A stretch of DNA of 38,488 bases from an uncultured Elusimicrobium sp. (GTDB taxonomy: Bacteria; Elusimicrobiota; Elusimicrobia; Elusimicrobiales; Elusimicrobiaceae). Shown here piece after piece: positions 1-38,488 of this stretch. The number at the start of each line of letters is the position of its first letter. Within the stretch, counting starts at the first letter, position 1. The notes beneath the pieces were generated by a model. The model ran no database searches. It was not told where the DNA came from and saw only the letters and a program-made list of their open reading frames with translations. The position numbers and the translations under genes are program-made. Location: contig CACXER010000054.1 in NCBI GenBank assembly GCA_902766765.1, positions 1 through 38,488 on the forward strand, given 5' to 3'.

Positions 1-341
1 ACCTCGGACGCGAGTGTGATGGTGTGCGACCGCGGCTCTATTGACGGGGCTGTCTATTGGCCGCACGGACCGGAAGATTTTTTTAAGTCTATGAAATCAT
101 CTTTGGAAGCGGAACTGGCGCGCTATGATGCTGTGATCCACTTGTCTCCGCCACCGGAGAAAGATTTTTATCAGGCCACCAACGTACGTACGGAAAGTTT
201 GCAACAGGCCTTTGAAATTGACGATAAATTTTAAAGATTTGGGAAAAACACCCCAACCGTTTGGTAATCCCGCGCGAAAAACATTATTTTGAAAAAGCGG
301 AAATTATCAAGAATTTTGTGGAGAATTTAATTTCTAAGTAA
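1..341 (+). pseudogene. AAA_28-like P-loop ATPase, 3' end, apparently frameshifted
   Basis: The gene enters from the left edge in frame 1 and reads SDASVMVCDRGSIDGAVYW, which resembles the Walker B region (CDRG.lDG.aYW) of AAA_28/NadR-like P-loop NTPases. This frame stops at 232-234. Reading on one frame over from about position 228 gives KIWEKHPNRLVIPREKHYF and then a lysine-rich tail to a TAA at 339-341, which is what the end of this family looks like. The two halves join if one A is restored to the AAA run at 226-228 (GATAAATTTT to GATAAAATTTT). The Walker A part lies outside the window. Either this is a genuine recent frameshift or a homopolymer error in the assembly; the intact reading after the break favours an error or a very young mutation. 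The SEC-C gene follows 10 bp later. Confidence 0.6.
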
Positions 342-351
342 GGGAGTAACT

Positions 352-720
352 ATGATTTGGAATCCGTTTAAGAAAAAAGCAAAGGCCGCTACATCGGCCA
401 AGAGCGAAACAATTGAAGAGCGTATTGAGCGGGAAATTGATGCCTTGCCGGCAATGCTCAAGGGTAAGTTAAACGACCCGGAAGTTAAAAAGCGTTTTGT
501 GGAAATTGCCAAACGTATGGAACAAGACGGTGTAGATTTTAAAAGTATCCGCCAAATGAAAAAGTGGATGAAAGAACACGAAGAAGAACTGCGCCGAGAA
601 GGAGCCAATATCCCCAAAGTGGAAACGGTGGTACATGAGGGGCCACGTATCGGGCGTAACGATCCATGCCCGTGCGGCAGCGGCAAGAAATATAAGAAAT
701 GCTGCGGTGCAGATAAATAA
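352..720 (+). CDS. SEC-C motif protein of unknown role
   Basis: This is a 122-residue, highly charged protein. The N-terminal two thirds is predicted helical, with many Lys/Glu (residues about 20-85). The C-terminus carries a complete SEC-C zinc-binding motif, [18 protein letters not shown] (residues about 101-118), the same CxC...CC knuckle found at the end of SecA, where it binds zinc and helps contact SecB and ribosomes. Without the SecA motor this is one of many small stand-alone SEC-C proteins whose function is not established. The start at 352 has GGGAG (342-346) five bases upstream. It sits 10 bp after the frameshifted ATPase gene, so they probably share a transcript, which ends at the strong hairpin at 743-773. 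Confidence 0.8.
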
Positions 721-740
721 ACCATTCGTCTATTTGTAAC

Positions 741-780
741 ATACAGCCCCCGCTACTCTGGCGGGGGCTGTGTGTTATTA
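741..780 (+). terminator. Rho-independent terminator after the SEC-C gene
   Basis: An 11-bp perfect G+C-rich stem (743-753 with 761-771), extendable by a G-U and an A-T pair, with a 7-base loop. The downstream tract (GTGTTATTA) is only moderately U-rich. Confidence 0.8.
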
Positions 781-860
781 AAAAGAATTTTGTAGCTCTA
801 AATGGCGTGAGTAACCAAGCGAGTAGTTTTATGCGGTAGGGTTCCGTTTGCCACCTGTTC

Positions 861-874
861 CAAAAGGCCCAAGC
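861..874 (+). repeat. 14-bp direct repeat, left copy flanking paralog P1
   Basis: CAAAAGGCCCAAGC occurs here and again exactly at 3124-3137, just after the stop of P1. Both copies are the left arm of a hairpin: here it pairs imperfectly (11 of 12) with 880-891, while the right copy forms a terminator. The pair brackets the P1 gene. Confidence 0.55.
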
Positions 875-952
875 CGCTGTGGGCCCTTTGGCCCTGGTAA
901 TTTACAAGGTTAACTTTATACTTTTAAAAGAAGGTACTATTGGGGAGGACGC

Positions 953-3112
953 ATGAAATTTGTACTACATTTATTGTTGTCTATGGTTTTGCTTAGCGGC
1001 GGACTTGCTCCGGCGTATTGCCAGCGTGGGGGCGGATTTATTAGAGGTGGCGGCGGAAAAGGCCACGTCGGTAAAAGCCGCTCGCAGCAGCGTATGGGGC
1101 GTAAAGGAAAACATCGCAGTTATCGGACGAAACAGGCCGGGGCCGATATCAGCAGACAATATAATCAAGGCAGGCGTGATATATCGGATATTGGCAACCG
1201 GGTAGCCGATCGGGTCCAACGGGCCGACTACCAAAGCAGTAGAAATCATATCACGTGGCATGAGGCCGCACGCGCAGAATTATACACTCCGCATGAGAAA
1301 CCCATCTCGGCTATGTATGCGGAAGATATTTTCATGGGTAAAATTTCTCTGGCGGACTTAACCCCTCAAGAACAAACCGAGTTTTTACTGGCAGAATTTC
1401 CCGGCCTGGTGGTGGAGGGTGAAATGGTGCCCTCGGCTGAGGTGTGGAAAGATGTTGTTCAAGAATATCGCTCTCGTCTTTTGAACGACCCTACAGCGCA
1501 ACAACAAGCCGATCCGATTTCCTACTGGGCCGAGCAGATGAGTTTGGTTACCAATGTGGGTTTTTTCGGTTCTACCGGAGATGAACTCTTTGTTATGGTG
1601 GCGGCTATGCGAAATTTCCCGCCTGAGTTGCAGCCGTTAACGGACGTAATTACCGTGCGGGCCTTACTCAATTTAAATGCCACCACTGCCCTCAATGATT
1701 TTGTAGACATGCGTTTAGCCCAGGTGGACGGAAAGGGCCGTCCGATGGTGTTGCCTGCGGTGTGGCGGGAATTCCCGTGGGAGATTGTAAAACGTATTCC
1801 CAATTCTCGTTTGGAGCCGGGAGGCGAAGGAAAAGGTATTTTGGTGGACCCGCATGTACAGGTAACGTTGGGACAGTATAACAGTTATAACTTGATGAAT
1901 TTGGACCCTTCGTACACGATGACTTCCAATTTCTTAAACTTGCGTCACGGGATGAATGATAAAATCAATGACTATGCATTTGTCGGGCAAGCCTCCCGCG
2001 GACAATTGGAGCAGGTCTTGCAACACCGCTTGCAACGCAGTTTTGAAGAAGCAGAACTTGTACAAGATAAGTATGGTTGGAATTTATCGGAACATTTCCC
2101 GTCAGCCAGCCCGCAATGGATACGGACGTTGACGGATCAAGGTGAATTGAAAGTGGAAAATATCTACCCGTATGCCCCCGATTATCTAACCGAAGATTTG
2201 CTCTTAGAGTACATGCTTACCAAACATAATATGGAAATCCGCAAATGGTACCCTATTATCAGTGCGCGTAATGTGCGGCTATACAATTCGTTTGCTACGC
2301 TTTACCGGGCGGCAAAACCGGCTATGCATCCGGCAGCGGAAGATATGGCCTGGTTAGCGGGGCAAGTGTCGAAACAAACACAGTATTTAGTGGTCGGCAA
2401 CGTTAACGTAAAGAATTGGGAGAAATATACCCTTCGCCTTATGCAACAATTGCACCGACAACATCCCGGGCGTCAAATTATCTTATTGGATCAGTACGGG
2501 GCTGTTGATTCGGTGTTGTGGACCATGCTTGATGGCCAGCGGAAAACAGGAGAAGATTTACTGAATATTGTAACCGACGTGGCGGAAAGTTCTATCTTAA
2601 AATCGGATATGGATATCAGACGGTTTGAAGATCCGTTGGAAGACGGAATCCTTGTTATTCAAAATGGGGATGGAGCCATTCCGTTTGAAAATACGTTGGA
2701 AGGGTTGCGGATTACTTCTCAGGCCTATATGAATCAAGTGGCACAGGTTCGGGCGGAAAATCCGGATGCGCTCATTGTTTTGTCAGTCAATCATATGTTG
2801 GCCGATTACAGTGTGCCTTATTCATTAGGGAGTAAATTGTACGGTCCCAACACATTTGTAACGCAGTTATCCGTCAATATGATGGAAGGCGGACAAGGAG
2901 AAACCTTGTTTGATGAAGTCATTTCTCCGGCTGAATCTGCTAATTTAGCGGGGGTGGAAACGGATCTCCATTTAACGGAAGATACCCCACTGCTAACCGA
3001 TATGCGGGTGTTGCAATTTAATAATGGTGTATTGCCCGCTCAGGACGGATTGCCGGCTACTCCCATCAACCGAGCTGTCGGGTTTGATGCACGCATTTTT
3101 GTATCCAAATAA
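953..3112 (+). CDS. Secreted Tiki/ChaN-fold paralog P1, active-site motifs lost
   Basis: 719 residues. GGGGAGG lies five bases upstream of the ATG. The N-terminus is a signal peptide probably cut as AYC|QR, followed by a Gly/Lys/Arg-rich basic stretch (residues 25-62). Residues about 118-450 form a block shared only with P2, including YAEDI, GFFG, ELQPLTD and YNSYN-hMNLD segments. Residues about 405-719 are shared with all four paralogs: YP....L..E.L...ML.KHN.E.RKWYPI, then MAWLAGQVS, then the PYSLG strand and a terminal VGFDARI. In P3 the equivalent region carries GEVH and GNAH. Here these positions read GNVN (482-485) and NHML (613-616), so metal-binding or catalytic residues of the ChaN/Tiki/erythromycin-esterase superfamily are absent. 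I infer a secreted non-enzymatic relative. Its own terminator follows, so it may be transcribed apart from P2-P4. The superfamily assignment rests on motifs only. Confidence 0.75.
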   Translation: MKFVLHLLLSMVLLSGGLAPAYCQRGGGFIRGGGGKGHVGKSRSQQRMGRKGKHRSYRTKQAGADISRQYNQGRRDISDIGNRVADRVQRADYQSSRNHITWHEAARAELYTPHEKPISAMYAEDIFMGKISLADLTPQEQTEFLLAEFPGLVVEGEMVPSAEVWKDVVQEYRSRLLNDPTAQQQADPISYWAEQMSLVTNVGFFGSTGDELFVMVAAMRNFPPELQPLTDVITVRALLNLNATTALNDFVDMRLAQVDGKGRPMVLPAVWREFPWEIVKRIPNSRLEPGGEGKGILVDPHVQVTLGQYNSYNLMNLDPSYTMTSNFLNLRHGMNDKINDYAFVGQASRGQLEQVLQHRLQRSFEEAELVQDKYGWNLSEHFPSASPQWIRTLTDQGELKVENIYPYAPDYLTEDLLLEYMLTKHNMEIRKWYPIISARNVRLYNSFATLYRAAKPAMHPAAEDMAWLAGQVSKQTQYLVVGNVNVKNWEKYTLRLMQQLHRQHPGRQIILLDQYGAVDSVLWTMLDGQRKTGEDLLNIVTDVAESSILKSDMDIRRFEDPLEDGILVIQNGDGAIPFENTLEGLRITSQAYMNQVAQVRAENPDALIVLSVNHMLADYSVPYSLGSKLYGPNTFVTQLSVNMMEGGQGETLFDEVISPAESANLAGVETDLHLTEDTPLLTDMRVLQFNNGVLPAQDGLPATPINRAVGFDARIFVSK

Positions 3113-3124
3113 TAGTGAGGTATC

Positions 3125-3159
3125 AAAAGGCCCAAGCGAAAAATGGGCCTTTTGTTCCT
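3125..3159 (+). terminator. Rho-independent terminator after P1
   Basis: A perfect 10-bp stem (3125-3134 with 3144-3153) and a TTTTGTTCCTT tail, beginning 12 bases after the P1 stop. It separates P1 from the P2-P3-P4 run. The left arm contains the right copy of the 14-bp direct repeat (3124-3137). Confidence 0.75.
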
Positions 3160-3220
3160 TGTGAGGTGTTGGCATATATTACTAAAATATAAAGAACATC
3201 TATTTTTAAATTGTATTTTT

Positions 3221-5509
3221 ATGAAGAAAGTTATTCCAATTTTAGTGGGGGCGGGATTACTTGTCGCCTCGCCGTCAGAGGGGTATGCTCAACGAGGAAA
3301 AGGATTTTTATCGTCGGGGCCGGCGGTTGCGGGCCGTAAAAGTTGGCGCACGAAGAAAACACTTTCCAAAATTGGGCAACAGTACGGAAAGCATAATAAC
3401 GGCAATTATATTGCGGCTCAATTAAATAAAAATGTTACGATTGGTACCGTGGCCGCCAAGCACTTAAATTTGCAATCGCAGCCGGGGCTTATTACCGGCA
3501 AATGGAAAAAAGGTTGGCATGCGGCCGTTACGAATATGTTGCCGCAGGAGATCCGAGCCGATTTGCCTTTGCCATATGCGCAAGATATTCTTTTAGGTAA
3601 TTTACCGTTGGAAATCCTTTCGGATGTAGAAAAGGAAAATTTATTCCTTTCCCAGTTCCCTATTTTAGTATTGGAGGAAAACTGGGTGCCGACCAATTCC
3701 CAATGGGATTATGCCCTTCGGTATTACCACAGTGTGCTATTTGATAAACTCCCGGAAACCGAGCCGGCCGATGAACTCAATCGGTGGGCCAAAAAAATGG
3801 CGGCGATTACCAACTTGGGGTTTTTTGGAAAACTGGAACAGGGCCAATGGATAGAAGTAGCCGCCACGCAACAATTCCCGTTGGAATTGCAACCGTTTAC
3901 GGATTTGATTGTCATGCGGGCGTTGCTCAATATAGGGGAAGAATCTTTTATTGACGACTTTGTATACCATCGTTTAAGCGCCGTTGATAAAAAGGGCCGT
4001 CCGCTTAAATTGCCGGCGGTGTGGAATGATTTTCCGGATTGGGTATTGTCCTATATCCCGGAGGGCCGCATTGAACAACCGGCTCCGCCTGCAAAAAAGA
4101 GTGCGGATCAAACTACGTTGTTGCGACGGGTAAAAAATTATTTTCAGCGTCAAAAGGCGCGTTTAGTTAAACCAAAACCGAAACCGGGTGATGAGGCCTT
4201 GCAGTATGCTTTAGGCAGATATAACAGTTATAATATTTTGAATTTGGATTCGTCCCCGGAAATGACGCAACTGTATATGGAATTGCAACACGGGATGGTT
4301 GATAAATTTTCCGATTTGGTGTTCGGAAATTCCCCGAATTTGGTAGAACAATTGGAATATCGGCTTTCTCGCAGTTACGAAGATGCCCAACTGTTTAATG
4401 AACGGCAGGATTTGCCCGCTTTATTCCCATACGTATCCCGAGAATGGATTTACTGGGATTTGGAGGGGGGAGTAGAAAAATTGTATCCGAATGCAGCCAG
4501 ATTTTTACCGGATGAGTTGGTGCCACTTTACATGCTTATCAAACACAATTTGGAAGTACGGAAATGGTGGCCGATTGTTCAACAATGGCAGATAGACGTG
4601 TTGCAGGCCACGGAACAATTACAAAAAATTCAGGTGCCGGTAACGCACGATTCATCGTTGGATATACGCTGGTTGGCGGGGCAAATTACGCCGCAGATCC
4701 AGCATGTATTAGTTGGTGATACGGCCGCGGCTCCTACTTTTTTGAAAGATGTGTTTGAATTGGCACGCGAATTGCGTAAACGCTATCCGAACCGGGACAT
4801 TGTTTTGCTGAGTCAGCACGGTTTCGGGTTACCGGAGGGCGTGTCGGATGATCCGGAAGTCCGCCGGATGTGTAAATCTCAGCATGTGTTGAAGCATTTG
4901 GTACAAGCCGAAAAAGATGGCGTGTTGGCTCAAACTGTACGCGACCAATATATTCAAACCGAGTTGTTGCGTGATCCTTTTTATGAGAATTCCACGGGGC
5001 TCCCCACCTTGGCGGCATTTGAAGAACCGGCCTCGTTAAATGGTGCCGGAGGGAGATTGGGACAGGAGCGTTTTGCGGAAACTTTTGAAGGTTTACGTTT
5101 GGTTTCGGATGCTTACGTGGAGCAGTTGGAAGCATTACGCGATAAACACCCCGATGCACTATTTATTGTGGCGGCCGATGCCAGACAAGTGGATTATGCG
5201 GTTCCTTATTCGTTAGGTAGTTATTTGGCTGGGCCGGACACGTATGTGGCGCTGCTGGGGGTACAACGATTTAGTTCGATATTGGATGCAAAGTCGCTCA
5301 GTTTGTTTGAACGGAATTTTTATCCCTTTGAAATGACGCGCGTGTTGCGAAGCGGACAGTTCGGTTCAAACGGCCCGGAAGATGCTCGCTTTTTGTTTGA
5401 TAGAGTATTGCAATTTAAGGGCGATGTGCCCACGGGTGAATTTGGTCATCCGGTTCGGGCTTCGTGGTTAGTTGGGTTTGATGTACGTATCAACCGATCG
5501 ATGGAGTAG
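3221..5509 (+). CDS. Secreted Tiki/ChaN-fold paralog P2, active-site motifs lost
   Basis: 762 residues from the ATG at 3221. An upstream in-frame ATG at 3143 lies inside the P1 terminator hairpin, and only the 3221 start gives a clean signal peptide (MKKVIPILVGAGLLVAS...GYA|QRGKG). No clear Shine-Dalgarno precedes it. Layout matches P1: a basic linker, a P1/P2-specific block (residues about 118-460, with LPYAQDILLGNLPLE, NLGFFG, FPLELQPFTDLI and RYNSYNILNLD) and the shared C-terminal domain (about 420-762). A Lys/Pro-rich insertion (about 285-325) is unique to P2. The motif positions that are GEVH and GNAH in P3 read GDTA (499-502) and DARQ (653-656), so both are lost. The terminal strand is VGFDVRI. 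P3 begins 10 bp downstream, so P2-P3-P4 look like one operon. No function is known to me. Confidence 0.75.
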   Translation: MKKVIPILVGAGLLVASPSEGYAQRGKGFLSSGPAVAGRKSWRTKKTLSKIGQQYGKHNNGNYIAAQLNKNVTIGTVAAKHLNLQSQPGLITGKWKKGWHAAVTNMLPQEIRADLPLPYAQDILLGNLPLEILSDVEKENLFLSQFPILVLEENWVPTNSQWDYALRYYHSVLFDKLPETEPADELNRWAKKMAAITNLGFFGKLEQGQWIEVAATQQFPLELQPFTDLIVMRALLNIGEESFIDDFVYHRLSAVDKKGRPLKLPAVWNDFPDWVLSYIPEGRIEQPAPPAKKSADQTTLLRRVKNYFQRQKARLVKPKPKPGDEALQYALGRYNSYNILNLDSSPEMTQLYMELQHGMVDKFSDLVFGNSPNLVEQLEYRLSRSYEDAQLFNERQDLPALFPYVSREWIYWDLEGGVEKLYPNAARFLPDELVPLYMLIKHNLEVRKWWPIVQQWQIDVLQATEQLQKIQVPVTHDSSLDIRWLAGQITPQIQHVLVGDTAAAPTFLKDVFELARELRKRYPNRDIVLLSQHGFGLPEGVSDDPEVRRMCKSQHVLKHLVQAEKDGVLAQTVRDQYIQTELLRDPFYENSTGLPTLAAFEEPASLNGAGGRLGQERFAETFEGLRLVSDAYVEQLEALRDKHPDALFIVAADARQVDYAVPYSLGSYLAGPDTYVALLGVQRFSSILDAKSLSLFERNFYPFEMTRVLRSGQFGSNGPEDARFLFDRVLQFKGDVPTGEFGHPVRASWLVGFDVRINRSME

Positions 5510-5519
5510 GAGTAGAAAT

Positions 5520-6752
5520 ATGCGTTGTTGGAAATTTTTATTTATTTTATTATGTTTTAGTGGTGTGATGGCCTACGGACAGAGAATGCCGTTTAAGGTA
5601 AATGCTAAGCCATCTGTCCATGTAGGGCATCATGCACAAAGTAAGAAGTCCAAGGCCTCCAAGCGCTTGGCGGCGTTGTCCCCTGCGCAGTTGTCTGAAC
5701 GTGTGCAAACTACGTACCGCCGTGCTAAAAAAATGCAAGATCATTACCCGGAAGTGATAGACTGGGGCGGACCGAGCAGGCAGTATATGCCGAGTTCTTC
5801 TCCGTTGACGCCGGATGCGCTCAAGTTTGCTAAATTAAATCCGAAGATCTTATATCCGCACTTGCCTGTATTATCGGCAGAACAATTAGCCCAATGCTTT
5901 TTAATACAGCATAATTTGGAACTTGTCAAATGGATGCCTAAACAGGAAGAATTACGAAAGTATGTGCAAGAGCATATGTCCTTATTGCGAGCCCATCAAG
6001 TGAAAGTTCCTGTGGCGGCACATCAAGAAATGGCTTGGCTGGCCCGGCAAGTATCACCGGAAACACAATATTTGCTACTTGGGGAAGTCCATGCACCCGG
6101 CATTGGGGACACGTTACCTGATTTGTTGCGCGAATTACGGCGTATGCAAAAGGACCGTCAGATTTTCTTATTTACGGAATTTCTACCCGAACGGCAAGAA
6201 TGGGGGCACTTGGATGTCGGCACTTTGTATTTTCCGGATCAAAAGTCGATTTGGAATACCGCCTACCTCCAGCGTATTCCCGTTATTGGGTTAGAGCCCT
6301 ATTTTATCTATCAGACTCAGCCGCAACTGATGGAGCGGGATCCTGCCCACCAAGGCCGTACCATGCCGGGGAATAATATTTGGCAATCGTTAGCCGGGGT
6401 GCGTGTACGCAATCAGCGTTGGATGCAAATTTTGCAAGAATACCGCGCGCAATACCCCGAGGCCTTGTTTATTGTCTATGCCGGTAATGCACATGTATCG
6501 TATTCGGAACCTTATTCTTTGGGGAATCAGTTGGCCAAGCAAAATACGCTTGTGGCTTTACTATATCCCGAACAAGATATATGGCAGACGTCCGGTCGGG
6601 CTTCTGTTTTGACCAGTAAATTTGATGCTTGGACGGATGGTAAATTTGTTAACGATAATATCGTGCAATTTGACTTGCCGGTTTTTTCGCGTGTCGTTGG
6701 ATTTGATATTCGTATCCGGCTTCCCGGAACGGTGTTTGTAATTGATGAATAA
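5520..6752 (+). CDS. Secreted Tiki/ChaN-fold paralog P3, motifs intact
   Basis: 410 residues from the ATG at 5520. I chose this over the in-frame ATG at 5472, which overlaps P2, because it has GGAG/AGGAG upstream and opens a signal peptide (MRCWKFLFILLCFSGVMAYG|QR). It lacks the large N-terminal block of P1/P2 and goes from a Lys/Ser-rich linker to the shared domain (about 110-410). The superfamily hallmarks are complete: LLLGEVH (G188, E189, H191), a second acidic strand FTEFLPE (E220), IPVIGLEP (253-260) and YAGNAHVSY (G322, H325). This is the pattern of ChaN (haem-binding uptake), TraB and Tiki (metalloprotease-like) proteins, so this member could bind haem or metal or be a hydrolase. Which of these applies cannot be told from the sequence. 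It ends VGFDIRI plus 13 residues. Confidence 0.75.
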   Translation: MRCWKFLFILLCFSGVMAYGQRMPFKVNAKPSVHVGHHAQSKKSKASKRLAALSPAQLSERVQTTYRRAKKMQDHYPEVIDWGGPSRQYMPSSSPLTPDALKFAKLNPKILYPHLPVLSAEQLAQCFLIQHNLELVKWMPKQEELRKYVQEHMSLLRAHQVKVPVAAHQEMAWLARQVSPETQYLLLGEVHAPGIGDTLPDLLRELRRMQKDRQIFLFTEFLPERQEWGHLDVGTLYFPDQKSIWNTAYLQRIPVIGLEPYFIYQTQPQLMERDPAHQGRTMPGNNIWQSLAGVRVRNQRWMQILQEYRAQYPEALFIVYAGNAHVSYSEPYSLGNQLAKQNTLVALLYPEQDIWQTSGRASVLTSKFDAWTDGKFVNDNIVQFDLPVFSRVVGFDIRIRLPGTVFVIDE

Positions 6753-6775
6753 TTGTTTGAACTGAGAAGGAAAAT

Positions 6776-7972
6776 ATGAAGAAGATAGTAGTTTTATTGT
6801 TGGCTGTCAGTTGTTTGCTAGGAGTTTGTGCGGGGGATATGTATGCCCAGAAAGGACGGATTCACAGATATCGCGCCCAAGGGAAAAAATACAAAAAACC
6901 GTCCCGTCCCGAAAAGCGAGCCAAGTCACATCCTTTAACCAACTTTCGCCAGGCCAGTACAATTACTGCCCAGGAAACAGAGGCAGGACTGCAACTTGGC
7001 GATTTCGTTCCGCCGGCCTCGCAATTTACGATAGGGAAGAGAAAATCGGTGTATGAGCCGTTAGCGGGTTTGCGTTCGCATGCGCTGTATCCTCAATCCA
7101 ACTTGCCAAGTACGCAAGAATTGGAGGAATACTTTTTAAATCAGCATAACTCGGAAATTGTAAAATGGATGCCTATTTTACAAGCCCATCAAAAAGCGTT
7201 GGAGGAAAATTTACCGCAGTTGCGTGAAGCCCAACAAATAATAGACCATCCCGCTCGCCTGGATATGAAATGGCTGGCAGGGCAACTTCCCGACGAGGCC
7301 CGCTATTTGCTGTTGGGAGAAAAAGACCACGGTGTATACGCGGTACACCAACAAGTCAAATATTTGCTGGGAGAGTTACACCGCCGTTATCCGCACCGGA
7401 AGATTATTCTATTTACGGAATTTTTACCTCAAGGCCGCTCGTGGATATATGCGGCGCGTTATCCCGGCTTGTGGGGGTATTTGCCCTTATTTTTAGCCGG
7501 GCAAAAAGTGCGTATTCCGGTAGTCGGTTTGGAACCGAAGTTTGTATGTGAAACCCAACGGACGATGGTGGAAGATCCGGAGCAACAAACCGGGGGACTG
7601 ATGTGGGCGTCCATTGAGGGGGTTCGTATCCGCAATGAAAGATGGCTCGCACGTTTGGAAGCGGCCCGCCGTCAATATCCCGATGCATTGTTCGTAGTCT
7701 ATACCGGGGCCGGCCACGTAGATTATAACGAGCCCTATTCATTGGGCCGTTCGCTACAAGGGCCGCAAACACAAGTGGTGTTGTTCCATCCCAGATATCG
7801 GGTAGAAAACGGACGGCTCAAAGACTTGATTACGCCGTTTGATATGGTAACCCAAGGAGAATTTTCTGACCGCATTGTACGGTTTAGTTCGGATGAAATG
7901 GCCAAATTAGCCGGATTTGATATTCAAATCGGTGTACCGGAGTTATTAGAAACGATGTTCTTTGATGAGTAA
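6776..7972 (+). CDS. Secreted Tiki/ChaN/erythromycin-esterase-like paralog P4
   Basis: 398 residues, 23 bp after P3, with GAGAAGG upstream. The signal peptide is MKKIVVLLLAVSCLLGVCAG..MYA|QK, followed by a Lys/Arg-rich linker (27-52). The shared domain spans about 100-398. Its first motif is GEKDHG (181-186): the His is one residue later than in P3's GEVH, matching the GE-xx-HG spacing of erythromycin-esterase-like proteins. The second motif is intact (TGAGHVDY, G311-H314), as are FTEFLP (E215) and IPVVGLEP (247-254). It also has extra His residues near the first motif (H191). The C-terminal strand is AGFDIQI. It is probably the last gene of the P2-P4 operon, which ends at the terminator at 7994-8024. 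Activity or substrate cannot be assigned. Confidence 0.75.
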   Translation: MKKIVVLLLAVSCLLGVCAGDMYAQKGRIHRYRAQGKKYKKPSRPEKRAKSHPLTNFRQASTITAQETEAGLQLGDFVPPASQFTIGKRKSVYEPLAGLRSHALYPQSNLPSTQELEEYFLNQHNSEIVKWMPILQAHQKALEENLPQLREAQQIIDHPARLDMKWLAGQLPDEARYLLLGEKDHGVYAVHQQVKYLLGELHRRYPHRKIILFTEFLPQGRSWIYAARYPGLWGYLPLFLAGQKVRIPVVGLEPKFVCETQRTMVEDPEQQTGGLMWASIEGVRIRNERWLARLEAARRQYPDALFVVYTGAGHVDYNEPYSLGRSLQGPQTQVVLFHPRYRVENGRLKDLITPFDMVTQGEFSDRIVRFSSDEMAKLAGFDIQIGVPELLETMFFDE

Positions 7973-7993
7973 AAGAAGATTTATTTTTGACCC

Positions 7994-8024
7994 ATACCCC
8001 GGGTTTTCCCCCGGGGTATTTTTT
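7994..8024 (+). terminator. Rho-independent terminator of the P2-P4 operon
   Basis: A perfect 10-bp stem ATACCCCGGG (7994-8003) with 8010-8019, a 6-base loop, then a run of six T. It starts 22 bases after the P4 stop. Confidence 0.9.
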
Positions 8025-8054
8025 GTGTTGTTTTCTAAAAGGCACAAAAAAACC

Positions 8055-8082
8055 TTGACTTTGTTTTTTTTTTTGCTAGAAT
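8055..8082 (+). promoter_or_regulatory. Promoter of pilin a, T11 tract in the spacer (type T)
   Basis: -35 TTGACT (8055-8060), a 16-bp spacer TTG-T11-GC, and an extended -10 TGC-TAGAAT (8074-8082). The T11 run is 8064-8074. The same 22-base block from TTGACT to GC recurs before pilin b at 13987-14008. The homopolymer sets the -35/-10 distance, so slippage would change promoter strength. Confidence 0.8.
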
Positions 8083-8115
8083 TTGCACATACTCATTTTA
8101 CAAGGAGGAGTACGT

Positions 8116-8685
8116 ATGAAAAAGGAAAGTTGTTTGTTGGACTTTTTAAACGCAAAAGGTTTTACGCTAATAGAATTATTAGTGGTAGTGCTCATCATTG
8201 GTATTTTAGCGGCGGTGGCGATGCCGCAATATCAAAAAGCCGTAGAAAAATCTCGCGCCACGCAAGCCCTGGCGGTACTTAAAACAATCGGACAAGCGCA
8301 AGACGCGTATTACATGGCAAACGGGGAATATGCCCAATCGTTGGATGAATTGCCCGTAGATATTTCGTGGACGGGAACGGAAAAATGGACCGCAAGTAAT
8401 TATCCTACCTACTCTAACGGGCAATGGTCTTTGCAAGTGGTTCGTTGGACGCCGACCACTTGTGGGATCTATATGGGCCGGTTGACCGGTAAATATGCGG
8501 GAGCGGGATTTATTTATTGGCTTAAAAATCCTTATGATGATATTGAGGAAGGAACTCTGTCTTGTGCCGAACGTTTATCCAATGGGTTGACGTATAACGG
8601 TGTTAGTGGCAGTTATTGTGGAAAAGTTATACAGGTTTTCGGTAACCGGATAAATGTAAGTGCATTGAATGTTTGGCGCATGTAG
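8116..8685 (+). CDS. Type IV pilin-like protein a (G|F prepilin leader)
   Basis: 189 residues from the ATG at 8116, preceded by AAGGAGG; the earlier in-frame ATG at 8083 overlaps the promoter. A 15-residue leader rich in Lys and Cys ends in AKG|FTLIE, a class III signal for prepilin peptidase cleavage after Gly and N-methylation of Phe, with Glu at +5. The hydrophobic assembly helix is followed by the usual YQKAVEKSRATQAL, and then YYMANGEYAQSLDEL, a motif shared by all five window pilins. The C-terminal head is unique, with three mature Cys that could form a D-region disulfide. The protein may be a major or minor pilin or a type II secretion pseudopilin; no assembly genes are nearby. It is monocistronic with its own promoter. 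Confidence 0.85.
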   Translation: MKKESCLLDFLNAKGFTLIELLVVVLIIGILAAVAMPQYQKAVEKSRATQALAVLKTIGQAQDAYYMANGEYAQSLDELPVDISWTGTEKWTASNYPTYSNGQWSLQVVRWTPTTCGIYMGRLTGKYAGAGFIYWLKNPYDDIEEGTLSCAERLSNGLTYNGVSGSYCGKVIQVFGNRINVSALNVWRM

Positions 8686-8706
8686 ATCGCCGGAGCGTTT
8701 TATCAT

Positions 8707-9171
8707 TTAATTCATTCCCCATGTTCCTGCTGTTAAATACGTGGCAAACGCAAGCCATAGTCCGTACGGTGCCAGCAGCCACGCAGCAGTGCGGTTGATT
8801 TGCCAAAAAGCGCGGAATAAAAATCCCAGTTCTGTCAGCATGGCTACAATTAAAATCAGCCCGCCCGTCAAACTGTGTGCCCCGAAAAATACCGGAGTCC
8901 AACACGCATTTAACGCCAGTTGCCCTACAAATAACATCATCGCATGTCCGTGTATTTTTTCGCGGAATGTCAAAAAAGCACTCGTCCCCAATAAAATATA
9001 TAGCGCGCCCCATACAAGACTAAATAAAAAATCCGGCGGCGTTAGCGGCGGGTGGGCTAAGGTGCGGTACCACGCCATATTGTTAAACACATAGGGGATG
9101 CCGAATAAACCGGGCAGTTGGCAAATTACCAGCCAAACGACGAATTTTACTAACATAGTTCCGTTTTTCAT
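8707..9171 (-). CDS. tspO: TspO/MBR (tryptophan-rich sensory protein) family membrane protein
   Basis: 154 residues with five predicted transmembrane helices, the typical TspO length and topology. Family landmarks are present: WY..LAHPPLTPPD (residues about 34-48), F..VWGALYILLG, NACWTPVFFG (the N..W..FF motif) and APYGLW.AFATYL near the C-terminus. TspO proteins bind porphyrins or cholesterol-like ligands in the outer or inner membrane and influence tetrapyrrole and stress responses. The role in this organism is unknown. It is convergent with pilin a (22 bp between stops) and has no strong Shine-Dalgarno before its ATG. Confidence 0.85.
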   Translation of the reverse strand: MKNGTMLVKFVVWLVICQLPGLFGIPYVFNNMAWYRTLAHPPLTPPDFLFSLVWGALYILLGTSAFLTFREKIHGHAMMLFVGQLALNACWTPVFFGAHSLTGGLILIVAMLTELGFLFRAFWQINRTAAWLLAPYGLWLAFATYLTAGTWGMN

Positions 9172-9247
9172 AGGAATATGATAAAAATTTCCCTTTCTAT
9201 CGTAAAGCGATAAAACAGATTAGTTCCAGCCCGAATTGGTTAAAAAA

Positions 9248-9256
9248 TGGTAAAAT
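9248..9256 (+). promoter_or_regulatory. Extended -10 promoter upstream of the accB-like gene
   Basis: TGG-TAAAAT, with no convincing -35. A short hairpin (9265-9270 with 9274-9279) lies in the leader before GAGGA and the ATG at 9296. Confidence 0.5.
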
Positions 9257-9295
9257 AATCATACACGCCCACTGGGCGTATTTTGAGGAATTTTT

Positions 9296-9679
9296 ATGGA
9301 TACCAAACTCATTAAAGAAGTAACCGATTGGTTGAAAACCACCGATTTAGCCGAATTTTGTTATGAAAAAGACGGCAACTGTATTGAAGTAAAAACCCAA
9401 GAAGCCCTGCCCGAGCCGGCTGCGTTTGCTTGTTCGCTTACGGCGGTAACGGCTCCCGCTATCGGCATTTATCACGCCGCGGATAAAGGGCAAAATATTG
9501 CCCTTACCGAAGGTCAACTCATCGAACAAGGGGCGCCGTTGGGTGTTGTGGAAACGGTTTCCAAAAAGCATAAAATTACTGCGCCGGTTTCCGGTAAATT
9601 GCGCGTGATTACCGTGCGAGAAGGGGCCGTCGTAGAATTTGGTTTGCCACTCTTTTTTATTGAACCGCGGGAGTGTTAA
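9296..9679 (+). CDS. accB: Biotin carboxyl carrier-like protein lacking the biotin lysine
   Basis: 127 residues with the AccB layout: a short N-terminal helix, a Pro/Ala linker (about 36-50), then a biotinyl/lipoyl beta-barrel (about 51-125; TAPAIGIYH...EGQLIEQGAPLGVVET...ITAPVSGKL...VVEFGLPLFFIEP). It aligns without gaps to E. coli BCCP through this region, but the AMKM biotinylation motif is replaced by TVSKKHK (87-93). The acceptor lysine position is Ser89, with Lys at 90 and 91. It is shorter than E. coli AccB (156). The next gene is accC, starting directly after the stop (TAA-ATG), so it should be the carrier subunit. Either an adjacent Lys is modified, or this copy does not carry biotin and a second carrier exists elsewhere. 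Confidence 0.75.
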   Translation: MDTKLIKEVTDWLKTTDLAEFCYEKDGNCIEVKTQEALPEPAAFACSLTAVTAPAIGIYHAADKGQNIALTEGQLIEQGAPLGVVETVSKKHKITAPVSGKLRVITVREGAVVEFGLPLFFIEPREC

Positions 9680-11068
9680 ATGGGAACCGATTTGTCCTTT
9701 ACGCCTTTTCAAAAAGTACTTATTGCCAACCGTGGCGAAATCGCCCTGCGCATTATCCGCACGTTAAAAGAGATGAATATTAAATCGGTGGCTGTTTACT
9801 CACAGGCCGACCGTAACAGTTTGCATGTGCGCATGGCCGACGAAGCCGTTTGTATCGGCCCGGCCCGCTCTGCGCAAAGTTATTTAAATATAGACGCTAT
9901 TGTTACCGCCGCTAAATTGACCGGAGCCGATGCCGTTCACCCGGGGTATGGTTTTCTATCCGAAAATGCCGATTTTGCAAAAGCCGTTACCGAGGCCGGA
10001 ATTACTTTTATCGGGCCGGATGCCAATTCTATTTCTTTGTTAGGTGTTAAATCTACCGCGCGTGAAATTGCCGTCAAAGCCGGTGTGCCCGTTACCCCAG
10101 GCTCCGATGGAGTGGTTGGTAAAAATTACCACGCTATTGCACGCAAGATCGGTTTTCCCGTCATGATTAAAGCCGCACTGGGCGGTGGCGGAAAGGGAAT
10201 GCGCGCTTGCTTTAACGAAGAAGATTTAGACCGTATGATGTCCACGGCCCAGGCCGAGGCGCGCGCCAACTTTGGCGACGACCGCATGTATTTGGAAAAA
10301 CTCGTTTTGAATCCGCGCCACATTGAAGTCCAAGTGGCTGCCGATAATTACGGTAATGTGGTAGCATTTGCCGAGCGCGATTGCAGTTTGCAGCGTCGCC
10401 ACCAAAAATTAGTAGAGGAATCCCCCAGCCCGTTTGTGGACGCGGCTACCCGTGTTAAATTGCAAGAAGCCGCGTGCAAACTGATTGAGGCGGCCAACTA
10501 CCGGGGGGTTGGTACGGTGGAGTTTTTAATGGCGCCGACCAAAGAATTTTATTTCATGGAAGTAAATACCCGCTTGCAAGTGGAACATCCGGTAACGGAA
10601 GAAGTCTGCGGGCGGGATTTAGTCAAACTGCAAGTTCAAATTGCCCAAGGCGAAAAATTACCCTTTACCCAAAAAGAAGCCGCCGTTATCAAATGCCACG
10701 CGATCGAGCATCGTATCAACGCCGAGGATAGCGAGCATAATTTTGTGCCGTGCCCGGGTACGGTTTCGGAGTGGATTCCGTCGGGCGGGTTGGGCGTACG
10801 GGTGGATAGCCACGTATATGTCGGCTATGCAATTCCCACGTATTACGATAGTTTGATTGCTAAACTGATTGTAACGGCCCCCGAACGTCCCCAATTGTTG
10901 GCACGCAGCCGCCGCGCGCTAGGCGAATTTGTGGTCGGTGGTGTAAAAACCACGTTGCCGTTTCATAAGCGCATTTTAGATAATGCCGATTTTATTGCCG
11001 GAGATACCGACACCGGACTTATTGAGCGTATGCTCAAGCAAGAGAAGGAACATGAAAGCCAAAACTAA
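9680..11068 (+). CDS. accC: Biotin carboxylase subunit of acetyl-CoA carboxylase
   Basis: 462 residues (E. coli AccC 449). It catalyses ATP-dependent carboxylation of biotin on the carrier protein, the first half-reaction of malonyl-CoA synthesis. It has the N-terminal domain ([19 protein letters not shown]), the ATP-grasp glycine loop [10 protein letters not shown] (about 165-174), the [12 protein letters not shown] signature, and the catalytic segment [19 protein letters not shown]. It is adjacent to the accB-like gene, while accA and accD are not in the window. The 3' end overlaps rfaE2 by 17 bp, indicating a single mRNA. All catalytic signatures look intact, so the oddity in its partner is not simple decay of the locus. 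Confidence 0.93.
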
Positions 11069-11516
11069 GATTATGGGGCCGCGCACCTTAAAGAAATGGG
11101 TGGAAGCGGCGCGTGCAAAAGGGCAAAAGATAGTTTTTACAAACGGATGTTTCGATATTCTACATGCCGGACACGTGAGTGTGTTGGAATTTTCACGCAG
11201 TAAAGGGGATTTACTTGTCGTGGGACTCAATAGCGACGCATCGGTCAAACGCTTGAAAGGTCCGTCGCGCCCCGTCAATTCCCAGGCAGACCGCGCGCTT
11301 GTTTTGGCCGCGTTGGAAAGCGTGTCTGCCGTGTGCGTGTTTGAAGAAGATACACCGTACAATTTGATTAAACTTGTCCGCCCGGATGTGCTCGTCAAGG
11401 GTGGCGATTATAAACCGTCGGAAATCGTCGGTCGTGAATTTGCAAAAAAAGTGGTGCGCTTTGCTTTATTAAAAGGCCGCTCTACTACAAACATTATTAA
11501 AAAGGTAAGCAAGTAG
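11052..11516 (+). CDS. rfaE2: D-glycero-beta-D-manno-heptose 1-phosphate adenylyltransferase (HldE C-terminal type)
   Basis: 154 residues from the ATG at 11052, with AGAAGGAA just upstream; longer readings would run through accC. It is a single nucleotidyltransferase domain with [13 protein letters not shown] (HxGH ATP-binding motif, about 28-40), [22 protein letters not shown] and the C-terminal RSTTNII signature of the RfaE2/HldE adenylyltransferase. It makes ADP-heptose for the LPS inner core. The heptokinase domain fused to it in E. coli HldE is absent and must be encoded elsewhere. It implies a Gram-negative envelope with heptose-containing LPS. Confidence 0.9.
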
Positions 11517-11548
11517 CGCGTGAGTCGCGTTATAAGAGGACAACCATT

Positions 11549-12739
11549 ATGGCTGATATTTTTGAGAAGTGCAGAAATTACAAGGACGCTAAAATTGCCA
11601 TGCGCATGGGCATTTACGGTTATTTCCAACCGATTTCTTCCGCCCAAGGGCCGGAAGTAATCTTAAACGGTAAAACCTATATCATGGCGGGTTCCAACAA
11701 CTATTTGGGGCTGGCCAATGACCCGGAAATGAAAAAAGCCGCCGTGGAAGCCGTGCAAAAATACGGTACCGGGGTGGCCGGCTCGCGCTTACTCAACGGA
11801 AATACACAACTGGCCGATAATTTAGAAAAAAAGTTAGCCCAATTCAAACGCAAACAAGCCGGTTTGTTATTTGCTACCGGATACCAGATGAATTTGGGGG
11901 TTGTGTCGTGTTTGATTAAAAAAGGCGACTATGCCATTGTGGACAAATTAGACCACGCCAGTATTTTGGACGGTGTGAAAATGTCCGAAGGCGAAATGGT
12001 CCGCTTTAAACACAACGATATGGCCGACCTGGAACGTGTGCTTGCTAAACTGCCTGAAGATGCCGGCAAACTGATTATCATTGACGGTGTGTTTAGCATG
12101 GAAGGCGACATTTGCCCGCTACCCGATATCGTTAAAATCGGTAAAAAATACGGTGCACGCATTATGGTGGACGACGCCCATGCCACGGGTATCATCGGCA
12201 AAACGGGCCGCGGCACGTGCGAGTATTTCGGTTTGGAAAACGGCGAAGTAGATTTAATCGTCGGTACGTGTTCCAAGACGTTTGCCACCGTGGGCGGTTT
12301 TGTGGTGGGGGATGAGGATATTATCCACTACATGCGCCACAACGCGCGCAGTCAGATTTTTTCTGCTTCTATGCCGCCGTCTTGTATTGCCTCTATTACC
12401 AAGGCGTTGGAACTGATTGAAAACGATACTTCCCGTCGCGATAATTTGTTCCGTTTGACGGCTAAACTGAAAAAAGGGTTGGAAGATTTAGGGTATGACC
12501 TCGGCACCAGCACGACGCCGATTTTACCCGTGCATGTAGGCAGCAATGAAAATTGTTTTAAGATGTGGCGCGCCTTGCACGAAATGGGCATTTTTGCCAA
12601 CCCGGTTATCAGCCCCGCGGTGCCGCCCGGCCGCGCGCTCATGCGTCTTACGCTCATGGCCACGCATACCGATGAACACGTGCAAAAAATTATTGACGCG
12701 TTTGCCCAGGCGGGCCGTGCGGTAGGTATTATTAAATAA
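11549..12739 (+). CDS. spt: Alpha-oxoamine synthase, serine palmitoyltransferase-like
   Basis: 396 residues, PLP fold type I, with AGAGGA upstream. Family features include MGIYGYFQPI near the N-terminus, GSNNYLGLA, YGTGVAGSRLLNGN, LDHASILDG (the His stacking on PLP), DGVFSMEGD, VDDAHATG (Asp/His contacts) and GTCSKTFATVGGF with the Schiff-base Lys. The IYGYFQPI start, SRLLNG-N and FSASMPPS segments resemble bacterial serine palmitoyltransferases more than BioF (7-keto-8-aminopelargonate) or Kbl (glycine acetyltransferase), but all four subfamilies are close. If Spt, it condenses serine with an acyl-CoA or acyl-ACP to 3-ketosphinganine, the first sphingolipid step. Its position after accBC and before a GNAT-fold gene of the Spt-linked type supports a lipid role. 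The terminator at 12750 follows. Confidence 0.72.
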   Translation: MADIFEKCRNYKDAKIAMRMGIYGYFQPISSAQGPEVILNGKTYIMAGSNNYLGLANDPEMKKAAVEAVQKYGTGVAGSRLLNGNTQLADNLEKKLAQFKRKQAGLLFATGYQMNLGVVSCLIKKGDYAIVDKLDHASILDGVKMSEGEMVRFKHNDMADLERVLAKLPEDAGKLIIIDGVFSMEGDICPLPDIVKIGKKYGARIMVDDAHATGIIGKTGRGTCEYFGLENGEVDLIVGTCSKTFATVGGFVVGDEDIIHYMRHNARSQIFSASMPPSCIASITKALELIENDTSRRDNLFRLTAKLKKGLEDLGYDLGTSTTPILPVHVGSNENCFKMWRALHEMGIFANPVISPAVPPGRALMRLTLMATHTDEHVQKIIDAFAQAGRAVGIIK

Positions 12740-12749
12740 AGTATTTTCA

Positions 12750-12779
12750 AAACCCCGCTTTGTGCGGGGTTTGTTTTTT
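12750..12779 (+). terminator. Rho-independent terminator after the spt-like gene
   Basis: A perfect 9-bp stem (12750-12758 with 12764-12772), 5-base loop, then GTTTTTT. The next gene starts 11 bp beyond, so its expression depends on read-through or an internal promoter. Confidence 0.85.
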
Positions 12780-12789
12780 GGGAGTGCGT

Positions 12790-13896
12790 ATGCAAATCAA
12801 AGAAATTTCTTCCCCATCTGATGTTCAAGCGTTTATTGATTTTCCGTTTACCTTATATAAAGACAATTCCTATTGGGTGGGCGAATTAAAAGCCGACACG
12901 AAACACTTATTAGATACAAAAAATCCGTTTTGGGCCACGGCTACGCGCGCACTTTTTATGGCGTACGAGGGGGAAAAACCCCTCGGGCGCATTATGGCAC
13001 TAGTCAACCGGGCCCATAACGAATATCATCGCGAAAATATCGGCTTTTTTGGTTTTTTTGATTGTGTAAATGATGAAAAAGTGTCCGCCGCTTTATTTTG
13101 CGCGGCGCAAGATTGGCTCAAGGCGCAAGGGGTGGAAAAAATGCGCGGCCCGGCGAGCCCGTCCAGTAATCACGTATACGGGCTGCTGGTAGACGGGTTT
13201 GACAGTATGCCCGCTATTATGATGCCGTATAATTTTGCTTATTATGCGGATCTGATTGAAAAAGCCGGACTTACAAAAGCCAAAGATTTACTTGCTTTTT
13301 ACCGCACGAAAGACGATAAATTCTCTGAGCGGTTTTTGAAAGTGTGTGCCCGGTGCGAACGTGCCAAAGGCATTACGCTGCGCCGGTTGAATTTGAAAAA
13401 GATTGACGAAGAAGCCGAAATTATCCGCAAGATTTACAACGCCGCCTGGGCGGAAAATTGGGGATTCGTGCCGCTTGATCAGCGCGGTATGGCCGATATC
13501 GTCAAAGAGTTAAAGCCCATTATCCGCACGGAAGGTACGTGTGTGATTGAAGAAAACGGAGTGCCGGCCGGATTCTATATTTGTATTCCCAATATGAATC
13601 ATGTACTGAAAATTTTGCGCGGCAGCCTAAAAAATCCGTGGCGAGTATTAAAGGCGTTATGGACGTGGAAACATATTAAAGATGCGCGGCTGATTATGCT
13701 GGGCGTCATGCCGGAATTTAGAAAACGCGGACTGGATTTGATTTTGATTAAACACATTGTTACGCACGGCGTAGCCGTATGGGATGCGGCGGAACTTTCC
13801 TGGGTGTTGGAAGACAACGCCGGCATGATCCGCGGGATAGAGGAGTGCGGTTGTCACCCCTACAAACGCTACCGCGTGTACGAAAAAAATTTATAA
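12790..13896 (+). CDS. GNAT-fold acyltransferase-like protein, possible bacterial ceramide synthase type
   Basis: 368 residues from the ATG at 12790 (GGGAG upstream); the in-frame ATG at 12760 lies inside the terminator. The order of motifs matches a conserved family of about 370-residue GNAT-like proteins often found near bacterial serine palmitoyltransferase genes: FI.FPF.LYK.N.YWV (about 18-35), FLAYEG-type GRI.ALVNRAHNEYH (about 70-90), IGFFGFFDC, MRGPASPS, GLLVDGFDSMP, and a C-terminal acetyltransferase core IMLGVMPEFRKRGLD. From memory, Caulobacter bCerS (ceramide synthase) is annotated as such a GNAT protein; that this is the same family is inference. The neighbouring spt-like gene is the main support. 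It ends at a 17-bp hairpin. Confidence 0.6.
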   Translation: MQIKEISSPSDVQAFIDFPFTLYKDNSYWVGELKADTKHLLDTKNPFWATATRALFMAYEGEKPLGRIMALVNRAHNEYHRENIGFFGFFDCVNDEKVSAALFCAAQDWLKAQGVEKMRGPASPSSNHVYGLLVDGFDSMPAIMMPYNFAYYADLIEKAGLTKAKDLLAFYRTKDDKFSERFLKVCARCERAKGITLRRLNLKKIDEEAEIIRKIYNAAWAENWGFVPLDQRGMADIVKELKPIIRTEGTCVIEENGVPAGFYICIPNMNHVLKILRGSLKNPWRVLKALWTWKHIKDARLIMLGVMPEFRKRGLDLILIKHIVTHGVAVWDAAELSWVLEDNAGMIRGIEECGCHPYKRYRVYEKNL

Positions 13897-13915
13897 CAAA
13901 GTATTTGTTTGCTGA

Positions 13916-13953
13916 AAAACCCCGTTTTCGGAATTGTCCGAAAACGGGGTTTT
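13916..13953 (+). terminator. Strong hairpin terminator after the GNAT-fold gene
   Basis: A perfect 17-bp inverted repeat (13916-13932 with 13937-13953), 4-base loop ATTG, with A- and T-runs at the stem base so it could work in both directions. Confidence 0.9.
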
Positions 13954-13986
13954 AATTGTTTGTTACGAAGTTTAATTGAAAACCCC

Positions 13987-14014
13987 TTGACTTTGTTTTT
14001 TTTTTTGCTTTAAT
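13987..14014 (+). promoter_or_regulatory. Promoter of pilin b, T11 tract in the spacer (type T)
   Basis: -35 TTGACT (13987-13992), spacer TTG-T11-GC (16 bp, T-run 13996-14006), extended -10 TGC-TTTAAT (14006-14014). The -35 and spacer are identical to those of pilin a. Confidence 0.8.
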
Positions 14015-14047
14015 AAGCATATATTAAATTCCAGTGGAGGGATATAT

Positions 14048-14563
14048 ATGAAAAAGAAAAGTTGTTTGTCGGGCATTTTACGTACAAAAGGGTTTACGCT
14101 GATTGAACTCCTCGTAGTCGTACTCATCATCGGCATACTCGCCGCGGTAGCCGTGCCGCAATATCAAAAAGCGGTGGAAAAAGCACGGATGAGCGAAGCC
14201 ATTGGTATGTTATCCACTATTGCCAAAGCGCACCAAGTTTTTTATATGGCTAACGGGCGGTATGCTTTTTCTAATGACATTGGTTTATTAGATATAGAAG
14301 TTCCGGGAGAGGTAGATAATTCCTGGGGCACAGGGCGCATTCGTACCAAGTATTTTATTTATTCACCCAATGTGGCTACAGGAAATGGTCCGGGGCCCAT
14401 GTTGGCTTTTGCCCAACATGTTCCGCAAGAAGGTGTCGCAGAGATTTATCAATTATTTATTTCCCAAGCGGAGCCAAACCGGGTTCAATGTTCCTTGTAT
14501 GATGGGGCCAACGCTGTACAACGCAAATTGTGTCAAAAATTAAACGCTAAAGGCACGCTATAA
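14048..14563 (+). CDS. Type IV pilin-like protein b (G|F prepilin leader)
   Basis: 171 residues, with GGAGGG upstream of the ATG. The leader MKKKSCLSGILRTKG|F is 15 residues like that of pilin a, including the Ser-Cys-Leu segment. The assembly helix carries Glu at +5 and is followed by YQKAVEKARMSEAIGML and FYMANGRYAF. The head domain is short, with two Cys (both near the C-terminus). The assembly helix is the same as in pilin a while the head is unrelated in detail, as expected for duplicated pilin cassettes. It stands alone between the GNAT-fold gene and purB; nothing suggests co-transcription with either. Its product could be a pilin or a pseudopilin. Confidence 0.85.
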   Translation: MKKKSCLSGILRTKGFTLIELLVVVLIIGILAAVAVPQYQKAVEKARMSEAIGMLSTIAKAHQVFYMANGRYAFSNDIGLLDIEVPGEVDNSWGTGRIRTKYFIYSPNVATGNGPGPMLAFAQHVPQEGVAEIYQLFISQAEPNRVQCSLYDGANAVQRKLCQKLNAKGTL

Positions 14564-14565
14564 AA

Positions 14566-14601
14566 ACAGGGGCTCATTTTTCCCACGAAATGAGCCCTTG
14601 T
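14566..14601 (+). terminator. Hairpin directly after the pilin b stop
   Basis: A 14-bp stem with one G-U pair and an 8-base loop, starting two bases after the stop codon. It lacks a long U-tract, so termination is plausible but not certain. Confidence 0.55.
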
Positions 14602-14653
14602 TGATTGCCCGGCGTGCGAGTCCCCTCTCGGTGCCGGGTCGGATAGAAATTTT

Positions 14654-14688
14654 AGAAGCCCCGCCGGGTACTCCGGCCGGGGCTTCTT
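14654..14688 (+). terminator. GC-rich hairpin with a short T-run
   Basis: AGAAGCCCCGCCGG pairs with 14673-14687 through one bulged C; CTTCTTT closes it. This is a likely second terminator downstream of pilin b, or part of a structured RNA. Confidence 0.6.
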
Positions 14689-14905
14689 TGCGCGGGCCTT
14701 GTTAGACAAGGCCCACACTTATCCCCTGTGTTGTTGTTTGTTCCTTCGTAATAAAGGTACCCCTTTATTTACCCCCCGGAACAAATCGTTTATTTACTAC
14801 AAGTATTATCTTAAAGGATTAGATACCCACTCGCAACCCCAAAAAAGGGTTAGATTTTTATTTTGATATATTTTGATTGTTATTTTTTCTAAATCTCTCT
14901 ATTTT

Positions 14906-14914
14906 TGCTAAAAT
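14906..14914 (+). promoter_or_regulatory. Extended -10 promoter of purB, start site at the ATG
   Basis: TGC-TAAAAT ends seven bases before the purB ATG (14921), so the predicted +1 coincides with the start codon. No Shine-Dalgarno is present, so the purB mRNA is probably leaderless. Confidence 0.6.
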
Positions 14915-14920
14915 ATAAGT

Positions 14921-16315
14921 ATGGAAAATACGGCCCTTTGTCCGCTGGACGGACGCTATAGCGGCAAGTTGGGCACGCTCACGAAAGTCATGGGCGAGGC
15001 CGCGTTTGCCGCATACCGTTTACAAACGGAAATCACGTGGCTGCATATCCTGTCCGATTTAAAACTCCCTCATTTTAAGCCGCTAACCGCTGCCGAAAAG
15101 AAATTACTTAGTGCACTTTGTGCGCCTAACGCAGATGATTTATCCGTCTTGCGCGCGATTGAATTTACTGGTTACAAGCATATTCCGGCCACGCGCCACG
15201 ACGTTAAAGCCGTAGAGTATTTCTTACGCTTGAAATTGCAAAATACGTCGTTGAAAGACCGCTTAAATTGGCTTCACTTTGCGCTGACCAGCGAGGACGT
15301 CAACAGTGTTTCGTATGCTTTAATGCTTTCTAACGGGCTTGGCGAAGTGCTCTTGCCCGCGCTGGAAAATTTACGCCGCACGCTGGCCCAACTGGCGCGC
15401 AAAGAGGCCGGGTCTGTTTTACTGGCGCGCACGCACGGGCAAGCCGCTGTGCCGACGACGTTTGGCAAAGAAATCCGCGTATTTGAAACCCGGTTGGCGC
15501 GGCAAATTGCGCAACTTAAAAAGCAACAAATTTCTTGTAAATTCGGCGGCGCAGTGGGAAATTTTAACGCACATACCGCTGCGTTCCCTAAGGTAAATTG
15601 GCCCAAAGCGGCCGACGGACTTGTTCGTACGCTCAATAAAAACCGGAAAATTAAAATTTACCGCACGCCCGTTTCCACGCAAGTGGATCCGCGCGACAGT
15701 TACGCCGAACTCTTTGATAATTTGCGCCGAACAAGTACGATTTTGATTGATTTTTGCCGCGATATGTGGCACTATATTTCCGTCGGGCTTGTGCACCAGC
15801 AGATTAAACAAGGCGAGGTCGGTTCGTCCACCATGCCGCAAAAAGTAAACCCGATTGATTTTGAAAACGCCGAGGGGAACTTACAACTGGCCAGTAGTTT
15901 GTGCGATTTCTTTTCCGGCAAACTTCCCGTTTCGCGCTTACAACGGGATTTATCCGACTCCACCGTTTTACGCAATATGCCTATGGCGTTTGGGTATATA
16001 GGCGTGGCGTTGTCCTCGTTAGAAAACGGGCTTAAAAAAATCGCTTTTGACCGTGTGCAGGCGGCGCAAGAAATTGAAAATCACCCCGAAGTATTAGCCG
16101 AGGCCTTCCAGACTATTTTACGCGCGGCGGGTGAAAAAAATCCGTATGAAAAACTGCGCGATTTTACCCGCGGCCGCGCGGTTACGTTGGCCTCGTTACA
16201 CGAATTTGTTGCAAAATTAGACGTACCCGAAATTATTAAAAAACAGTTGTTGGCACTCACGCCGAAAAAATACATCGGTTTGGCCGAGCAACTGGCAAGA
16301 GGTAACCATGATTGA
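14921..16315 (+). CDS. purB: Adenylosuccinate lyase
   Basis: 464 residues, close to E. coli PurB (456) and of that subtype: LDGRYSGKL at residues 9-17, TSEDVNSVSYALML, the catalytic ARTHGQAAVPTTFG, and the fumarase/aspartase signature GSSTMPQKVNPIDFE. It removes fumarate from SAICAR and from adenylosuccinate in purine synthesis. The start is fixed by homology at MENTALCPLDGRY. The ATG has no ribosome site and sits at the expected transcription start. purA overlaps its last 8 bases, so the two AMP-branch enzymes are translationally coupled. Confidence 0.94.
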   Translation: MENTALCPLDGRYSGKLGTLTKVMGEAAFAAYRLQTEITWLHILSDLKLPHFKPLTAAEKKLLSALCAPNADDLSVLRAIEFTGYKHIPATRHDVKAVEYFLRLKLQNTSLKDRLNWLHFALTSEDVNSVSYALMLSNGLGEVLLPALENLRRTLAQLARKEAGSVLLARTHGQAAVPTTFGKEIRVFETRLARQIAQLKKQQISCKFGGAVGNFNAHTAAFPKVNWPKAADGLVRTLNKNRKIKIYRTPVSTQVDPRDSYAELFDNLRRTSTILIDFCRDMWHYISVGLVHQQIKQGEVGSSTMPQKVNPIDFENAEGNLQLASSLCDFFSGKLPVSRLQRDLSDSTVLRNMPMAFGYIGVALSSLENGLKKIAFDRVQAAQEIENHPEVLAEAFQTILRAAGEKNPYEKLRDFTRGRAVTLASLHEFVAKLDVPEIIKKQLLALTPKKYIGLAEQLARGNHD

Positions 16316-17324
16316 TTTAGTATGCGGCGGACAAGCCGGCGACGAAGGAAAAGGCAAAATTGCGGCCTATTTATCTTATAAAGGTAATTACGATTATTGT
16401 GTGCGTGTGGGCGGCCCTAATGCGGGTCATACCGTTGTACAAGACGGTGTTTCGTACACGCTTAAAAATATTCCGTCAGGTTTTTTAAACCCCAAAACCA
16501 AACTCGTCTTGGGTGCGGGTGCGTATACCAAAACCGAGTGGTTATTGGATGAAGTGAAAAAAACGGGTACGCACGATCGCTTGATTATTGACCCGTATGC
16601 CGTTTTAATTACCGACGAACAAACCGGAGCTGAACGCGGCGCAAGCCATTTTATGAGCCACATCGGTAGCGTGGGAACCGGACTCGGGCAAGCCGTTAAA
16701 GAACGCATTGAACGGCGCGATATTAAATTTGCCAAAGACGAGCCGCTACTCAAAGATTATATCCAAGAAGTACCGGAATTATTAAACCGTTGTTTGGATA
16801 AAGGCGGAAACATTTTGCTGGAAGGTACGCAAGGGATTAAATTATCTTTGCTTCACGGGGAATATCCCTATGTAACTTCGCGCGATACCACGGCCAGCAC
16901 GTTTTTAGGCGAAGCCGGACTTGGCCCCAAGAGCGTGCGTGATGTGTATGTGGTGTTTAAACCTTACATCACCCGTGTAGGCCCCGGCCCGTTAGAAAAA
17001 GAAATTTCCGACGAAAAAGAGTTGGAAATTTACCATACCAAAGGCCACGAAATCGGCAGCGTCAGTAAGCGCTTGCGCCGGGTAGGTGAGTTTGAAAAAC
17101 GCTCTGCCTCGCGTGCTATTATGATCAACAACTGCACGAAAATTGCCATTACGCATATTGATATGTTCCCCGGCAACGACCGTGTGAAAAAAGAAGAAGA
17201 TTTCACGCCGGAGGCCAAAGAGTTTTTGGCTAACTTGCGGGCGTTATCGGCCGAAGTGTATCCGCATCCGAAGATTGCGCTGATCTCTACCGGCCCGGAC
17301 ATGGAAGACACCTTAGTGTTATAG
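16308..17324 (+). CDS. purA: Adenylosuccinate synthetase, compact form
   Basis: 338 residues against about 430 for the usual bacterial enzyme; the size and the deletion pattern resemble compact archaeal PurA (about 340). It joins IMP and aspartate with GTP to make adenylosuccinate, the substrate of PurB. Visible features are the P-loop GGQAGDEGKGK (8-18; the usual Trp is Ala), the catalytic His in GGPNAGHTVV, ERGASHFMSHIGSVGTG, LEGTQGIKLSLLHGEYPYVTSRDTT, and TRVGPGPL. All catalytic blocks are present, so the shortness is a subtype, not truncation. It overlaps purB by 8 bp. A long palindrome follows. Confidence 0.92.
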   Translation: MIDLVCGGQAGDEGKGKIAAYLSYKGNYDYCVRVGGPNAGHTVVQDGVSYTLKNIPSGFLNPKTKLVLGAGAYTKTEWLLDEVKKTGTHDRLIIDPYAVLITDEQTGAERGASHFMSHIGSVGTGLGQAVKERIERRDIKFAKDEPLLKDYIQEVPELLNRCLDKGGNILLEGTQGIKLSLLHGEYPYVTSRDTTASTFLGEAGLGPKSVRDVYVVFKPYITRVGPGPLEKEISDEKELEIYHTKGHEIGSVSKRLRRVGEFEKRSASRAIMINNCTKIAITHIDMFPGNDRVKKEEDFTPEAKEFLANLRALSAEVYPHPKIALISTGPDMEDTLVL

Positions 17325-17335
17325 GAACGAAGTAG

Positions 17336-17460
17336 CGGTTTCCATTTTTGAGCATCTAGGCCTTGCCTTGAACCTTACGTACTTGCGGCGCGTTGCGCCG
17401 TCCGCAAACCGTACGCTACGGTTCAACTAGCAAGGCCTATCTATCTCAAAACTGAAAACA
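17336..17460. repeat. Long imperfect palindrome (~125 bp) between purA and pilin c
   Basis: Nested complementary blocks: TTTTGAG 17346-17352 with 17445-17451; TAGGCCTTGC 17357-17366 with 17430-17439; TTGAACC 17368-17374 with 17420-17426; CGTAC 17378-17382 with 17411-17415; TTGCGG 17383-17388 with 17402-17407; the tip can alternatively form GGCGC/GCGCC. Neither side has a U-tract, so it is not a standard terminator. It resembles a mobile palindromic repeat (REP or MITE-like) or a structured RNA lying between two convergent genes. Confidence 0.7.
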
Positions 17461-17553
17461 GGGCGTTGTCCTTGCGTTTTTTGCGCGCCACTCCAAAAAA
17501 ACGTAACTATCATTACGCCTATGCGCCTAACTTGCCTGCGCACCGCGTCAGAA

Positions 17554-18063
17554 CTAAAGTTTCATCGGATAACACAACATATTGCTGTCGGAATGGCATG
17601 CCGTGGCCGTTTGACCGCCAAAACTTTTACAGAGATTTACAATATTCGCGTCGGCCTGTTCAGGATAATAACAACAATTCCAAGAATCTTCATCTAAGTA
17701 ATAATAAACGTAGATGTCGTTCGAACGATCGTTAATTGGACCGGCAATTGATTTGGCATAAATACTGTTTTGCCCAACTTCCAACAATTTGATTTGCCAG
17801 TTTTTAGTGGTTTGTATAATTGCACTTTCTGTTTGTTGGCCGGGTTCTATATCTAATTCATCAAATGTTTCGGCGTATTTTCCGTTTGCCATAAAGTACA
17901 ATTTTTCGGCGGCGGCTAATGCTTTAAGGGCCACAACCGCTTCGGATACTTTTGCCTTTTTAACTGCTTTTTGATATTGCGGTAGTGCCACCGCCGCCAA
18001 TATGCCGATAATGAGTACGACCACTAATAATTCTATTAGCGTAAATGCTTGTGTGTTTTTCAT
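17554..18063 (-). CDS. Type IV pilin-like protein c (A|F prepilin leader)
   Basis: 169 residues. It has a 6-residue leader MKNTQA followed by FTLIELLVV, so cleavage would be after Ala rather than the usual Gly, with Glu at +5 intact. Next come the assembly helix, [17 protein letters not shown] and [18 protein letters not shown]. The head has five Cys, including a vicinal CysCys pair (SWNCCYY) and a C-terminal [10 protein letters not shown] pair. A Shine-Dalgarno GGAG sits eight bases before the ATG. The 5' module from -35 to codon 9 is nearly the same as in pilins d and e. The gene is monocistronic and convergent with purA across the palindrome. Confidence 0.85.
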
Positions 18064-18095
18064 GTTATTTGCTCCTTTGTTTTTTAACCGACACT

Positions 18096-18125
18096 ATATT
18101 ATTGTTTTTTTTTTTGGTTTGTCAA
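18096..18125 (-). promoter_or_regulatory. Promoter of pilin c, A11 tract in the spacer (type A)
   Basis: Read on the minus strand: -35 TTGACA (18120-18125), then AACC-A11-C, then AATAATAT. The -10 could be TAATAT (18-bp spacer) or AATAAT (16-bp). The homopolymer is 18105-18115. Confidence 0.75.
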
Positions 18126-18149
18126 GTCTTTTTTCACACAAGATAAAAT

Positions 18150-18158
18150 TGTTAAAAT
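18150..18158 (+). promoter_or_regulatory. Extended -10 promoter of the HAD hydrolase gene
   Basis: TGT-TAAAAT, 17 bases before the ATG at 18176, with a weak -35 (TTTTCA, 16-bp spacing). It is divergent from the pilin c promoter; their -35 regions lie within about 10 bp. Confidence 0.5.
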
Positions 18159-18175
18159 ATCTACAAGAGGTTTTT

Positions 18176-18775
18176 ATGAAAGATATAATTTTTGATTTGG
18201 GCGGAGTTCTTATTGACTGGAACCCGCGTTATTTATATAAAAAAATTTTTTCTACCGAAACGGAAATGGAGTGGTTTTTGGGTAATGTGTGCACCCCGCA
18301 ATGGAATACCCAGCAAGACGCCGGACGTCCGTTTAATGAAGGTATCAAATTGTTGGAAGAAAAATTTCCGGAATATGCGTTTGCTATCAACTTTTATTGG
18401 ACGCGATGGGAAGAAATGCTCGGCGGTGCCATTGAAGGTACGGTGGATATCTTGCGCGAACTCAAGGGCCGCCACCGTCACTTGTATGCGCTGAGTAACT
18501 GGTCGGATGAGACGTTTCCGATTGCACAAAAGAATTATGAATTTCTGAAGTGGTTTGACGGTATCGTGATTTCCGGCGAAGAAAAACTGGTCAAGCCCGA
18601 CCCTCGTATTTTTACACGTCTTTTAGAGCGTTACCACTTGCGTGCGCCAGGTTGTATTTTCATTGATGATAATCAGGCCAACATTTCCAAAGCGGCCGAT
18701 TTGGGGTTTGAAACGATTTTGTTTACGAGCCCCGAGGACCTTCGCCGCACCTTGATGAGCCGCTCGGTCTTATAA
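18176..18775 (+). CDS. HAD-superfamily hydrolase, subfamily IA (YihX-like)
   Basis: 199 residues from the ATG at 18176 (AAGAGG upstream), typical for HAD-IA phosphatases. Motif I is IIFDLGGVLID: the nucleophile Asp7 is present, but the general acid position two residues later is Gly, as in many FDLGGVL-type HAD-IA proteins. Motif II is ALSNWSDE, motif III Lys is in KLVKPDPRIF, and motif IV is CIFIDDNQANI. A helical cap (about 15-90) lies between motifs I and II. Substrate is unknown; sugar phosphatases and haloacid-dehalogenase-like proteins share this plan. Its 3' end overlaps the convergent uppP gene by 6 bp. Confidence 0.82.
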   Translation: MKDIIFDLGGVLIDWNPRYLYKKIFSTETEMEWFLGNVCTPQWNTQQDAGRPFNEGIKLLEEKFPEYAFAINFYWTRWEEMLGGAIEGTVDILRELKGRHRHLYALSNWSDETFPIAQKNYEFLKWFDGIVISGEEKLVKPDPRIFTRLLERYHLRAPGCIFIDDNQANISKAADLGFETILFTSPEDLRRTLMSRSVL

Positions 18776-19558
18776 GAAGTTGAAATAAACCGCTAAAATC
18801 ACAGTCCCCAACACCCAACGATAATACACAAATACGTTGAACGTGTGTGATTTGATGTATTTCATCAACCCGCCGATGACAATCACCGCGCCGATAAATG
18901 CGCTGATAAATCCGGCCAGTAACGCGCCGTTGAAATCCGCCGGGGTCAAATGTCCTAATTCTAACAGGGTCGCACCCGCAATAATCGGGGCGGAAAGCAA
19001 AAACGAAATGCGTGCGCTTACGCTGCGCGAAAGCCCTAAAAACAACGCTGCCGTAATGGTAATGCCGCTGCGCGATACGCCCGGCATAAGGGCAAGCGCC
19101 TGGGCACATCCAATCAAAAATACCGTCAGGAAAGGTACATCAAATAAATCCGTTGATTGCTTGTTGGCTTTTTTATCGGCCCACCATAAGACTCCGGCAA
19201 ACACGATTAAATTGACCGCAATCAACGCCGGATTGCGAAACGTACTTTCCGCCCAGTCGTTAAATAAGAATCCTACTACGGCCGCCGGTACGGTTGCCAC
19301 CGCTAAATACCATAATAAACGGCCTTCGCGGCTTTTAGGGGCGGTAAGTCCTTGTTTAAGTAACATCCACCAATCGCGCCAAAAATAAAGTAGTACGGCT
19401 AGCAACGTGGCGGCGTGCAGCATAACGTCAAAAGATAAACCTTGATATTCTTGCCCACGCAAATACGGTAGTAACACCAAATGCGCGGAACTGGAAATCG
19501 GCAAAAATTCACCCAACGCTTGTAATAGACCTAGCAAAACCGCATCAATAATACCCAC
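18770..19558 (-). CDS. uppP: Undecaprenyl-diphosphatase (BacA/UppP)
   Basis: 262 residues, polytopic inner-membrane protein of normal family length. It recycles undecaprenyl pyrophosphate to the lipid carrier used for peptidoglycan, LPS and other envelope polymers, and gives bacitracin tolerance. Key motifs are GEFLPISSSAHL (about 16-27; usually SSSGHL) and the second conserved loop MPGVSRSGIT. The start is a GTG at 19556-19558, chosen because AAGGAG lies seven bases upstream and the protein begins directly at the first helix. It is divergent from addB across 77 bp. Confidence 0.92.
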   Translation of the reverse strand: MGIIDAVLLGLLQALGEFLPISSSAHLVLLPYLRGQEYQGLSFDVMLHAATLLAVLLYFWRDWWMLLKQGLTAPKSREGRLLWYLAVATVPAAVVGFLFNDWAESTFRNPALIAVNLIVFAGVLWWADKKANKQSTDLFDVPFLTVFLIGCAQALALMPGVSRSGITITAALFLGLSRSVSARISFLLSAPIIAGATLLELGHLTPADFNGALLAGFISAFIGAVIVIGGLMKYIKSHTFNVFVYYRWVLGTVILAVYFNFL

Positions 19559-19635
19559 GGGATTCTCCTTGAAAACTTTGCATAACGACGCAAAAATGTA
19601 ATAATAAAGTAAGCACTTTTATTTTACTATATCTT

Positions 19636-22600
19636 ATGCAACTGTTTTACGCCCATTATCCGTCTTTGGAGAAATCGTTTCTGCGTTTGGCGCAACACCG
19701 CCGCCCATTAGAGCCGTGGCTGGTGGTGTGCGCGTCGTCGGTAATGGCCGGACGGCTGCAAGCGCAACTGGCCCGCGCACACGGGGCGGTAGCCAATATC
19801 CATTTTTGTACGGCCTCTTCTTTATTGTATCGGTTGGATAGTGAAGCAGGGCCGGCGTTACCCGTTTTCCCGCAAGACCATTTACGTGATTTTTTACTTA
19901 AAGATATTCTTTGCGAACCCGGACTCAATAAATATCCGGTATCGCGCGGTTTTGTGAGTGTGCTGAAATCGGCCTTGCGTGACTTGGCCGACAGTTTGGC
20001 CGATCCCGATGTGCTAGAAGAACAAATTATCTCGTCTCCGGCCGAACTTTTTACCCAGGATAAAGAACAGTTTTTATGGCTTGTACGCGTATTTAAACGT
20101 TATCAGGAGCGGGAGGCGAACGTGCCCGGATACCGCCCCTATCAGGCCTTGTTTGAACGGGCCCTGAAACAGGCGGAAACTTCGCCGTATTTGAAACAAT
20201 TTTCCAAAATTATTTGGTATGGATTTTACGATATGCCCGGGCGGCAACTGGAGTTTTTGAATTGTTTGCGTTCCCACTATTCATTGACGGCGTTTGCTCC
20301 GTATGGCGATTATCCGGCTTACCAATTTGCCCAAAAATTTTTTGGGACAAACTGGATGGGCGCCGCTCAAAAATCCACGGACGAAAATGAGGCTGAACCG
20401 TCTGGTTTTGGTGCGTTGGGGGCTTCCGGGCCGTATTTATTTGCCCCGCAAGGGCAGGCAGAAACGAAGGGGGTTCATATCGTCAGCGCCGCGACTCCTC
20501 AAGCCGAAGTGTTTTTTGCGGCTAAAGAAATTTTGCGTTTGGTAGAAGAAGAACACCTTGATTTTAGTGAAATTGCCGTCTTAACCCGCGCGCAAGGGCC
20601 GTATCAGGATATGGTGCGACGCGCGTTTGCTCAAAATCAAATTCCGCTCAACTCGTCTTTTTCGTATCCGTTATCCGCTTATCCGCTGGGGGTGTTTTGT
20701 TTAAATTTATTTTCGCTGGCTGCCAACGGGTTTGCACGCGAAGATGTTTTGTCTGTTGTTTCCTCTCCGTATTTCCGCGCACCGCAAAAAAAATCCTGGC
20801 GTAAATTAGCGGAAAAATCATTAGCCAGCATGCAAATCAGCCAATGGAAAGATTTGCTACCGCAAACCGATGGATTTGATCCGGAATTTTTGACGTGGTT
20901 AGAGCAAACCGATGCCCGTTTGAAAGCACTGGCTGCTGCAGGAGCGTGGGCGGAAAAATGTGCGGCGGCCCGCCAATTTTTAACAGATAATTTAGATGAA
21001 ACGGCGTTGCAAGGACGAGAAGTTGAGATATACCAAACTTTGTGTGCCTGCATAGATTCGTTGGCCGGTTACGGGTCTATCCGCGCGGAAAGCCAAACCG
21101 GTGAGTTCGGACGTGAACTGACGGAAGCGCTGGCCGCTTTGACATTTAACGAAGTGGAAAACGCCCCGCGCGGAGTCGTGTTTACCGACGTGTTACGCGC
21201 ACGTGGGCTGCAATTTAAAACCGTTTTTATAGTGGGAGTAAACGAAAAAGTTTTTCCTCAAATCGTACCCGAAGACCCTATTTTGCGCGATTATTACCGC
21301 TACATGTTGCGCGATACGTGGGGGTACTGGATCAACCAGCAATCCGAGCGGGTGCAAGAGGAACGCCTACTGTTTTTTACGGCCTGTTCCGCCGCCACCG
21401 AGCGAGTGTATGTATCGTACGTGAGTCGCTCTGCCGATGGAAAAACGATGACGCCTTCGGTGTATGTGGCTGAATTGGCCCGGGCTACCGGTCAACCGTG
21501 GAATGCAGAAAAAGAACCGGAAATCGGGGCGCGGATGTTGGAGCAGATGCGTACCGTAAGTCCGCTGTTTTTAACGCCGAAAGAAGTTTCACTGGCGGCT
21601 TTTTTACAAGGAGAATCTACGGAAGACACCTTGCGTGCCGCCGGACTTTTTACGGAAGATACCCCGCGCCAAATGGCTTCGGCCCGTGCGTTAAAAAGTC
21701 GGGCGGAAGCCGGAAGTTACGACGGTTGTATTAGTTCCGGCCGCGCTGTGTTTGATGCCGAGCAGCGCAGTGGGTTTTCGCCTTCTGCCCTGCAAGATTT
21801 GGCCGCTTGTCCGATGAGATATTTTTTCCGCAAGGGACTACATTTGGCGGATAAAGAAGAACTGCTTAGTCGCCACGCGTTAGCCCCAAACTTGTATGGT
21901 CAAGTTTGTCACCGCGTGTTGGAAGAGTTTTATCGCGACCTGAAAAAACAACATCTCACGCATGATTTATTTGATAGTGGGGCGGTGGAATATTTGCGTC
22001 GGGCGTTTGCTAAGCACTATACGCCGCAGAGTTATCGGCGGTTTGGTATTTATCCGGTGATCTGGGATTTAATTTTAACGCAAATGCGTGAAAAACTGGA
22101 AACGTTTGTGCAAGCCGATCTGCGCGAACTGGGAGATTTTGTACCGTCTTATTTTGAGCGGGCGTTTGAGGAACTTACGATCAAAAATGAACCGTTTACA
22201 TTACGGGGAGTTATTGACCGCATAGACGTCAATCCTCAAGCAAAAACCTTCCGGATTGTGGATTACAAATCTTCACGTAAATGCACCAAGGATTTGGCCC
22301 AATCGTTTTTTACCCATTTGATTTTCCAACCAGTCTTATATGTATTGGCCGCGCAACAACTGCCGGAACTGGCCGGCATGACGTCTGCCGGTTCGTGTTT
22401 GCTCGTATTAAAAACCGGTTATGAAAAATGTGACTTATCCGTGGAGGAATTTACCGCCATTCTTCCGCGCGTACATCAATTTTTACAATTACTAGCCGAT
22501 ATTGTGATACAGGGAAAGTTTGTACTTTGTCCGTCAGATTTATGTACATATTGCCCGTATAGTGCTATTTGCCGCAAGGATAGTTTTGCCTGTTTGATGC

Positions 22601-22659
22601 GCGCGCGGAACAGTAAAACCGGTAAACAAGTAGAGGAGGCCCGCTATGGTACAAACTGA
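19636..22659 (+). CDS. addB: AddB-like subunit: inactivated helicase fold plus PD-(D/E)XK nuclease with Fe-S site
   Basis: 1007 residues. The C-terminus has the AddB nuclease: GVIDRID then IVDYKS (Asp876, Lys878), and four Cys arranged as in AddB Fe-S nucleases, C725 (LAACPMRYFF) with C970-x2-C973-x5-C979 (CTYCPYSAIC). The helicase-like part has EIAVLTRA, RGLQFKTVFIVGVNEKVFP and EERLLFFTACSAA, but no Walker A at the N-terminus, so it should not hydrolyse ATP. With AddA it forms the double-strand-break resection complex that feeds RecA, in place of RecBCD. addA overlaps by 14 bp. The ATG has no Shine-Dalgarno; a TACTAT five bases upstream may make the mRNA leaderless. Confidence 0.87.
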   Translation: MQLFYAHYPSLEKSFLRLAQHRRPLEPWLVVCASSVMAGRLQAQLARAHGAVANIHFCTASSLLYRLDSEAGPALPVFPQDHLRDFLLKDILCEPGLNKYPVSRGFVSVLKSALRDLADSLADPDVLEEQIISSPAELFTQDKEQFLWLVRVFKRYQEREANVPGYRPYQALFERALKQAETSPYLKQFSKIIWYGFYDMPGRQLEFLNCLRSHYSLTAFAPYGDYPAYQFAQKFFGTNWMGAAQKSTDENEAEPSGFGALGASGPYLFAPQGQAETKGVHIVSAATPQAEVFFAAKEILRLVEEEHLDFSEIAVLTRAQGPYQDMVRRAFAQNQIPLNSSFSYPLSAYPLGVFCLNLFSLAANGFAREDVLSVVSSPYFRAPQKKSWRKLAEKSLASMQISQWKDLLPQTDGFDPEFLTWLEQTDARLKALAAAGAWAEKCAAARQFLTDNLDETALQGREVEIYQTLCACIDSLAGYGSIRAESQTGEFGRELTEALAALTFNEVENAPRGVVFTDVLRARGLQFKTVFIVGVNEKVFPQIVPEDPILRDYYRYMLRDTWGYWINQQSERVQEERLLFFTACSAATERVYVSYVSRSADGKTMTPSVYVAELARATGQPWNAEKEPEIGARMLEQMRTVSPLFLTPKEVSLAAFLQGESTEDTLRAAGLFTEDTPRQMASARALKSRAEAGSYDGCISSGRAVFDAEQRSGFSPSALQDLAACPMRYFFRKGLHLADKEELLSRHALAPNLYGQVCHRVLEEFYRDLKKQHLTHDLFDSGAVEYLRRAFAKHYTPQSYRRFGIYPVIWDLILTQMREKLETFVQADLRELGDFVPSYFERAFEELTIKNEPFTLRGVIDRIDVNPQAKTFRIVDYKSSRKCTKDLAQSFFTHLIFQPVLYVLAAQQLPELAGMTSAGSCLLVLKTGYEKCDLSVEEFTAILPRVHQFLQLLADIVIQGKFVLCPSDLCTYCPYSAICRKDSFACLMRARNSKTGKQVEEARYGTN

Positions 22660-25600
22660 TTTGGCCGAAGACCGCGAGCGCGTACTACGCGAGTTGCAGG
22701 TAAATATGGTAGTGGAGGCCGGGGCCGGTACCGGAAAGACCTCGCTACTTATCCGGCGTATTTGTTTAGCGGCGCTGGTGCAAGGAATTGCGATGGATAA
22801 GATCGTCGCGCTGACCTTTACCGAAAAAGCCGCTGCCGAAATTAAAAACCGGTTGGTCAATGCATTGCACCAGTTGGTGCAAGATATCCAACGGGAAAAC
22901 GACAAGAAGGAAAAACCGGACAAAGACTCGTTACTGGCTTTTATTCACCAAAATTTTCCGATTAAAAATGATGTGCTACTGACGCGTGCCCAATCCTCCT
23001 TATCTCGCTTGGACCGCGCCAGCGTCGGCACGATACATGGTTTTTGTGCGGATATTTTGCGCACTTTTCCGTTAGAGGCGGGGCTCTCTCCGCAAGCGGA
23101 AATTGACTCCGGGGCCAAGGCCGCGCGTTTGTTTAATATGCGGTGGAATTTGTTTTTAGATAGCGAACTGGGTGTAAATGCGCCGCGTGCCGAACAATGG
23201 AAACAAGTATTGCCGGAAATTTCTCTGGACGAGTTAAAAACATTTGCCAAAACGCTTTGTAGCGGCAAAATTGAAAAGTACGATTATTTTTCACACGCGG
23301 ATATGTTAGCCGGAGTGTGTATGCAGTCGGCCGCGCGTGCGCACGCGTGGAGTACGGCATTTTTGGAGCCGGGCAAGCCGGCCCGTTTGGTGGAAAAATC
23401 CCTGATGTGGGCCGAAAATACATTTACGCGCATGGCTGCTTTTTTACGCGGGGAAGAAGTACCCGCTCCGCAGGAAAAGGAGGAACCCGCCCGATTGAGT
23501 GCCACGCTGCCGAAAGGGTGGGACGAAAGTGCCTATGCGGACGCCCGGGAACTGGTGCAATTTGCTGTCAAAATGAATCCGGAACGACAGGCCGTTTTCC
23601 GGCAGGCCTATGCCCTTGTAAAAGACGTAGCGGCCCAAATCCGGGCTGATTTTGAGCGCGAAGGCGTGCTTAGTTTTGATGATTTGATTGTTAAAACGCG
23701 CCAGTTGGTGCAAAGTAATATCAACGTGCGCAATGCATTAAAGGAAAAACTGGATGTATTTTTTATTGACGAATTCCAGGACACAGACCCCGTACAGGGA
23801 GAGTTACTGCTCTTTTTGGCGGAGGAAAAATCTTCTTGCGCTTCCCGGTGGCAAGAGGTAAAACTGCAACCGGGGAAACTGATTGTAGTGGGCGACCCTA
23901 AGCAATCTATTTACCGTTTCCGCGGGGCCGATATTACGGCGTACGAATTATTTACGCAACTCATTTTGAGTCAAGGCGGGGTAAAATGCTTTTTGCGGCA
24001 AAATTATCGTAGCGTGCCGGATATCGTGGCTATGGCCAATTGCATTTGCCGGCAAGCCATGGTGCAAGAAACGGCCTTTCAACCGGCTTATGAAGCCATT
24101 TATCCCACCAAGCCCGCCCGTCCGCGTGCGGTGCGGTGGTTGTTTGTAAATTCTTCGTCTGTTTTGAAGGGAAGTGCCGATGATTTCCGTGATAATCAAG
24201 GCGAGGCCATTGCGCAGTGGATTGAAGAAAATGTGGGTAAATTGACGCTGAGTAGCGGCAACAAACTAACTTATAAAGATATCGTTATTTTATCCCGTGC
24301 GGGTACCACCGCCGGGCCGTATACGCAAGCGTTGCGCCGTCATGGAATTGCGTTTACGGCGGAGAAAGAGAAAGATTATTTTAAACGGCAAGAAGTGAGT
24401 GACTTTTTAAATTTCTTGCGGGTGCTGTTGGACCCGTCGGACACGACCGCGCTGGTGGGGGTGCTCCGCAGCCCGCTGGGGGGGCTTACCGATGAGGAAA
24501 TTTACCAACTTTCCACACACGGGGAACTGCACATTTACGCGCATACCGCGCACGAGGCGGCATCGCGGGTGTATCGGTTGTTAGCCGATTTTTCCTGTCA
24601 AGTCGGCCGAACAAGTGTACAAAATCTATTGGCCGATGTACTGGGGAAAACCTTTCTGCCCGAGGTCTGCGCCGCCGCCTATGAAGGCGAAAAAACGTTG
24701 GAAATTCTTACGCAACTTATCGGCTGTGTTACGCAACAGTTGGGGGACCGCCCGGCCTCACTTGGGCAATTTTTAGAGGCGGTGCAAGAAGTATTAGAAG
24801 CCAAACCCGAGCAGTTAAATATTGCCGGAGACAGCGGACGGGATGCCGTTTGCGTGATGACGATGCACAAGTCTAAAGGGCTAGATTTTCCGGTTGTGAT
24901 TTTAGCCGATTTGTCTAAACAAGGGTCAACGGGTAACGATACTTCTACGCTGCACTTGTTCTCGTGGCAGTACAATATGCACGGGCTTCGTGCCGGGAAA
25001 ATTTGCGATGTCAATTTAGCATTTTTGGAAGAAGAACAAAAGAAACACGAGCGGTGTGAAGAAATCCGCGTGCTCTATGTGGGTTTGACGCGCGCCAAAG
25101 AACAAATGGTGTTGGTGGCCGATAACCGCAAAGGAGCGCTCAAAGCCGCGCAGGTGTTTGCCCAGGCCGGATTTTTTCCGGATGGCACGACTGAAATGTT
25201 GGGAAATGACGAAGTAAAAGTGCCGGTCACGTATATCCCTTACGACGATCCGGCCAACTTCCGCTATCATCACGCGGTTGCTTCGGCGGCGGCAGAAACA
25301 CCCGAACAATGGCAGCAGTGGCGTCAAGCGTTTGATGCGCGTCATACACGGTATGAAGCCGCGCTTAGTGAGCAAAATTTGTCGCCAAGCGCGCGTGTGG
25401 AAAGCCACGAACAACTCACCGACTCGCAACGCGCCGCGGCAGAAGTGGGAACGGTGTGCCACCGAGCCATGCAGATTTTACTGACGGAGCCGAAAACGGA
25501 CGTATCGGACGCAGTGCGTGCGTCCGCCTTGTCCGGAGGGCTCGCCGAGCGTGAACGGGACGCGGCGGAAATTATCGTGCCGTTTGTGCAATCATCTTTG

Positions 25601-25897
25601 TTTAGCCAACTGTGCGCGTGTAAGTTGCTAGCTGCGGAAATGCCGTTTTCGTACGTGGCCGAAAACGGGCTTATAGAAAACGGTGTCATGGATGCGGTGT
25701 TGGAAAATTCCGACGGTACAATTTGGGTAGTGGACTACAAAACCGATAAAATCCCCGCGGGCGGCACACAACAATTAGTGGAAAAGTATCGCCCACAGTT
25801 GGAAGTGTATCAACAGGCGGCGCAAAAGATTTTCACTGGGAAAACAGTGCGATGTTCAGCGGTGTTTTTACGCGTCTGTGAGAGTGTATCACTATAA
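22646..25897 (+). CDS. addA: AddA-like helicase-nuclease
   Basis: 1083 residues, superfamily 1A (UvrD-type) helicase fused to a C-terminal RecB-family nuclease. It has Walker A GAGTGKTS (26-33), motif Ia ALTFTEKAAAEIK, GTIHGFCADILR, motif II DEFQDT (375-380), motif III VVGDPKQSIYRFRGAD, motif IV LRQNYRS, motif V MTMHKSKGLDFPVV and motif VI RVLYVGLTRAKE. The nuclease centre is GVMDAVL...WVVDYKTDK (Asp1030, Lys1032) followed by QLEVYQQAA. A GAGGAGG precedes the ATG inside addB. The complex processes DNA ends and degrades foreign DNA until it meets a Chi-like site; the Chi sequence here is unknown. Confidence 0.93.
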   Translation: MVQTDLAEDRERVLRELQVNMVVEAGAGTGKTSLLIRRICLAALVQGIAMDKIVALTFTEKAAAEIKNRLVNALHQLVQDIQRENDKKEKPDKDSLLAFIHQNFPIKNDVLLTRAQSSLSRLDRASVGTIHGFCADILRTFPLEAGLSPQAEIDSGAKAARLFNMRWNLFLDSELGVNAPRAEQWKQVLPEISLDELKTFAKTLCSGKIEKYDYFSHADMLAGVCMQSAARAHAWSTAFLEPGKPARLVEKSLMWAENTFTRMAAFLRGEEVPAPQEKEEPARLSATLPKGWDESAYADARELVQFAVKMNPERQAVFRQAYALVKDVAAQIRADFEREGVLSFDDLIVKTRQLVQSNINVRNALKEKLDVFFIDEFQDTDPVQGELLLFLAEEKSSCASRWQEVKLQPGKLIVVGDPKQSIYRFRGADITAYELFTQLILSQGGVKCFLRQNYRSVPDIVAMANCICRQAMVQETAFQPAYEAIYPTKPARPRAVRWLFVNSSSVLKGSADDFRDNQGEAIAQWIEENVGKLTLSSGNKLTYKDIVILSRAGTTAGPYTQALRRHGIAFTAEKEKDYFKRQEVSDFLNFLRVLLDPSDTTALVGVLRSPLGGLTDEEIYQLSTHGELHIYAHTAHEAASRVYRLLADFSCQVGRTSVQNLLADVLGKTFLPEVCAAAYEGEKTLEILTQLIGCVTQQLGDRPASLGQFLEAVQEVLEAKPEQLNIAGDSGRDAVCVMTMHKSKGLDFPVVILADLSKQGSTGNDTSTLHLFSWQYNMHGLRAGKICDVNLAFLEEEQKKHERCEEIRVLYVGLTRAKEQMVLVADNRKGALKAAQVFAQAGFFPDGTTEMLGNDEVKVPVTYIPYDDPANFRYHHAVASAAAETPEQWQQWRQAFDARHTRYEAALSEQNLSPSARVESHEQLTDSQRAAAEVGTVCHRAMQILLTEPKTDVSDAVRASALSGGLAERERDAAEIIVPFVQSSLFSQLCACKLLAAEMPFSYVAENGLIENGVMDAVLENSDGTIWVVDYKTDKIPAGGTQQLVEKYRPQLEVYQQAAQKIFTGKTVRCSAVFLRVCESVSL

Positions 25898-25913
25898 TTA
25901 GACTAGTTAAAAT

Positions 25914-25922
25914 TGATAAAAT
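25914..25922 (+). promoter_or_regulatory. Extended -10 promoter upstream of ybaB
   Basis: TGA-TAAAAT, about 30 bases before the ybaB ATG (25952), with no clear -35. Confidence 0.45.
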
Positions 25923-25951
25923 TTAAATGGATTATTATACAGGAGGAAACT

Positions 25952-26248
25952 ATGTTTGATAAACTCGGACAATTAAAAGATTTGTGGAAACTCAAAGGCC
26001 AAATGGAAGAACTTAAAAAACGGCTGGATAATATGGTTATCAAAACCGACAGCCCCCGCCATTTGGTGGAAGTTACCATGAACGGCTCTATGGAAGTAAA
26101 AGAAGTACGCGTGGATGCGTTGGCCAAGAACTTCTCCGAAGAAGAACTGGCTCAAGACATCAAAGACGTTTTTAATAAAGCCGTGCGCGACACGCAAGCC
26201 ATGGCCGCACAAGCCATGGGCGGCTTCGGCGGACTTCCGCAAGCATAA
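25952..26248 (+). CDS. ybaB: YbaB/EbfC family nucleoid-associated protein
   Basis: 98 residues from the ATG at 25952 with AGGAGG six bases upstream; a longer in-frame start at 25913 lies before the ribosome site. It has the family pattern: an N-terminal helix LWKLKGQMEELKKRLDNM, a central beta-sheet VEVTMNGSMEVKEVRVD, and a C-terminal helix EEELAQDIKDVFNKAV with a Gly-rich tail. YbaB dimers bind DNA with little sequence preference. In many genomes ybaB sits between dnaX and recR; here it instead follows addA and leads a coupled four-gene run, its stop overlapping the next ATG (TAATG). Confidence 0.9.
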   Translation: MFDKLGQLKDLWKLKGQMEELKKRLDNMVIKTDSPRHLVEVTMNGSMEVKEVRVDALAKNFSEEELAQDIKDVFNKAVRDTQAMAAQAMGGFGGLPQA

Positions 26249-26616
26249 TGAACTATCATGATAAAAATATAGCAGTGTTTGGCGCGTCGGAAGATCCGTC
26301 TAAATACGGCTATAAAATTTTAACGGAATTAGCCGCCAACGGGCTTCATGTCTATGGTATCAACCCCAAAGGCGGACATATCAAAGGCAATACCTTTTTT
26401 ACGTGTTTAGCCGATGTGCCCACGAAGGTAGATATAGCCATTATGGTTGTGCCGCCCGTTGTTTTGCGCGGGGCGGTGGAACAATGTGTCAGAGCGGGCG
26501 TGCGCGAAATTTGGTTTCAGCCCGGTGCCCGGTTGGAAAGTGCCTATCAGGCCGCTGTGGCGGCGGGTATTCACGCTATAAACAGTTGTTTTATGGCAGA
26601 AAACGGATTTTGGTAA
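26248..26616 (+). CDS. CoA-binding domain protein (YccU-like)
   Basis: 122 residues, a single Rossmann CoA-binding domain of the CoA_binding_2 type: IAVFGASEDPSKYGYKIL (about 8-25), VYGINPKGGHIKG, VDIAIMVVPP, REIWFQPGA and a terminal SCFMAENGF in which a conserved Cys (residue 116) is typical. Such small proteins bind CoA or form CoA mixed disulfides; a physiological role is not settled. It starts one base inside the ybaB stop and ends one base inside the next start, so translation is coupled on both sides. Confidence 0.85.
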   Translation: MNYHDKNIAVFGASEDPSKYGYKILTELAANGLHVYGINPKGGHIKGNTFFTCLADVPTKVDIAIMVVPPVVLRGAVEQCVRAGVREIWFQPGARLESAYQAAVAAGIHAINSCFMAENGFW

Positions 26617-27536
26617 TGGTTAAATTCCCCGCTGAAAAAATTTCTTGTTTAGGATTGGGTACATGGCCGTTTGGCGGCGGTTACGATTGGGGCCCGCTTG
26701 ACGAAAATGCGGCCCGAAAAGCCGTGTTTGCCGCCTTGGACGCGGGAATAAATTGGATAGATACGGCCCCGGTGTACGGCGACGGCGAGAGCGAAAAACT
26801 GTTGGGCCGCATCTTACAAGGTCGTCGGGCAGATGTGTTTCTGGCCGGCAAATGCGGACTTGTTAAAAACGGCAGTTGGACCGACCACGATTTGCGCCCG
26901 CAAACGATCCGCAAACAACTCAAAGAAACACTTACCCGCCTGGAAACCGACTACCTGGACTTATACCAAATCCATTACCCCGACCCGCAAGTGCCGCTTG
27001 CGGACGCGGTGGGGGAACTGGTACGCTTGCAAGGGGAAGGGGTTATTCGTCACATCGGTTTATGTAATGTATCGTCGGCGCAAATTCAAGCGGCGGCGGA
27101 AGTAACCTCTATTTTTTCGGTGCAAAACGAATTTTCGCTCTTACACCCGCAAGCGGGATTAAATGTGTTTGATGCATGCCGCCGCTGCGGGGCGCGGTTT
27201 ATCGGCTACGGCGTTTTATGCGGGGGAATTTTAAGCGGCAAGTACAAAACCGCGCCGAATTTGCGCCGCGCCGATGCTCGCAATTATTTTTATAAATGTT
27301 ACCGCGGCGAAGCGTTTGATAAAGCCCAACTGGTTGTCGCTCGCGTGCAACAAGTGGCCGCACGAAAATACACTTCTGCGTCGGCGGTAGCCATCGCATG
27401 GGCGCTGCACAAACCGGGGGTGTCAAGCGTGCTTTTTGGGGCGCGTAATGAACAGCAAGTTGCGCAAAATGTAGTGGGGAAAACATTAAACCTAACTGCG
27501 TCGGAAATTGAATTTTTAGAGGGAGCCCATGAATAA
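26616..27536 (+). CDS. Aldo/keto reductase
   Basis: 306 residues from the ATG at 26616, which overlaps the previous stop (TAATG). A longer open frame runs through the upstream gene but is not protein-like there. It has the TIM-barrel family hallmarks with a complete catalytic tetrad: Asp49 and Tyr54 (WIDTAPVYG), Lys79 (FLAGKCG) and His120 (LYQIHYPDP). The N-terminus LGLGTWPFGGGYDWG and the C-terminal VSSVLFGARNEQQV (NADP-binding) fit bacterial AKRs of the YccK/GSP69 kind. Substrate unknown. The 3' end overlaps the radical SAM gene by 8 bp. Confidence 0.9.
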   Translation: MVKFPAEKISCLGLGTWPFGGGYDWGPLDENAARKAVFAALDAGINWIDTAPVYGDGESEKLLGRILQGRRADVFLAGKCGLVKNGSWTDHDLRPQTIRKQLKETLTRLETDYLDLYQIHYPDPQVPLADAVGELVRLQGEGVIRHIGLCNVSSAQIQAAAEVTSIFSVQNEFSLLHPQAGLNVFDACRRCGARFIGYGVLCGGILSGKYKTAPNLRRADARNYFYKCYRGEAFDKAQLVVARVQQVAARKYTSASAVAIAWALHKPGVSSVLFGARNEQQVAQNVVGKTLNLTASEIEFLEGAHE

Positions 27537-28824
27537 TAGCGAACTGGAAAATTACGTGAAAACCGTTTTGCCGCAAGTGGGCGTGAATAAACTGCGCGAA
27601 CTGGTGCGCCTCGTGTACGAAATTGCCAAGCGCGAAAAAATTGCCCCGCAAGCAGTCTTAACTCCATCTAAAAACCAGAATTTTGAAAGTGTAAAAACCG
27701 CCCTGTTAAAACGCCGTTACCCCGTCAATTTTAAAGCGTCTGCCCGAAATCAATTTTATTTGCCTAAGTTGGAACTGGACGAAAAACTGCGCGCCGATTT
27801 AACACCGCGTCCGTTTTGCCCCAAAACTGTTTATATAGAGTCGTCCGTCAAAGATTCGCCGCTTGCGGCGCGGGTACGGGCCGCATTTCCCAATGCAGAG
27901 TTCAAAGAAACCGACGGTAAAACACAAGTGGGGAGTGCGGACTTTTCACGCCGCACCGAAACGCTCCTTATCCACCGGGAAAAATATGACTTTTTAAAAC
28001 CGTGTCCGTGTAGTTGCGGCTCGGCGGGATGTGGGTATAATCTTATCAATTTGGGTTTTGGTTGCCGCTTTGAGTGTGAGTATTGTTTTTTGCAACAATA
28101 CCAAAATTTGCACGCCATTTTATGGCCTGCCAATGTGGATGAATTTTTGCAAAAATTAGACGGCGGAAAATTTAATAAAGGACCGTTTGACCGGCCGCGT
28201 ATCGGCAGCGGAGAATTTACAGATTCTTTGGTGTTTGACGATATTACACAGTATTCCCAAGCGCTCGTGCCGTTTTTCCGTGAGCGCCCGCAATGGCAGT
28301 TTGAGTTTAAAACAAAAAGTGTAAATATCGGCGGGCTACTAAATGTAGGCGGGTGTGAAAATGTAGTCGTGTCGTGGTCGGTCAATTCTTCTAAAATTAC
28401 AAACGAAGCCGAGCATTTTACGCCGGATTTAACCGCCCGTTTACAGGCCGCGTGCGAAGTGGCCCGTGCCGGGTATCGTATTGGGTTTCACTTTGACCCG
28501 GTGGTAATTTACGACGGATATAAAGAGGAGTATGCGCGTACCGTGCAAAAAATGGCAGACACGCTGCCCGCGGATAAAATCGCGTGGATCAGCGTGGGGA
28601 CACTGCGCTTTAGCCGCGAACTTAAAAAGCAAATTGAAGCGCGTTTTGCGCAGAATTTTATATTGGATGGCGAATTTTTACTAGATTTTGACGGTAAAAT
28701 GCGCTACGGCGACAAGCAACGCTTGGAAGTTTACCAATTCCTCATGCCGCTACTTCGCAAAACCTTTCCCAAAGCACACGTGTATCTGTGCATGGAGGAC
28801 CCGCAAATTACAAAATTATTTTAG
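27529..28824 (+). CDS. splB: Radical SAM protein of the spore photoproduct lyase family
   Basis: 431 residues. The radical SAM cluster motif is C179-xxx-C183-xx-C186 (GCRFECEYCFLQ), preceded by a Cys-rich segment PCPCSCGSAGCGYNLINLGFGC. SPL-like landmarks are RPFCPKTVYIESSV, GSGEFTDSL, EFKTKSVN, VSWSVNS, GYRIGFHFDPVVIYDG, and the C-terminal VYLCMEDP. Spore photoproduct lyase reverses the thymine dimer of UV-irradiated spores. An N-terminal helical extension (about 1-75) is present. The organism shows no sign of sporulation in this window, so the substrate may be another DNA lesion or something else. It overlaps the aldo/keto reductase gene by 8 bp and the convergent pilin d stop by 4 bp. Confidence 0.8.
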   Translation: MNNSELENYVKTVLPQVGVNKLRELVRLVYEIAKREKIAPQAVLTPSKNQNFESVKTALLKRRYPVNFKASARNQFYLPKLELDEKLRADLTPRPFCPKTVYIESSVKDSPLAARVRAAFPNAEFKETDGKTQVGSADFSRRTETLLIHREKYDFLKPCPCSCGSAGCGYNLINLGFGCRFECEYCFLQQYQNLHAILWPANVDEFLQKLDGGKFNKGPFDRPRIGSGEFTDSLVFDDITQYSQALVPFFRERPQWQFEFKTKSVNIGGLLNVGGCENVVVSWSVNSSKITNEAEHFTPDLTARLQAACEVARAGYRIGFHFDPVVIYDGYKEEYARTVQKMADTLPADKIAWISVGTLRFSRELKKQIEARFAQNFILDGEFLLDFDGKMRYGDKQRLEVYQFLMPLLRKTFPKAHVYLCMEDPQITKLF

Positions 28825-29327
28825 TCCCTTATTTTGTAAATATTGCAAATGTTGGAATTTTGGGTACATACGGCGGTCCAAACAAAACTTCCGCCTTCTT
28901 TTTTACATAATTTGTTGTATTTATCGGTTTGATCGGTGGTAAATGCCCAGCAAGACTCCGAACCATAATTCGAGCTGCTGTAGTAGTGGGCATACCCATT
29001 TTTCAGTGATTGTGTGTTTTCACAGGAAACCCTCCCGGTGGTAATGCGGCACATTCCCCAAGGATAGGTGCAAGTCCCCCTGTCTTCCGATAAAGTACAC
29101 CCGCTTAGGTCGATGGATAGGGCTTCCATGTCTGCCGTATAACTTCCATTAGCCAGTTGATATATTTGTTCCGCTTCCAATAAAGCGTTTGTGTTGGCTT
29201 TTAATGTAGCGTAACGACTCCGCATGACGGCCATTTCGTATTTCGGTAACGCTACTGCCGCTAAAATGCCGATGATAAGGACAACAACTAAAAGTTCAAT
29301 AAGCGTAAATGCTTGTGTATTTTTCAT
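28821..29327 (-). CDS. Type IV pilin-like protein d (A|F prepilin leader)
   Basis: 168 residues. The leader [13 protein letters not shown] is identical to that of pilin c. After the assembly helix come PKYEMAVMRSRYATLKANTNAL and IYQLANGSYTADMEALSIDL. The head carries eight Cys, the most of the five pilins, suggesting several disulfides. TYPWGMCRI is shared with pilin e (YYPWGRCQI), so d and e are the closest pair in the head domain. GGAG precedes the ATG. The gene is monocistronic; its 5' end faces the sensor kinase gene. Confidence 0.85.
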   Translation of the reverse strand: MKNTQAFTLIELLVVVLIIGILAAVALPKYEMAVMRSRYATLKANTNALLEAEQIYQLANGSYTADMEALSIDLSGCTLSEDRGTCTYPWGMCRITTGRVSCENTQSLKNGYAHYYSSSNYGSESCWAFTTDQTDKYNKLCKKEGGSFVWTAVCTQNSNICNIYKIRD

Positions 29328-29359
29328 ATTGTTTGCTCCTTTGTTTTTTATCCAACACC

Positions 29360-29388
29360 TTATTATTGTTTTTTTTTTGGTTTGTCAA
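29360..29388 (-). promoter_or_regulatory. Promoter of pilin d, A10 tract in the spacer (type A)
   Basis: On the minus strand: -35 TTGACA (29383-29388), AACC-A10-CAA, -10 TAATAA (29360-29365), 17-bp spacer. The homopolymer 29369-29378 is one base shorter than in pilins c and e. Confidence 0.75.
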
Positions 29389-29434
29389 GTTCTTTTTATT
29401 TGGGTAACATTGTTCCCGCTGTTCATATGTGAAT

Positions 29435-29443
29435 TGGTATAAT
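29435..29443 (+). promoter_or_regulatory. Extended -10 promoter of the sensor kinase gene
   Basis: TGG-TATAAT, a consensus -10 with the TGn extension, 16 bases before the ATG at 29460. No -35 of note. Confidence 0.6.
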
Positions 29444-29459
29444 ACTAATAAGAGGGAGT

Positions 29460-31169
29460 ATGTCGTTATTTTCTAAACTGTTTAAACTCTTTGTGGGTGT
29501 GGTGCTGATGCCCGTCATTCCGATGGTGTGTTTGTTGGCATTTTACCAAGTGCACCTTAAAGATAACATCTTGGAAACGCACGCCAATTTGGCACAAATG
29601 GTGTCGGCTTCTATGAACCAGCACATAGAGGATTTGGCGTGGCGGCTGTCGTTTGCGCAAAATGTGACGGATTATTTGCAACGTCACAAAAATCCGCAGA
29701 CATTACTACAGGAAGCGTTGGTGGCCAACCCCGATTTTTTGATGTTAGCCGTTTTGTCTTCAACAGGTAAAGAACTTTACCGCGCCGGCGATAAACAAAT
29801 ACTTGCTCAAATCCCGCCGCTTGATTTGCAAGACGATTCGTCGTTGCCGCAACTGGCCAAAACCAACCAACTCTCTGTCAGCAGTTTTGATGTGGAAAAC
29901 GGGCGACCGATTAGCGAGTTTATTTATCCGCTTTCCAACGGCGACTTTTTGTATGGTATTATGAGTTTCTTTGGATTCCTCGCCCGCGTGCAAGAGCAAC
30001 GTATCGGCACGACCGGTCACATTTATATTGTGGACCAAAACGGGCAAATTTACACCAGCGAATACCAATACAAACCGGATTTTGATGCGTCGGCCTTGCA
30101 ACGTGCTTTTGCCGGGAAAAACGGGCTGATTAAAAACTTAAAAACATCGCGCGAAACATACGTCGGCGCGTATGCCCCCACACCGATTTTAGGCGCGTAT
30201 GTGGCGGTGTTGCAACTCAAGAGCGAGGCCTACCGCAGTATTTATTACACCAACATTATTTTGGCGCTTTTCCTCTTGACGATAGTAACGCTTTCCTACT
30301 TTGGCGCACTCACGTTTGCCGAGCGGTTGGGGGAGCCGATTGGAGCCCTTGCACACGCTGCGCGCGAAGTATCTGCCGGAAATTTAGAGCAGAAAATTGA
30401 TGAAGATATCGGTTGGGGTGAATTTAAAGGGTTGATTGCCGATTTTAATAAAATGACGGCTGATTTGAGAGATTATCAAGAACTTCGGCTGCAAGCCCAA
30501 CTCAGCGAGATGAAAGAACACGTATTCCGTGCGGTAGCACATGATTTGCGTGCGCCGCTCTTGGGCTTGCAAGGATATTTACACATTTTGCAAAGCGGAC
30601 AAGCCAGCGAAGAGGAGAAAAAACAATACTTGGAACTCATGAGCCAGGCCGCCCGTAATTTATCGGCGTTACTGGAGGATGTGCTGGATGTATCGCGCGT
30701 GGAGGCTGGGATATTACACCCGCAAAAAGAGCCCGTGGACGTGGCAGTATTAGCCGCGGAAGTGGTAGATACGCTGACCCCAACGGCAGAAGAAAAAAAA
30801 TTAGAGTTGGAAAATTACGTTTCTTCCTTGACTGTTCCGGCTGAGCCCAAACTCTTGCGCCGGGTGCTTACTAATTTAATTTCCAATGCAATTAAATTCA
30901 CGGAAAAAGGATTTGTACGGATTCGTGCAAACGAAGCCGAAAAATGCTACTTTATTACGGTAGAGGATAGTGGTATTGGGATGACCCCGCAAGAAATAAA
31001 AGGGTTGTTCCAAAAGTACCACCAGGTTCACCCGGATAAACCCGGCTATGGATTGGGCTTATTTATCAGCCGTCAGATTGTAGAAGCCCACGGCGGTAAA
31101 TTGACCGTGAGCAGTAAACCGGGGCGGGGCAGTACATTTACGGTGCAACTACCCAAGGAGGAAAAATGA
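29460..31169 (+). CDS. Membrane sensor histidine kinase (Cache-HAMP-HisKA-HATPase)
   Basis: 569 residues with GAGGGAG upstream. It has a first transmembrane helix (about 8-28), a periplasmic dCache-like sensor (about 30-260; GTTGHIYIVDQNGQIYTSE is a typical Cache strand pair), a second helix (about 262-285) and a HAMP linker (EPIGALAHAAREVSAGNLEQKI). The HisKA domain has phospho-acceptor His361 (VAHDLRAPLLGL), and the HATPase domain shows the N box (LISNAIKFTE), G1 (DSGIGM) and G2 (GYGLGLFISRQIVEAHGG). All catalytic parts are present. No response regulator is nearby, so it is an orphan kinase here; it is divergent from pilin d. The next gene overlaps by 4 bp. Confidence 0.9.
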   Translation: MSLFSKLFKLFVGVVLMPVIPMVCLLAFYQVHLKDNILETHANLAQMVSASMNQHIEDLAWRLSFAQNVTDYLQRHKNPQTLLQEALVANPDFLMLAVLSSTGKELYRAGDKQILAQIPPLDLQDDSSLPQLAKTNQLSVSSFDVENGRPISEFIYPLSNGDFLYGIMSFFGFLARVQEQRIGTTGHIYIVDQNGQIYTSEYQYKPDFDASALQRAFAGKNGLIKNLKTSRETYVGAYAPTPILGAYVAVLQLKSEAYRSIYYTNIILALFLLTIVTLSYFGALTFAERLGEPIGALAHAAREVSAGNLEQKIDEDIGWGEFKGLIADFNKMTADLRDYQELRLQAQLSEMKEHVFRAVAHDLRAPLLGLQGYLHILQSGQASEEEKKQYLELMSQAARNLSALLEDVLDVSRVEAGILHPQKEPVDVAVLAAEVVDTLTPTAEEKKLELENYVSSLTVPAEPKLLRRVLTNLISNAIKFTEKGFVRIRANEAEKCYFITVEDSGIGMTPQEIKGLFQKYHQVHPDKPGYGLGLFISRQIVEAHGGKLTVSSKPGRGSTFTVQLPKEEK

Positions 31170-31876
31170 TTGTATTTTGGCGTTTATTTTTGGCCTATTT
31201 TTTAACGGATTTTGTGTTTTTTCATAAAACCATTGACCAAGTGCGTAATGAAAACCGCGTCCGGGGTATCATCTTGCATGCGGTGGTGTTTTTCTTTTGG
31301 AGTTTTACCTTGTGTTATGGATATCTTTCCATGCCGTGGCCCTTTTTGGAAATGGTGCACTTGCCGGGATGGATGTGTATTGTACTATTTGGGATATTCC
31401 ACATTTTTACGGATGATTTTTTCCAATTTGGCGGCAAGTGCAAGCACGGCTTTGTGCTCACTTTCTTTTTGAAAAACTCCGTCAATGTGCTTTTCCTGTT
31501 TTTGTGTGTGCCGTTTAAAGTGTTGTACGAAACGGGGAATTTCTTTGCCGAACCGTGGATTGTGTTTTGTGTGGGGCTCATCTGCGCTACCCGCGTACTC
31601 GGTTGGGGGCTGATCGCGGTGGAACAGGACCGCTACGGCGAGAAATACGTTTCATTTGATGAGCGGCTGATGCTCATGATTGTACGTGCGATTTTCTTTT
31701 TAATTATGCTTTTACCCGGGTGGCGTTGGATAGTGGTGCTGGCCGTTTGGCTCGGTACGTGTATGTATGCGCGCCGGATCCGCTTGATGGATATTTCTAA
31801 TTTTGTGTTTTATGCAGGTGCACTCGGCGCGGTTATTTTGGGCTTTTTAGTACGCTTGCGTTTTTATTTGATGTAA
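31166..31876 (+). CDS. DUF3307-like polytopic membrane protein
   Basis: 236 residues, with about six to seven hydrophobic segments. The N-terminus LFLAYFLTDFVFFHKTIDQVR...ILHAVVFFFW and the following FGIFHIFTDDFFQFGGK have the spacing of DUF3307 proteins (hydrophobic DF then a K/R, a lone His in the next helix, then H..xD..K). The function of that family is unknown. The start overlaps the kinase stop (ATGA), with AGGAGG upstream inside the kinase gene, so the two are translationally coupled and it may be part of the same sensory system. Family assignment is tentative. Confidence 0.55.
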   Translation: MIVFWRLFLAYFLTDFVFFHKTIDQVRNENRVRGIILHAVVFFFWSFTLCYGYLSMPWPFLEMVHLPGWMCIVLFGIFHIFTDDFFQFGGKCKHGFVLTFFLKNSVNVLFLFLCVPFKVLYETGNFFAEPWIVFCVGLICATRVLGWGLIAVEQDRYGEKYVSFDERLMLMIVRAIFFLIMLLPGWRWIVVLAVWLGTCMYARRIRLMDISNFVFYAGALGAVILGFLVRLRFYLM

Positions 31877-31877
31877 T

Positions 31878-32471
31878 ATGGAACTAAGTGACGTTAAATT
31901 TGCTTGTTTAGATACGGAAACGACCGGTATGAGTTTTGGTGCCGGCGGAAAAATTTGTGAAATCGCTGTTTCTGTTTCCCAAAACGGCCAAGTATTGGAA
32001 GAATTTTCCACGCTTATTAATCCCGGTTGTCCGATCCACCCGGAAGTAATTGCCATTCACGGCATTACCAACGAAATGGTCAAAGATGCCCCTTCTTTTG
32101 AAGATATTATCCCCTCACTTTTAAACGTGTTGGACGGTTGCGTGCTCGTAGCGCATAATACGGCGTTTGATGTGCCGTTTATCCAAGCCGAATTTGAAGC
32201 GTGCGGTGTACATTTGCCTAATTATCCGATTGTAGATACCTTAAAATTAGCCCGTAAAAGCGGCCAATTTGCCAGTAACCGTTTGGGGGAGGTCGCCCGT
32301 CAATTGGGGTTTAGTTGTGAAGGGTGGCACCGCGCCATGGCCGATACTAAAATGGCCGAAAAGATCTTATATTATTTTTTAACAACCTTAAATAAGCACG
32401 GCGTACATACGTTGGAACAATTGGACCAATTCCAACAAAAACGCTGGCCGGATTTAATCGGTTGTAAATAG
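31878..32471 (+). CDS. DEDDh 3'-5' exonuclease, DnaQ-like
   Basis: 197 residues, a single RNase T/DnaQ exonuclease domain. The metal-binding residues are visible: Asp12 and Glu14 (LDTETTG), Asp in HNTAFDVPF (Exo II), and His/Asp in HRAMADT (Exo III, DEDDh type). AIHGITNEMV is the usual substrate-loop segment. It could be the proofreading epsilon subunit of DNA polymerase III or a related repair or RNA exonuclease; there is no clamp-binding motif I can name with confidence. It begins one base after the upstream gene's stop and is followed by gpmI 9 bp later. Confidence 0.85.
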   Translation: MELSDVKFACLDTETTGMSFGAGGKICEIAVSVSQNGQVLEEFSTLINPGCPIHPEVIAIHGITNEMVKDAPSFEDIIPSLLNVLDGCVLVAHNTAFDVPFIQAEFEACGVHLPNYPIVDTLKLARKSGQFASNRLGEVARQLGFSCEGWHRAMADTKMAEKILYYFLTTLNKHGVHTLEQLDQFQQKRWPDLIGCK

Positions 32472-32480
32472 GAGAAGATT

Positions 32481-34034
32481 ATGAAAAAAGTAGTATTACT
32501 TATCCGCGATGGCTGGGGGAATGCCAAAGCGGGGCCGTATAACGCCGTAAGTTTGGCTAAAATTCCGAATATTACCAAGTATTTGGCCAATTATCCGCAT
32601 ACGCAAATTGAGGCCTCCGGCGAACAAGTAGGGTTGCCGGCCGGATATATGGGTTCCAGTGAAGTGGGACACCTCAACATGGGGGCGGGCCGCATTGTTA
32701 TTCAGGAACTCAAACGCTTAAAAGATACCATTGAAGACGGCTCTTTGTTTAAATCTGCCGCGTTTAGCGCGTGCATAGACAACTGCTTAAAAAATCACAA
32801 ACCTTTGCACGTCATGGGACTCGTGCAGGATGAAGGTGTCCATGCACACCATGACCATTTGCACGCGATTATCAAATACGCGGCCGAAAAAGGGATTAAA
32901 GAAATTTACGTACACTTCTTTTCCGACGGGCGCGACACGCCGCCGCAAAGCGCCATCGGTTACATCCGCACGTTAGAAGAAAAAATGAAAGAGGCCGGTG
33001 CCGGTAAAATTGCTACTATCCAAGGCCGCTACTACGCCATGGACCGCGGCGAAGATTGGAGTTTGACCGATAAGGCCTATAACCTCATTGTCCGCGCGCA
33101 AGGGTTGCACGGAAGCACCGCTGAAGAAGTAGTGAGTGAAGATTACAAAACAATGAAAACGCCCGACGGCGGCCCTATGGTGGACGAATACATTCCGCCT
33201 ACGGTGCTTGGCGATTACAAAGGTATGGAAGAAAATTCCAGCGTGATTTTCTTTAACTTCCGTCAAGACCGCGCTATCCAACTTACCCGCGCATTTATTG
33301 ATGATAACTACCCGGGCAAAGAACGTGGCGCGCGCGTGCCGTGTGTGTTCTGCGGGCTTACCAAATACTACGATTCGTTCCCGTACAATGCCTTGCCCTC
33401 TATGACTGACGGCGGTGGCATGAATAATCTACTCGGCGAAGTGATTTCCAAAGCCGGGCTTAAACAACTGCGTTTGGCCGAAACACAAAAGTTCAAACAC
33501 GTAACTTCCTTTTTCAATGGGAAACTGTTAAAACCGTATCCCGGCGAGGACCGCATTGAAAAGAAAGGCCGCTTTGATCCCGCCACGTTTGCCGAACATC
33601 CGGAAATGGAAGCATATATCGTCAAGGACGAAGCCATCAACCAAATCAACTCGGGCAAGTACGATTTTATCGTCATCAACTTTGCCAACTGTGATATGGT
33701 AGGACATACGGGTAATTTGAAATCCGTTGTCAAAGCCGTAGAAGTAGTGGACGAATGCACCGGTGCGGTAACCGAAGCCGCGCTTGCCAAAGACTATGTG
33801 GTACTCATTACCGCCGATCACGGTAACGCCGAAGAAATGTGGGATGAGAAAATCAATATGCCCAAAACCGCGCACACGACCAATTTGGTAGATTTTATCT
33901 ATGTGGATAAAGATAATAAATCTGCCCAAATGCAACCGACGGGGAACCTCGGTGATGTGGCCGCCACGGTGTTAGACGTCATGGGTATTGAAAAACCGGT
34001 GGATATGACGGCTCGGAGTTTAATTAAACACTAG
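32481..34034 (+). CDS. gpmI: 2,3-bisphosphoglycerate-independent phosphoglycerate mutase
   Basis: 517 residues, the normal length for the two-domain Mn-dependent enzyme interconverting 3- and 2-phosphoglycerate in glycolysis. Asp10 (LIRDGWG) and the catalytic Ser60 (MGSSEVGHLNMGAGR) begin the phosphatase domain; HHDHLHAII and FSDGRDTPP, GRYYAMDR and FFNFRQDRA belong to the transferase domain; FANCDMVGHTG and ITADHGNAEEM supply the second metal ligands. AGGAGA lies upstream of the ATG. It implies a glycolytic lifestyle. Confidence 0.95.
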   Translation: MKKVVLLIRDGWGNAKAGPYNAVSLAKIPNITKYLANYPHTQIEASGEQVGLPAGYMGSSEVGHLNMGAGRIVIQELKRLKDTIEDGSLFKSAAFSACIDNCLKNHKPLHVMGLVQDEGVHAHHDHLHAIIKYAAEKGIKEIYVHFFSDGRDTPPQSAIGYIRTLEEKMKEAGAGKIATIQGRYYAMDRGEDWSLTDKAYNLIVRAQGLHGSTAEEVVSEDYKTMKTPDGGPMVDEYIPPTVLGDYKGMEENSSVIFFNFRQDRAIQLTRAFIDDNYPGKERGARVPCVFCGLTKYYDSFPYNALPSMTDGGGMNNLLGEVISKAGLKQLRLAETQKFKHVTSFFNGKLLKPYPGEDRIEKKGRFDPATFAEHPEMEAYIVKDEAINQINSGKYDFIVINFANCDMVGHTGNLKSVVKAVEVVDECTGAVTEAALAKDYVVLITADHGNAEEMWDEKINMPKTAHTTNLVDFIYVDKDNKSAQMQPTGNLGDVAATVLDVMGIEKPVDMTARSLIKH

Positions 34035-34094
34035 ACGGTTCATTGTGTTTTGATACGCCCAAAACGATATAGAGAAGGATAAGCTGTAAAAAGG

Positions 34095-34100
34095 TATAAT
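34095..34100 (+). promoter_or_regulatory. Consensus -10 box just before yggU
   Basis: A perfect TATAAT ends eight bases before the ATG at 34109, so +1 would fall at or within two bases of the start codon. No Shine-Dalgarno is present, suggesting a leaderless mRNA. Confidence 0.5.
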
Positions 34101-34108
34101 GTAGCCGT

Positions 34109-34333
34109 ATGGAGCAATACCTTAAAGTAAAAGTACACGCGGGCGAAAAGAAAAATGAACTCGTGGAAAAATCGGCCGACACGTTTGAAGTGTGGGTGAA
34201 AGCCCCGGCCGAGCAAGGCCGCGCCAACGAGGCCGTGCGTACACTTCTGGCCGCGCATTTAAACGTGGCTGAAAACAAACTCTCTCTAATCAAGGGAGCC
34301 ACCAGTCCGTCCAAAATCTTTCTTAAACGGTAA
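34109..34333 (+). CDS. yggU: DUF167 (YggU family) protein
   Basis: 74 residues, a small alpha/beta protein matching DUF167: LKVKVHAGEKKNELVEK, EVWVKAPAEQGRANEAV (usually APP..GkAN) and LIKGATSPSKIFLKR (usually G..sr.K.v.i). The family is widespread and of unknown function. It has no ribosome binding site and may be transcribed from the -10 box at 34095. A bidirectional terminator follows. Confidence 0.85.
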   Translation: MEQYLKVKVHAGEKKNELVEKSADTFEVWVKAPAEQGRANEAVRTLLAAHLNVAENKLSLIKGATSPSKIFLKR

Positions 34334-34355
34334 GTTTGACACTTTTGATGTGTAC

Positions 34356-34390
34356 ATAAAAACCCCCGCTTATTACGCGGGGGTTTTTAT
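34356..34390. terminator. Bidirectional Rho-independent terminator
   Basis: A perfect 14-bp inverted repeat (34356-34369 with 34377-34390) with A5 and T5 at the base, between convergent yggU and the TPR gene. Confidence 0.92.
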
Positions 34391-34412
34391 CAGTCAAACT
34401 TTTGTTGAACTT

Positions 34413-35672
34413 TTAATTTGCTTTACCCAGCCGCGTTAAACCGCTTTGGGCGCTGGAAGCATATTTACTCGTTGGGAATTGCAGAATGAGTTTTTTATAC
34501 ACTTCCGCGGCTTGGGCCGATTTACCGGCTTTTTCGTAGGCGGCGGCCACGTTATACATCCATACGGGGGTGTCTTCGCCGTTCGGTTGTAGCAAAATCG
34601 CCTTTTCTAACGATTGAATATATTTCGTATCGTCTTTTAATCTCTTGCGAGCAATTTTGGCCGATTCGGCCAGGGCCTCAGCCGCTTGCTGCGGTTGGAG
34701 GTTAGCCAGTTGTGCGGCTTGGTGTAACGTTTGATACGCGGGCTCGTATTGTTTGGTTTTAACGTACACATCGGCTTTGCCGCGGTAGGCCTCGTAGACG
34801 GCGGGGGCGTTGTCTAACAGTTCAATGGCTTTATCGTAATTGATGAGCGCACTGTCATACTGCTTATTGTTCTCATCTAAAATCGCCATGTGTTTGTATA
34901 CGATACCCGTTTCGGCCGAATTCGGATACAACCTAAGTACGGTGGTGTATGCTTCCGTAGCGGCGGCGGTGTTTTTCAGATTATCGGCGTAAATATCCCC
35001 GATAAGGCGCAAACTGGCTGCTTTGTAGGGGGAGTTTGGGTACAGTGCATCGGCTTTTTTGTATTGTGTGATAGCGGCTAAATAGTTGCCGTTGGTGCGG
35101 TGCAGATCACCGTACCAAAGTTCCACTTCGTTATTACCGCTGTAAAAAGGATGGCGCGCAAAGAACGATTCAAATGCTTGCGCGGCTGCGGGATAATATT
35201 TTTTGCCTTCTAATTTGGAAAGCGTATAAAGCATTTCCGCCTCTTTTTGTTCGGCAAAAGCGGCTTTTTCGGACGTGCCGTTTACAAAGGCTCTTTTGGC
35301 AATTTCGCGCGAGTCTTTTTTAAGCGCTTCTATATTTTCGCCAAATAGCGAGACCAGTTGGGTGGGGTCTTCTTTCGTCGTGTAGCGCAGTTTTAAAAGC
35401 GTTACGAGAGCAGCACCGTTTTGATCGGCCTTGGTTTGCAAGCGGGCTTGCCAGAGTAGGGCTTCCGGTACGGCCTCGTTTTGTCCGTTTTGGGTGATCC
35501 AGGTTTGTAAACCGTTGGACAACGTTTCCGCATACGCACGCGTAGCGGAAGAATCTTTCGCGGGGAAAGAGGATAGTTCTTGTTTATAGAACTGGAGCGT
35601 TTCTTGTGCGGTAGCGGCAAACACCCCTACGCTTAACGTGCTAAGTACAACTGTGAGAAGTATTTTTTTCAT
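34413..35672 (-). CDS. Exported tetratricopeptide-repeat protein
   Basis: 419 residues. The signal peptide MKKILLTVVLSTLSVGVFA|A is followed by a helical region with repeated TPR signatures: YLAAITQYKKADALYPNSPYK, TEAYTTVLRLYPNS, YDSALINYDKAIELL, YEPAYQTLHQAAQL and a C-terminal SAQAAEVYKKLILQFPTS. There are probably eight or more repeats. No lipobox is present, so it is likely periplasmic, not a BamD-type lipoprotein. Such proteins act as scaffolds in envelope assembly, but nothing here names a partner. It starts 5 bp after yajQ, so they form an operon. Confidence 0.82.
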   Translation of the reverse strand: MKKILLTVVLSTLSVGVFAATAQETLQFYKQELSSFPAKDSSATRAYAETLSNGLQTWITQNGQNEAVPEALLWQARLQTKADQNGAALVTLLKLRYTTKEDPTQLVSLFGENIEALKKDSREIAKRAFVNGTSEKAAFAEQKEAEMLYTLSKLEGKKYYPAAAQAFESFFARHPFYSGNNEVELWYGDLHRTNGNYLAAITQYKKADALYPNSPYKAASLRLIGDIYADNLKNTAAATEAYTTVLRLYPNSAETGIVYKHMAILDENNKQYDSALINYDKAIELLDNAPAVYEAYRGKADVYVKTKQYEPAYQTLHQAAQLANLQPQQAAEALAESAKIARKRLKDDTKYIQSLEKAILLQPNGEDTPVWMYNVAAAYEKAGKSAQAAEVYKKLILQFPTSKYASSAQSGLTRLGKAN

Positions 35673-35677
35673 AATGT

Positions 35678-36172
35678 TTACCTGTAGTTAGTGAATTGAA
35701 GTTCTACACCAAAATCTTGACCGCGCAGCAACGCCATGGTGTTTTGCAATTCGTCTTTGGATTTAGAAGACACACGCAACTGATCGCCTTGGATAGACGC
35801 GCTGACTTTAAGTTTGGCATCTTTAATGGCTTTGGAAATCTGTTTGGCTTTTTCCGCCGGGATGCCTTGTTGGATTTTGACGCTTTGTTTGGCGTTACCG
35901 CCCAGAGCGGATTCAATTTTTTGCGGGAGCATATTTTTGAGCGGAATACCGCGTTTGGCAATACGGGTAAAAATAATGTCGCGCAAGGTATTTACTTTAA
36001 ATTCGTCGCTGGAGGCGAGTTTCAACTCGTTTTCTTTGGTGTTGAGTTCAATAGAAGAGGAAGTGCCTTTAAAGTCGTAGCGGTTGGCAATTTCTTTGTT
36101 GGCGGCACTTACTGCTTCTGAAATGATATTAAGGTCTACTTTAGACACGATATCAAAACTGTAATCAGCCAT
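35678..36172 (-). CDS. yajQ: YajQ family nucleotide-binding protein
   Basis: 164 residues, the normal size, with the double RNP-like fold: SFDIVSKVDLNIISEAVSAA (about 4-23), NRYDFKGT near residue 31, KVNTLRDIIFTRIAKRGI, then the second half GIPAEKAKQISKAIKDAKLKVSASIQGDQLRVSSKSKDELQ. YajQ proteins bind nucleic acid or nucleotides, and a Xanthomonas member is a cyclic-di-GMP receptor; whether this one binds c-di-GMP is unknown. A small hairpin (36187-36192 with 36198-36203) lies in the leader just before AAGGAG. Confidence 0.93.
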   Translation of the reverse strand: MADYSFDIVSKVDLNIISEAVSAANKEIANRYDFKGTSSSIELNTKENELKLASSDEFKVNTLRDIIFTRIAKRGIPLKNMLPQKIESALGGNAKQSVKIQQGIPAEKAKQISKAIKDAKLKVSASIQGDQLRVSSKSKDELQNTMALLRGQDFGVELQFTNYR

Positions 36173-36215
36173 ACTATTCTCCTTTTCCCGGCACGTGGCC
36201 GGGGTAATTTCCTAT

Positions 36216-36221
36216 ATTATA
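36216..36221 (-). promoter_or_regulatory. -10 box of the yajQ-TPR operon
   Basis: TATAAT on the minus strand, about 45 bases before the yajQ ATG, with no clear -35. A TACAAT at 36232-36237 on the plus strand could serve the divergent transporter gene. Confidence 0.5.
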
Positions 36222-36287
36222 TCTTTTTTTGTACAATAGTTTTAACGGCACGCTGTCGGTTGCGGGCCGATTCTACGGAGGAAACCT

Positions 36288-37625
36288 GTGTGGGAAAGCA
36301 CGCGGTTAGCCCGTGTGCCAACAACGTCTATGTATATTAAAACTCGTTTGACTGTGATGAACTTCCTGCAGTTTGCTGTGTGGGGAGCGTATTTGACGTC
36401 CATGGGGACGTTTTTGTTCGGGGTAGGATTGGCCGAACGTATCGGTTGGTTTTATGCGGTGCAGGGGATTGTTTCCTTATTTATGCCTGCGATTATGGGC
36501 ATTGTGGCCGACCGGTGGGTGCCCGCCCAAAAAATGTTGGCACTTTGTCACTTCTTAGCCGCAGTATTTATGACCGGAGCCGCGTATTACGGAGCGCAAG
36601 CGAATATTCCGTTTGGGTGCCTGTTTACGTGCTACACACTTAGCGTAGCGTTTTACATGCCCACGCTCGCGTTGTCCAATTCCGTTGCGTATACGGCCTT
36701 GCGCCAACAGGGGTTGGATACCGTTAAAGTGTTCCCGCCGATTCGTGTGTTCGGTACGGTGGGTTTTATTTGCGCGATGCTTACCACGAACTTTGCCCAT
36801 TTCCAAGGCAGTTATACCCAATGGTATTTTTCCGCCGTATTGGGAGTGCTGTTGGCCGCCTATTGTTTGACGCTACCCGCTTGCCCGGTGGCGCAAGGTC
36901 AAGCCAAAACATTGTCTGAAGCGCTTGGCTTGAAAGCGTTTGCGTTGTTCAAAGAAAAAAAAATGGCGATCTTCTTTATTTTCTCTATGCTGCTCGGGAT
37001 GTCCTTGCAGGTAACTAACGGTTTTGCCGGGCCGTTTATCAGTGGGTTTAATTCGTTAGACGGCTTTACCGGTTCCTGGGGGGCTAATAACGCCAACGCG
37101 CTTATTTCGCTTTCCCAAATGTCGGAAACGCTTTGTATTTTGCTTATTCCGTTCTTTTTAAAACGCTACGGTATTAAAAAAGTAATGCTGATCAGCATGC
37201 TCGCGTGGGTGCTGCGCTTTGGGTTTTTAGGCCTGGGTAATCCGTCCACCGCGCTTGGCATTGTGCTACTCGTGGCGTCTATGATTGTGTACGGGGTGGC
37301 GTTTGACTTCTTCAATATTTCCGGTTCGCTGTTTGTGGACCAGGAAACGGACCCGTCTATCCGCTCCAGTGCGCAGGGTGTATTTATCTTGATGACCAAC
37401 GGTTTCGGGGCTACGATCGGTTCACTGTTGGCGCAGAAAGTGGTAAACGGTTTGGTTATCGTTCACCAAAACCCGGCCCTGTTGGTGGACGGCGTGTATC
37501 CGCCGGCAGTTTCGCAAGCGATTATGCATGGGTGGAGCGCCTCGTGGTTTATTTTCTCGGGGTTTGCGCTCGTGGTGGCGATATTATTTGCGGTGTGCTT
37601 TAAATACGAGCATAAAGCGGCGTAA
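36288..37625 (+). CDS. MFS transporter, nucleoside:H+ symporter (NupG/XapB)-like
   Basis: 445 residues and about 12 transmembrane helices. I place the start at the GTG at 36288 because a perfect GGAGG lies six bases upstream; the first ATG in frame (36330) has no such site. Motifs typical of the NHS family are FLQFAVWGAYLTSMGTFL (helix 1), MPAIMGIVADRW (the G..aDr loop after helix 2), PPIRVFGTVGFI (helix 5) and GVAFDFFNISGSLFVDQE. NHS members import nucleosides with protons; substrate specificity here is not determined. It could supply purines alongside the purAB genes. A strong terminator follows. Confidence 0.82.
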   Translation: MWESTRLARVPTTSMYIKTRLTVMNFLQFAVWGAYLTSMGTFLFGVGLAERIGWFYAVQGIVSLFMPAIMGIVADRWVPAQKMLALCHFLAAVFMTGAAYYGAQANIPFGCLFTCYTLSVAFYMPTLALSNSVAYTALRQQGLDTVKVFPPIRVFGTVGFICAMLTTNFAHFQGSYTQWYFSAVLGVLLAAYCLTLPACPVAQGQAKTLSEALGLKAFALFKEKKMAIFFIFSMLLGMSLQVTNGFAGPFISGFNSLDGFTGSWGANNANALISLSQMSETLCILLIPFFLKRYGIKKVMLISMLAWVLRFGFLGLGNPSTALGIVLLVASMIVYGVAFDFFNISGSLFVDQETDPSIRSSAQGVFILMTNGFGATIGSLLAQKVVNGLVIVHQNPALLVDGVYPPAVSQAIMHGWSASWFIFSGFALVVAILFAVCFKYEHKAA

Positions 37626-37655
37626 ATAACGCTTGGCAGTAAGTTTTGATTACGT

Positions 37656-37693
37656 ACGGGGCACAAAATTAATCAATTTTGTGCCCCGTTTTT
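37656..37693 (+). terminator. Rho-independent terminator after the MFS transporter
   Basis: A perfect 15-bp stem (37656-37670 with 37675-37689), 4-base loop AATC, T5 tail. It probably also stops pilin e transcription from the other side. Confidence 0.92.
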
Positions 37694-37722
37694 AACGTTA
37701 AGATTATTTCATATTTAAAAAA

Positions 37723-38214
37723 CTAATAGGTGTATCTTGTAATACCATTTTCCCCCACGTTACTTCCTTGTTTTTTAGTATCTAGTTTGCAAATATCCCT
37801 AGCCAATGAGTTGTTCCCATGGGCAAAGCAAATGGTCTCTCCTTGAAAATATATTTGATAAGAAATAAAAGTATCGCCGGCATTATATAAATGACATTCT
37901 GCGTACGAATTGGCAGTAGATATTTGACATCGTCCCCATGGGTAGTAATAAAATGCATAAGTTTCAGCGTTAGAAGAAGACGTGGCAGGGGGTAGATCTA
38001 TACTTAAAGATTCTACATCGGTTGTGTACGTTCCATTGGCCAGGCGATATGTTTCTTCCGCATCGGCAATGCTTCTGGTTAAATTTTTTATTGTAGCAAA
38101 ACGACTTTTCCAAACCGCTTTTTGGTATTGCGGCAGAGCAACCGCTGCTAAAATACCGATGATAAGTACGACCACTAACAATTCAATTAGCGTAAATGCT
38201 TTTGTATTTCTCAT
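37723..38214 (-). CDS. Type IV pilin-like protein e (A|F prepilin leader)
   Basis: 163 residues. Leader [13 protein letters not shown], with cleavage after Ala, then YQKAVWKSRFATIKNLTRSI and TYRLANGTYTTDVESLSIDL. The head has four Cys and shares YYPWGRCQI with pilin d. AAGGAG precedes the ATG. The -35-to-leader module is nearly identical to those of pilins c and d. The gene is monocistronic, convergent with the MFS transporter and 76 bp downstream, in its own direction, of the terminator of the gene beyond the right edge. Confidence 0.85.
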   Translation of the reverse strand: MRNTKAFTLIELLVVVLIIGILAAVALPQYQKAVWKSRFATIKNLTRSIADAEETYRLANGTYTTDVESLSIDLPPATSSSNAETYAFYYYPWGRCQISTANSYAECHLYNAGDTFISYQIYFQGETICFAHGNNSLARDICKLDTKKQGSNVGENGITRYTY

Positions 38215-38247
38215 ATTTTTTGACTCCTTGTATTTTTATCCGACACT

Positions 38248-38277
38248 CTATTATTGTTTTTTTTTTTGGTTTGTCAA
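38248..38277 (-). promoter_or_regulatory. Promoter of pilin e, A11 tract in the spacer (type A)
   Basis: On the minus strand: -35 TTGACA (38272-38277), AACC-A11-CAA, -10 TAATAG (38248-38253), 18-bp spacer. The homopolymer is 38257-38267. Confidence 0.75.
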
Positions 38278-38296
38278 GTAAAATTTTGTGGATTTA

Positions 38297-38337
38297 TAAA
38301 AAACAGAACAGGCACAAACTTTCGTTTGTACCTGTTG
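38297..38337 (-). terminator. Terminator of the minus-strand gene entering from the right edge
   Basis: A 13-bp stem with one mismatch (38308-38320 with 38325-38337), followed on the minus strand by CTGTTTTTTAT. It begins 13 bases after a stop codon at 38351-38353. Confidence 0.75.
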
Positions 38338-38350
38338 TACAGCCCATTGG

Positions 38351-38488
38351 TTAGCGTGAAATTAGTAAAAGGGTATTATTTTCTATATAAGCAGTATAAG
38401 TAAAATCGTCTGCCAAAACGAGAGTCTTTTGGCCCATTTCATGGTAGGCCCAAAGGCCTATTTATCTGAGTTGTTGGTGGTTCCTTCG
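38351..38488 (-). pseudogene. 3' end of an unidentified gene, possibly frameshifted
   Basis: On the minus strand one frame reads IGLWAYHEMGQKTLVLADDF followed by TYTAYIENNTLLLISR and a TAA at 38351-38353, just before a terminator. That frame is closed upstream by a TAA, but the neighbouring frame gives EGTTNNSDK up to the same point. Restoring one A to the AAA run at about 38461-38463 joins them. I do not recognise the protein and only about 45 residues are visible. The terminator placement supports a real gene end; the frameshift may be an assembly error. Confidence 0.4.

What the first reader, a model, noticed from the sequence alone, without database searches (positions are those of the whole stretch)
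953..7972. Tandem family of four secreted Tiki/ChaN-like proteins, two with erased active-site motifs
P1-P4 are clearly paralogous from the YP....HN.E..KW segment to the C-terminus. P3 has GEVH (188-191) and GNAH (322-325) and P4 has GEKDHG (181-186) and GAGH (311-314), the paired motifs of the ChaN/TraB/Tiki/erythromycin-esterase superfamily. At the same alignment positions P1 reads GNVN and NHML and P2 reads GDTA and DARQ. P1 and P2 instead share an extra block of about 330 residues. An active pair (P3, P4) next to two probable pseudoenzymes suggests a multi-subunit secreted system, for example enzyme plus inhibitor, scaffold or receptor. I know of no description of such a locus.
Basis: partly seen in the sequence, partly recalled or inferred. 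Interest (0 to 1): 0.82.

Follow-up and report, generated by a model that had tools for sequence, protein, structure and literature searches.

The report
Secreted Tiki-like enzymes with dead paralogues
A gut Elusimicrobium carries a row of four related secreted proteins, two that look like working hydrolases of the Tiki/erythromycin-esterase fold and two whose active sites have been wiped out and which have gained an extra module found only in this genus; the enzyme family is greatly multiplied in this genus and appears undescribed, but what it cuts or binds is unknown.

Summary
P1-P4 (953-7972) are intact, closely spaced paralogues with signal peptides. P3 and P4 carry GExH / GxxH; P1 and P2 do not. 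P3's model (pLDDT 84.5) matches EreC, ChaN, HopBA1, BcR135, RRSP and PMT ahead of every other fold (Z 14.4-8.8), so the Tiki/Ere superfamily is right at fold level; Pfam PF04187 is seen only weakly. The family is multiplied in one genus of gut Elusimicrobiaceae (up to 16 copies counted per genome, arrays of up to 11 genes). Among 238 members, ten active-site residues are near-universal; P1 and P2 have each lost nine, and only two other proteins are comparably eroded. P1 and P2 are sisters: one erasure, then duplication, with frames kept open. The "extra block" is a separate genus-restricted helical module, also at the N-terminus of about 20 other secreted proteins; it fused independently to an intact Tiki domain in another species. 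Best reading: P3 and P4 are exported metal-independent hydrolases; P1 and P2 are non-catalytic binding or scaffold proteins. An obligate enzyme-plus-inhibitor system is unlikely, because nearly all other arrays lack an eroded member. Substrate and partnership are untested. New variant of a known kind.

The parts
953..3112 (+). P1, 719 aa: signal peptide, basic Gly/Arg-rich segment, genus-specific N-module (about 107-342), Tiki-fold domain (about 400-719) with 9 of 10 active-site residues replaced
3221..5509 (+). P2, 762 aa from the likely start at 3221: same architecture as P1, 9 of 10 active-site residues replaced (ORF is open from 3143)
5520..6752 (+). P3, 410 aa: signal peptide, basic segment, Tiki-fold hydrolase domain with the intact set G188 E189 H191 E220 G257 E259 R297 N298 G322 H325
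   Evidence: model mccd91031f540
6776..7972 (+). P4, 398 aa: Tiki-fold hydrolase domain, intact active site with GExxH spacing (GEKDH) and GAGH
1271..1978 (+). N-module of P1 (mostly helical; shared with P2, with proteins on G000 C11 and C100, and with about 20 other proteins of the genus)
3527..4321 (+). N-module of P2

Best explanation
The locus is one tandem array of a lineage-expanded family of exported Tiki/erythromycin-esterase-fold proteins of gut Elusimicrobiaceae. P3 and P4 (like about 98% of the family) keep the 2-His/2-Glu plus Arg constellation. They are most likely metal-independent hydrolases that use a His/Glu-activated water to cut ester or peptide bonds outside the cytoplasm. 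P1 and P2 descend from one such enzyme that lost the whole active site once, was joined to a genus-specific helical N-module, and then duplicated. They keep the fold but cannot use this chemistry. They most likely act as non-catalytic capture or scaffold proteins, binding substrate or partner through the emptied pocket and anchoring or recruiting through the N-module. Shown: ORFs, homology, motif loss, module sharing, fold prediction, sisterhood of P1 and P2. Inferred: export (signal peptide by eye), hydrolase activity, scaffold role, any contact with P3/P4.
For: Fold: the P3 model's best 13 structural neighbours are all Tiki-superfamily proteins, Z 14.4 (EreC), 14.0 (ChaN), 13.6 (HopBA1), 10.4 (RRSP), 9.0 (PMT), against 8.4 for the first unrelated fold. 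Of 53 family members, 46 hit PF04187 at E up to 0.1, best 1.1e-6. Active site: the conserved P3 E189, H191, E220 and H325 have nearly the spacing of RRSP E3900, H3902, E3930, H4030, each essential by mutation (PMC6254334), and match EreC E47/H50/E78/H289, where an Arg (R261) is also implicated (PMC7979712). Erasure: 238 members surveyed; P1 and P2 each differ at 9 of 10 sites, while 14 of 21 (P1) and 16 of 21 (P2) other conserved positions are kept (Fisher p=0.006 and 0.001). P1+P2 are sisters with support 0.998 even with active-site columns removed. Frames are open although neutral drift of 0.1 substitutions per site would put about 8.5 stops in P1. P1 keeps the fold: top five matches are all Tiki-superfamily, Z 10.6-8.5. 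The N-module is joined to an intact Tiki domain independently in G017 (L062), and the two families co-occur across the genus (27 both, 9 Tiki only, 1 module only, 10 neither; p=0.00015, not corrected for phylogeny).
Against: No activity, substrate or contact is shown. Only 2 of 49 multi-gene arrays hold an eroded member, so active members need no pseudoenzyme partner. The PF04187 match is below the curated cut-off for P4 and absent for P1-P3. The P1 model used active homologues in its alignment and is weak in the N-terminal half (pLDDT 70 overall). The P1-vs-background gap in Z is small (8.5 vs 7.8).
Confidence: 0.45

Rival explanations
1. P1 and P2 are neofunctionalised stand-alone binding proteins (ligand, glycan, host or prey surface) that only share an operon with P3/P4 and never touch them.
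For: Eroded members are rare, and one of them (L169 in G027) stands alone; the second array of the same genome has none; the N-module occurs on many proteins that have no Tiki domain.
Against: P1-P4 are closely spaced in one array; the module/Tiki fusion arose twice and the two families co-occur, which hints at a functional link.
Confidence: 0.3
2. P1/P2 are inhibitors or immunity proteins for P3/P4 (enzyme plus inhibitor pair).
For: They are homologous, co-encoded, and first in the array; the eroded G008 gene is also first in its array.
Against: 47 of 49 multi-gene arrays, including the second array of the same genome, have active genes without an eroded one.
Confidence: 0.08
3. The family is a ChaN-like haem-binding family, and the conserved His residues are haem ligands rather than catalytic.
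For: PF04187 (ChaN) is the only Pfam family matched by most members; ChaN 2g5g is a top fold match, Z 14.0.
Against: EreC is an equal match; the full 2-His/2-Glu plus Arg-Asn set is conserved, as expected of a hydrolase; no haem-uptake transporter was found among the window proteins scanned.
Confidence: 0.1
4. P1 and P2 are decaying pseudogenes or a MAG artefact.
For: Some other copies in the genus contain stop codons, so decay does occur in these arrays.
Against: Two open frames of 719 and 762 aa, with structural positions kept, GC by codon position like their neighbours, and deep divergence from each other without stops; 32-38% identity rules out an assembly duplicate.
Confidence: 0.04

Closest known systems
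Erythromycin esterases and BcR135/BcR136 (Ere family)
   Same: Top fold match of P3 (EreC Z 14.4, 208 residues, 3.5 A); same catalytic Glu/His/Glu/His set plus Arg; P4 has the GExxH spacing
   Different: About 14% identity; family members carry signal peptides and are tandemly expanded; the equivalent of the Ere minor lobe and the substrate were not tested
ChaN (PF04187, Cofac_haem_bdg)
   Same: Fold (Z 14.0, 189 residues, 3.6 A); weak sequence match in 46 of 53 members
   Different: Below the Pfam cut-off for P4, none for P1-P3; no evidence of haem binding
RRSP/DUF5 effector domain and PMT C-domain (TIKI superfamily)
   Same: Fold (Z 10.4 and 9.0); RRSP has nearly the same 2-His/2-Glu spacing as P3; PMT is a published case of the fold without that motif (PMC6254334), a precedent for P1/P2
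   Different: Domains of large toxins acting in host cells; no sequence-level relation found; the N-module is not related to them by any test here
Tiki/TraB metalloproteases
   Same: Same superfamily by published definition (PMC6254334)
   Different: Metal dependent; no Pfam TraB match found

Membership tests
Tiki/Ere/ChaN superfamily (P3, P4) | Parallel beta-sheet core flanked by helices, as in EreC/ChaN/RRSP | tested here: met
   P3 model pLDDT 84.5; the 13 best structural matches are all superfamily members, Z 14.4-8.8; P4 by homology
Tiki/Ere/ChaN superfamily (P3, P4) | 2-His/2-Glu motif (GExH, E, GxxH) with conserved Arg | tested here: met
   E189, H191, E220, R297, H325 in P3 and equivalents in P4; near-universal in 238 members
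Tiki/Ere/ChaN superfamily (P1, P2) | Same fold | tested here: met
   Homology to P3/P4; P1 model top five matches all superfamily, Z 10.6-8.5, weaker than for P3. P2 by homology only
Tiki/Ere/ChaN superfamily (P1, P2) | 2-His/2-Glu catalytic motif | tested here: not met
   9 of 10 active-site residues replaced in each; they are not catalytically competent members
Pfam PF04187 (ChaN haem-binding) | Score above the curated cut-off | tested here: not met
   P4 18.8 bits vs cut-off 27.7; none for P1-P3; 46 of 53 members match weakly
ChaN haem-binding proteins | Haem binding | not testable with these tools
   Needs purified protein
Erythromycin esterases | Macrolide ester hydrolysis; minor-lobe four-helix bundle | not tested
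   Activity needs an assay; the lobe was not compared residue by residue

The most novel reading that the evidence does not exclude
Gut Elusimicrobiaceae run a previously undescribed, genus-specific secreted hydrolase system in which catalytically dead Tiki-fold paralogues, carried on a shared docking module, capture substrate or assemble and direct the active paralogues; the same docking module assembles about 20 other exported proteins.
Probability: 0.2. Interest if true: 0.75.

Novelty: new variant of a known kind. Interest (0 to 1): 0.52.

Why it matters
A gene family that takes up to 16 counted copies in a 1.2-1.8 Mb genome must matter to these gut and rumen bacteria, yet it sits below the cut-offs of public family models and I found no description of it. 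The rare members with the whole active site erased give a natural comparison of catalytic and binding roles on one fold. The accompanying N-module is a new, genus-restricted building block of exported proteins.

Tried and rejected
Pfam and NCBIfam on P1-P4 and family members: only weak PF04187. PDB by sequence profile for the Tiki domain and the N-module: nothing significant. Foldseek alone for P1 gave no match at E<=0.001; VIA-align was needed. No fold can be named for the N-module: it was modelled only as part of P1, with two sequences, at moderate confidence. A shared origin of the eroded protein L169 (G027) with P1/P2, suggested by the first tree, vanished when active-site columns were dropped, so it is treated as an independent loss. 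Viral contigs held no relatives. Papers: nothing on Tiki-fold arrays in Elusimicrobiota. The first genome-contig query failed for lack of conserved stretches.

Full report
CHECK. P1-P4 lie head to tail on the + strand with gaps of about 10-110 bases if the likely starts 3221 (P2) and 5520 (P3) are used. Each starts with a hydrophobic signal peptide ending in an A/G/C-Q junction (my reading of the sequence; no signal-peptide program was on hand), followed by a basic segment (net charge +7 to +12 over 40 residues). Their homology is beyond doubt.

ORGANISM AND DISTRIBUTION. Relatives named in GTDB genomes are 'uncultured Elusimicrobium sp.' and Elusimicrobiaceae/Elusimicrobiales MAGs; at least one is titled from sheep rumen and many carry RUG isolate names, which I take to be rumen genomes. 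A profile search of 248 genomes of the phylum found the Tiki-like family in 38, 36 of them in the window's genus and one in each of two other genera of the same family. Copy number is high: 16 members were counted in G003, 15 in G006 and G051, and 6 in the window's own genome (lower bounds, since only fetched regions were counted). Most lie in tandem arrays of 2 to 11 genes with a median gap of 10 bases. The window's genome has a second, two-gene array on contig C30 with both active sites intact.

FOLD. P3, modelled from an alignment of 53 family members, has pLDDT 84.5 and pTM 0.85. Its 13 best structural matches are all Tiki-superfamily structures: EreC (Z 14.4), ChaN (14.0), 2qgm and BcR135 (13.7-13.4), HopBA1 (13.6), RRSP (10.4-9.8) and PMT (9.0-8.8). 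The best unrelated folds, SRP-type GTPase and tyrosine-kinase P-loop domains, have Z 8.4. By sequence the link is faint: 46 of 53 members match PF04187 at E<=0.1, best 1.1e-6, and P4 only at 0.0017, below the cut-off.

ACTIVE SITE. Across 238 members, ten positions are nearly fixed: G188, E189, H191, E220, G257, E259, R297, N298, G322, H325 in P3 numbering. The four acidic/His positions E189, H191, E220, H325 have the same order and nearly the same spacing as the 2-His/2-Glu motif of RRSP (E3900, H3902, E3930, H4030), where each residue is needed for cleavage (PMC6254334), and correspond to E47/H50/E78/H289 of EreC, for which a metal-independent mechanism with R261 was proposed (PMC7979712). 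I infer that P3 and P4 are hydrolases of this type; no activity has been shown.

ERASURE. P1 and P2 each differ from the family at 9 of the 10 positions. Of 21 other conserved positions they keep 14 and 16 (Fisher p=0.006 and 0.001). Only two further members are comparably eroded: L074:2892-4367 in G008 (6 of 10), first gene of a five-gene array, and L169:4246-5508 in G027 (6 of 10), standing alone. A tree without active-site columns makes P1 and P2 sisters (support 0.998) near P3 and P4, and places the other two elsewhere, so there were probably three separate losses. P1 and P2 share E220Q and N298S, as expected if the erasure began before they split. Their frames are open despite deep divergence, while a simulation of neutral drift at 0.1 substitutions per site gives about 8.5 stops in P1. 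P1's C-terminal domain is still predicted to have the Tiki fold, though active homologues were in its alignment.

THE EXTRA BLOCK. The region shared by P1 and P2 contains a module of about 235 residues (P1 107-342) that occurs at the N-terminus of about 20 further proteins of 400-1530 aa, those read by eye beginning with a signal peptide, with different C-terminal parts: ankyrin repeats, coiled-coil-like regions, several hydrophobic segments. The window's own genome has it on C11 (1438 aa) and C100 (902 aa). In 248 genomes of the phylum it was found in 28, all of the window's genus. In G017 it is joined, through a hydrophobic stretch, to a Tiki domain with an intact active site, which belongs elsewhere in the tree, so the fusion arose twice. 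Genomes with the module nearly always have the Tiki family (not corrected for phylogeny).

READING. The most economical account is an expanded family of exported hydrolases in which one lineage lost catalysis completely and, with an added module, became binding or scaffold proteins.

LIMITS. The member survey is limited to places found by search, so strongly eroded copies may be missed. No sister strain with P1/P2 was available, so selection on them could not be measured. Model coordinates were not readable, so the geometry of the site could not be measured.

Noticed in passing
window 8083-8685, 14048-14563, 17554-18063(-): Three type IV pilin-like genes (N-methylation motif, ComP-like) scattered in 10 kb, the first one directly behind P4.
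   Followed up: partly
L047:2957-7273 (-), own genome contig C11: 1438-aa protein with signal peptide, the P1/P2 N-module and a C-terminal part with many hydrophobic segments; no Pfam match. Similar 1,430-1,570 aa proteins occur in many species of the genus.
   Followed up: partly
L050:8364-10034 (-): N-module protein ending in ankyrin repeats, in a row of three N-module genes (L050 6902-12502).
   Followed up: partly
L062:13000-15795 (+), G017: Single protein joining N-module, a hydrophobic stretch and an intact Tiki domain.
   Followed up: yes
G003, G004, G020, G031, G047 (rows with stops inside): Several Tiki copies in other arrays contain a stop codon, so real decay also happens in these arrays.
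   Followed up: no
window 27529-28824: Spore photoproduct lyase-like gene (PF20903) in a bacterium not known to sporulate.
   Followed up: no
window 8707-9171 (-): TspO/MBR family gene close to the array; TspO binds porphyrins in other bacteria (own knowledge), which would fit a haem link but is not evidence for one.
   Followed up: no

What the first reader, a model, noticed from the sequence alone, without database searches (positions are those of the whole stretch)
9553..9583. AccB-like carrier without the biotinyl lysine next to an intact accC
Gapless comparison with E. coli BCCP puts Ser89 at the biotinylated Lys; the AMKM motif is TVSKKHK (87-93). The rest of the biotinyl barrel and AccC look intact. 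Either Lys90 or Lys91 is used, or the subunit is a non-biotinylated paralog with a structural or regulatory role, or malonyl-CoA is made with another carrier.
Basis: partly seen in the sequence, partly recalled or inferred. Interest (0 to 1): 0.58.

Follow-up and report, generated by a model that had tools for sequence, protein, structure and literature searches.

The report
Biotin carrier protein without biotin lysine
A gut bacterium of the phylum Elusimicrobiota makes, right beside its only biotin carboxylase, a second biotin-carrier protein that has lost the lysine where biotin is attached but is otherwise well kept, which looks like a bacterial counterpart of the biotin-free helper subunits that plants use in fatty-acid synthesis.

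Summary
Window 9296-9679 encodes a 127-aa AccB-like protein with Ser89 in the biotinyl-Lys column. Its stop codon abuts an intact accC, the only biotin carboxylase found in the genome.

It is neither an error nor decay. Homologues occur in 89 of 90 genomes of the family, nearly always directly before accC. In the window's genus position 89 is never Lys (0 of 65) and median dN/dS is 0.084. The genome also carries an unlinked AccB with EAMKVFNE, two BirA-type ligases and one carboxyltransferase.

Across the phylum the two AccBs form two clades (SH-aLRT 93 on a 72-column tree). The unlinked copy keeps AMK in 94 of 94. The accC-linked copy has lost Met-Lys in 55 of 99, including seven clean K-to-R/Q changes; the main lineage also shortened the linker (15-22 residues against 23-43).

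Best explanation: after an old duplication the accC-linked AccB became a non-biotinylated assembly or regulatory subunit of the BC-BCCP complex, analogous to plant BADC. Absence of biotin at the canonical site is near certain for the window protein. Binding and direction of effect are inferred. No bacterial precedent turned up in seven literature searches.

The parts
9296..9679 (+). accC-linked AccB paralogue without biotinyl lysine (127 aa, stop included)
9285..9289 (+). GAGGA, Shine-Dalgarno-like, 6 bases before the start codon
   Evidence: read from the sequence
9296..9403 (+). N-terminal domain, residues 1-36 (helix 3-13, strands 20-25 and 28-33), aligned end to end with the E. coli BCCP N-terminus
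   Evidence: model; weak profile alignment to 4hr7_B residues 21-56, 7.0 bits; lowest pN/pS of the five regions
9404..9439 (+). short linker, residues 37-48 (shortened relative to AMK-bearing AccBs)
9440..9667 (+). biotinyl-type barrel, residues 49-124
9551..9571 (+). hairpin tip, residues 86-92 E-T-V-S-K-K-H in place of E-A-M-K-M-M-N; Ser89 (9560-9562) in the biotinyl-Lys column
9669..9673 (+). GGGAG, Shine-Dalgarno-like site of accC inside the end of the upstream gene; TAA 9677-9679 then ATG 9680 (likely translational coupling)
   Evidence: read from the sequence
9680..11068 (+). accC, biotin carboxylase, 462 aa; only one found in the genome

Best explanation
An AccB duplication older than the phylum's diversification gave Elusimicrobiota one AccB beside accC and one elsewhere. 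The unlinked AccB is the working biotin carrier. The accC-linked one lost the need for biotin: several lineages only swapped the Lys for Arg or Gln, while the large lineage containing the window also replaced the tip motif and shortened the flexible linker. What was kept is the N-terminal domain, the barrel and the position in front of accC. The protein most likely binds AccC (and/or the true AccB) through these kept parts as a non-biotinylated structural subunit that organises the BC-BCCP complex, as plant BADC is reported to do. Shown: missing Lys, intact fold, purifying selection, linkage to accC, second AccB with AMK, repeated losses on one paralogue only. Inferred: binding to AccC/AccB and a positive assembly role.
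For: Homologues in 89 of 90 family genomes, 51 of 51 high-quality ones. Of 90 family copies read, accC starts within 41 bases of the stop (or overlaps) in 87, is 1.2-1.8 kb downstream in 2 and off-contig in 1. Column 89: S 58, K 17, A 5, G 4, T 3, N 2, F 1, and no AMKM. Unlinked AccB present in 51 of 51 high-quality genomes, with EAMKVFNE in 30 of 30 genus copies read. Only one biotin carboxylase in the window's genome and one carboxyltransferase per family genome in most, so the accC-linked protein has no other obvious partner enzyme. Median dN/dS 0.084 over 97 genus pairs; the N-terminal domain is the most constrained region. Phylum tree without the motif columns: the two AccBs split on one branch, SH-aLRT 93. 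AMK kept in 94 of 94 unlinked and Met-Lys in 44 of 99 linked copies. All 48 linked copies with linkers of 22 or less lack Met-Lys; 0 of 44 Met-Lys copies are that short. Plant BADCs: 25-30% identical to BCCP, no biotin motif, reported as assembly glue (PMC11926652, passages).
Against: No binding or enzyme data. The N-terminal similarity to E. coli AccB is weak (7 bits), and BLASTP between the two AccBs of this genome aligns only the barrel (E 6e-4). 22 of the 55 linked copies without Met-Lys still have a Lys in the column, 9 of 10 in family f2, so modification there is not excluded outside the window's genus. The tip S-[KQ]-K-H is itself fairly conserved in the genus (His92 61 of 65), hinting at a tip function the glue model does not need. 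The short linker arose once on the tree, so its link to motif loss cannot be tested statistically. In 17 of 87 linked copies outside the family no accC lay within the fetched flank (at most 1.5 kb).
Confidence: 0.6

Rival explanations
1. The protein is a competitive negative regulator: it takes the place of the biotinylated AccB on AccC and so lowers carboxylase activity, with the accC operon setting the ratio.
For: Same anatomy as for the glue model. An inhibitory role was proposed for plant BADC (reported in PMC11926652, passages). Co-translation with AccC would set the ratio.
Against: Near-universal retention in small genomes (89 of 90) fits a needed part slightly better than a brake. The NMR authors in PMC11926652 argue against the inhibitory model for plants.
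Confidence: 0.17
2. It is mainly an autoregulator or chaperone of accC expression (AccB is reported to regulate accBC in E. coli; recalled), not a lasting part of the enzyme.
For: Start-stop coupling with accC and high conservation of the N-terminal domain.
Against: The barrel is also under purifying selection and keeps its fold. No regulatory motif was tested.
Confidence: 0.1
3. Another residue near the tip (Lys90, Lys91 or Lys93) is biotinylated or lipoylated, so the protein is still a carrier.
For: Lys at 90 in 41 of 65 and at 91 in 56 of 65 genus copies. Two BirA-type ligases in the genome, one of them short.
Against: Neither Lys is invariant in the genus, the Met flanks are gone, the linker is shortened. 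Recalled: shifting the Lys by one residue stops biotinylation of E. coli BCCP and lipoylation of lipoyl domains.
Confidence: 0.07
4. It is a decaying duplicate or an assembly/sequencing artefact without function.
For: The active-site residue is lost and a working copy exists.
Against: Median dN/dS 0.084, open frame and accC linkage across the genus copies; 89 of 90 genomes.
Confidence: 0.02

Closest known systems
Plant BADC proteins (biotin attachment domain-containing; Arabidopsis BADC1-3)
   Same: BCCP-like proteins that lack the biotinylation motif and co-exist with true BCCPs and a biotin carboxylase; reported to bind BC and BCCP (PMC11926652, passages).
   Different: Plant genes for plastid proteins. 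The bacterial protein is joined to accC, about 127 aa with a short linker; orthology with BADC was not tested and an independent origin is more likely.
AccB / biotin carboxyl carrier protein (TIGR00531; E. coli 1bdo, 4hr7)
   Same: Order of domains, barrel fold (Z 14.3 and 14.0), accB-accC gene order.
   Different: Biotinyl Lys and both Met replaced, linker shortened; 41.9 bits against a cut-off of 115.2.
Small non-catalytic subunit (AccE/epsilon) of actinobacterial acyl-CoA carboxylases, e.g. Thermobifida fusca
   Same: A non-catalytic subunit that helps assembly and activates catalysis; compared with BADC by its authors (PMC7835884, passages).
   Different: 8.7-kDa protein that binds the carboxyltransferase subunit rather than the BC subunit; no BCCP likeness was claimed in the passages read.
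Unlinked AccB of the same genomes (EAMKV[FM]NE)
   Same: Paralogue with the same two-domain plan.
   Different: Keeps AMK in 94 of 94 copies and a 20-57-residue linker.

Membership tests
AccB (biotin carboxyl carrier protein of acetyl-CoA carboxylase) | biotinyl-type barrel fold | tested here: met
   Pfam 35.3 bits; Z 14.3 to 1bdo over 79 residues, rmsd 2.2
AccB (biotin carboxyl carrier protein of acetyl-CoA carboxylase) | biotinylated Lys in A-M-K-M context | tested here: not met
   T-V-S-K; Ser in the Lys column; 0 of 65 genus copies have Lys there
AccB (biotin carboxyl carrier protein of acetyl-CoA carboxylase) | NCBIfam TIGR00531 equivalog cut-off | tested here: not met
   41.9 of 115.2 bits; note that the AMK-bearing AccB of the same genome also falls short, 103.6
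AccB (biotin carboxyl carrier protein of acetyl-CoA carboxylase) | N-terminal domain as in E. coli BCCP | tested here: inconclusive
   start-to-start alignment with 4hr7_B but 7.0 bits only; predicted helix plus hairpin
AccB (biotin carboxyl carrier protein of acetyl-CoA carboxylase) | carries biotin in the cell | not testable with these tools
   needs streptavidin blot or mass spectrometry
BADC (non-biotinylated BCCP-like subunit of plant heteromeric ACCase) | BCCP-like protein without the biotinylation motif | tested here: met
BADC (non-biotinylated BCCP-like subunit of plant heteromeric ACCase) | co-exists with a biotinylatable BCCP and a biotin carboxylase | tested here: met
   unlinked AccB EAMKVFNE and single AccC
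BADC (non-biotinylated BCCP-like subunit of plant heteromeric ACCase) | binds BC and BCCP and changes ACCase activity | not testable with these tools
   no interaction data
BADC (non-biotinylated BCCP-like subunit of plant heteromeric ACCase) | common descent with plant BADC | not tested
   no BADC sequences were fetched

The most novel reading that the evidence does not exclude
Bacteria have a built-in, biotin-free BCCP subunit: in Elusimicrobiota an old AccB paralogue fixed beside accC has repeatedly (about seven times on the best tree, at least three on strongly supported branches) given up its biotinyl lysine while staying an integral, near-universal part of the BC-BCCP complex. This would be a bacterial parallel to plant BADC that evolved on its own and can be caught at several stages (AMK; AMR/AMQ; motif and linker gone).
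Probability: 0.6. Interest if true: 0.72.

Novelty: new variant of a known kind. Interest (0 to 1): 0.62.

Why it matters
Whether the dead BCCPs of plants are assembly glue or brakes is disputed (PMC11926652, passages). A bacterial system with one carboxylase, one live and one dead carrier, and close relatives in which the linked copy still has AMK or has only changed to AMR/AMQ, would let that question be tested by simple reconstitution and comparison. It would also show that loss of the cofactor site in one of two carrier paralogues is a recurrent route to a structural subunit. For annotation, tools that call this gene 'AccB' would credit the wrong gene with the carrier function in this phylum.

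Tried and rejected
Sequencing error or frameshift: rejected by 65 genus copies with open frames. Pseudogene: rejected by dN/dS and retention. Biotin on Lys90/91: disfavoured by variation at both sites. A second biotin carboxylase as partner: none found in the window's genome, with the caveat that the assembly is 87% complete. Separate AccA/AccD: not found; the only Carboxyl_trans hit is one 534-aa protein nearest TIGR01117 mmdA, below its cut-off. A statistical link between short linker and motif loss: not testable, one origin on the tree. Literature: no paper on a bacterial AccB paralogue lacking the lysine, nor on this gene in Elusimicrobiota, came up in seven searches of an open-access library; an eighth search on E. 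coli ACC filaments gave no useful paper. For most listed papers only the listing was seen. No relatives outside the phylum were listed: the named-genome scan used one peptide pattern and kept 80 of 116 confirmed loci; titles of those 80 name Elusimicrobiota or 'uncultured bacterium'. This is weak evidence on wider spread. The promoter and terminator scan gave nothing that bears on the operon.

What was left out of counts. A1 used 27 of the 90 family copies. 113 of 119 further matches were fetched; six short partial matches were skipped. The phylum set is 94 genomes: a linked-clade AccB was found in 87 (none in G090, G091, G095, G100, G161, G171, G236) and an unlinked one in 86 (none in G106, G164, G170, G182, G210, G236, G298, G338). 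12 family linked copies and 8 family unlinked copies were added for the tree. Clade labels were first set by motif (Met-Lys plus NE, ND or TE just after it); the tree left out those columns. The 72-column tree has 103 of 191 inner branches under 80% support. One genus copy (contig end) was dropped from the 66.

Full report
What is there. Window 9296-9679 (+) encodes 127 residues: an N-terminal helix and hairpin (residues 1-36), a short linker and a biotinyl-type barrel (49-124). The stop codon TAA 9677-9679 is followed at once by the ATG of accC (9680-11068), with a GGGAG inside the upstream gene. The protein meets Pfam Biotin_lipoyl (35.3 bits) but not the NCBIfam BCCP equivalog (41.9 of 115.2). 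AccC passes the accC model and aligns along its length with solved biotin carboxylases. The hairpin tip reads E-T-V-S-K-K-H where E. coli has E-A-M-K-M-M-N, so Ser89 stands in the column of the biotinylated Lys. AlphaFold2 on 47 sequences gives mean pLDDT 86.4. The barrel matches E. coli BCCP (1bdo Z 14.3; 4hr7_G Z 14.0) and Arabidopsis BCCP1 (9a87 Z 13.5).

The genome. Biotin_lipoyl hits in the 1.36-Mb, 87%-complete assembly are four: a protein read as the alpha subunit of a sodium-pumping oxaloacetate decarboxylase (EAMKM, followed by a membrane subunit), a lone 179-aa AccB with EAMKVFNE, the window protein, and GcvH (the names OadA/OadB and GcvH are my reading of the sequences). There is one biotin carboxylase, in the window, and one carboxyltransferase, a 534-aa single chain nearest mmdA (693 bits, below that model's cut-off of 998.8), with no separate AccA. 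Two proteins of 234 and 194 aa pass the birA_ligase domain cut-off. So the cell has the parts of one acyl-CoA carboxylase with a live carrier encoded elsewhere, and a dead-looking carrier beside accC.

Conservation. In the family, 89 of 90 genomes carry a homologue, 51 of 51 of the high-quality ones. I read 90 copies: G045 has two, and the one of G077 is in pieces. accC is within 41 bases or overlapping in 87, 1.2 and 1.8 kb downstream in two, and beyond the contig end in one (open-frame starts, not start codons, define the overlaps). The Lys column holds S 58, K 17, A 5, G 4, T 3, N 2, F 1. The 17 Lys are outside the window's genus and none stands in A-M-K-M. In the 65 full-length genus copies the column is never Lys, Lys90 is in 41 and Lys91 in 56. 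Among 97 genus pairs of moderate divergence the median dN/dS is 0.084 (maximum 0.298); pooled pN/pS is lowest in the N-terminal domain (0.181) and highest at the tip (0.302) and the first half of the barrel (0.297). The unlinked AccB search had matches in 88 of 90 family genomes at E 1e-3. By my reading of that list nine genomes lack a strong match, seven of them matching only the linked paralogue; all nine lie outside the high-quality set, so 51 of 51 high-quality genomes have it. All 30 genus copies fetched read EAMKVFNE.

Phylum. A profile of the linked protein found matches in 333 of 340 Elusimicrobiota genomes, usually two per genome. I then read 94 genomes outside the family, mostly one per genus. 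A maximum-likelihood tree of 194 AccBs on 72 barrel columns, with the motif columns taken out, splits linked and unlinked copies on one branch with SH-aLRT 93; the E. coli sequence falls on the linked side. The unlinked clade has AMK in 94 of 94. The linked clade has Met-Lys in 44 of 99; 22 have Lys without Met, and 33 no Lys, of which seven are AMR, TMR or AMQ with the rest of the tip unchanged (G166, G241, G308, G321, G330, G331, G335). Met-Lys changes state at least 7 times on the tree, 3 on strongly supported branches. Six of those seven have an AMK-type (Met-Lys) copy as nearest neighbour on the tree; G308's nearest is G321, itself AMR, followed by Met-Lys-bearing G305. accC lies within 200 bases of 60 of the 87 linked copies outside the family and further off on the same strand in 10; 17 have none in the fetched flank. 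None of 93 unlinked copies has accC in the fetched flank. In several families a zinc-ribbon-like, proline-rich protein gene lies between (the description is my reading).

Linker. Between the N-terminal domain and the barrel, E. coli has 49 residues, unlinked copies 20-57 (median 39), linked Met-Lys copies 23-43 (31), the R/Q copies 24-44 (37), and linked copies without the motif 15-22. No Met-Lys copy is as short as 22. The shortening arose once on the tree, so it is one event, not a tested correlation. It reads as a series: carrier; carrier with the Lys swapped; then motif and swinging arm gone.

Reading. A protein that keeps its N-terminal domain and barrel and sits before accC, but drops the cofactor site and the arm that moves it, is best explained as a non-biotinylated subunit that works by binding. 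Its likeliest partner is AccC, then the true AccB. Plant BADC is the known precedent: 25-30% identical to BCCP, no biotin motif, reported as glue by reconstitution and as inhibitor by others (PMC11926652, passages only). The actinobacterial AccE subunit is a precedent for a non-catalytic activator (PMC7835884, passages only). A fused BC-BCCP in Chloroflexus shows another way to tie the two, with K553A abolishing biotinylation (PMC11077971, passages). PMC3199775 (passages) left BCCPs out of its phylogenies because they are short. None of the papers seen describes this protein.

What is not shown. No binding, no stoichiometry, no activity, no direct proof that biotin is absent. Family f2 keeps a Lys in the column in 9 of 10 copies, though without the Met flanks and with the short linker, so modification there stays open. 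The tip S-[KQ]-K-H is quite conserved in the genus and may have a job of its own.

A practical lead. One family genome is a single contig of 1,643,562 bases (G067), the size I recall for the cultured Elusimicrobium minutum Pei191; its linked AccB has E-T-S-A-K-K at the tip (L074). Another single-contig genome of 1,588,979 bases (G292) may be cultured Endomicrobium proavitum and keeps EAMKII. Both names are recalled guesses. If right, the comparison can be done in pure cultures.

Noticed in passing
window 3143-7972 (+): Three consecutive genes (788, 426, 398 aa) for exported-looking proteins that share stretches (e.g. near 'EPYSLG' and 'VGFDI.I') and have no Pfam match at E 0.001: an uncharacterised tandem family.
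   Followed up: partly
window 8083-8685 and 14048-14563; also beside the carboxyltransferase gene in L415: Type IV pilin-like proteins with near-identical N-termini ([31 protein letters not shown]) and divergent bodies, several in one genome.
   Followed up: partly
G000:C42:16302-16661 and G000:C59:12233-12616 (L036, L037): Two BirA-type biotin ligases of 234 and 194 aa, the second lacking the C-terminal part of the model; which AccB each serves is unknown.
   Followed up: partly
G000:C50:27859-28794 (L421): The only Acyl_transf_1 (malonyl-transferase type) match lies in a 2540-aa open frame, suggesting a giant type I fatty acid or polyketide synthase as the user of malonyl-CoA.
   Followed up: no
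L248, L237, L297, L090 downstream of the linked AccB: In other families a gene for a double zinc-ribbon, proline-rich, probably membrane-anchored protein lies between the AccB paralogue and accC or directly follows the paralogue.
   Followed up: no
window 8707-9171 (-): TspO/MBR family gene divergent from the accB-accC pair.
   Followed up: no

What the first reader, a model, noticed from the sequence alone, without database searches (positions are those of the whole stretch)
11549..13896. Possible sphingolipid genes in an Elusimicrobium-like genome
A serine-palmitoyltransferase-like oxoamine synthase is followed by a GNAT-fold protein matching the family frequently found beside bacterial Spt (proposed ceramide synthase type), in a run with accBC and an LPS heptose gene. 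Sphingolipids are known from Bacteroidetes and some Proteobacteria; their presence in this lineage would be notable, particularly for a gut bacterium.
Basis: inference. Interest (0 to 1): 0.55.

Follow-up and report, generated by a model that had tools for sequence, protein, structure and literature searches.

The report
Likely ceramide synthesis genes in Elusimicrobiota
This gut bacterium from a little-studied phylum carries a conserved set of genes that very probably makes the ceramide backbone of sphingolipids, membrane fats best known from animals and from Bacteroides.

Summary
Observation confirmed. An oxoamine synthase (11549-12739) is followed 50 nt later by a tandem-GNAT protein (12790-13896, ATG start). 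The synthase falls in the serine palmitoyltransferase (Spt) clade, apart from BioF, Kbl and HemA. The GNAT is a full-length homologue of E. coli BL21 YghO (36%), which PMC9386255 pairs with the Caulobacter N-acyltransferase needed for ceramide. The third gene is elsewhere in the genome: a profile of reductases found beside Spt in other bacteria hits G000:C67:118-1059 at 3.8e-81, next best 3.2e-34. Synthase and GNAT are adjacent in 57 of 61 relatives. bioB is over its cut-off in 0 of 61, so a BioF role is unlikely. In the phylum the GNAT is in 191 of 247 genomes; five genomes of 0.5-0.8 Mb keep cerR-spt-GNAT in order, and two 99%-complete ones have a decayed or lost spt but intact GNAT and cerR. 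Best reading: a ceramide pathway of known type in Elusimicrobiota. No lipid has been measured; substrate, order of steps and head group are inference.

The parts
11549..12739 (+). Spt-type alpha-oxoamine synthase, 396 aa (predicted serine palmitoyltransferase); Lys243 aligns with the PLP lysine of the GTFSK motif of solved SPTs
12790..13896 (+). tandem-GNAT N-acyltransferase, 368 aa (predicted bacterial ceramide synthase, bCerS/CerS, YghO family)
12750..12772 (+). terminator-like hairpin with T run between spt and bcerS; a similar hairpin is in 28 of 30 distinct genomes of the genus that were tested
11052..11516 (+). hldE C-terminal (heptose-1-P adenylyltransferase) domain gene, steady neighbour of spt in the window's order
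9680..11068 (+). accC, biotin carboxylase, steady neighbour
9296..9679 (+). accB-like biotin carboxyl carrier protein, steady neighbour (mostly 1.6-1.9 kb from accC outside the genus)
13916..13953 (+). strong terminator-like hairpin after the GNAT gene (17 pairs); probable end of the unit

Best explanation
The two genes encode the first two enzymes of a bacterial ceramide pathway. Spt condenses L-serine with a fatty acyl thioester to 3-ketosphinganine (PLP bound to Lys243). The tandem-GNAT protein transfers a second fatty acyl group to the amine. The reductase (CerR) encoded elsewhere in the genome (G000:C67, L033 109-1068, minus strand, downstream of genes that I read as pgsA and pgpA) reduces the 3-keto group, giving dihydroceramide. 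Shown here: sequence family, clade, predicted fold, conserved neighbourhood, and a complete set of three genes in the genome. Inferred: substrates, order of N-acylation and reduction, location, and any head group.
For: Spt: best NCBIfam model SerpalmtaseCFB 507.9 bits, against 400.8 for the BioF/Kbl subfamily model and 391.5 for BioF; best solved chains are SPTs (8guh, 3a2b), 1.6e-120; in one clade with all 5 SPT reference rows, 95/98 support. GNAT: 36% over its whole length to BL21 YghO, which PMC9386255 lists as the E. coli counterpart of Caulobacter CC_1154; tandem-GNAT model pLDDT 93.6 with N-acyltransferases as structural neighbours (best Z 23.6; N-myristoyltransferases 15.4-15.8). Linkage: 66 of 80 GNAT loci from named genomes carry a synthase of this type and 40 of 80 also a CerR-like SDR in the held DNA; leaving out the 13 Elusimicrobiota loci it is 54 of 67 and 40 of 67. 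CerR: (271 bits against 117 for the next place); 53 of 61 relatives have a match of 219 bits or more; the candidate groups with E. coli, Rahnella and Sphingomonas CerR, 88/85. Biotin synthase over cut-off in 0 of 61.
Against: The synthase is below the curated cut-off of all three SPT models (507.9 of 640, 396.8 of 500, 349.2 of 670), as it is for BioF and Kbl. The tree tool warns of long branches among the BioF and proteobacterial SPT rows. CerR is not linked to spt in this genome. A strong CerR match (339 bits, G111) occurs in a genome in which no GNAT (1e-20) and no synthase match (1e-90) was found, and it falls in the same group as the candidate, so CerR-like genes are not specific. A strong CerR is missing in 8 of 61 relatives; 5 of these fit assembly gaps, 3 are unexplained. 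GNAT homologues of 25-27% identity (Vescimonas, Chloroflexota) have no synthase annotated beside them. No AasR-like gene was found in the 80 loci; that script could not see ACPs shorter than 90 aa, and the own genome was not searched for either. I have no lipid data.
Confidence: 0.82

Rival explanations
1. Same three enzymes, but the synthase uses alanine, glycine or cysteate, so the product is a 1-deoxyceramide or a sulfonolipid-like lipid rather than a serine-based ceramide.
For: Unique 1-deoxysphingolipids are reported from euxinic Black Sea water (PMC11334938 abstract). The solved cysteate-C-fatty acyltransferase 28eh is also a homologue (8e-71).
Against: Solved SPTs are far closer (1.6e-120) and share the NPV-SPAVP and R-LMATHT segments with it.
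Confidence: 0.12
2. The synthase is a BioF or Kbl homologue and the GNAT an unrelated acetyltransferase; no sphingolipid is made.
For: Scores for BioF and Kbl models are high (391.5 and 368.6 bits; BioF/Kbl subfamily 400.8). The AU test does not reject a grouping with the 3 long-branched BioF rows (p 0.08).
Against: The tree places it in the Spt clade; grouping with Kbl is rejected (p 0.006); bioB over cut-off in 0 of 61 against 7 of 14 controls; many relatives carry a separate second synthase of about 40% or less identity, and 7 of the 8 such rows in the tree group with Kbl, 93/80; the pair recurs with a CerR-like gene in other phyla.
Confidence: 0.03
3. Spt and CerR act as stated but this GNAT mainly reacylates scavenged or recycled sphingoid bases, being expressed apart from spt.
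For: Terminator-like hairpin between spt and the GNAT in 28 of 30 distinct genomes of the genus. Two relatives keep the GNAT and cerR with spt decayed or gone. PMC11324152 (passage) raises salvage because cerS lies in its own transcription unit in the bacteria it covers.
Against: Adjacency to spt in 57 of 61 and the tight cerR-spt-GNAT order elsewhere in the phylum fit de novo synthesis. Only 17 nt lie between the hairpin and the GNAT start.
Confidence: 0.1

Closest known systems
Caulobacter / E. coli BL21 ceramide genes (spt, cerR, bcerS=CC_1154/yghO; PMC9386255, PMC11087976, passages read)
   Same: Same three enzyme families: Spt 40% to BL21 Spt, GNAT 36% to YghO, CerR candidate 28% by BLASTP and 31% over residues 1-280.
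   Different: In the window no acpR or aasR was seen beside the genes. bcerS lies directly after spt (in PMC11324152 cerS is said always to be in a separate operon). cerR is away from spt, after pgpA. accB-accC-hldE(C) is the upstream neighbourhood.
Bacteroidota SPT (solved 8guh/3a2b, recalled to be of Sphingobacterium; Bacteroides BT_0870)
   Same: Closest Spt subgroup by best HMM and PDB match; Parabacteroides homologue 47%.
   Different: Below the NF047600 cut-off. The Bacteroides 3-ketosphinganine reductase BT_0972 is a short SDR (about 31 kDa, PMC9278070 passages); its sequence was not compared here.
Spt-like genes of 38 Black Sea phyla (PMC11334938, abstract and passages)
   Same: Same approach and same gene trio. 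Its clade B logic (Spt homologues with bCerS and CerR nearby) covers this case.
   Different: The string elusimicrob does not occur in its main text. Its supplements were not read.

Membership tests
Bacterial Spt clade of alpha-oxoamine synthases | Falls in one clade with Spt references, outside BioF, Kbl, HemA | tested here: met
   95/98, 46 of 63 rows (21 of 55 linked rows used). Only E. coli Spt of the 5 SPT rows is one for which I read experimental use; the others were labelled by me from homology and context
Bacterial Spt clade of alpha-oxoamine synthases | PLP lysine and flanking active-site segments of solved SPTs | tested here: met
   DHASI, DDAH, GT-SK, NPV-SPAVP, R-LMATHT aligned with 8guh/3a2b
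Bacterial Spt clade of alpha-oxoamine synthases | 3-ketosphinganine formation from serine and acyl thioester | not testable with these tools
   needs an assay
NF047600 SerpalmtaseCFB (narrow Bacteroidota equivalog) | curated score cut-off 640 bits | tested here: not met
   507.9 bits; not filed under this narrow model
bCerS / YghO / CC_1154 N-acyltransferase | full-length homology to YghO | tested here: met
   36%, residues 1-368, 7e-77; alignment A1. Caulobacter CC_1154 itself was not compared
bCerS / YghO / CC_1154 N-acyltransferase | GNAT-type fold | tested here: met
   tandem GNAT model, pLDDT 93.6, best Z 23.6
bCerS / YghO / CC_1154 N-acyltransferase | genetic linkage to spt | tested here: met
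   57 of 61 adjacent; synthase in the held DNA of 66 of 80 named loci, 54 of 67 without Elusimicrobiota
bCerS / YghO / CC_1154 N-acyltransferase | N-acylation of a sphingoid base | not testable with these tools
   needs an assay
CerR | best match in the genome to a profile of spt-linked reductases | tested here: met
   C67, 3.8e-81 against 3.2e-34 for the next
CerR | groups with known CerR in a tree | tested here: inconclusive
   88/85 with E. coli, Rahnella, Sphingomonas and G111; deep forks open
CerR | linkage to spt in this genome | tested here: not met
   different contig, after pgpA-pgsA; linkage is also said to be absent in Bacteroidota (PMC11334938 passage)
BioF (biotin synthesis) | biotin pathway present (bioB over cut-off) | tested here: not met
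   0 of 61 against 7 of 14 controls
BioF (biotin synthesis) | groups with BioF in a tree | tested here: inconclusive
   not in the best tree, but the AU test does not reject it (p 0.08)
Kbl (threonine catabolism) | groups with Kbl | tested here: not met
   AU p 0.006

The most novel reading that the evidence does not exclude
Ceramide synthesis is an old, near-universal trait of most Elusimicrobiota lineages, kept even in genomes of 0.5-0.8 Mb. In at least two relatives that lost spt, bCerS and CerR are kept to acylate and reduce sphingoid compounds taken from a eukaryotic host or neighbour, which would be a bacterial sphingolipid salvage pathway.
Probability: 0.3. Interest if true: 0.7.

Novelty: new member of a known kind. 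Interest (0 to 1): 0.5.

Why it matters
Gut bacterial sphingolipids are discussed mainly for Bacteroidota (general knowledge and the papers listed). A small-genome gut lineage of another phylum with a conserved ceramide gene set is a further possible source and a simple model, since the own genome shows only one oxoamine synthase (87% complete). The pattern across the phylum (present in the window's order and in other classes, not found in the 20 listed genomes of sister families of its own class, spt decayed or gone in two genomes) makes the open question of bacterial sphingoid salvage directly testable.

Tried and rejected
BioF, Kbl and HemA readings of the synthase were tested by HMM, tree, AU test for BioF and Kbl and the bioB survey; rejected, with the reservation that the AU test for BioF gave p 0.08. 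Bacteroides BT_0972 as a CerR reference: I did not obtain its sequence; the Phocaeicola and Prevotella SDRs that I fetched pair with each other in an unresolved part of the tree, not with the candidate. The idea that the hldE-like domain makes a sphingolipid head group was dropped for now: the partner kinase domain (TIGR02198) is in the genome over its cut-off, so ordinary heptose synthesis is enough. The idea that synthase and GNAT form one plain operon was weakened by the hairpin. Literature for Elusimicrobiota with sphingolipids: 38 papers, 20 listed; 6 papers; 33 papers, 12 listed; 0 papers with serine palmitoyltransferase; listings only, apart from passages of PMC7203096 (first 300,000 characters held; about Sphingobacteria) and PMC3098273 (another lipid synthase type in E. 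minutum). No report was seen in these, and that library lacks most subscription papers (Stankeviciute 2022 not held). The AOS tree used 63 of 97 selected rows: every third of the 52 linked rows from L095-L164 plus 3 plasmid rows; the Elusimicrobiota rows were a hand-picked part. L110 and L138 were left out before thinning because their synthase frames were short.

Full report
Observation. The window holds an accB-like gene, accC, an hldE C-terminal domain gene, a 396-aa oxoamine synthase and a GNAT protein in tandem on the plus strand. The GNAT starts best at the ATG at 12790 (368 aa), not at the TTG that lies in a hairpin. The genome (G000) has 1.36 Mb in 102 contigs and is 87% complete; one oxoamine synthase was found in it. 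Named near relatives of the GNAT are Elusimicrobiaceae/Elusimicrobium MAGs.

The synthase. Its best model is the Bacteroidota SPT model (507.9 bits, cut-off 640), ahead of the BioF/Kbl subfamily model (400.8), BioF (391.5) and Kbl (368.6), all below their cut-offs. The best solved chains are SPTs (8guh, 3a2b), 1.6e-120, with the PLP lysine and the substrate segments aligned. In a maximum-likelihood tree of 63 rows it lies in a 46-row clade (95/98) with all 5 SPT reference rows and the synthases that sit beside this GNAT in other phyla. Seven of the 8 second synthases of its relatives group with Kbl (93/80). The tool warns of long branches among BioF and proteobacterial SPT rows. Forcing the Elusimicrobiota rows together with Kbl is rejected (p 0.006); with the 3 BioF rows p is 0.08. 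Biotin synthase is over its cut-off in 0 of 61 relatives and in 7 of 14 controls, so a BioF role has no pathway to serve.

The GNAT. It matches E. coli BL21 YghO over its whole length (36%, 7e-77). PMC9386255 (passages) lists yghO and Caulobacter CC_1154 as the acyl-CoA N-acyltransferase (aca) needed for dihydroceramide, in a BL21 cluster whose genes I also see in the record. The predicted structure (pLDDT 93.6) is a tandem GNAT; solved neighbours are MAB_4324, glucosamine N-acetyltransferase and mycothiol synthase (Z 21-24), with N-myristoyltransferases at 15.4-15.8. A shared fold alone shows no function.

Linkage. Leaving out 13 Elusimicrobiota loci (L085-L094, L123, L131, L162; L094 is titled only bacterium but falls among them in the tree), it is 54 and 40 of 67, in Nitrospirota, Ignavibacteriota, Zixiibacteriota, Gemmatimonadota, Myxococcota and others. 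Fourteen of the 80 have no synthase in the held DNA; in 7 of these the GNAT lies within 1.7 kb of a contig end on its upstream side. Rubrobacter and Streptomyces plasmids carry synthase-GNAT-SDR in tandem. None of the Elusimicrobiota loci has the reductase nearby.

The third gene. A profile of 17 spt-linked reductases, none from Elusimicrobiota, finds one clear place in the own genome, C67:118-1059, at 3.8e-81; the next is 3.2e-34. It lies after pgsA, pgpA, exbB/exbD and tonB-like genes (names are my reading of the translations); the same order is seen in G027, the only other genome whose ORFs I listed there. A match of 219 bits or more is in 53 of 61 relatives (32 of 37 in the genus, 21 of 24 outside it); G031 has the weakest, at 219.7 bits, on a contig other than that of its tonB-like gene. 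Of the five misses in the genus, two contigs end within 0.6 kb after tonB and three assemblies show no tonB-like gene either, so these fit gaps; the misses G045, G059 and G060 are unexplained. In a tree the candidate groups with E. coli, Rahnella and Sphingomonas CerR (88/85), while deep forks stay open and a genome without spt (G111) has a homologue in that group.

Conserved neighbourhood. Of 24 loci of the window's order that I checked, 19 hold all five genes, each time in the order accB, accC, hldE(C), spt, GNAT; L046 lacks the GNAT and four short loci (L003, L004, L015, L031) show only part. Outside the genus the accB-like gene is more distant in sequence (28-41%) and, in 13 of 14 such loci, 1.6-1.9 kb away from accC. 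Synthase and GNAT are adjacent in 57 of 61 relatives. In the genus a GC-rich hairpin with a T run lies between them in 28 of 30 distinct genomes (L083 repeats L009 and is left out); 1 of 8 loci of the order outside the genus (L040, -10.0) and none of 10 loci from other classes passed the same threshold. PMC11324152 (passage) states that cerS always lies in a different operon from spt in the bacteria it considers; here they are neighbours, but perhaps with attenuation.

Distribution. In 247 genomes drawn from the phylum the GNAT is in 191 (1e-20) and a synthase match at 1e-90 in 188 (two of these, G191 and G215, are weak and probably Kbl). The 20 listed genomes without GNAT are all of other families of the window's class; 36 more without a match are not listed. 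In 30 genomes that I chose, the CerR profile scored 254 bits or more in 20, G111 included. Five tiny genomes (G142, G149, G151, G154, G167; 0.5-0.8 Mb, 80-85% complete) have cerR-spt-GNAT in that order. In G061 and G077 (99% complete) GNAT and cerR are intact and neighbours, while only scraps of spt remain between them in G061 and nearly nothing in G077; their one other synthase is 31-32% identical to the spt of a near relative.

Verdict. This is most likely a ceramide synthesis gene set of known type in a phylum for which I saw no report in the library searched. It is a new member of a known kind, widespread rather than exotic. Chemistry remains to be shown.

Noticed in passing
L165 5713-8112 (G077) and L166 7883-10701 (G061): Two 99%-complete genomes of the same phylum keep intact bCerS-like GNAT and cerR but have lost spt (a decayed remnant in G061): a possible natural case of sphingoid salvage.
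   Followed up: partly
G111, L178 6444-7403: Strong CerR-like gene (339 bits) in a genome of the same class where no GNAT (1e-20) and no synthase match (1e-90) was found; CerR-like genes are not specific to the pathway.
   Followed up: partly
window 12750-12772; L003-L031: GC-rich terminator-like hairpin between spt and bcerS in 28 of 30 genomes of the genus, with variable loop sequence.
   Followed up: partly
window 8113-8685 and 14048-14563; L033 7635-8144: Prepilin-like genes with the same N-terminal core ([20 protein letters not shown]) scattered singly, two of them flanking the TspO-accB-GNAT stretch.
   Followed up: no
window 8707-9171 (minus): TspO/MBR family gene divergent from accB, in that place in the 5 genus loci with enough context.
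   Followed up: no
L033 9271-9810: A second BCCP-like gene on the contig that carries the CerR candidate (my reading of the translation).
   Followed up: no
window 953-7972: Four large ORFs (719, 788, 426, 398 aa) in a row with no Pfam match at 1e-5.
   Followed up: no
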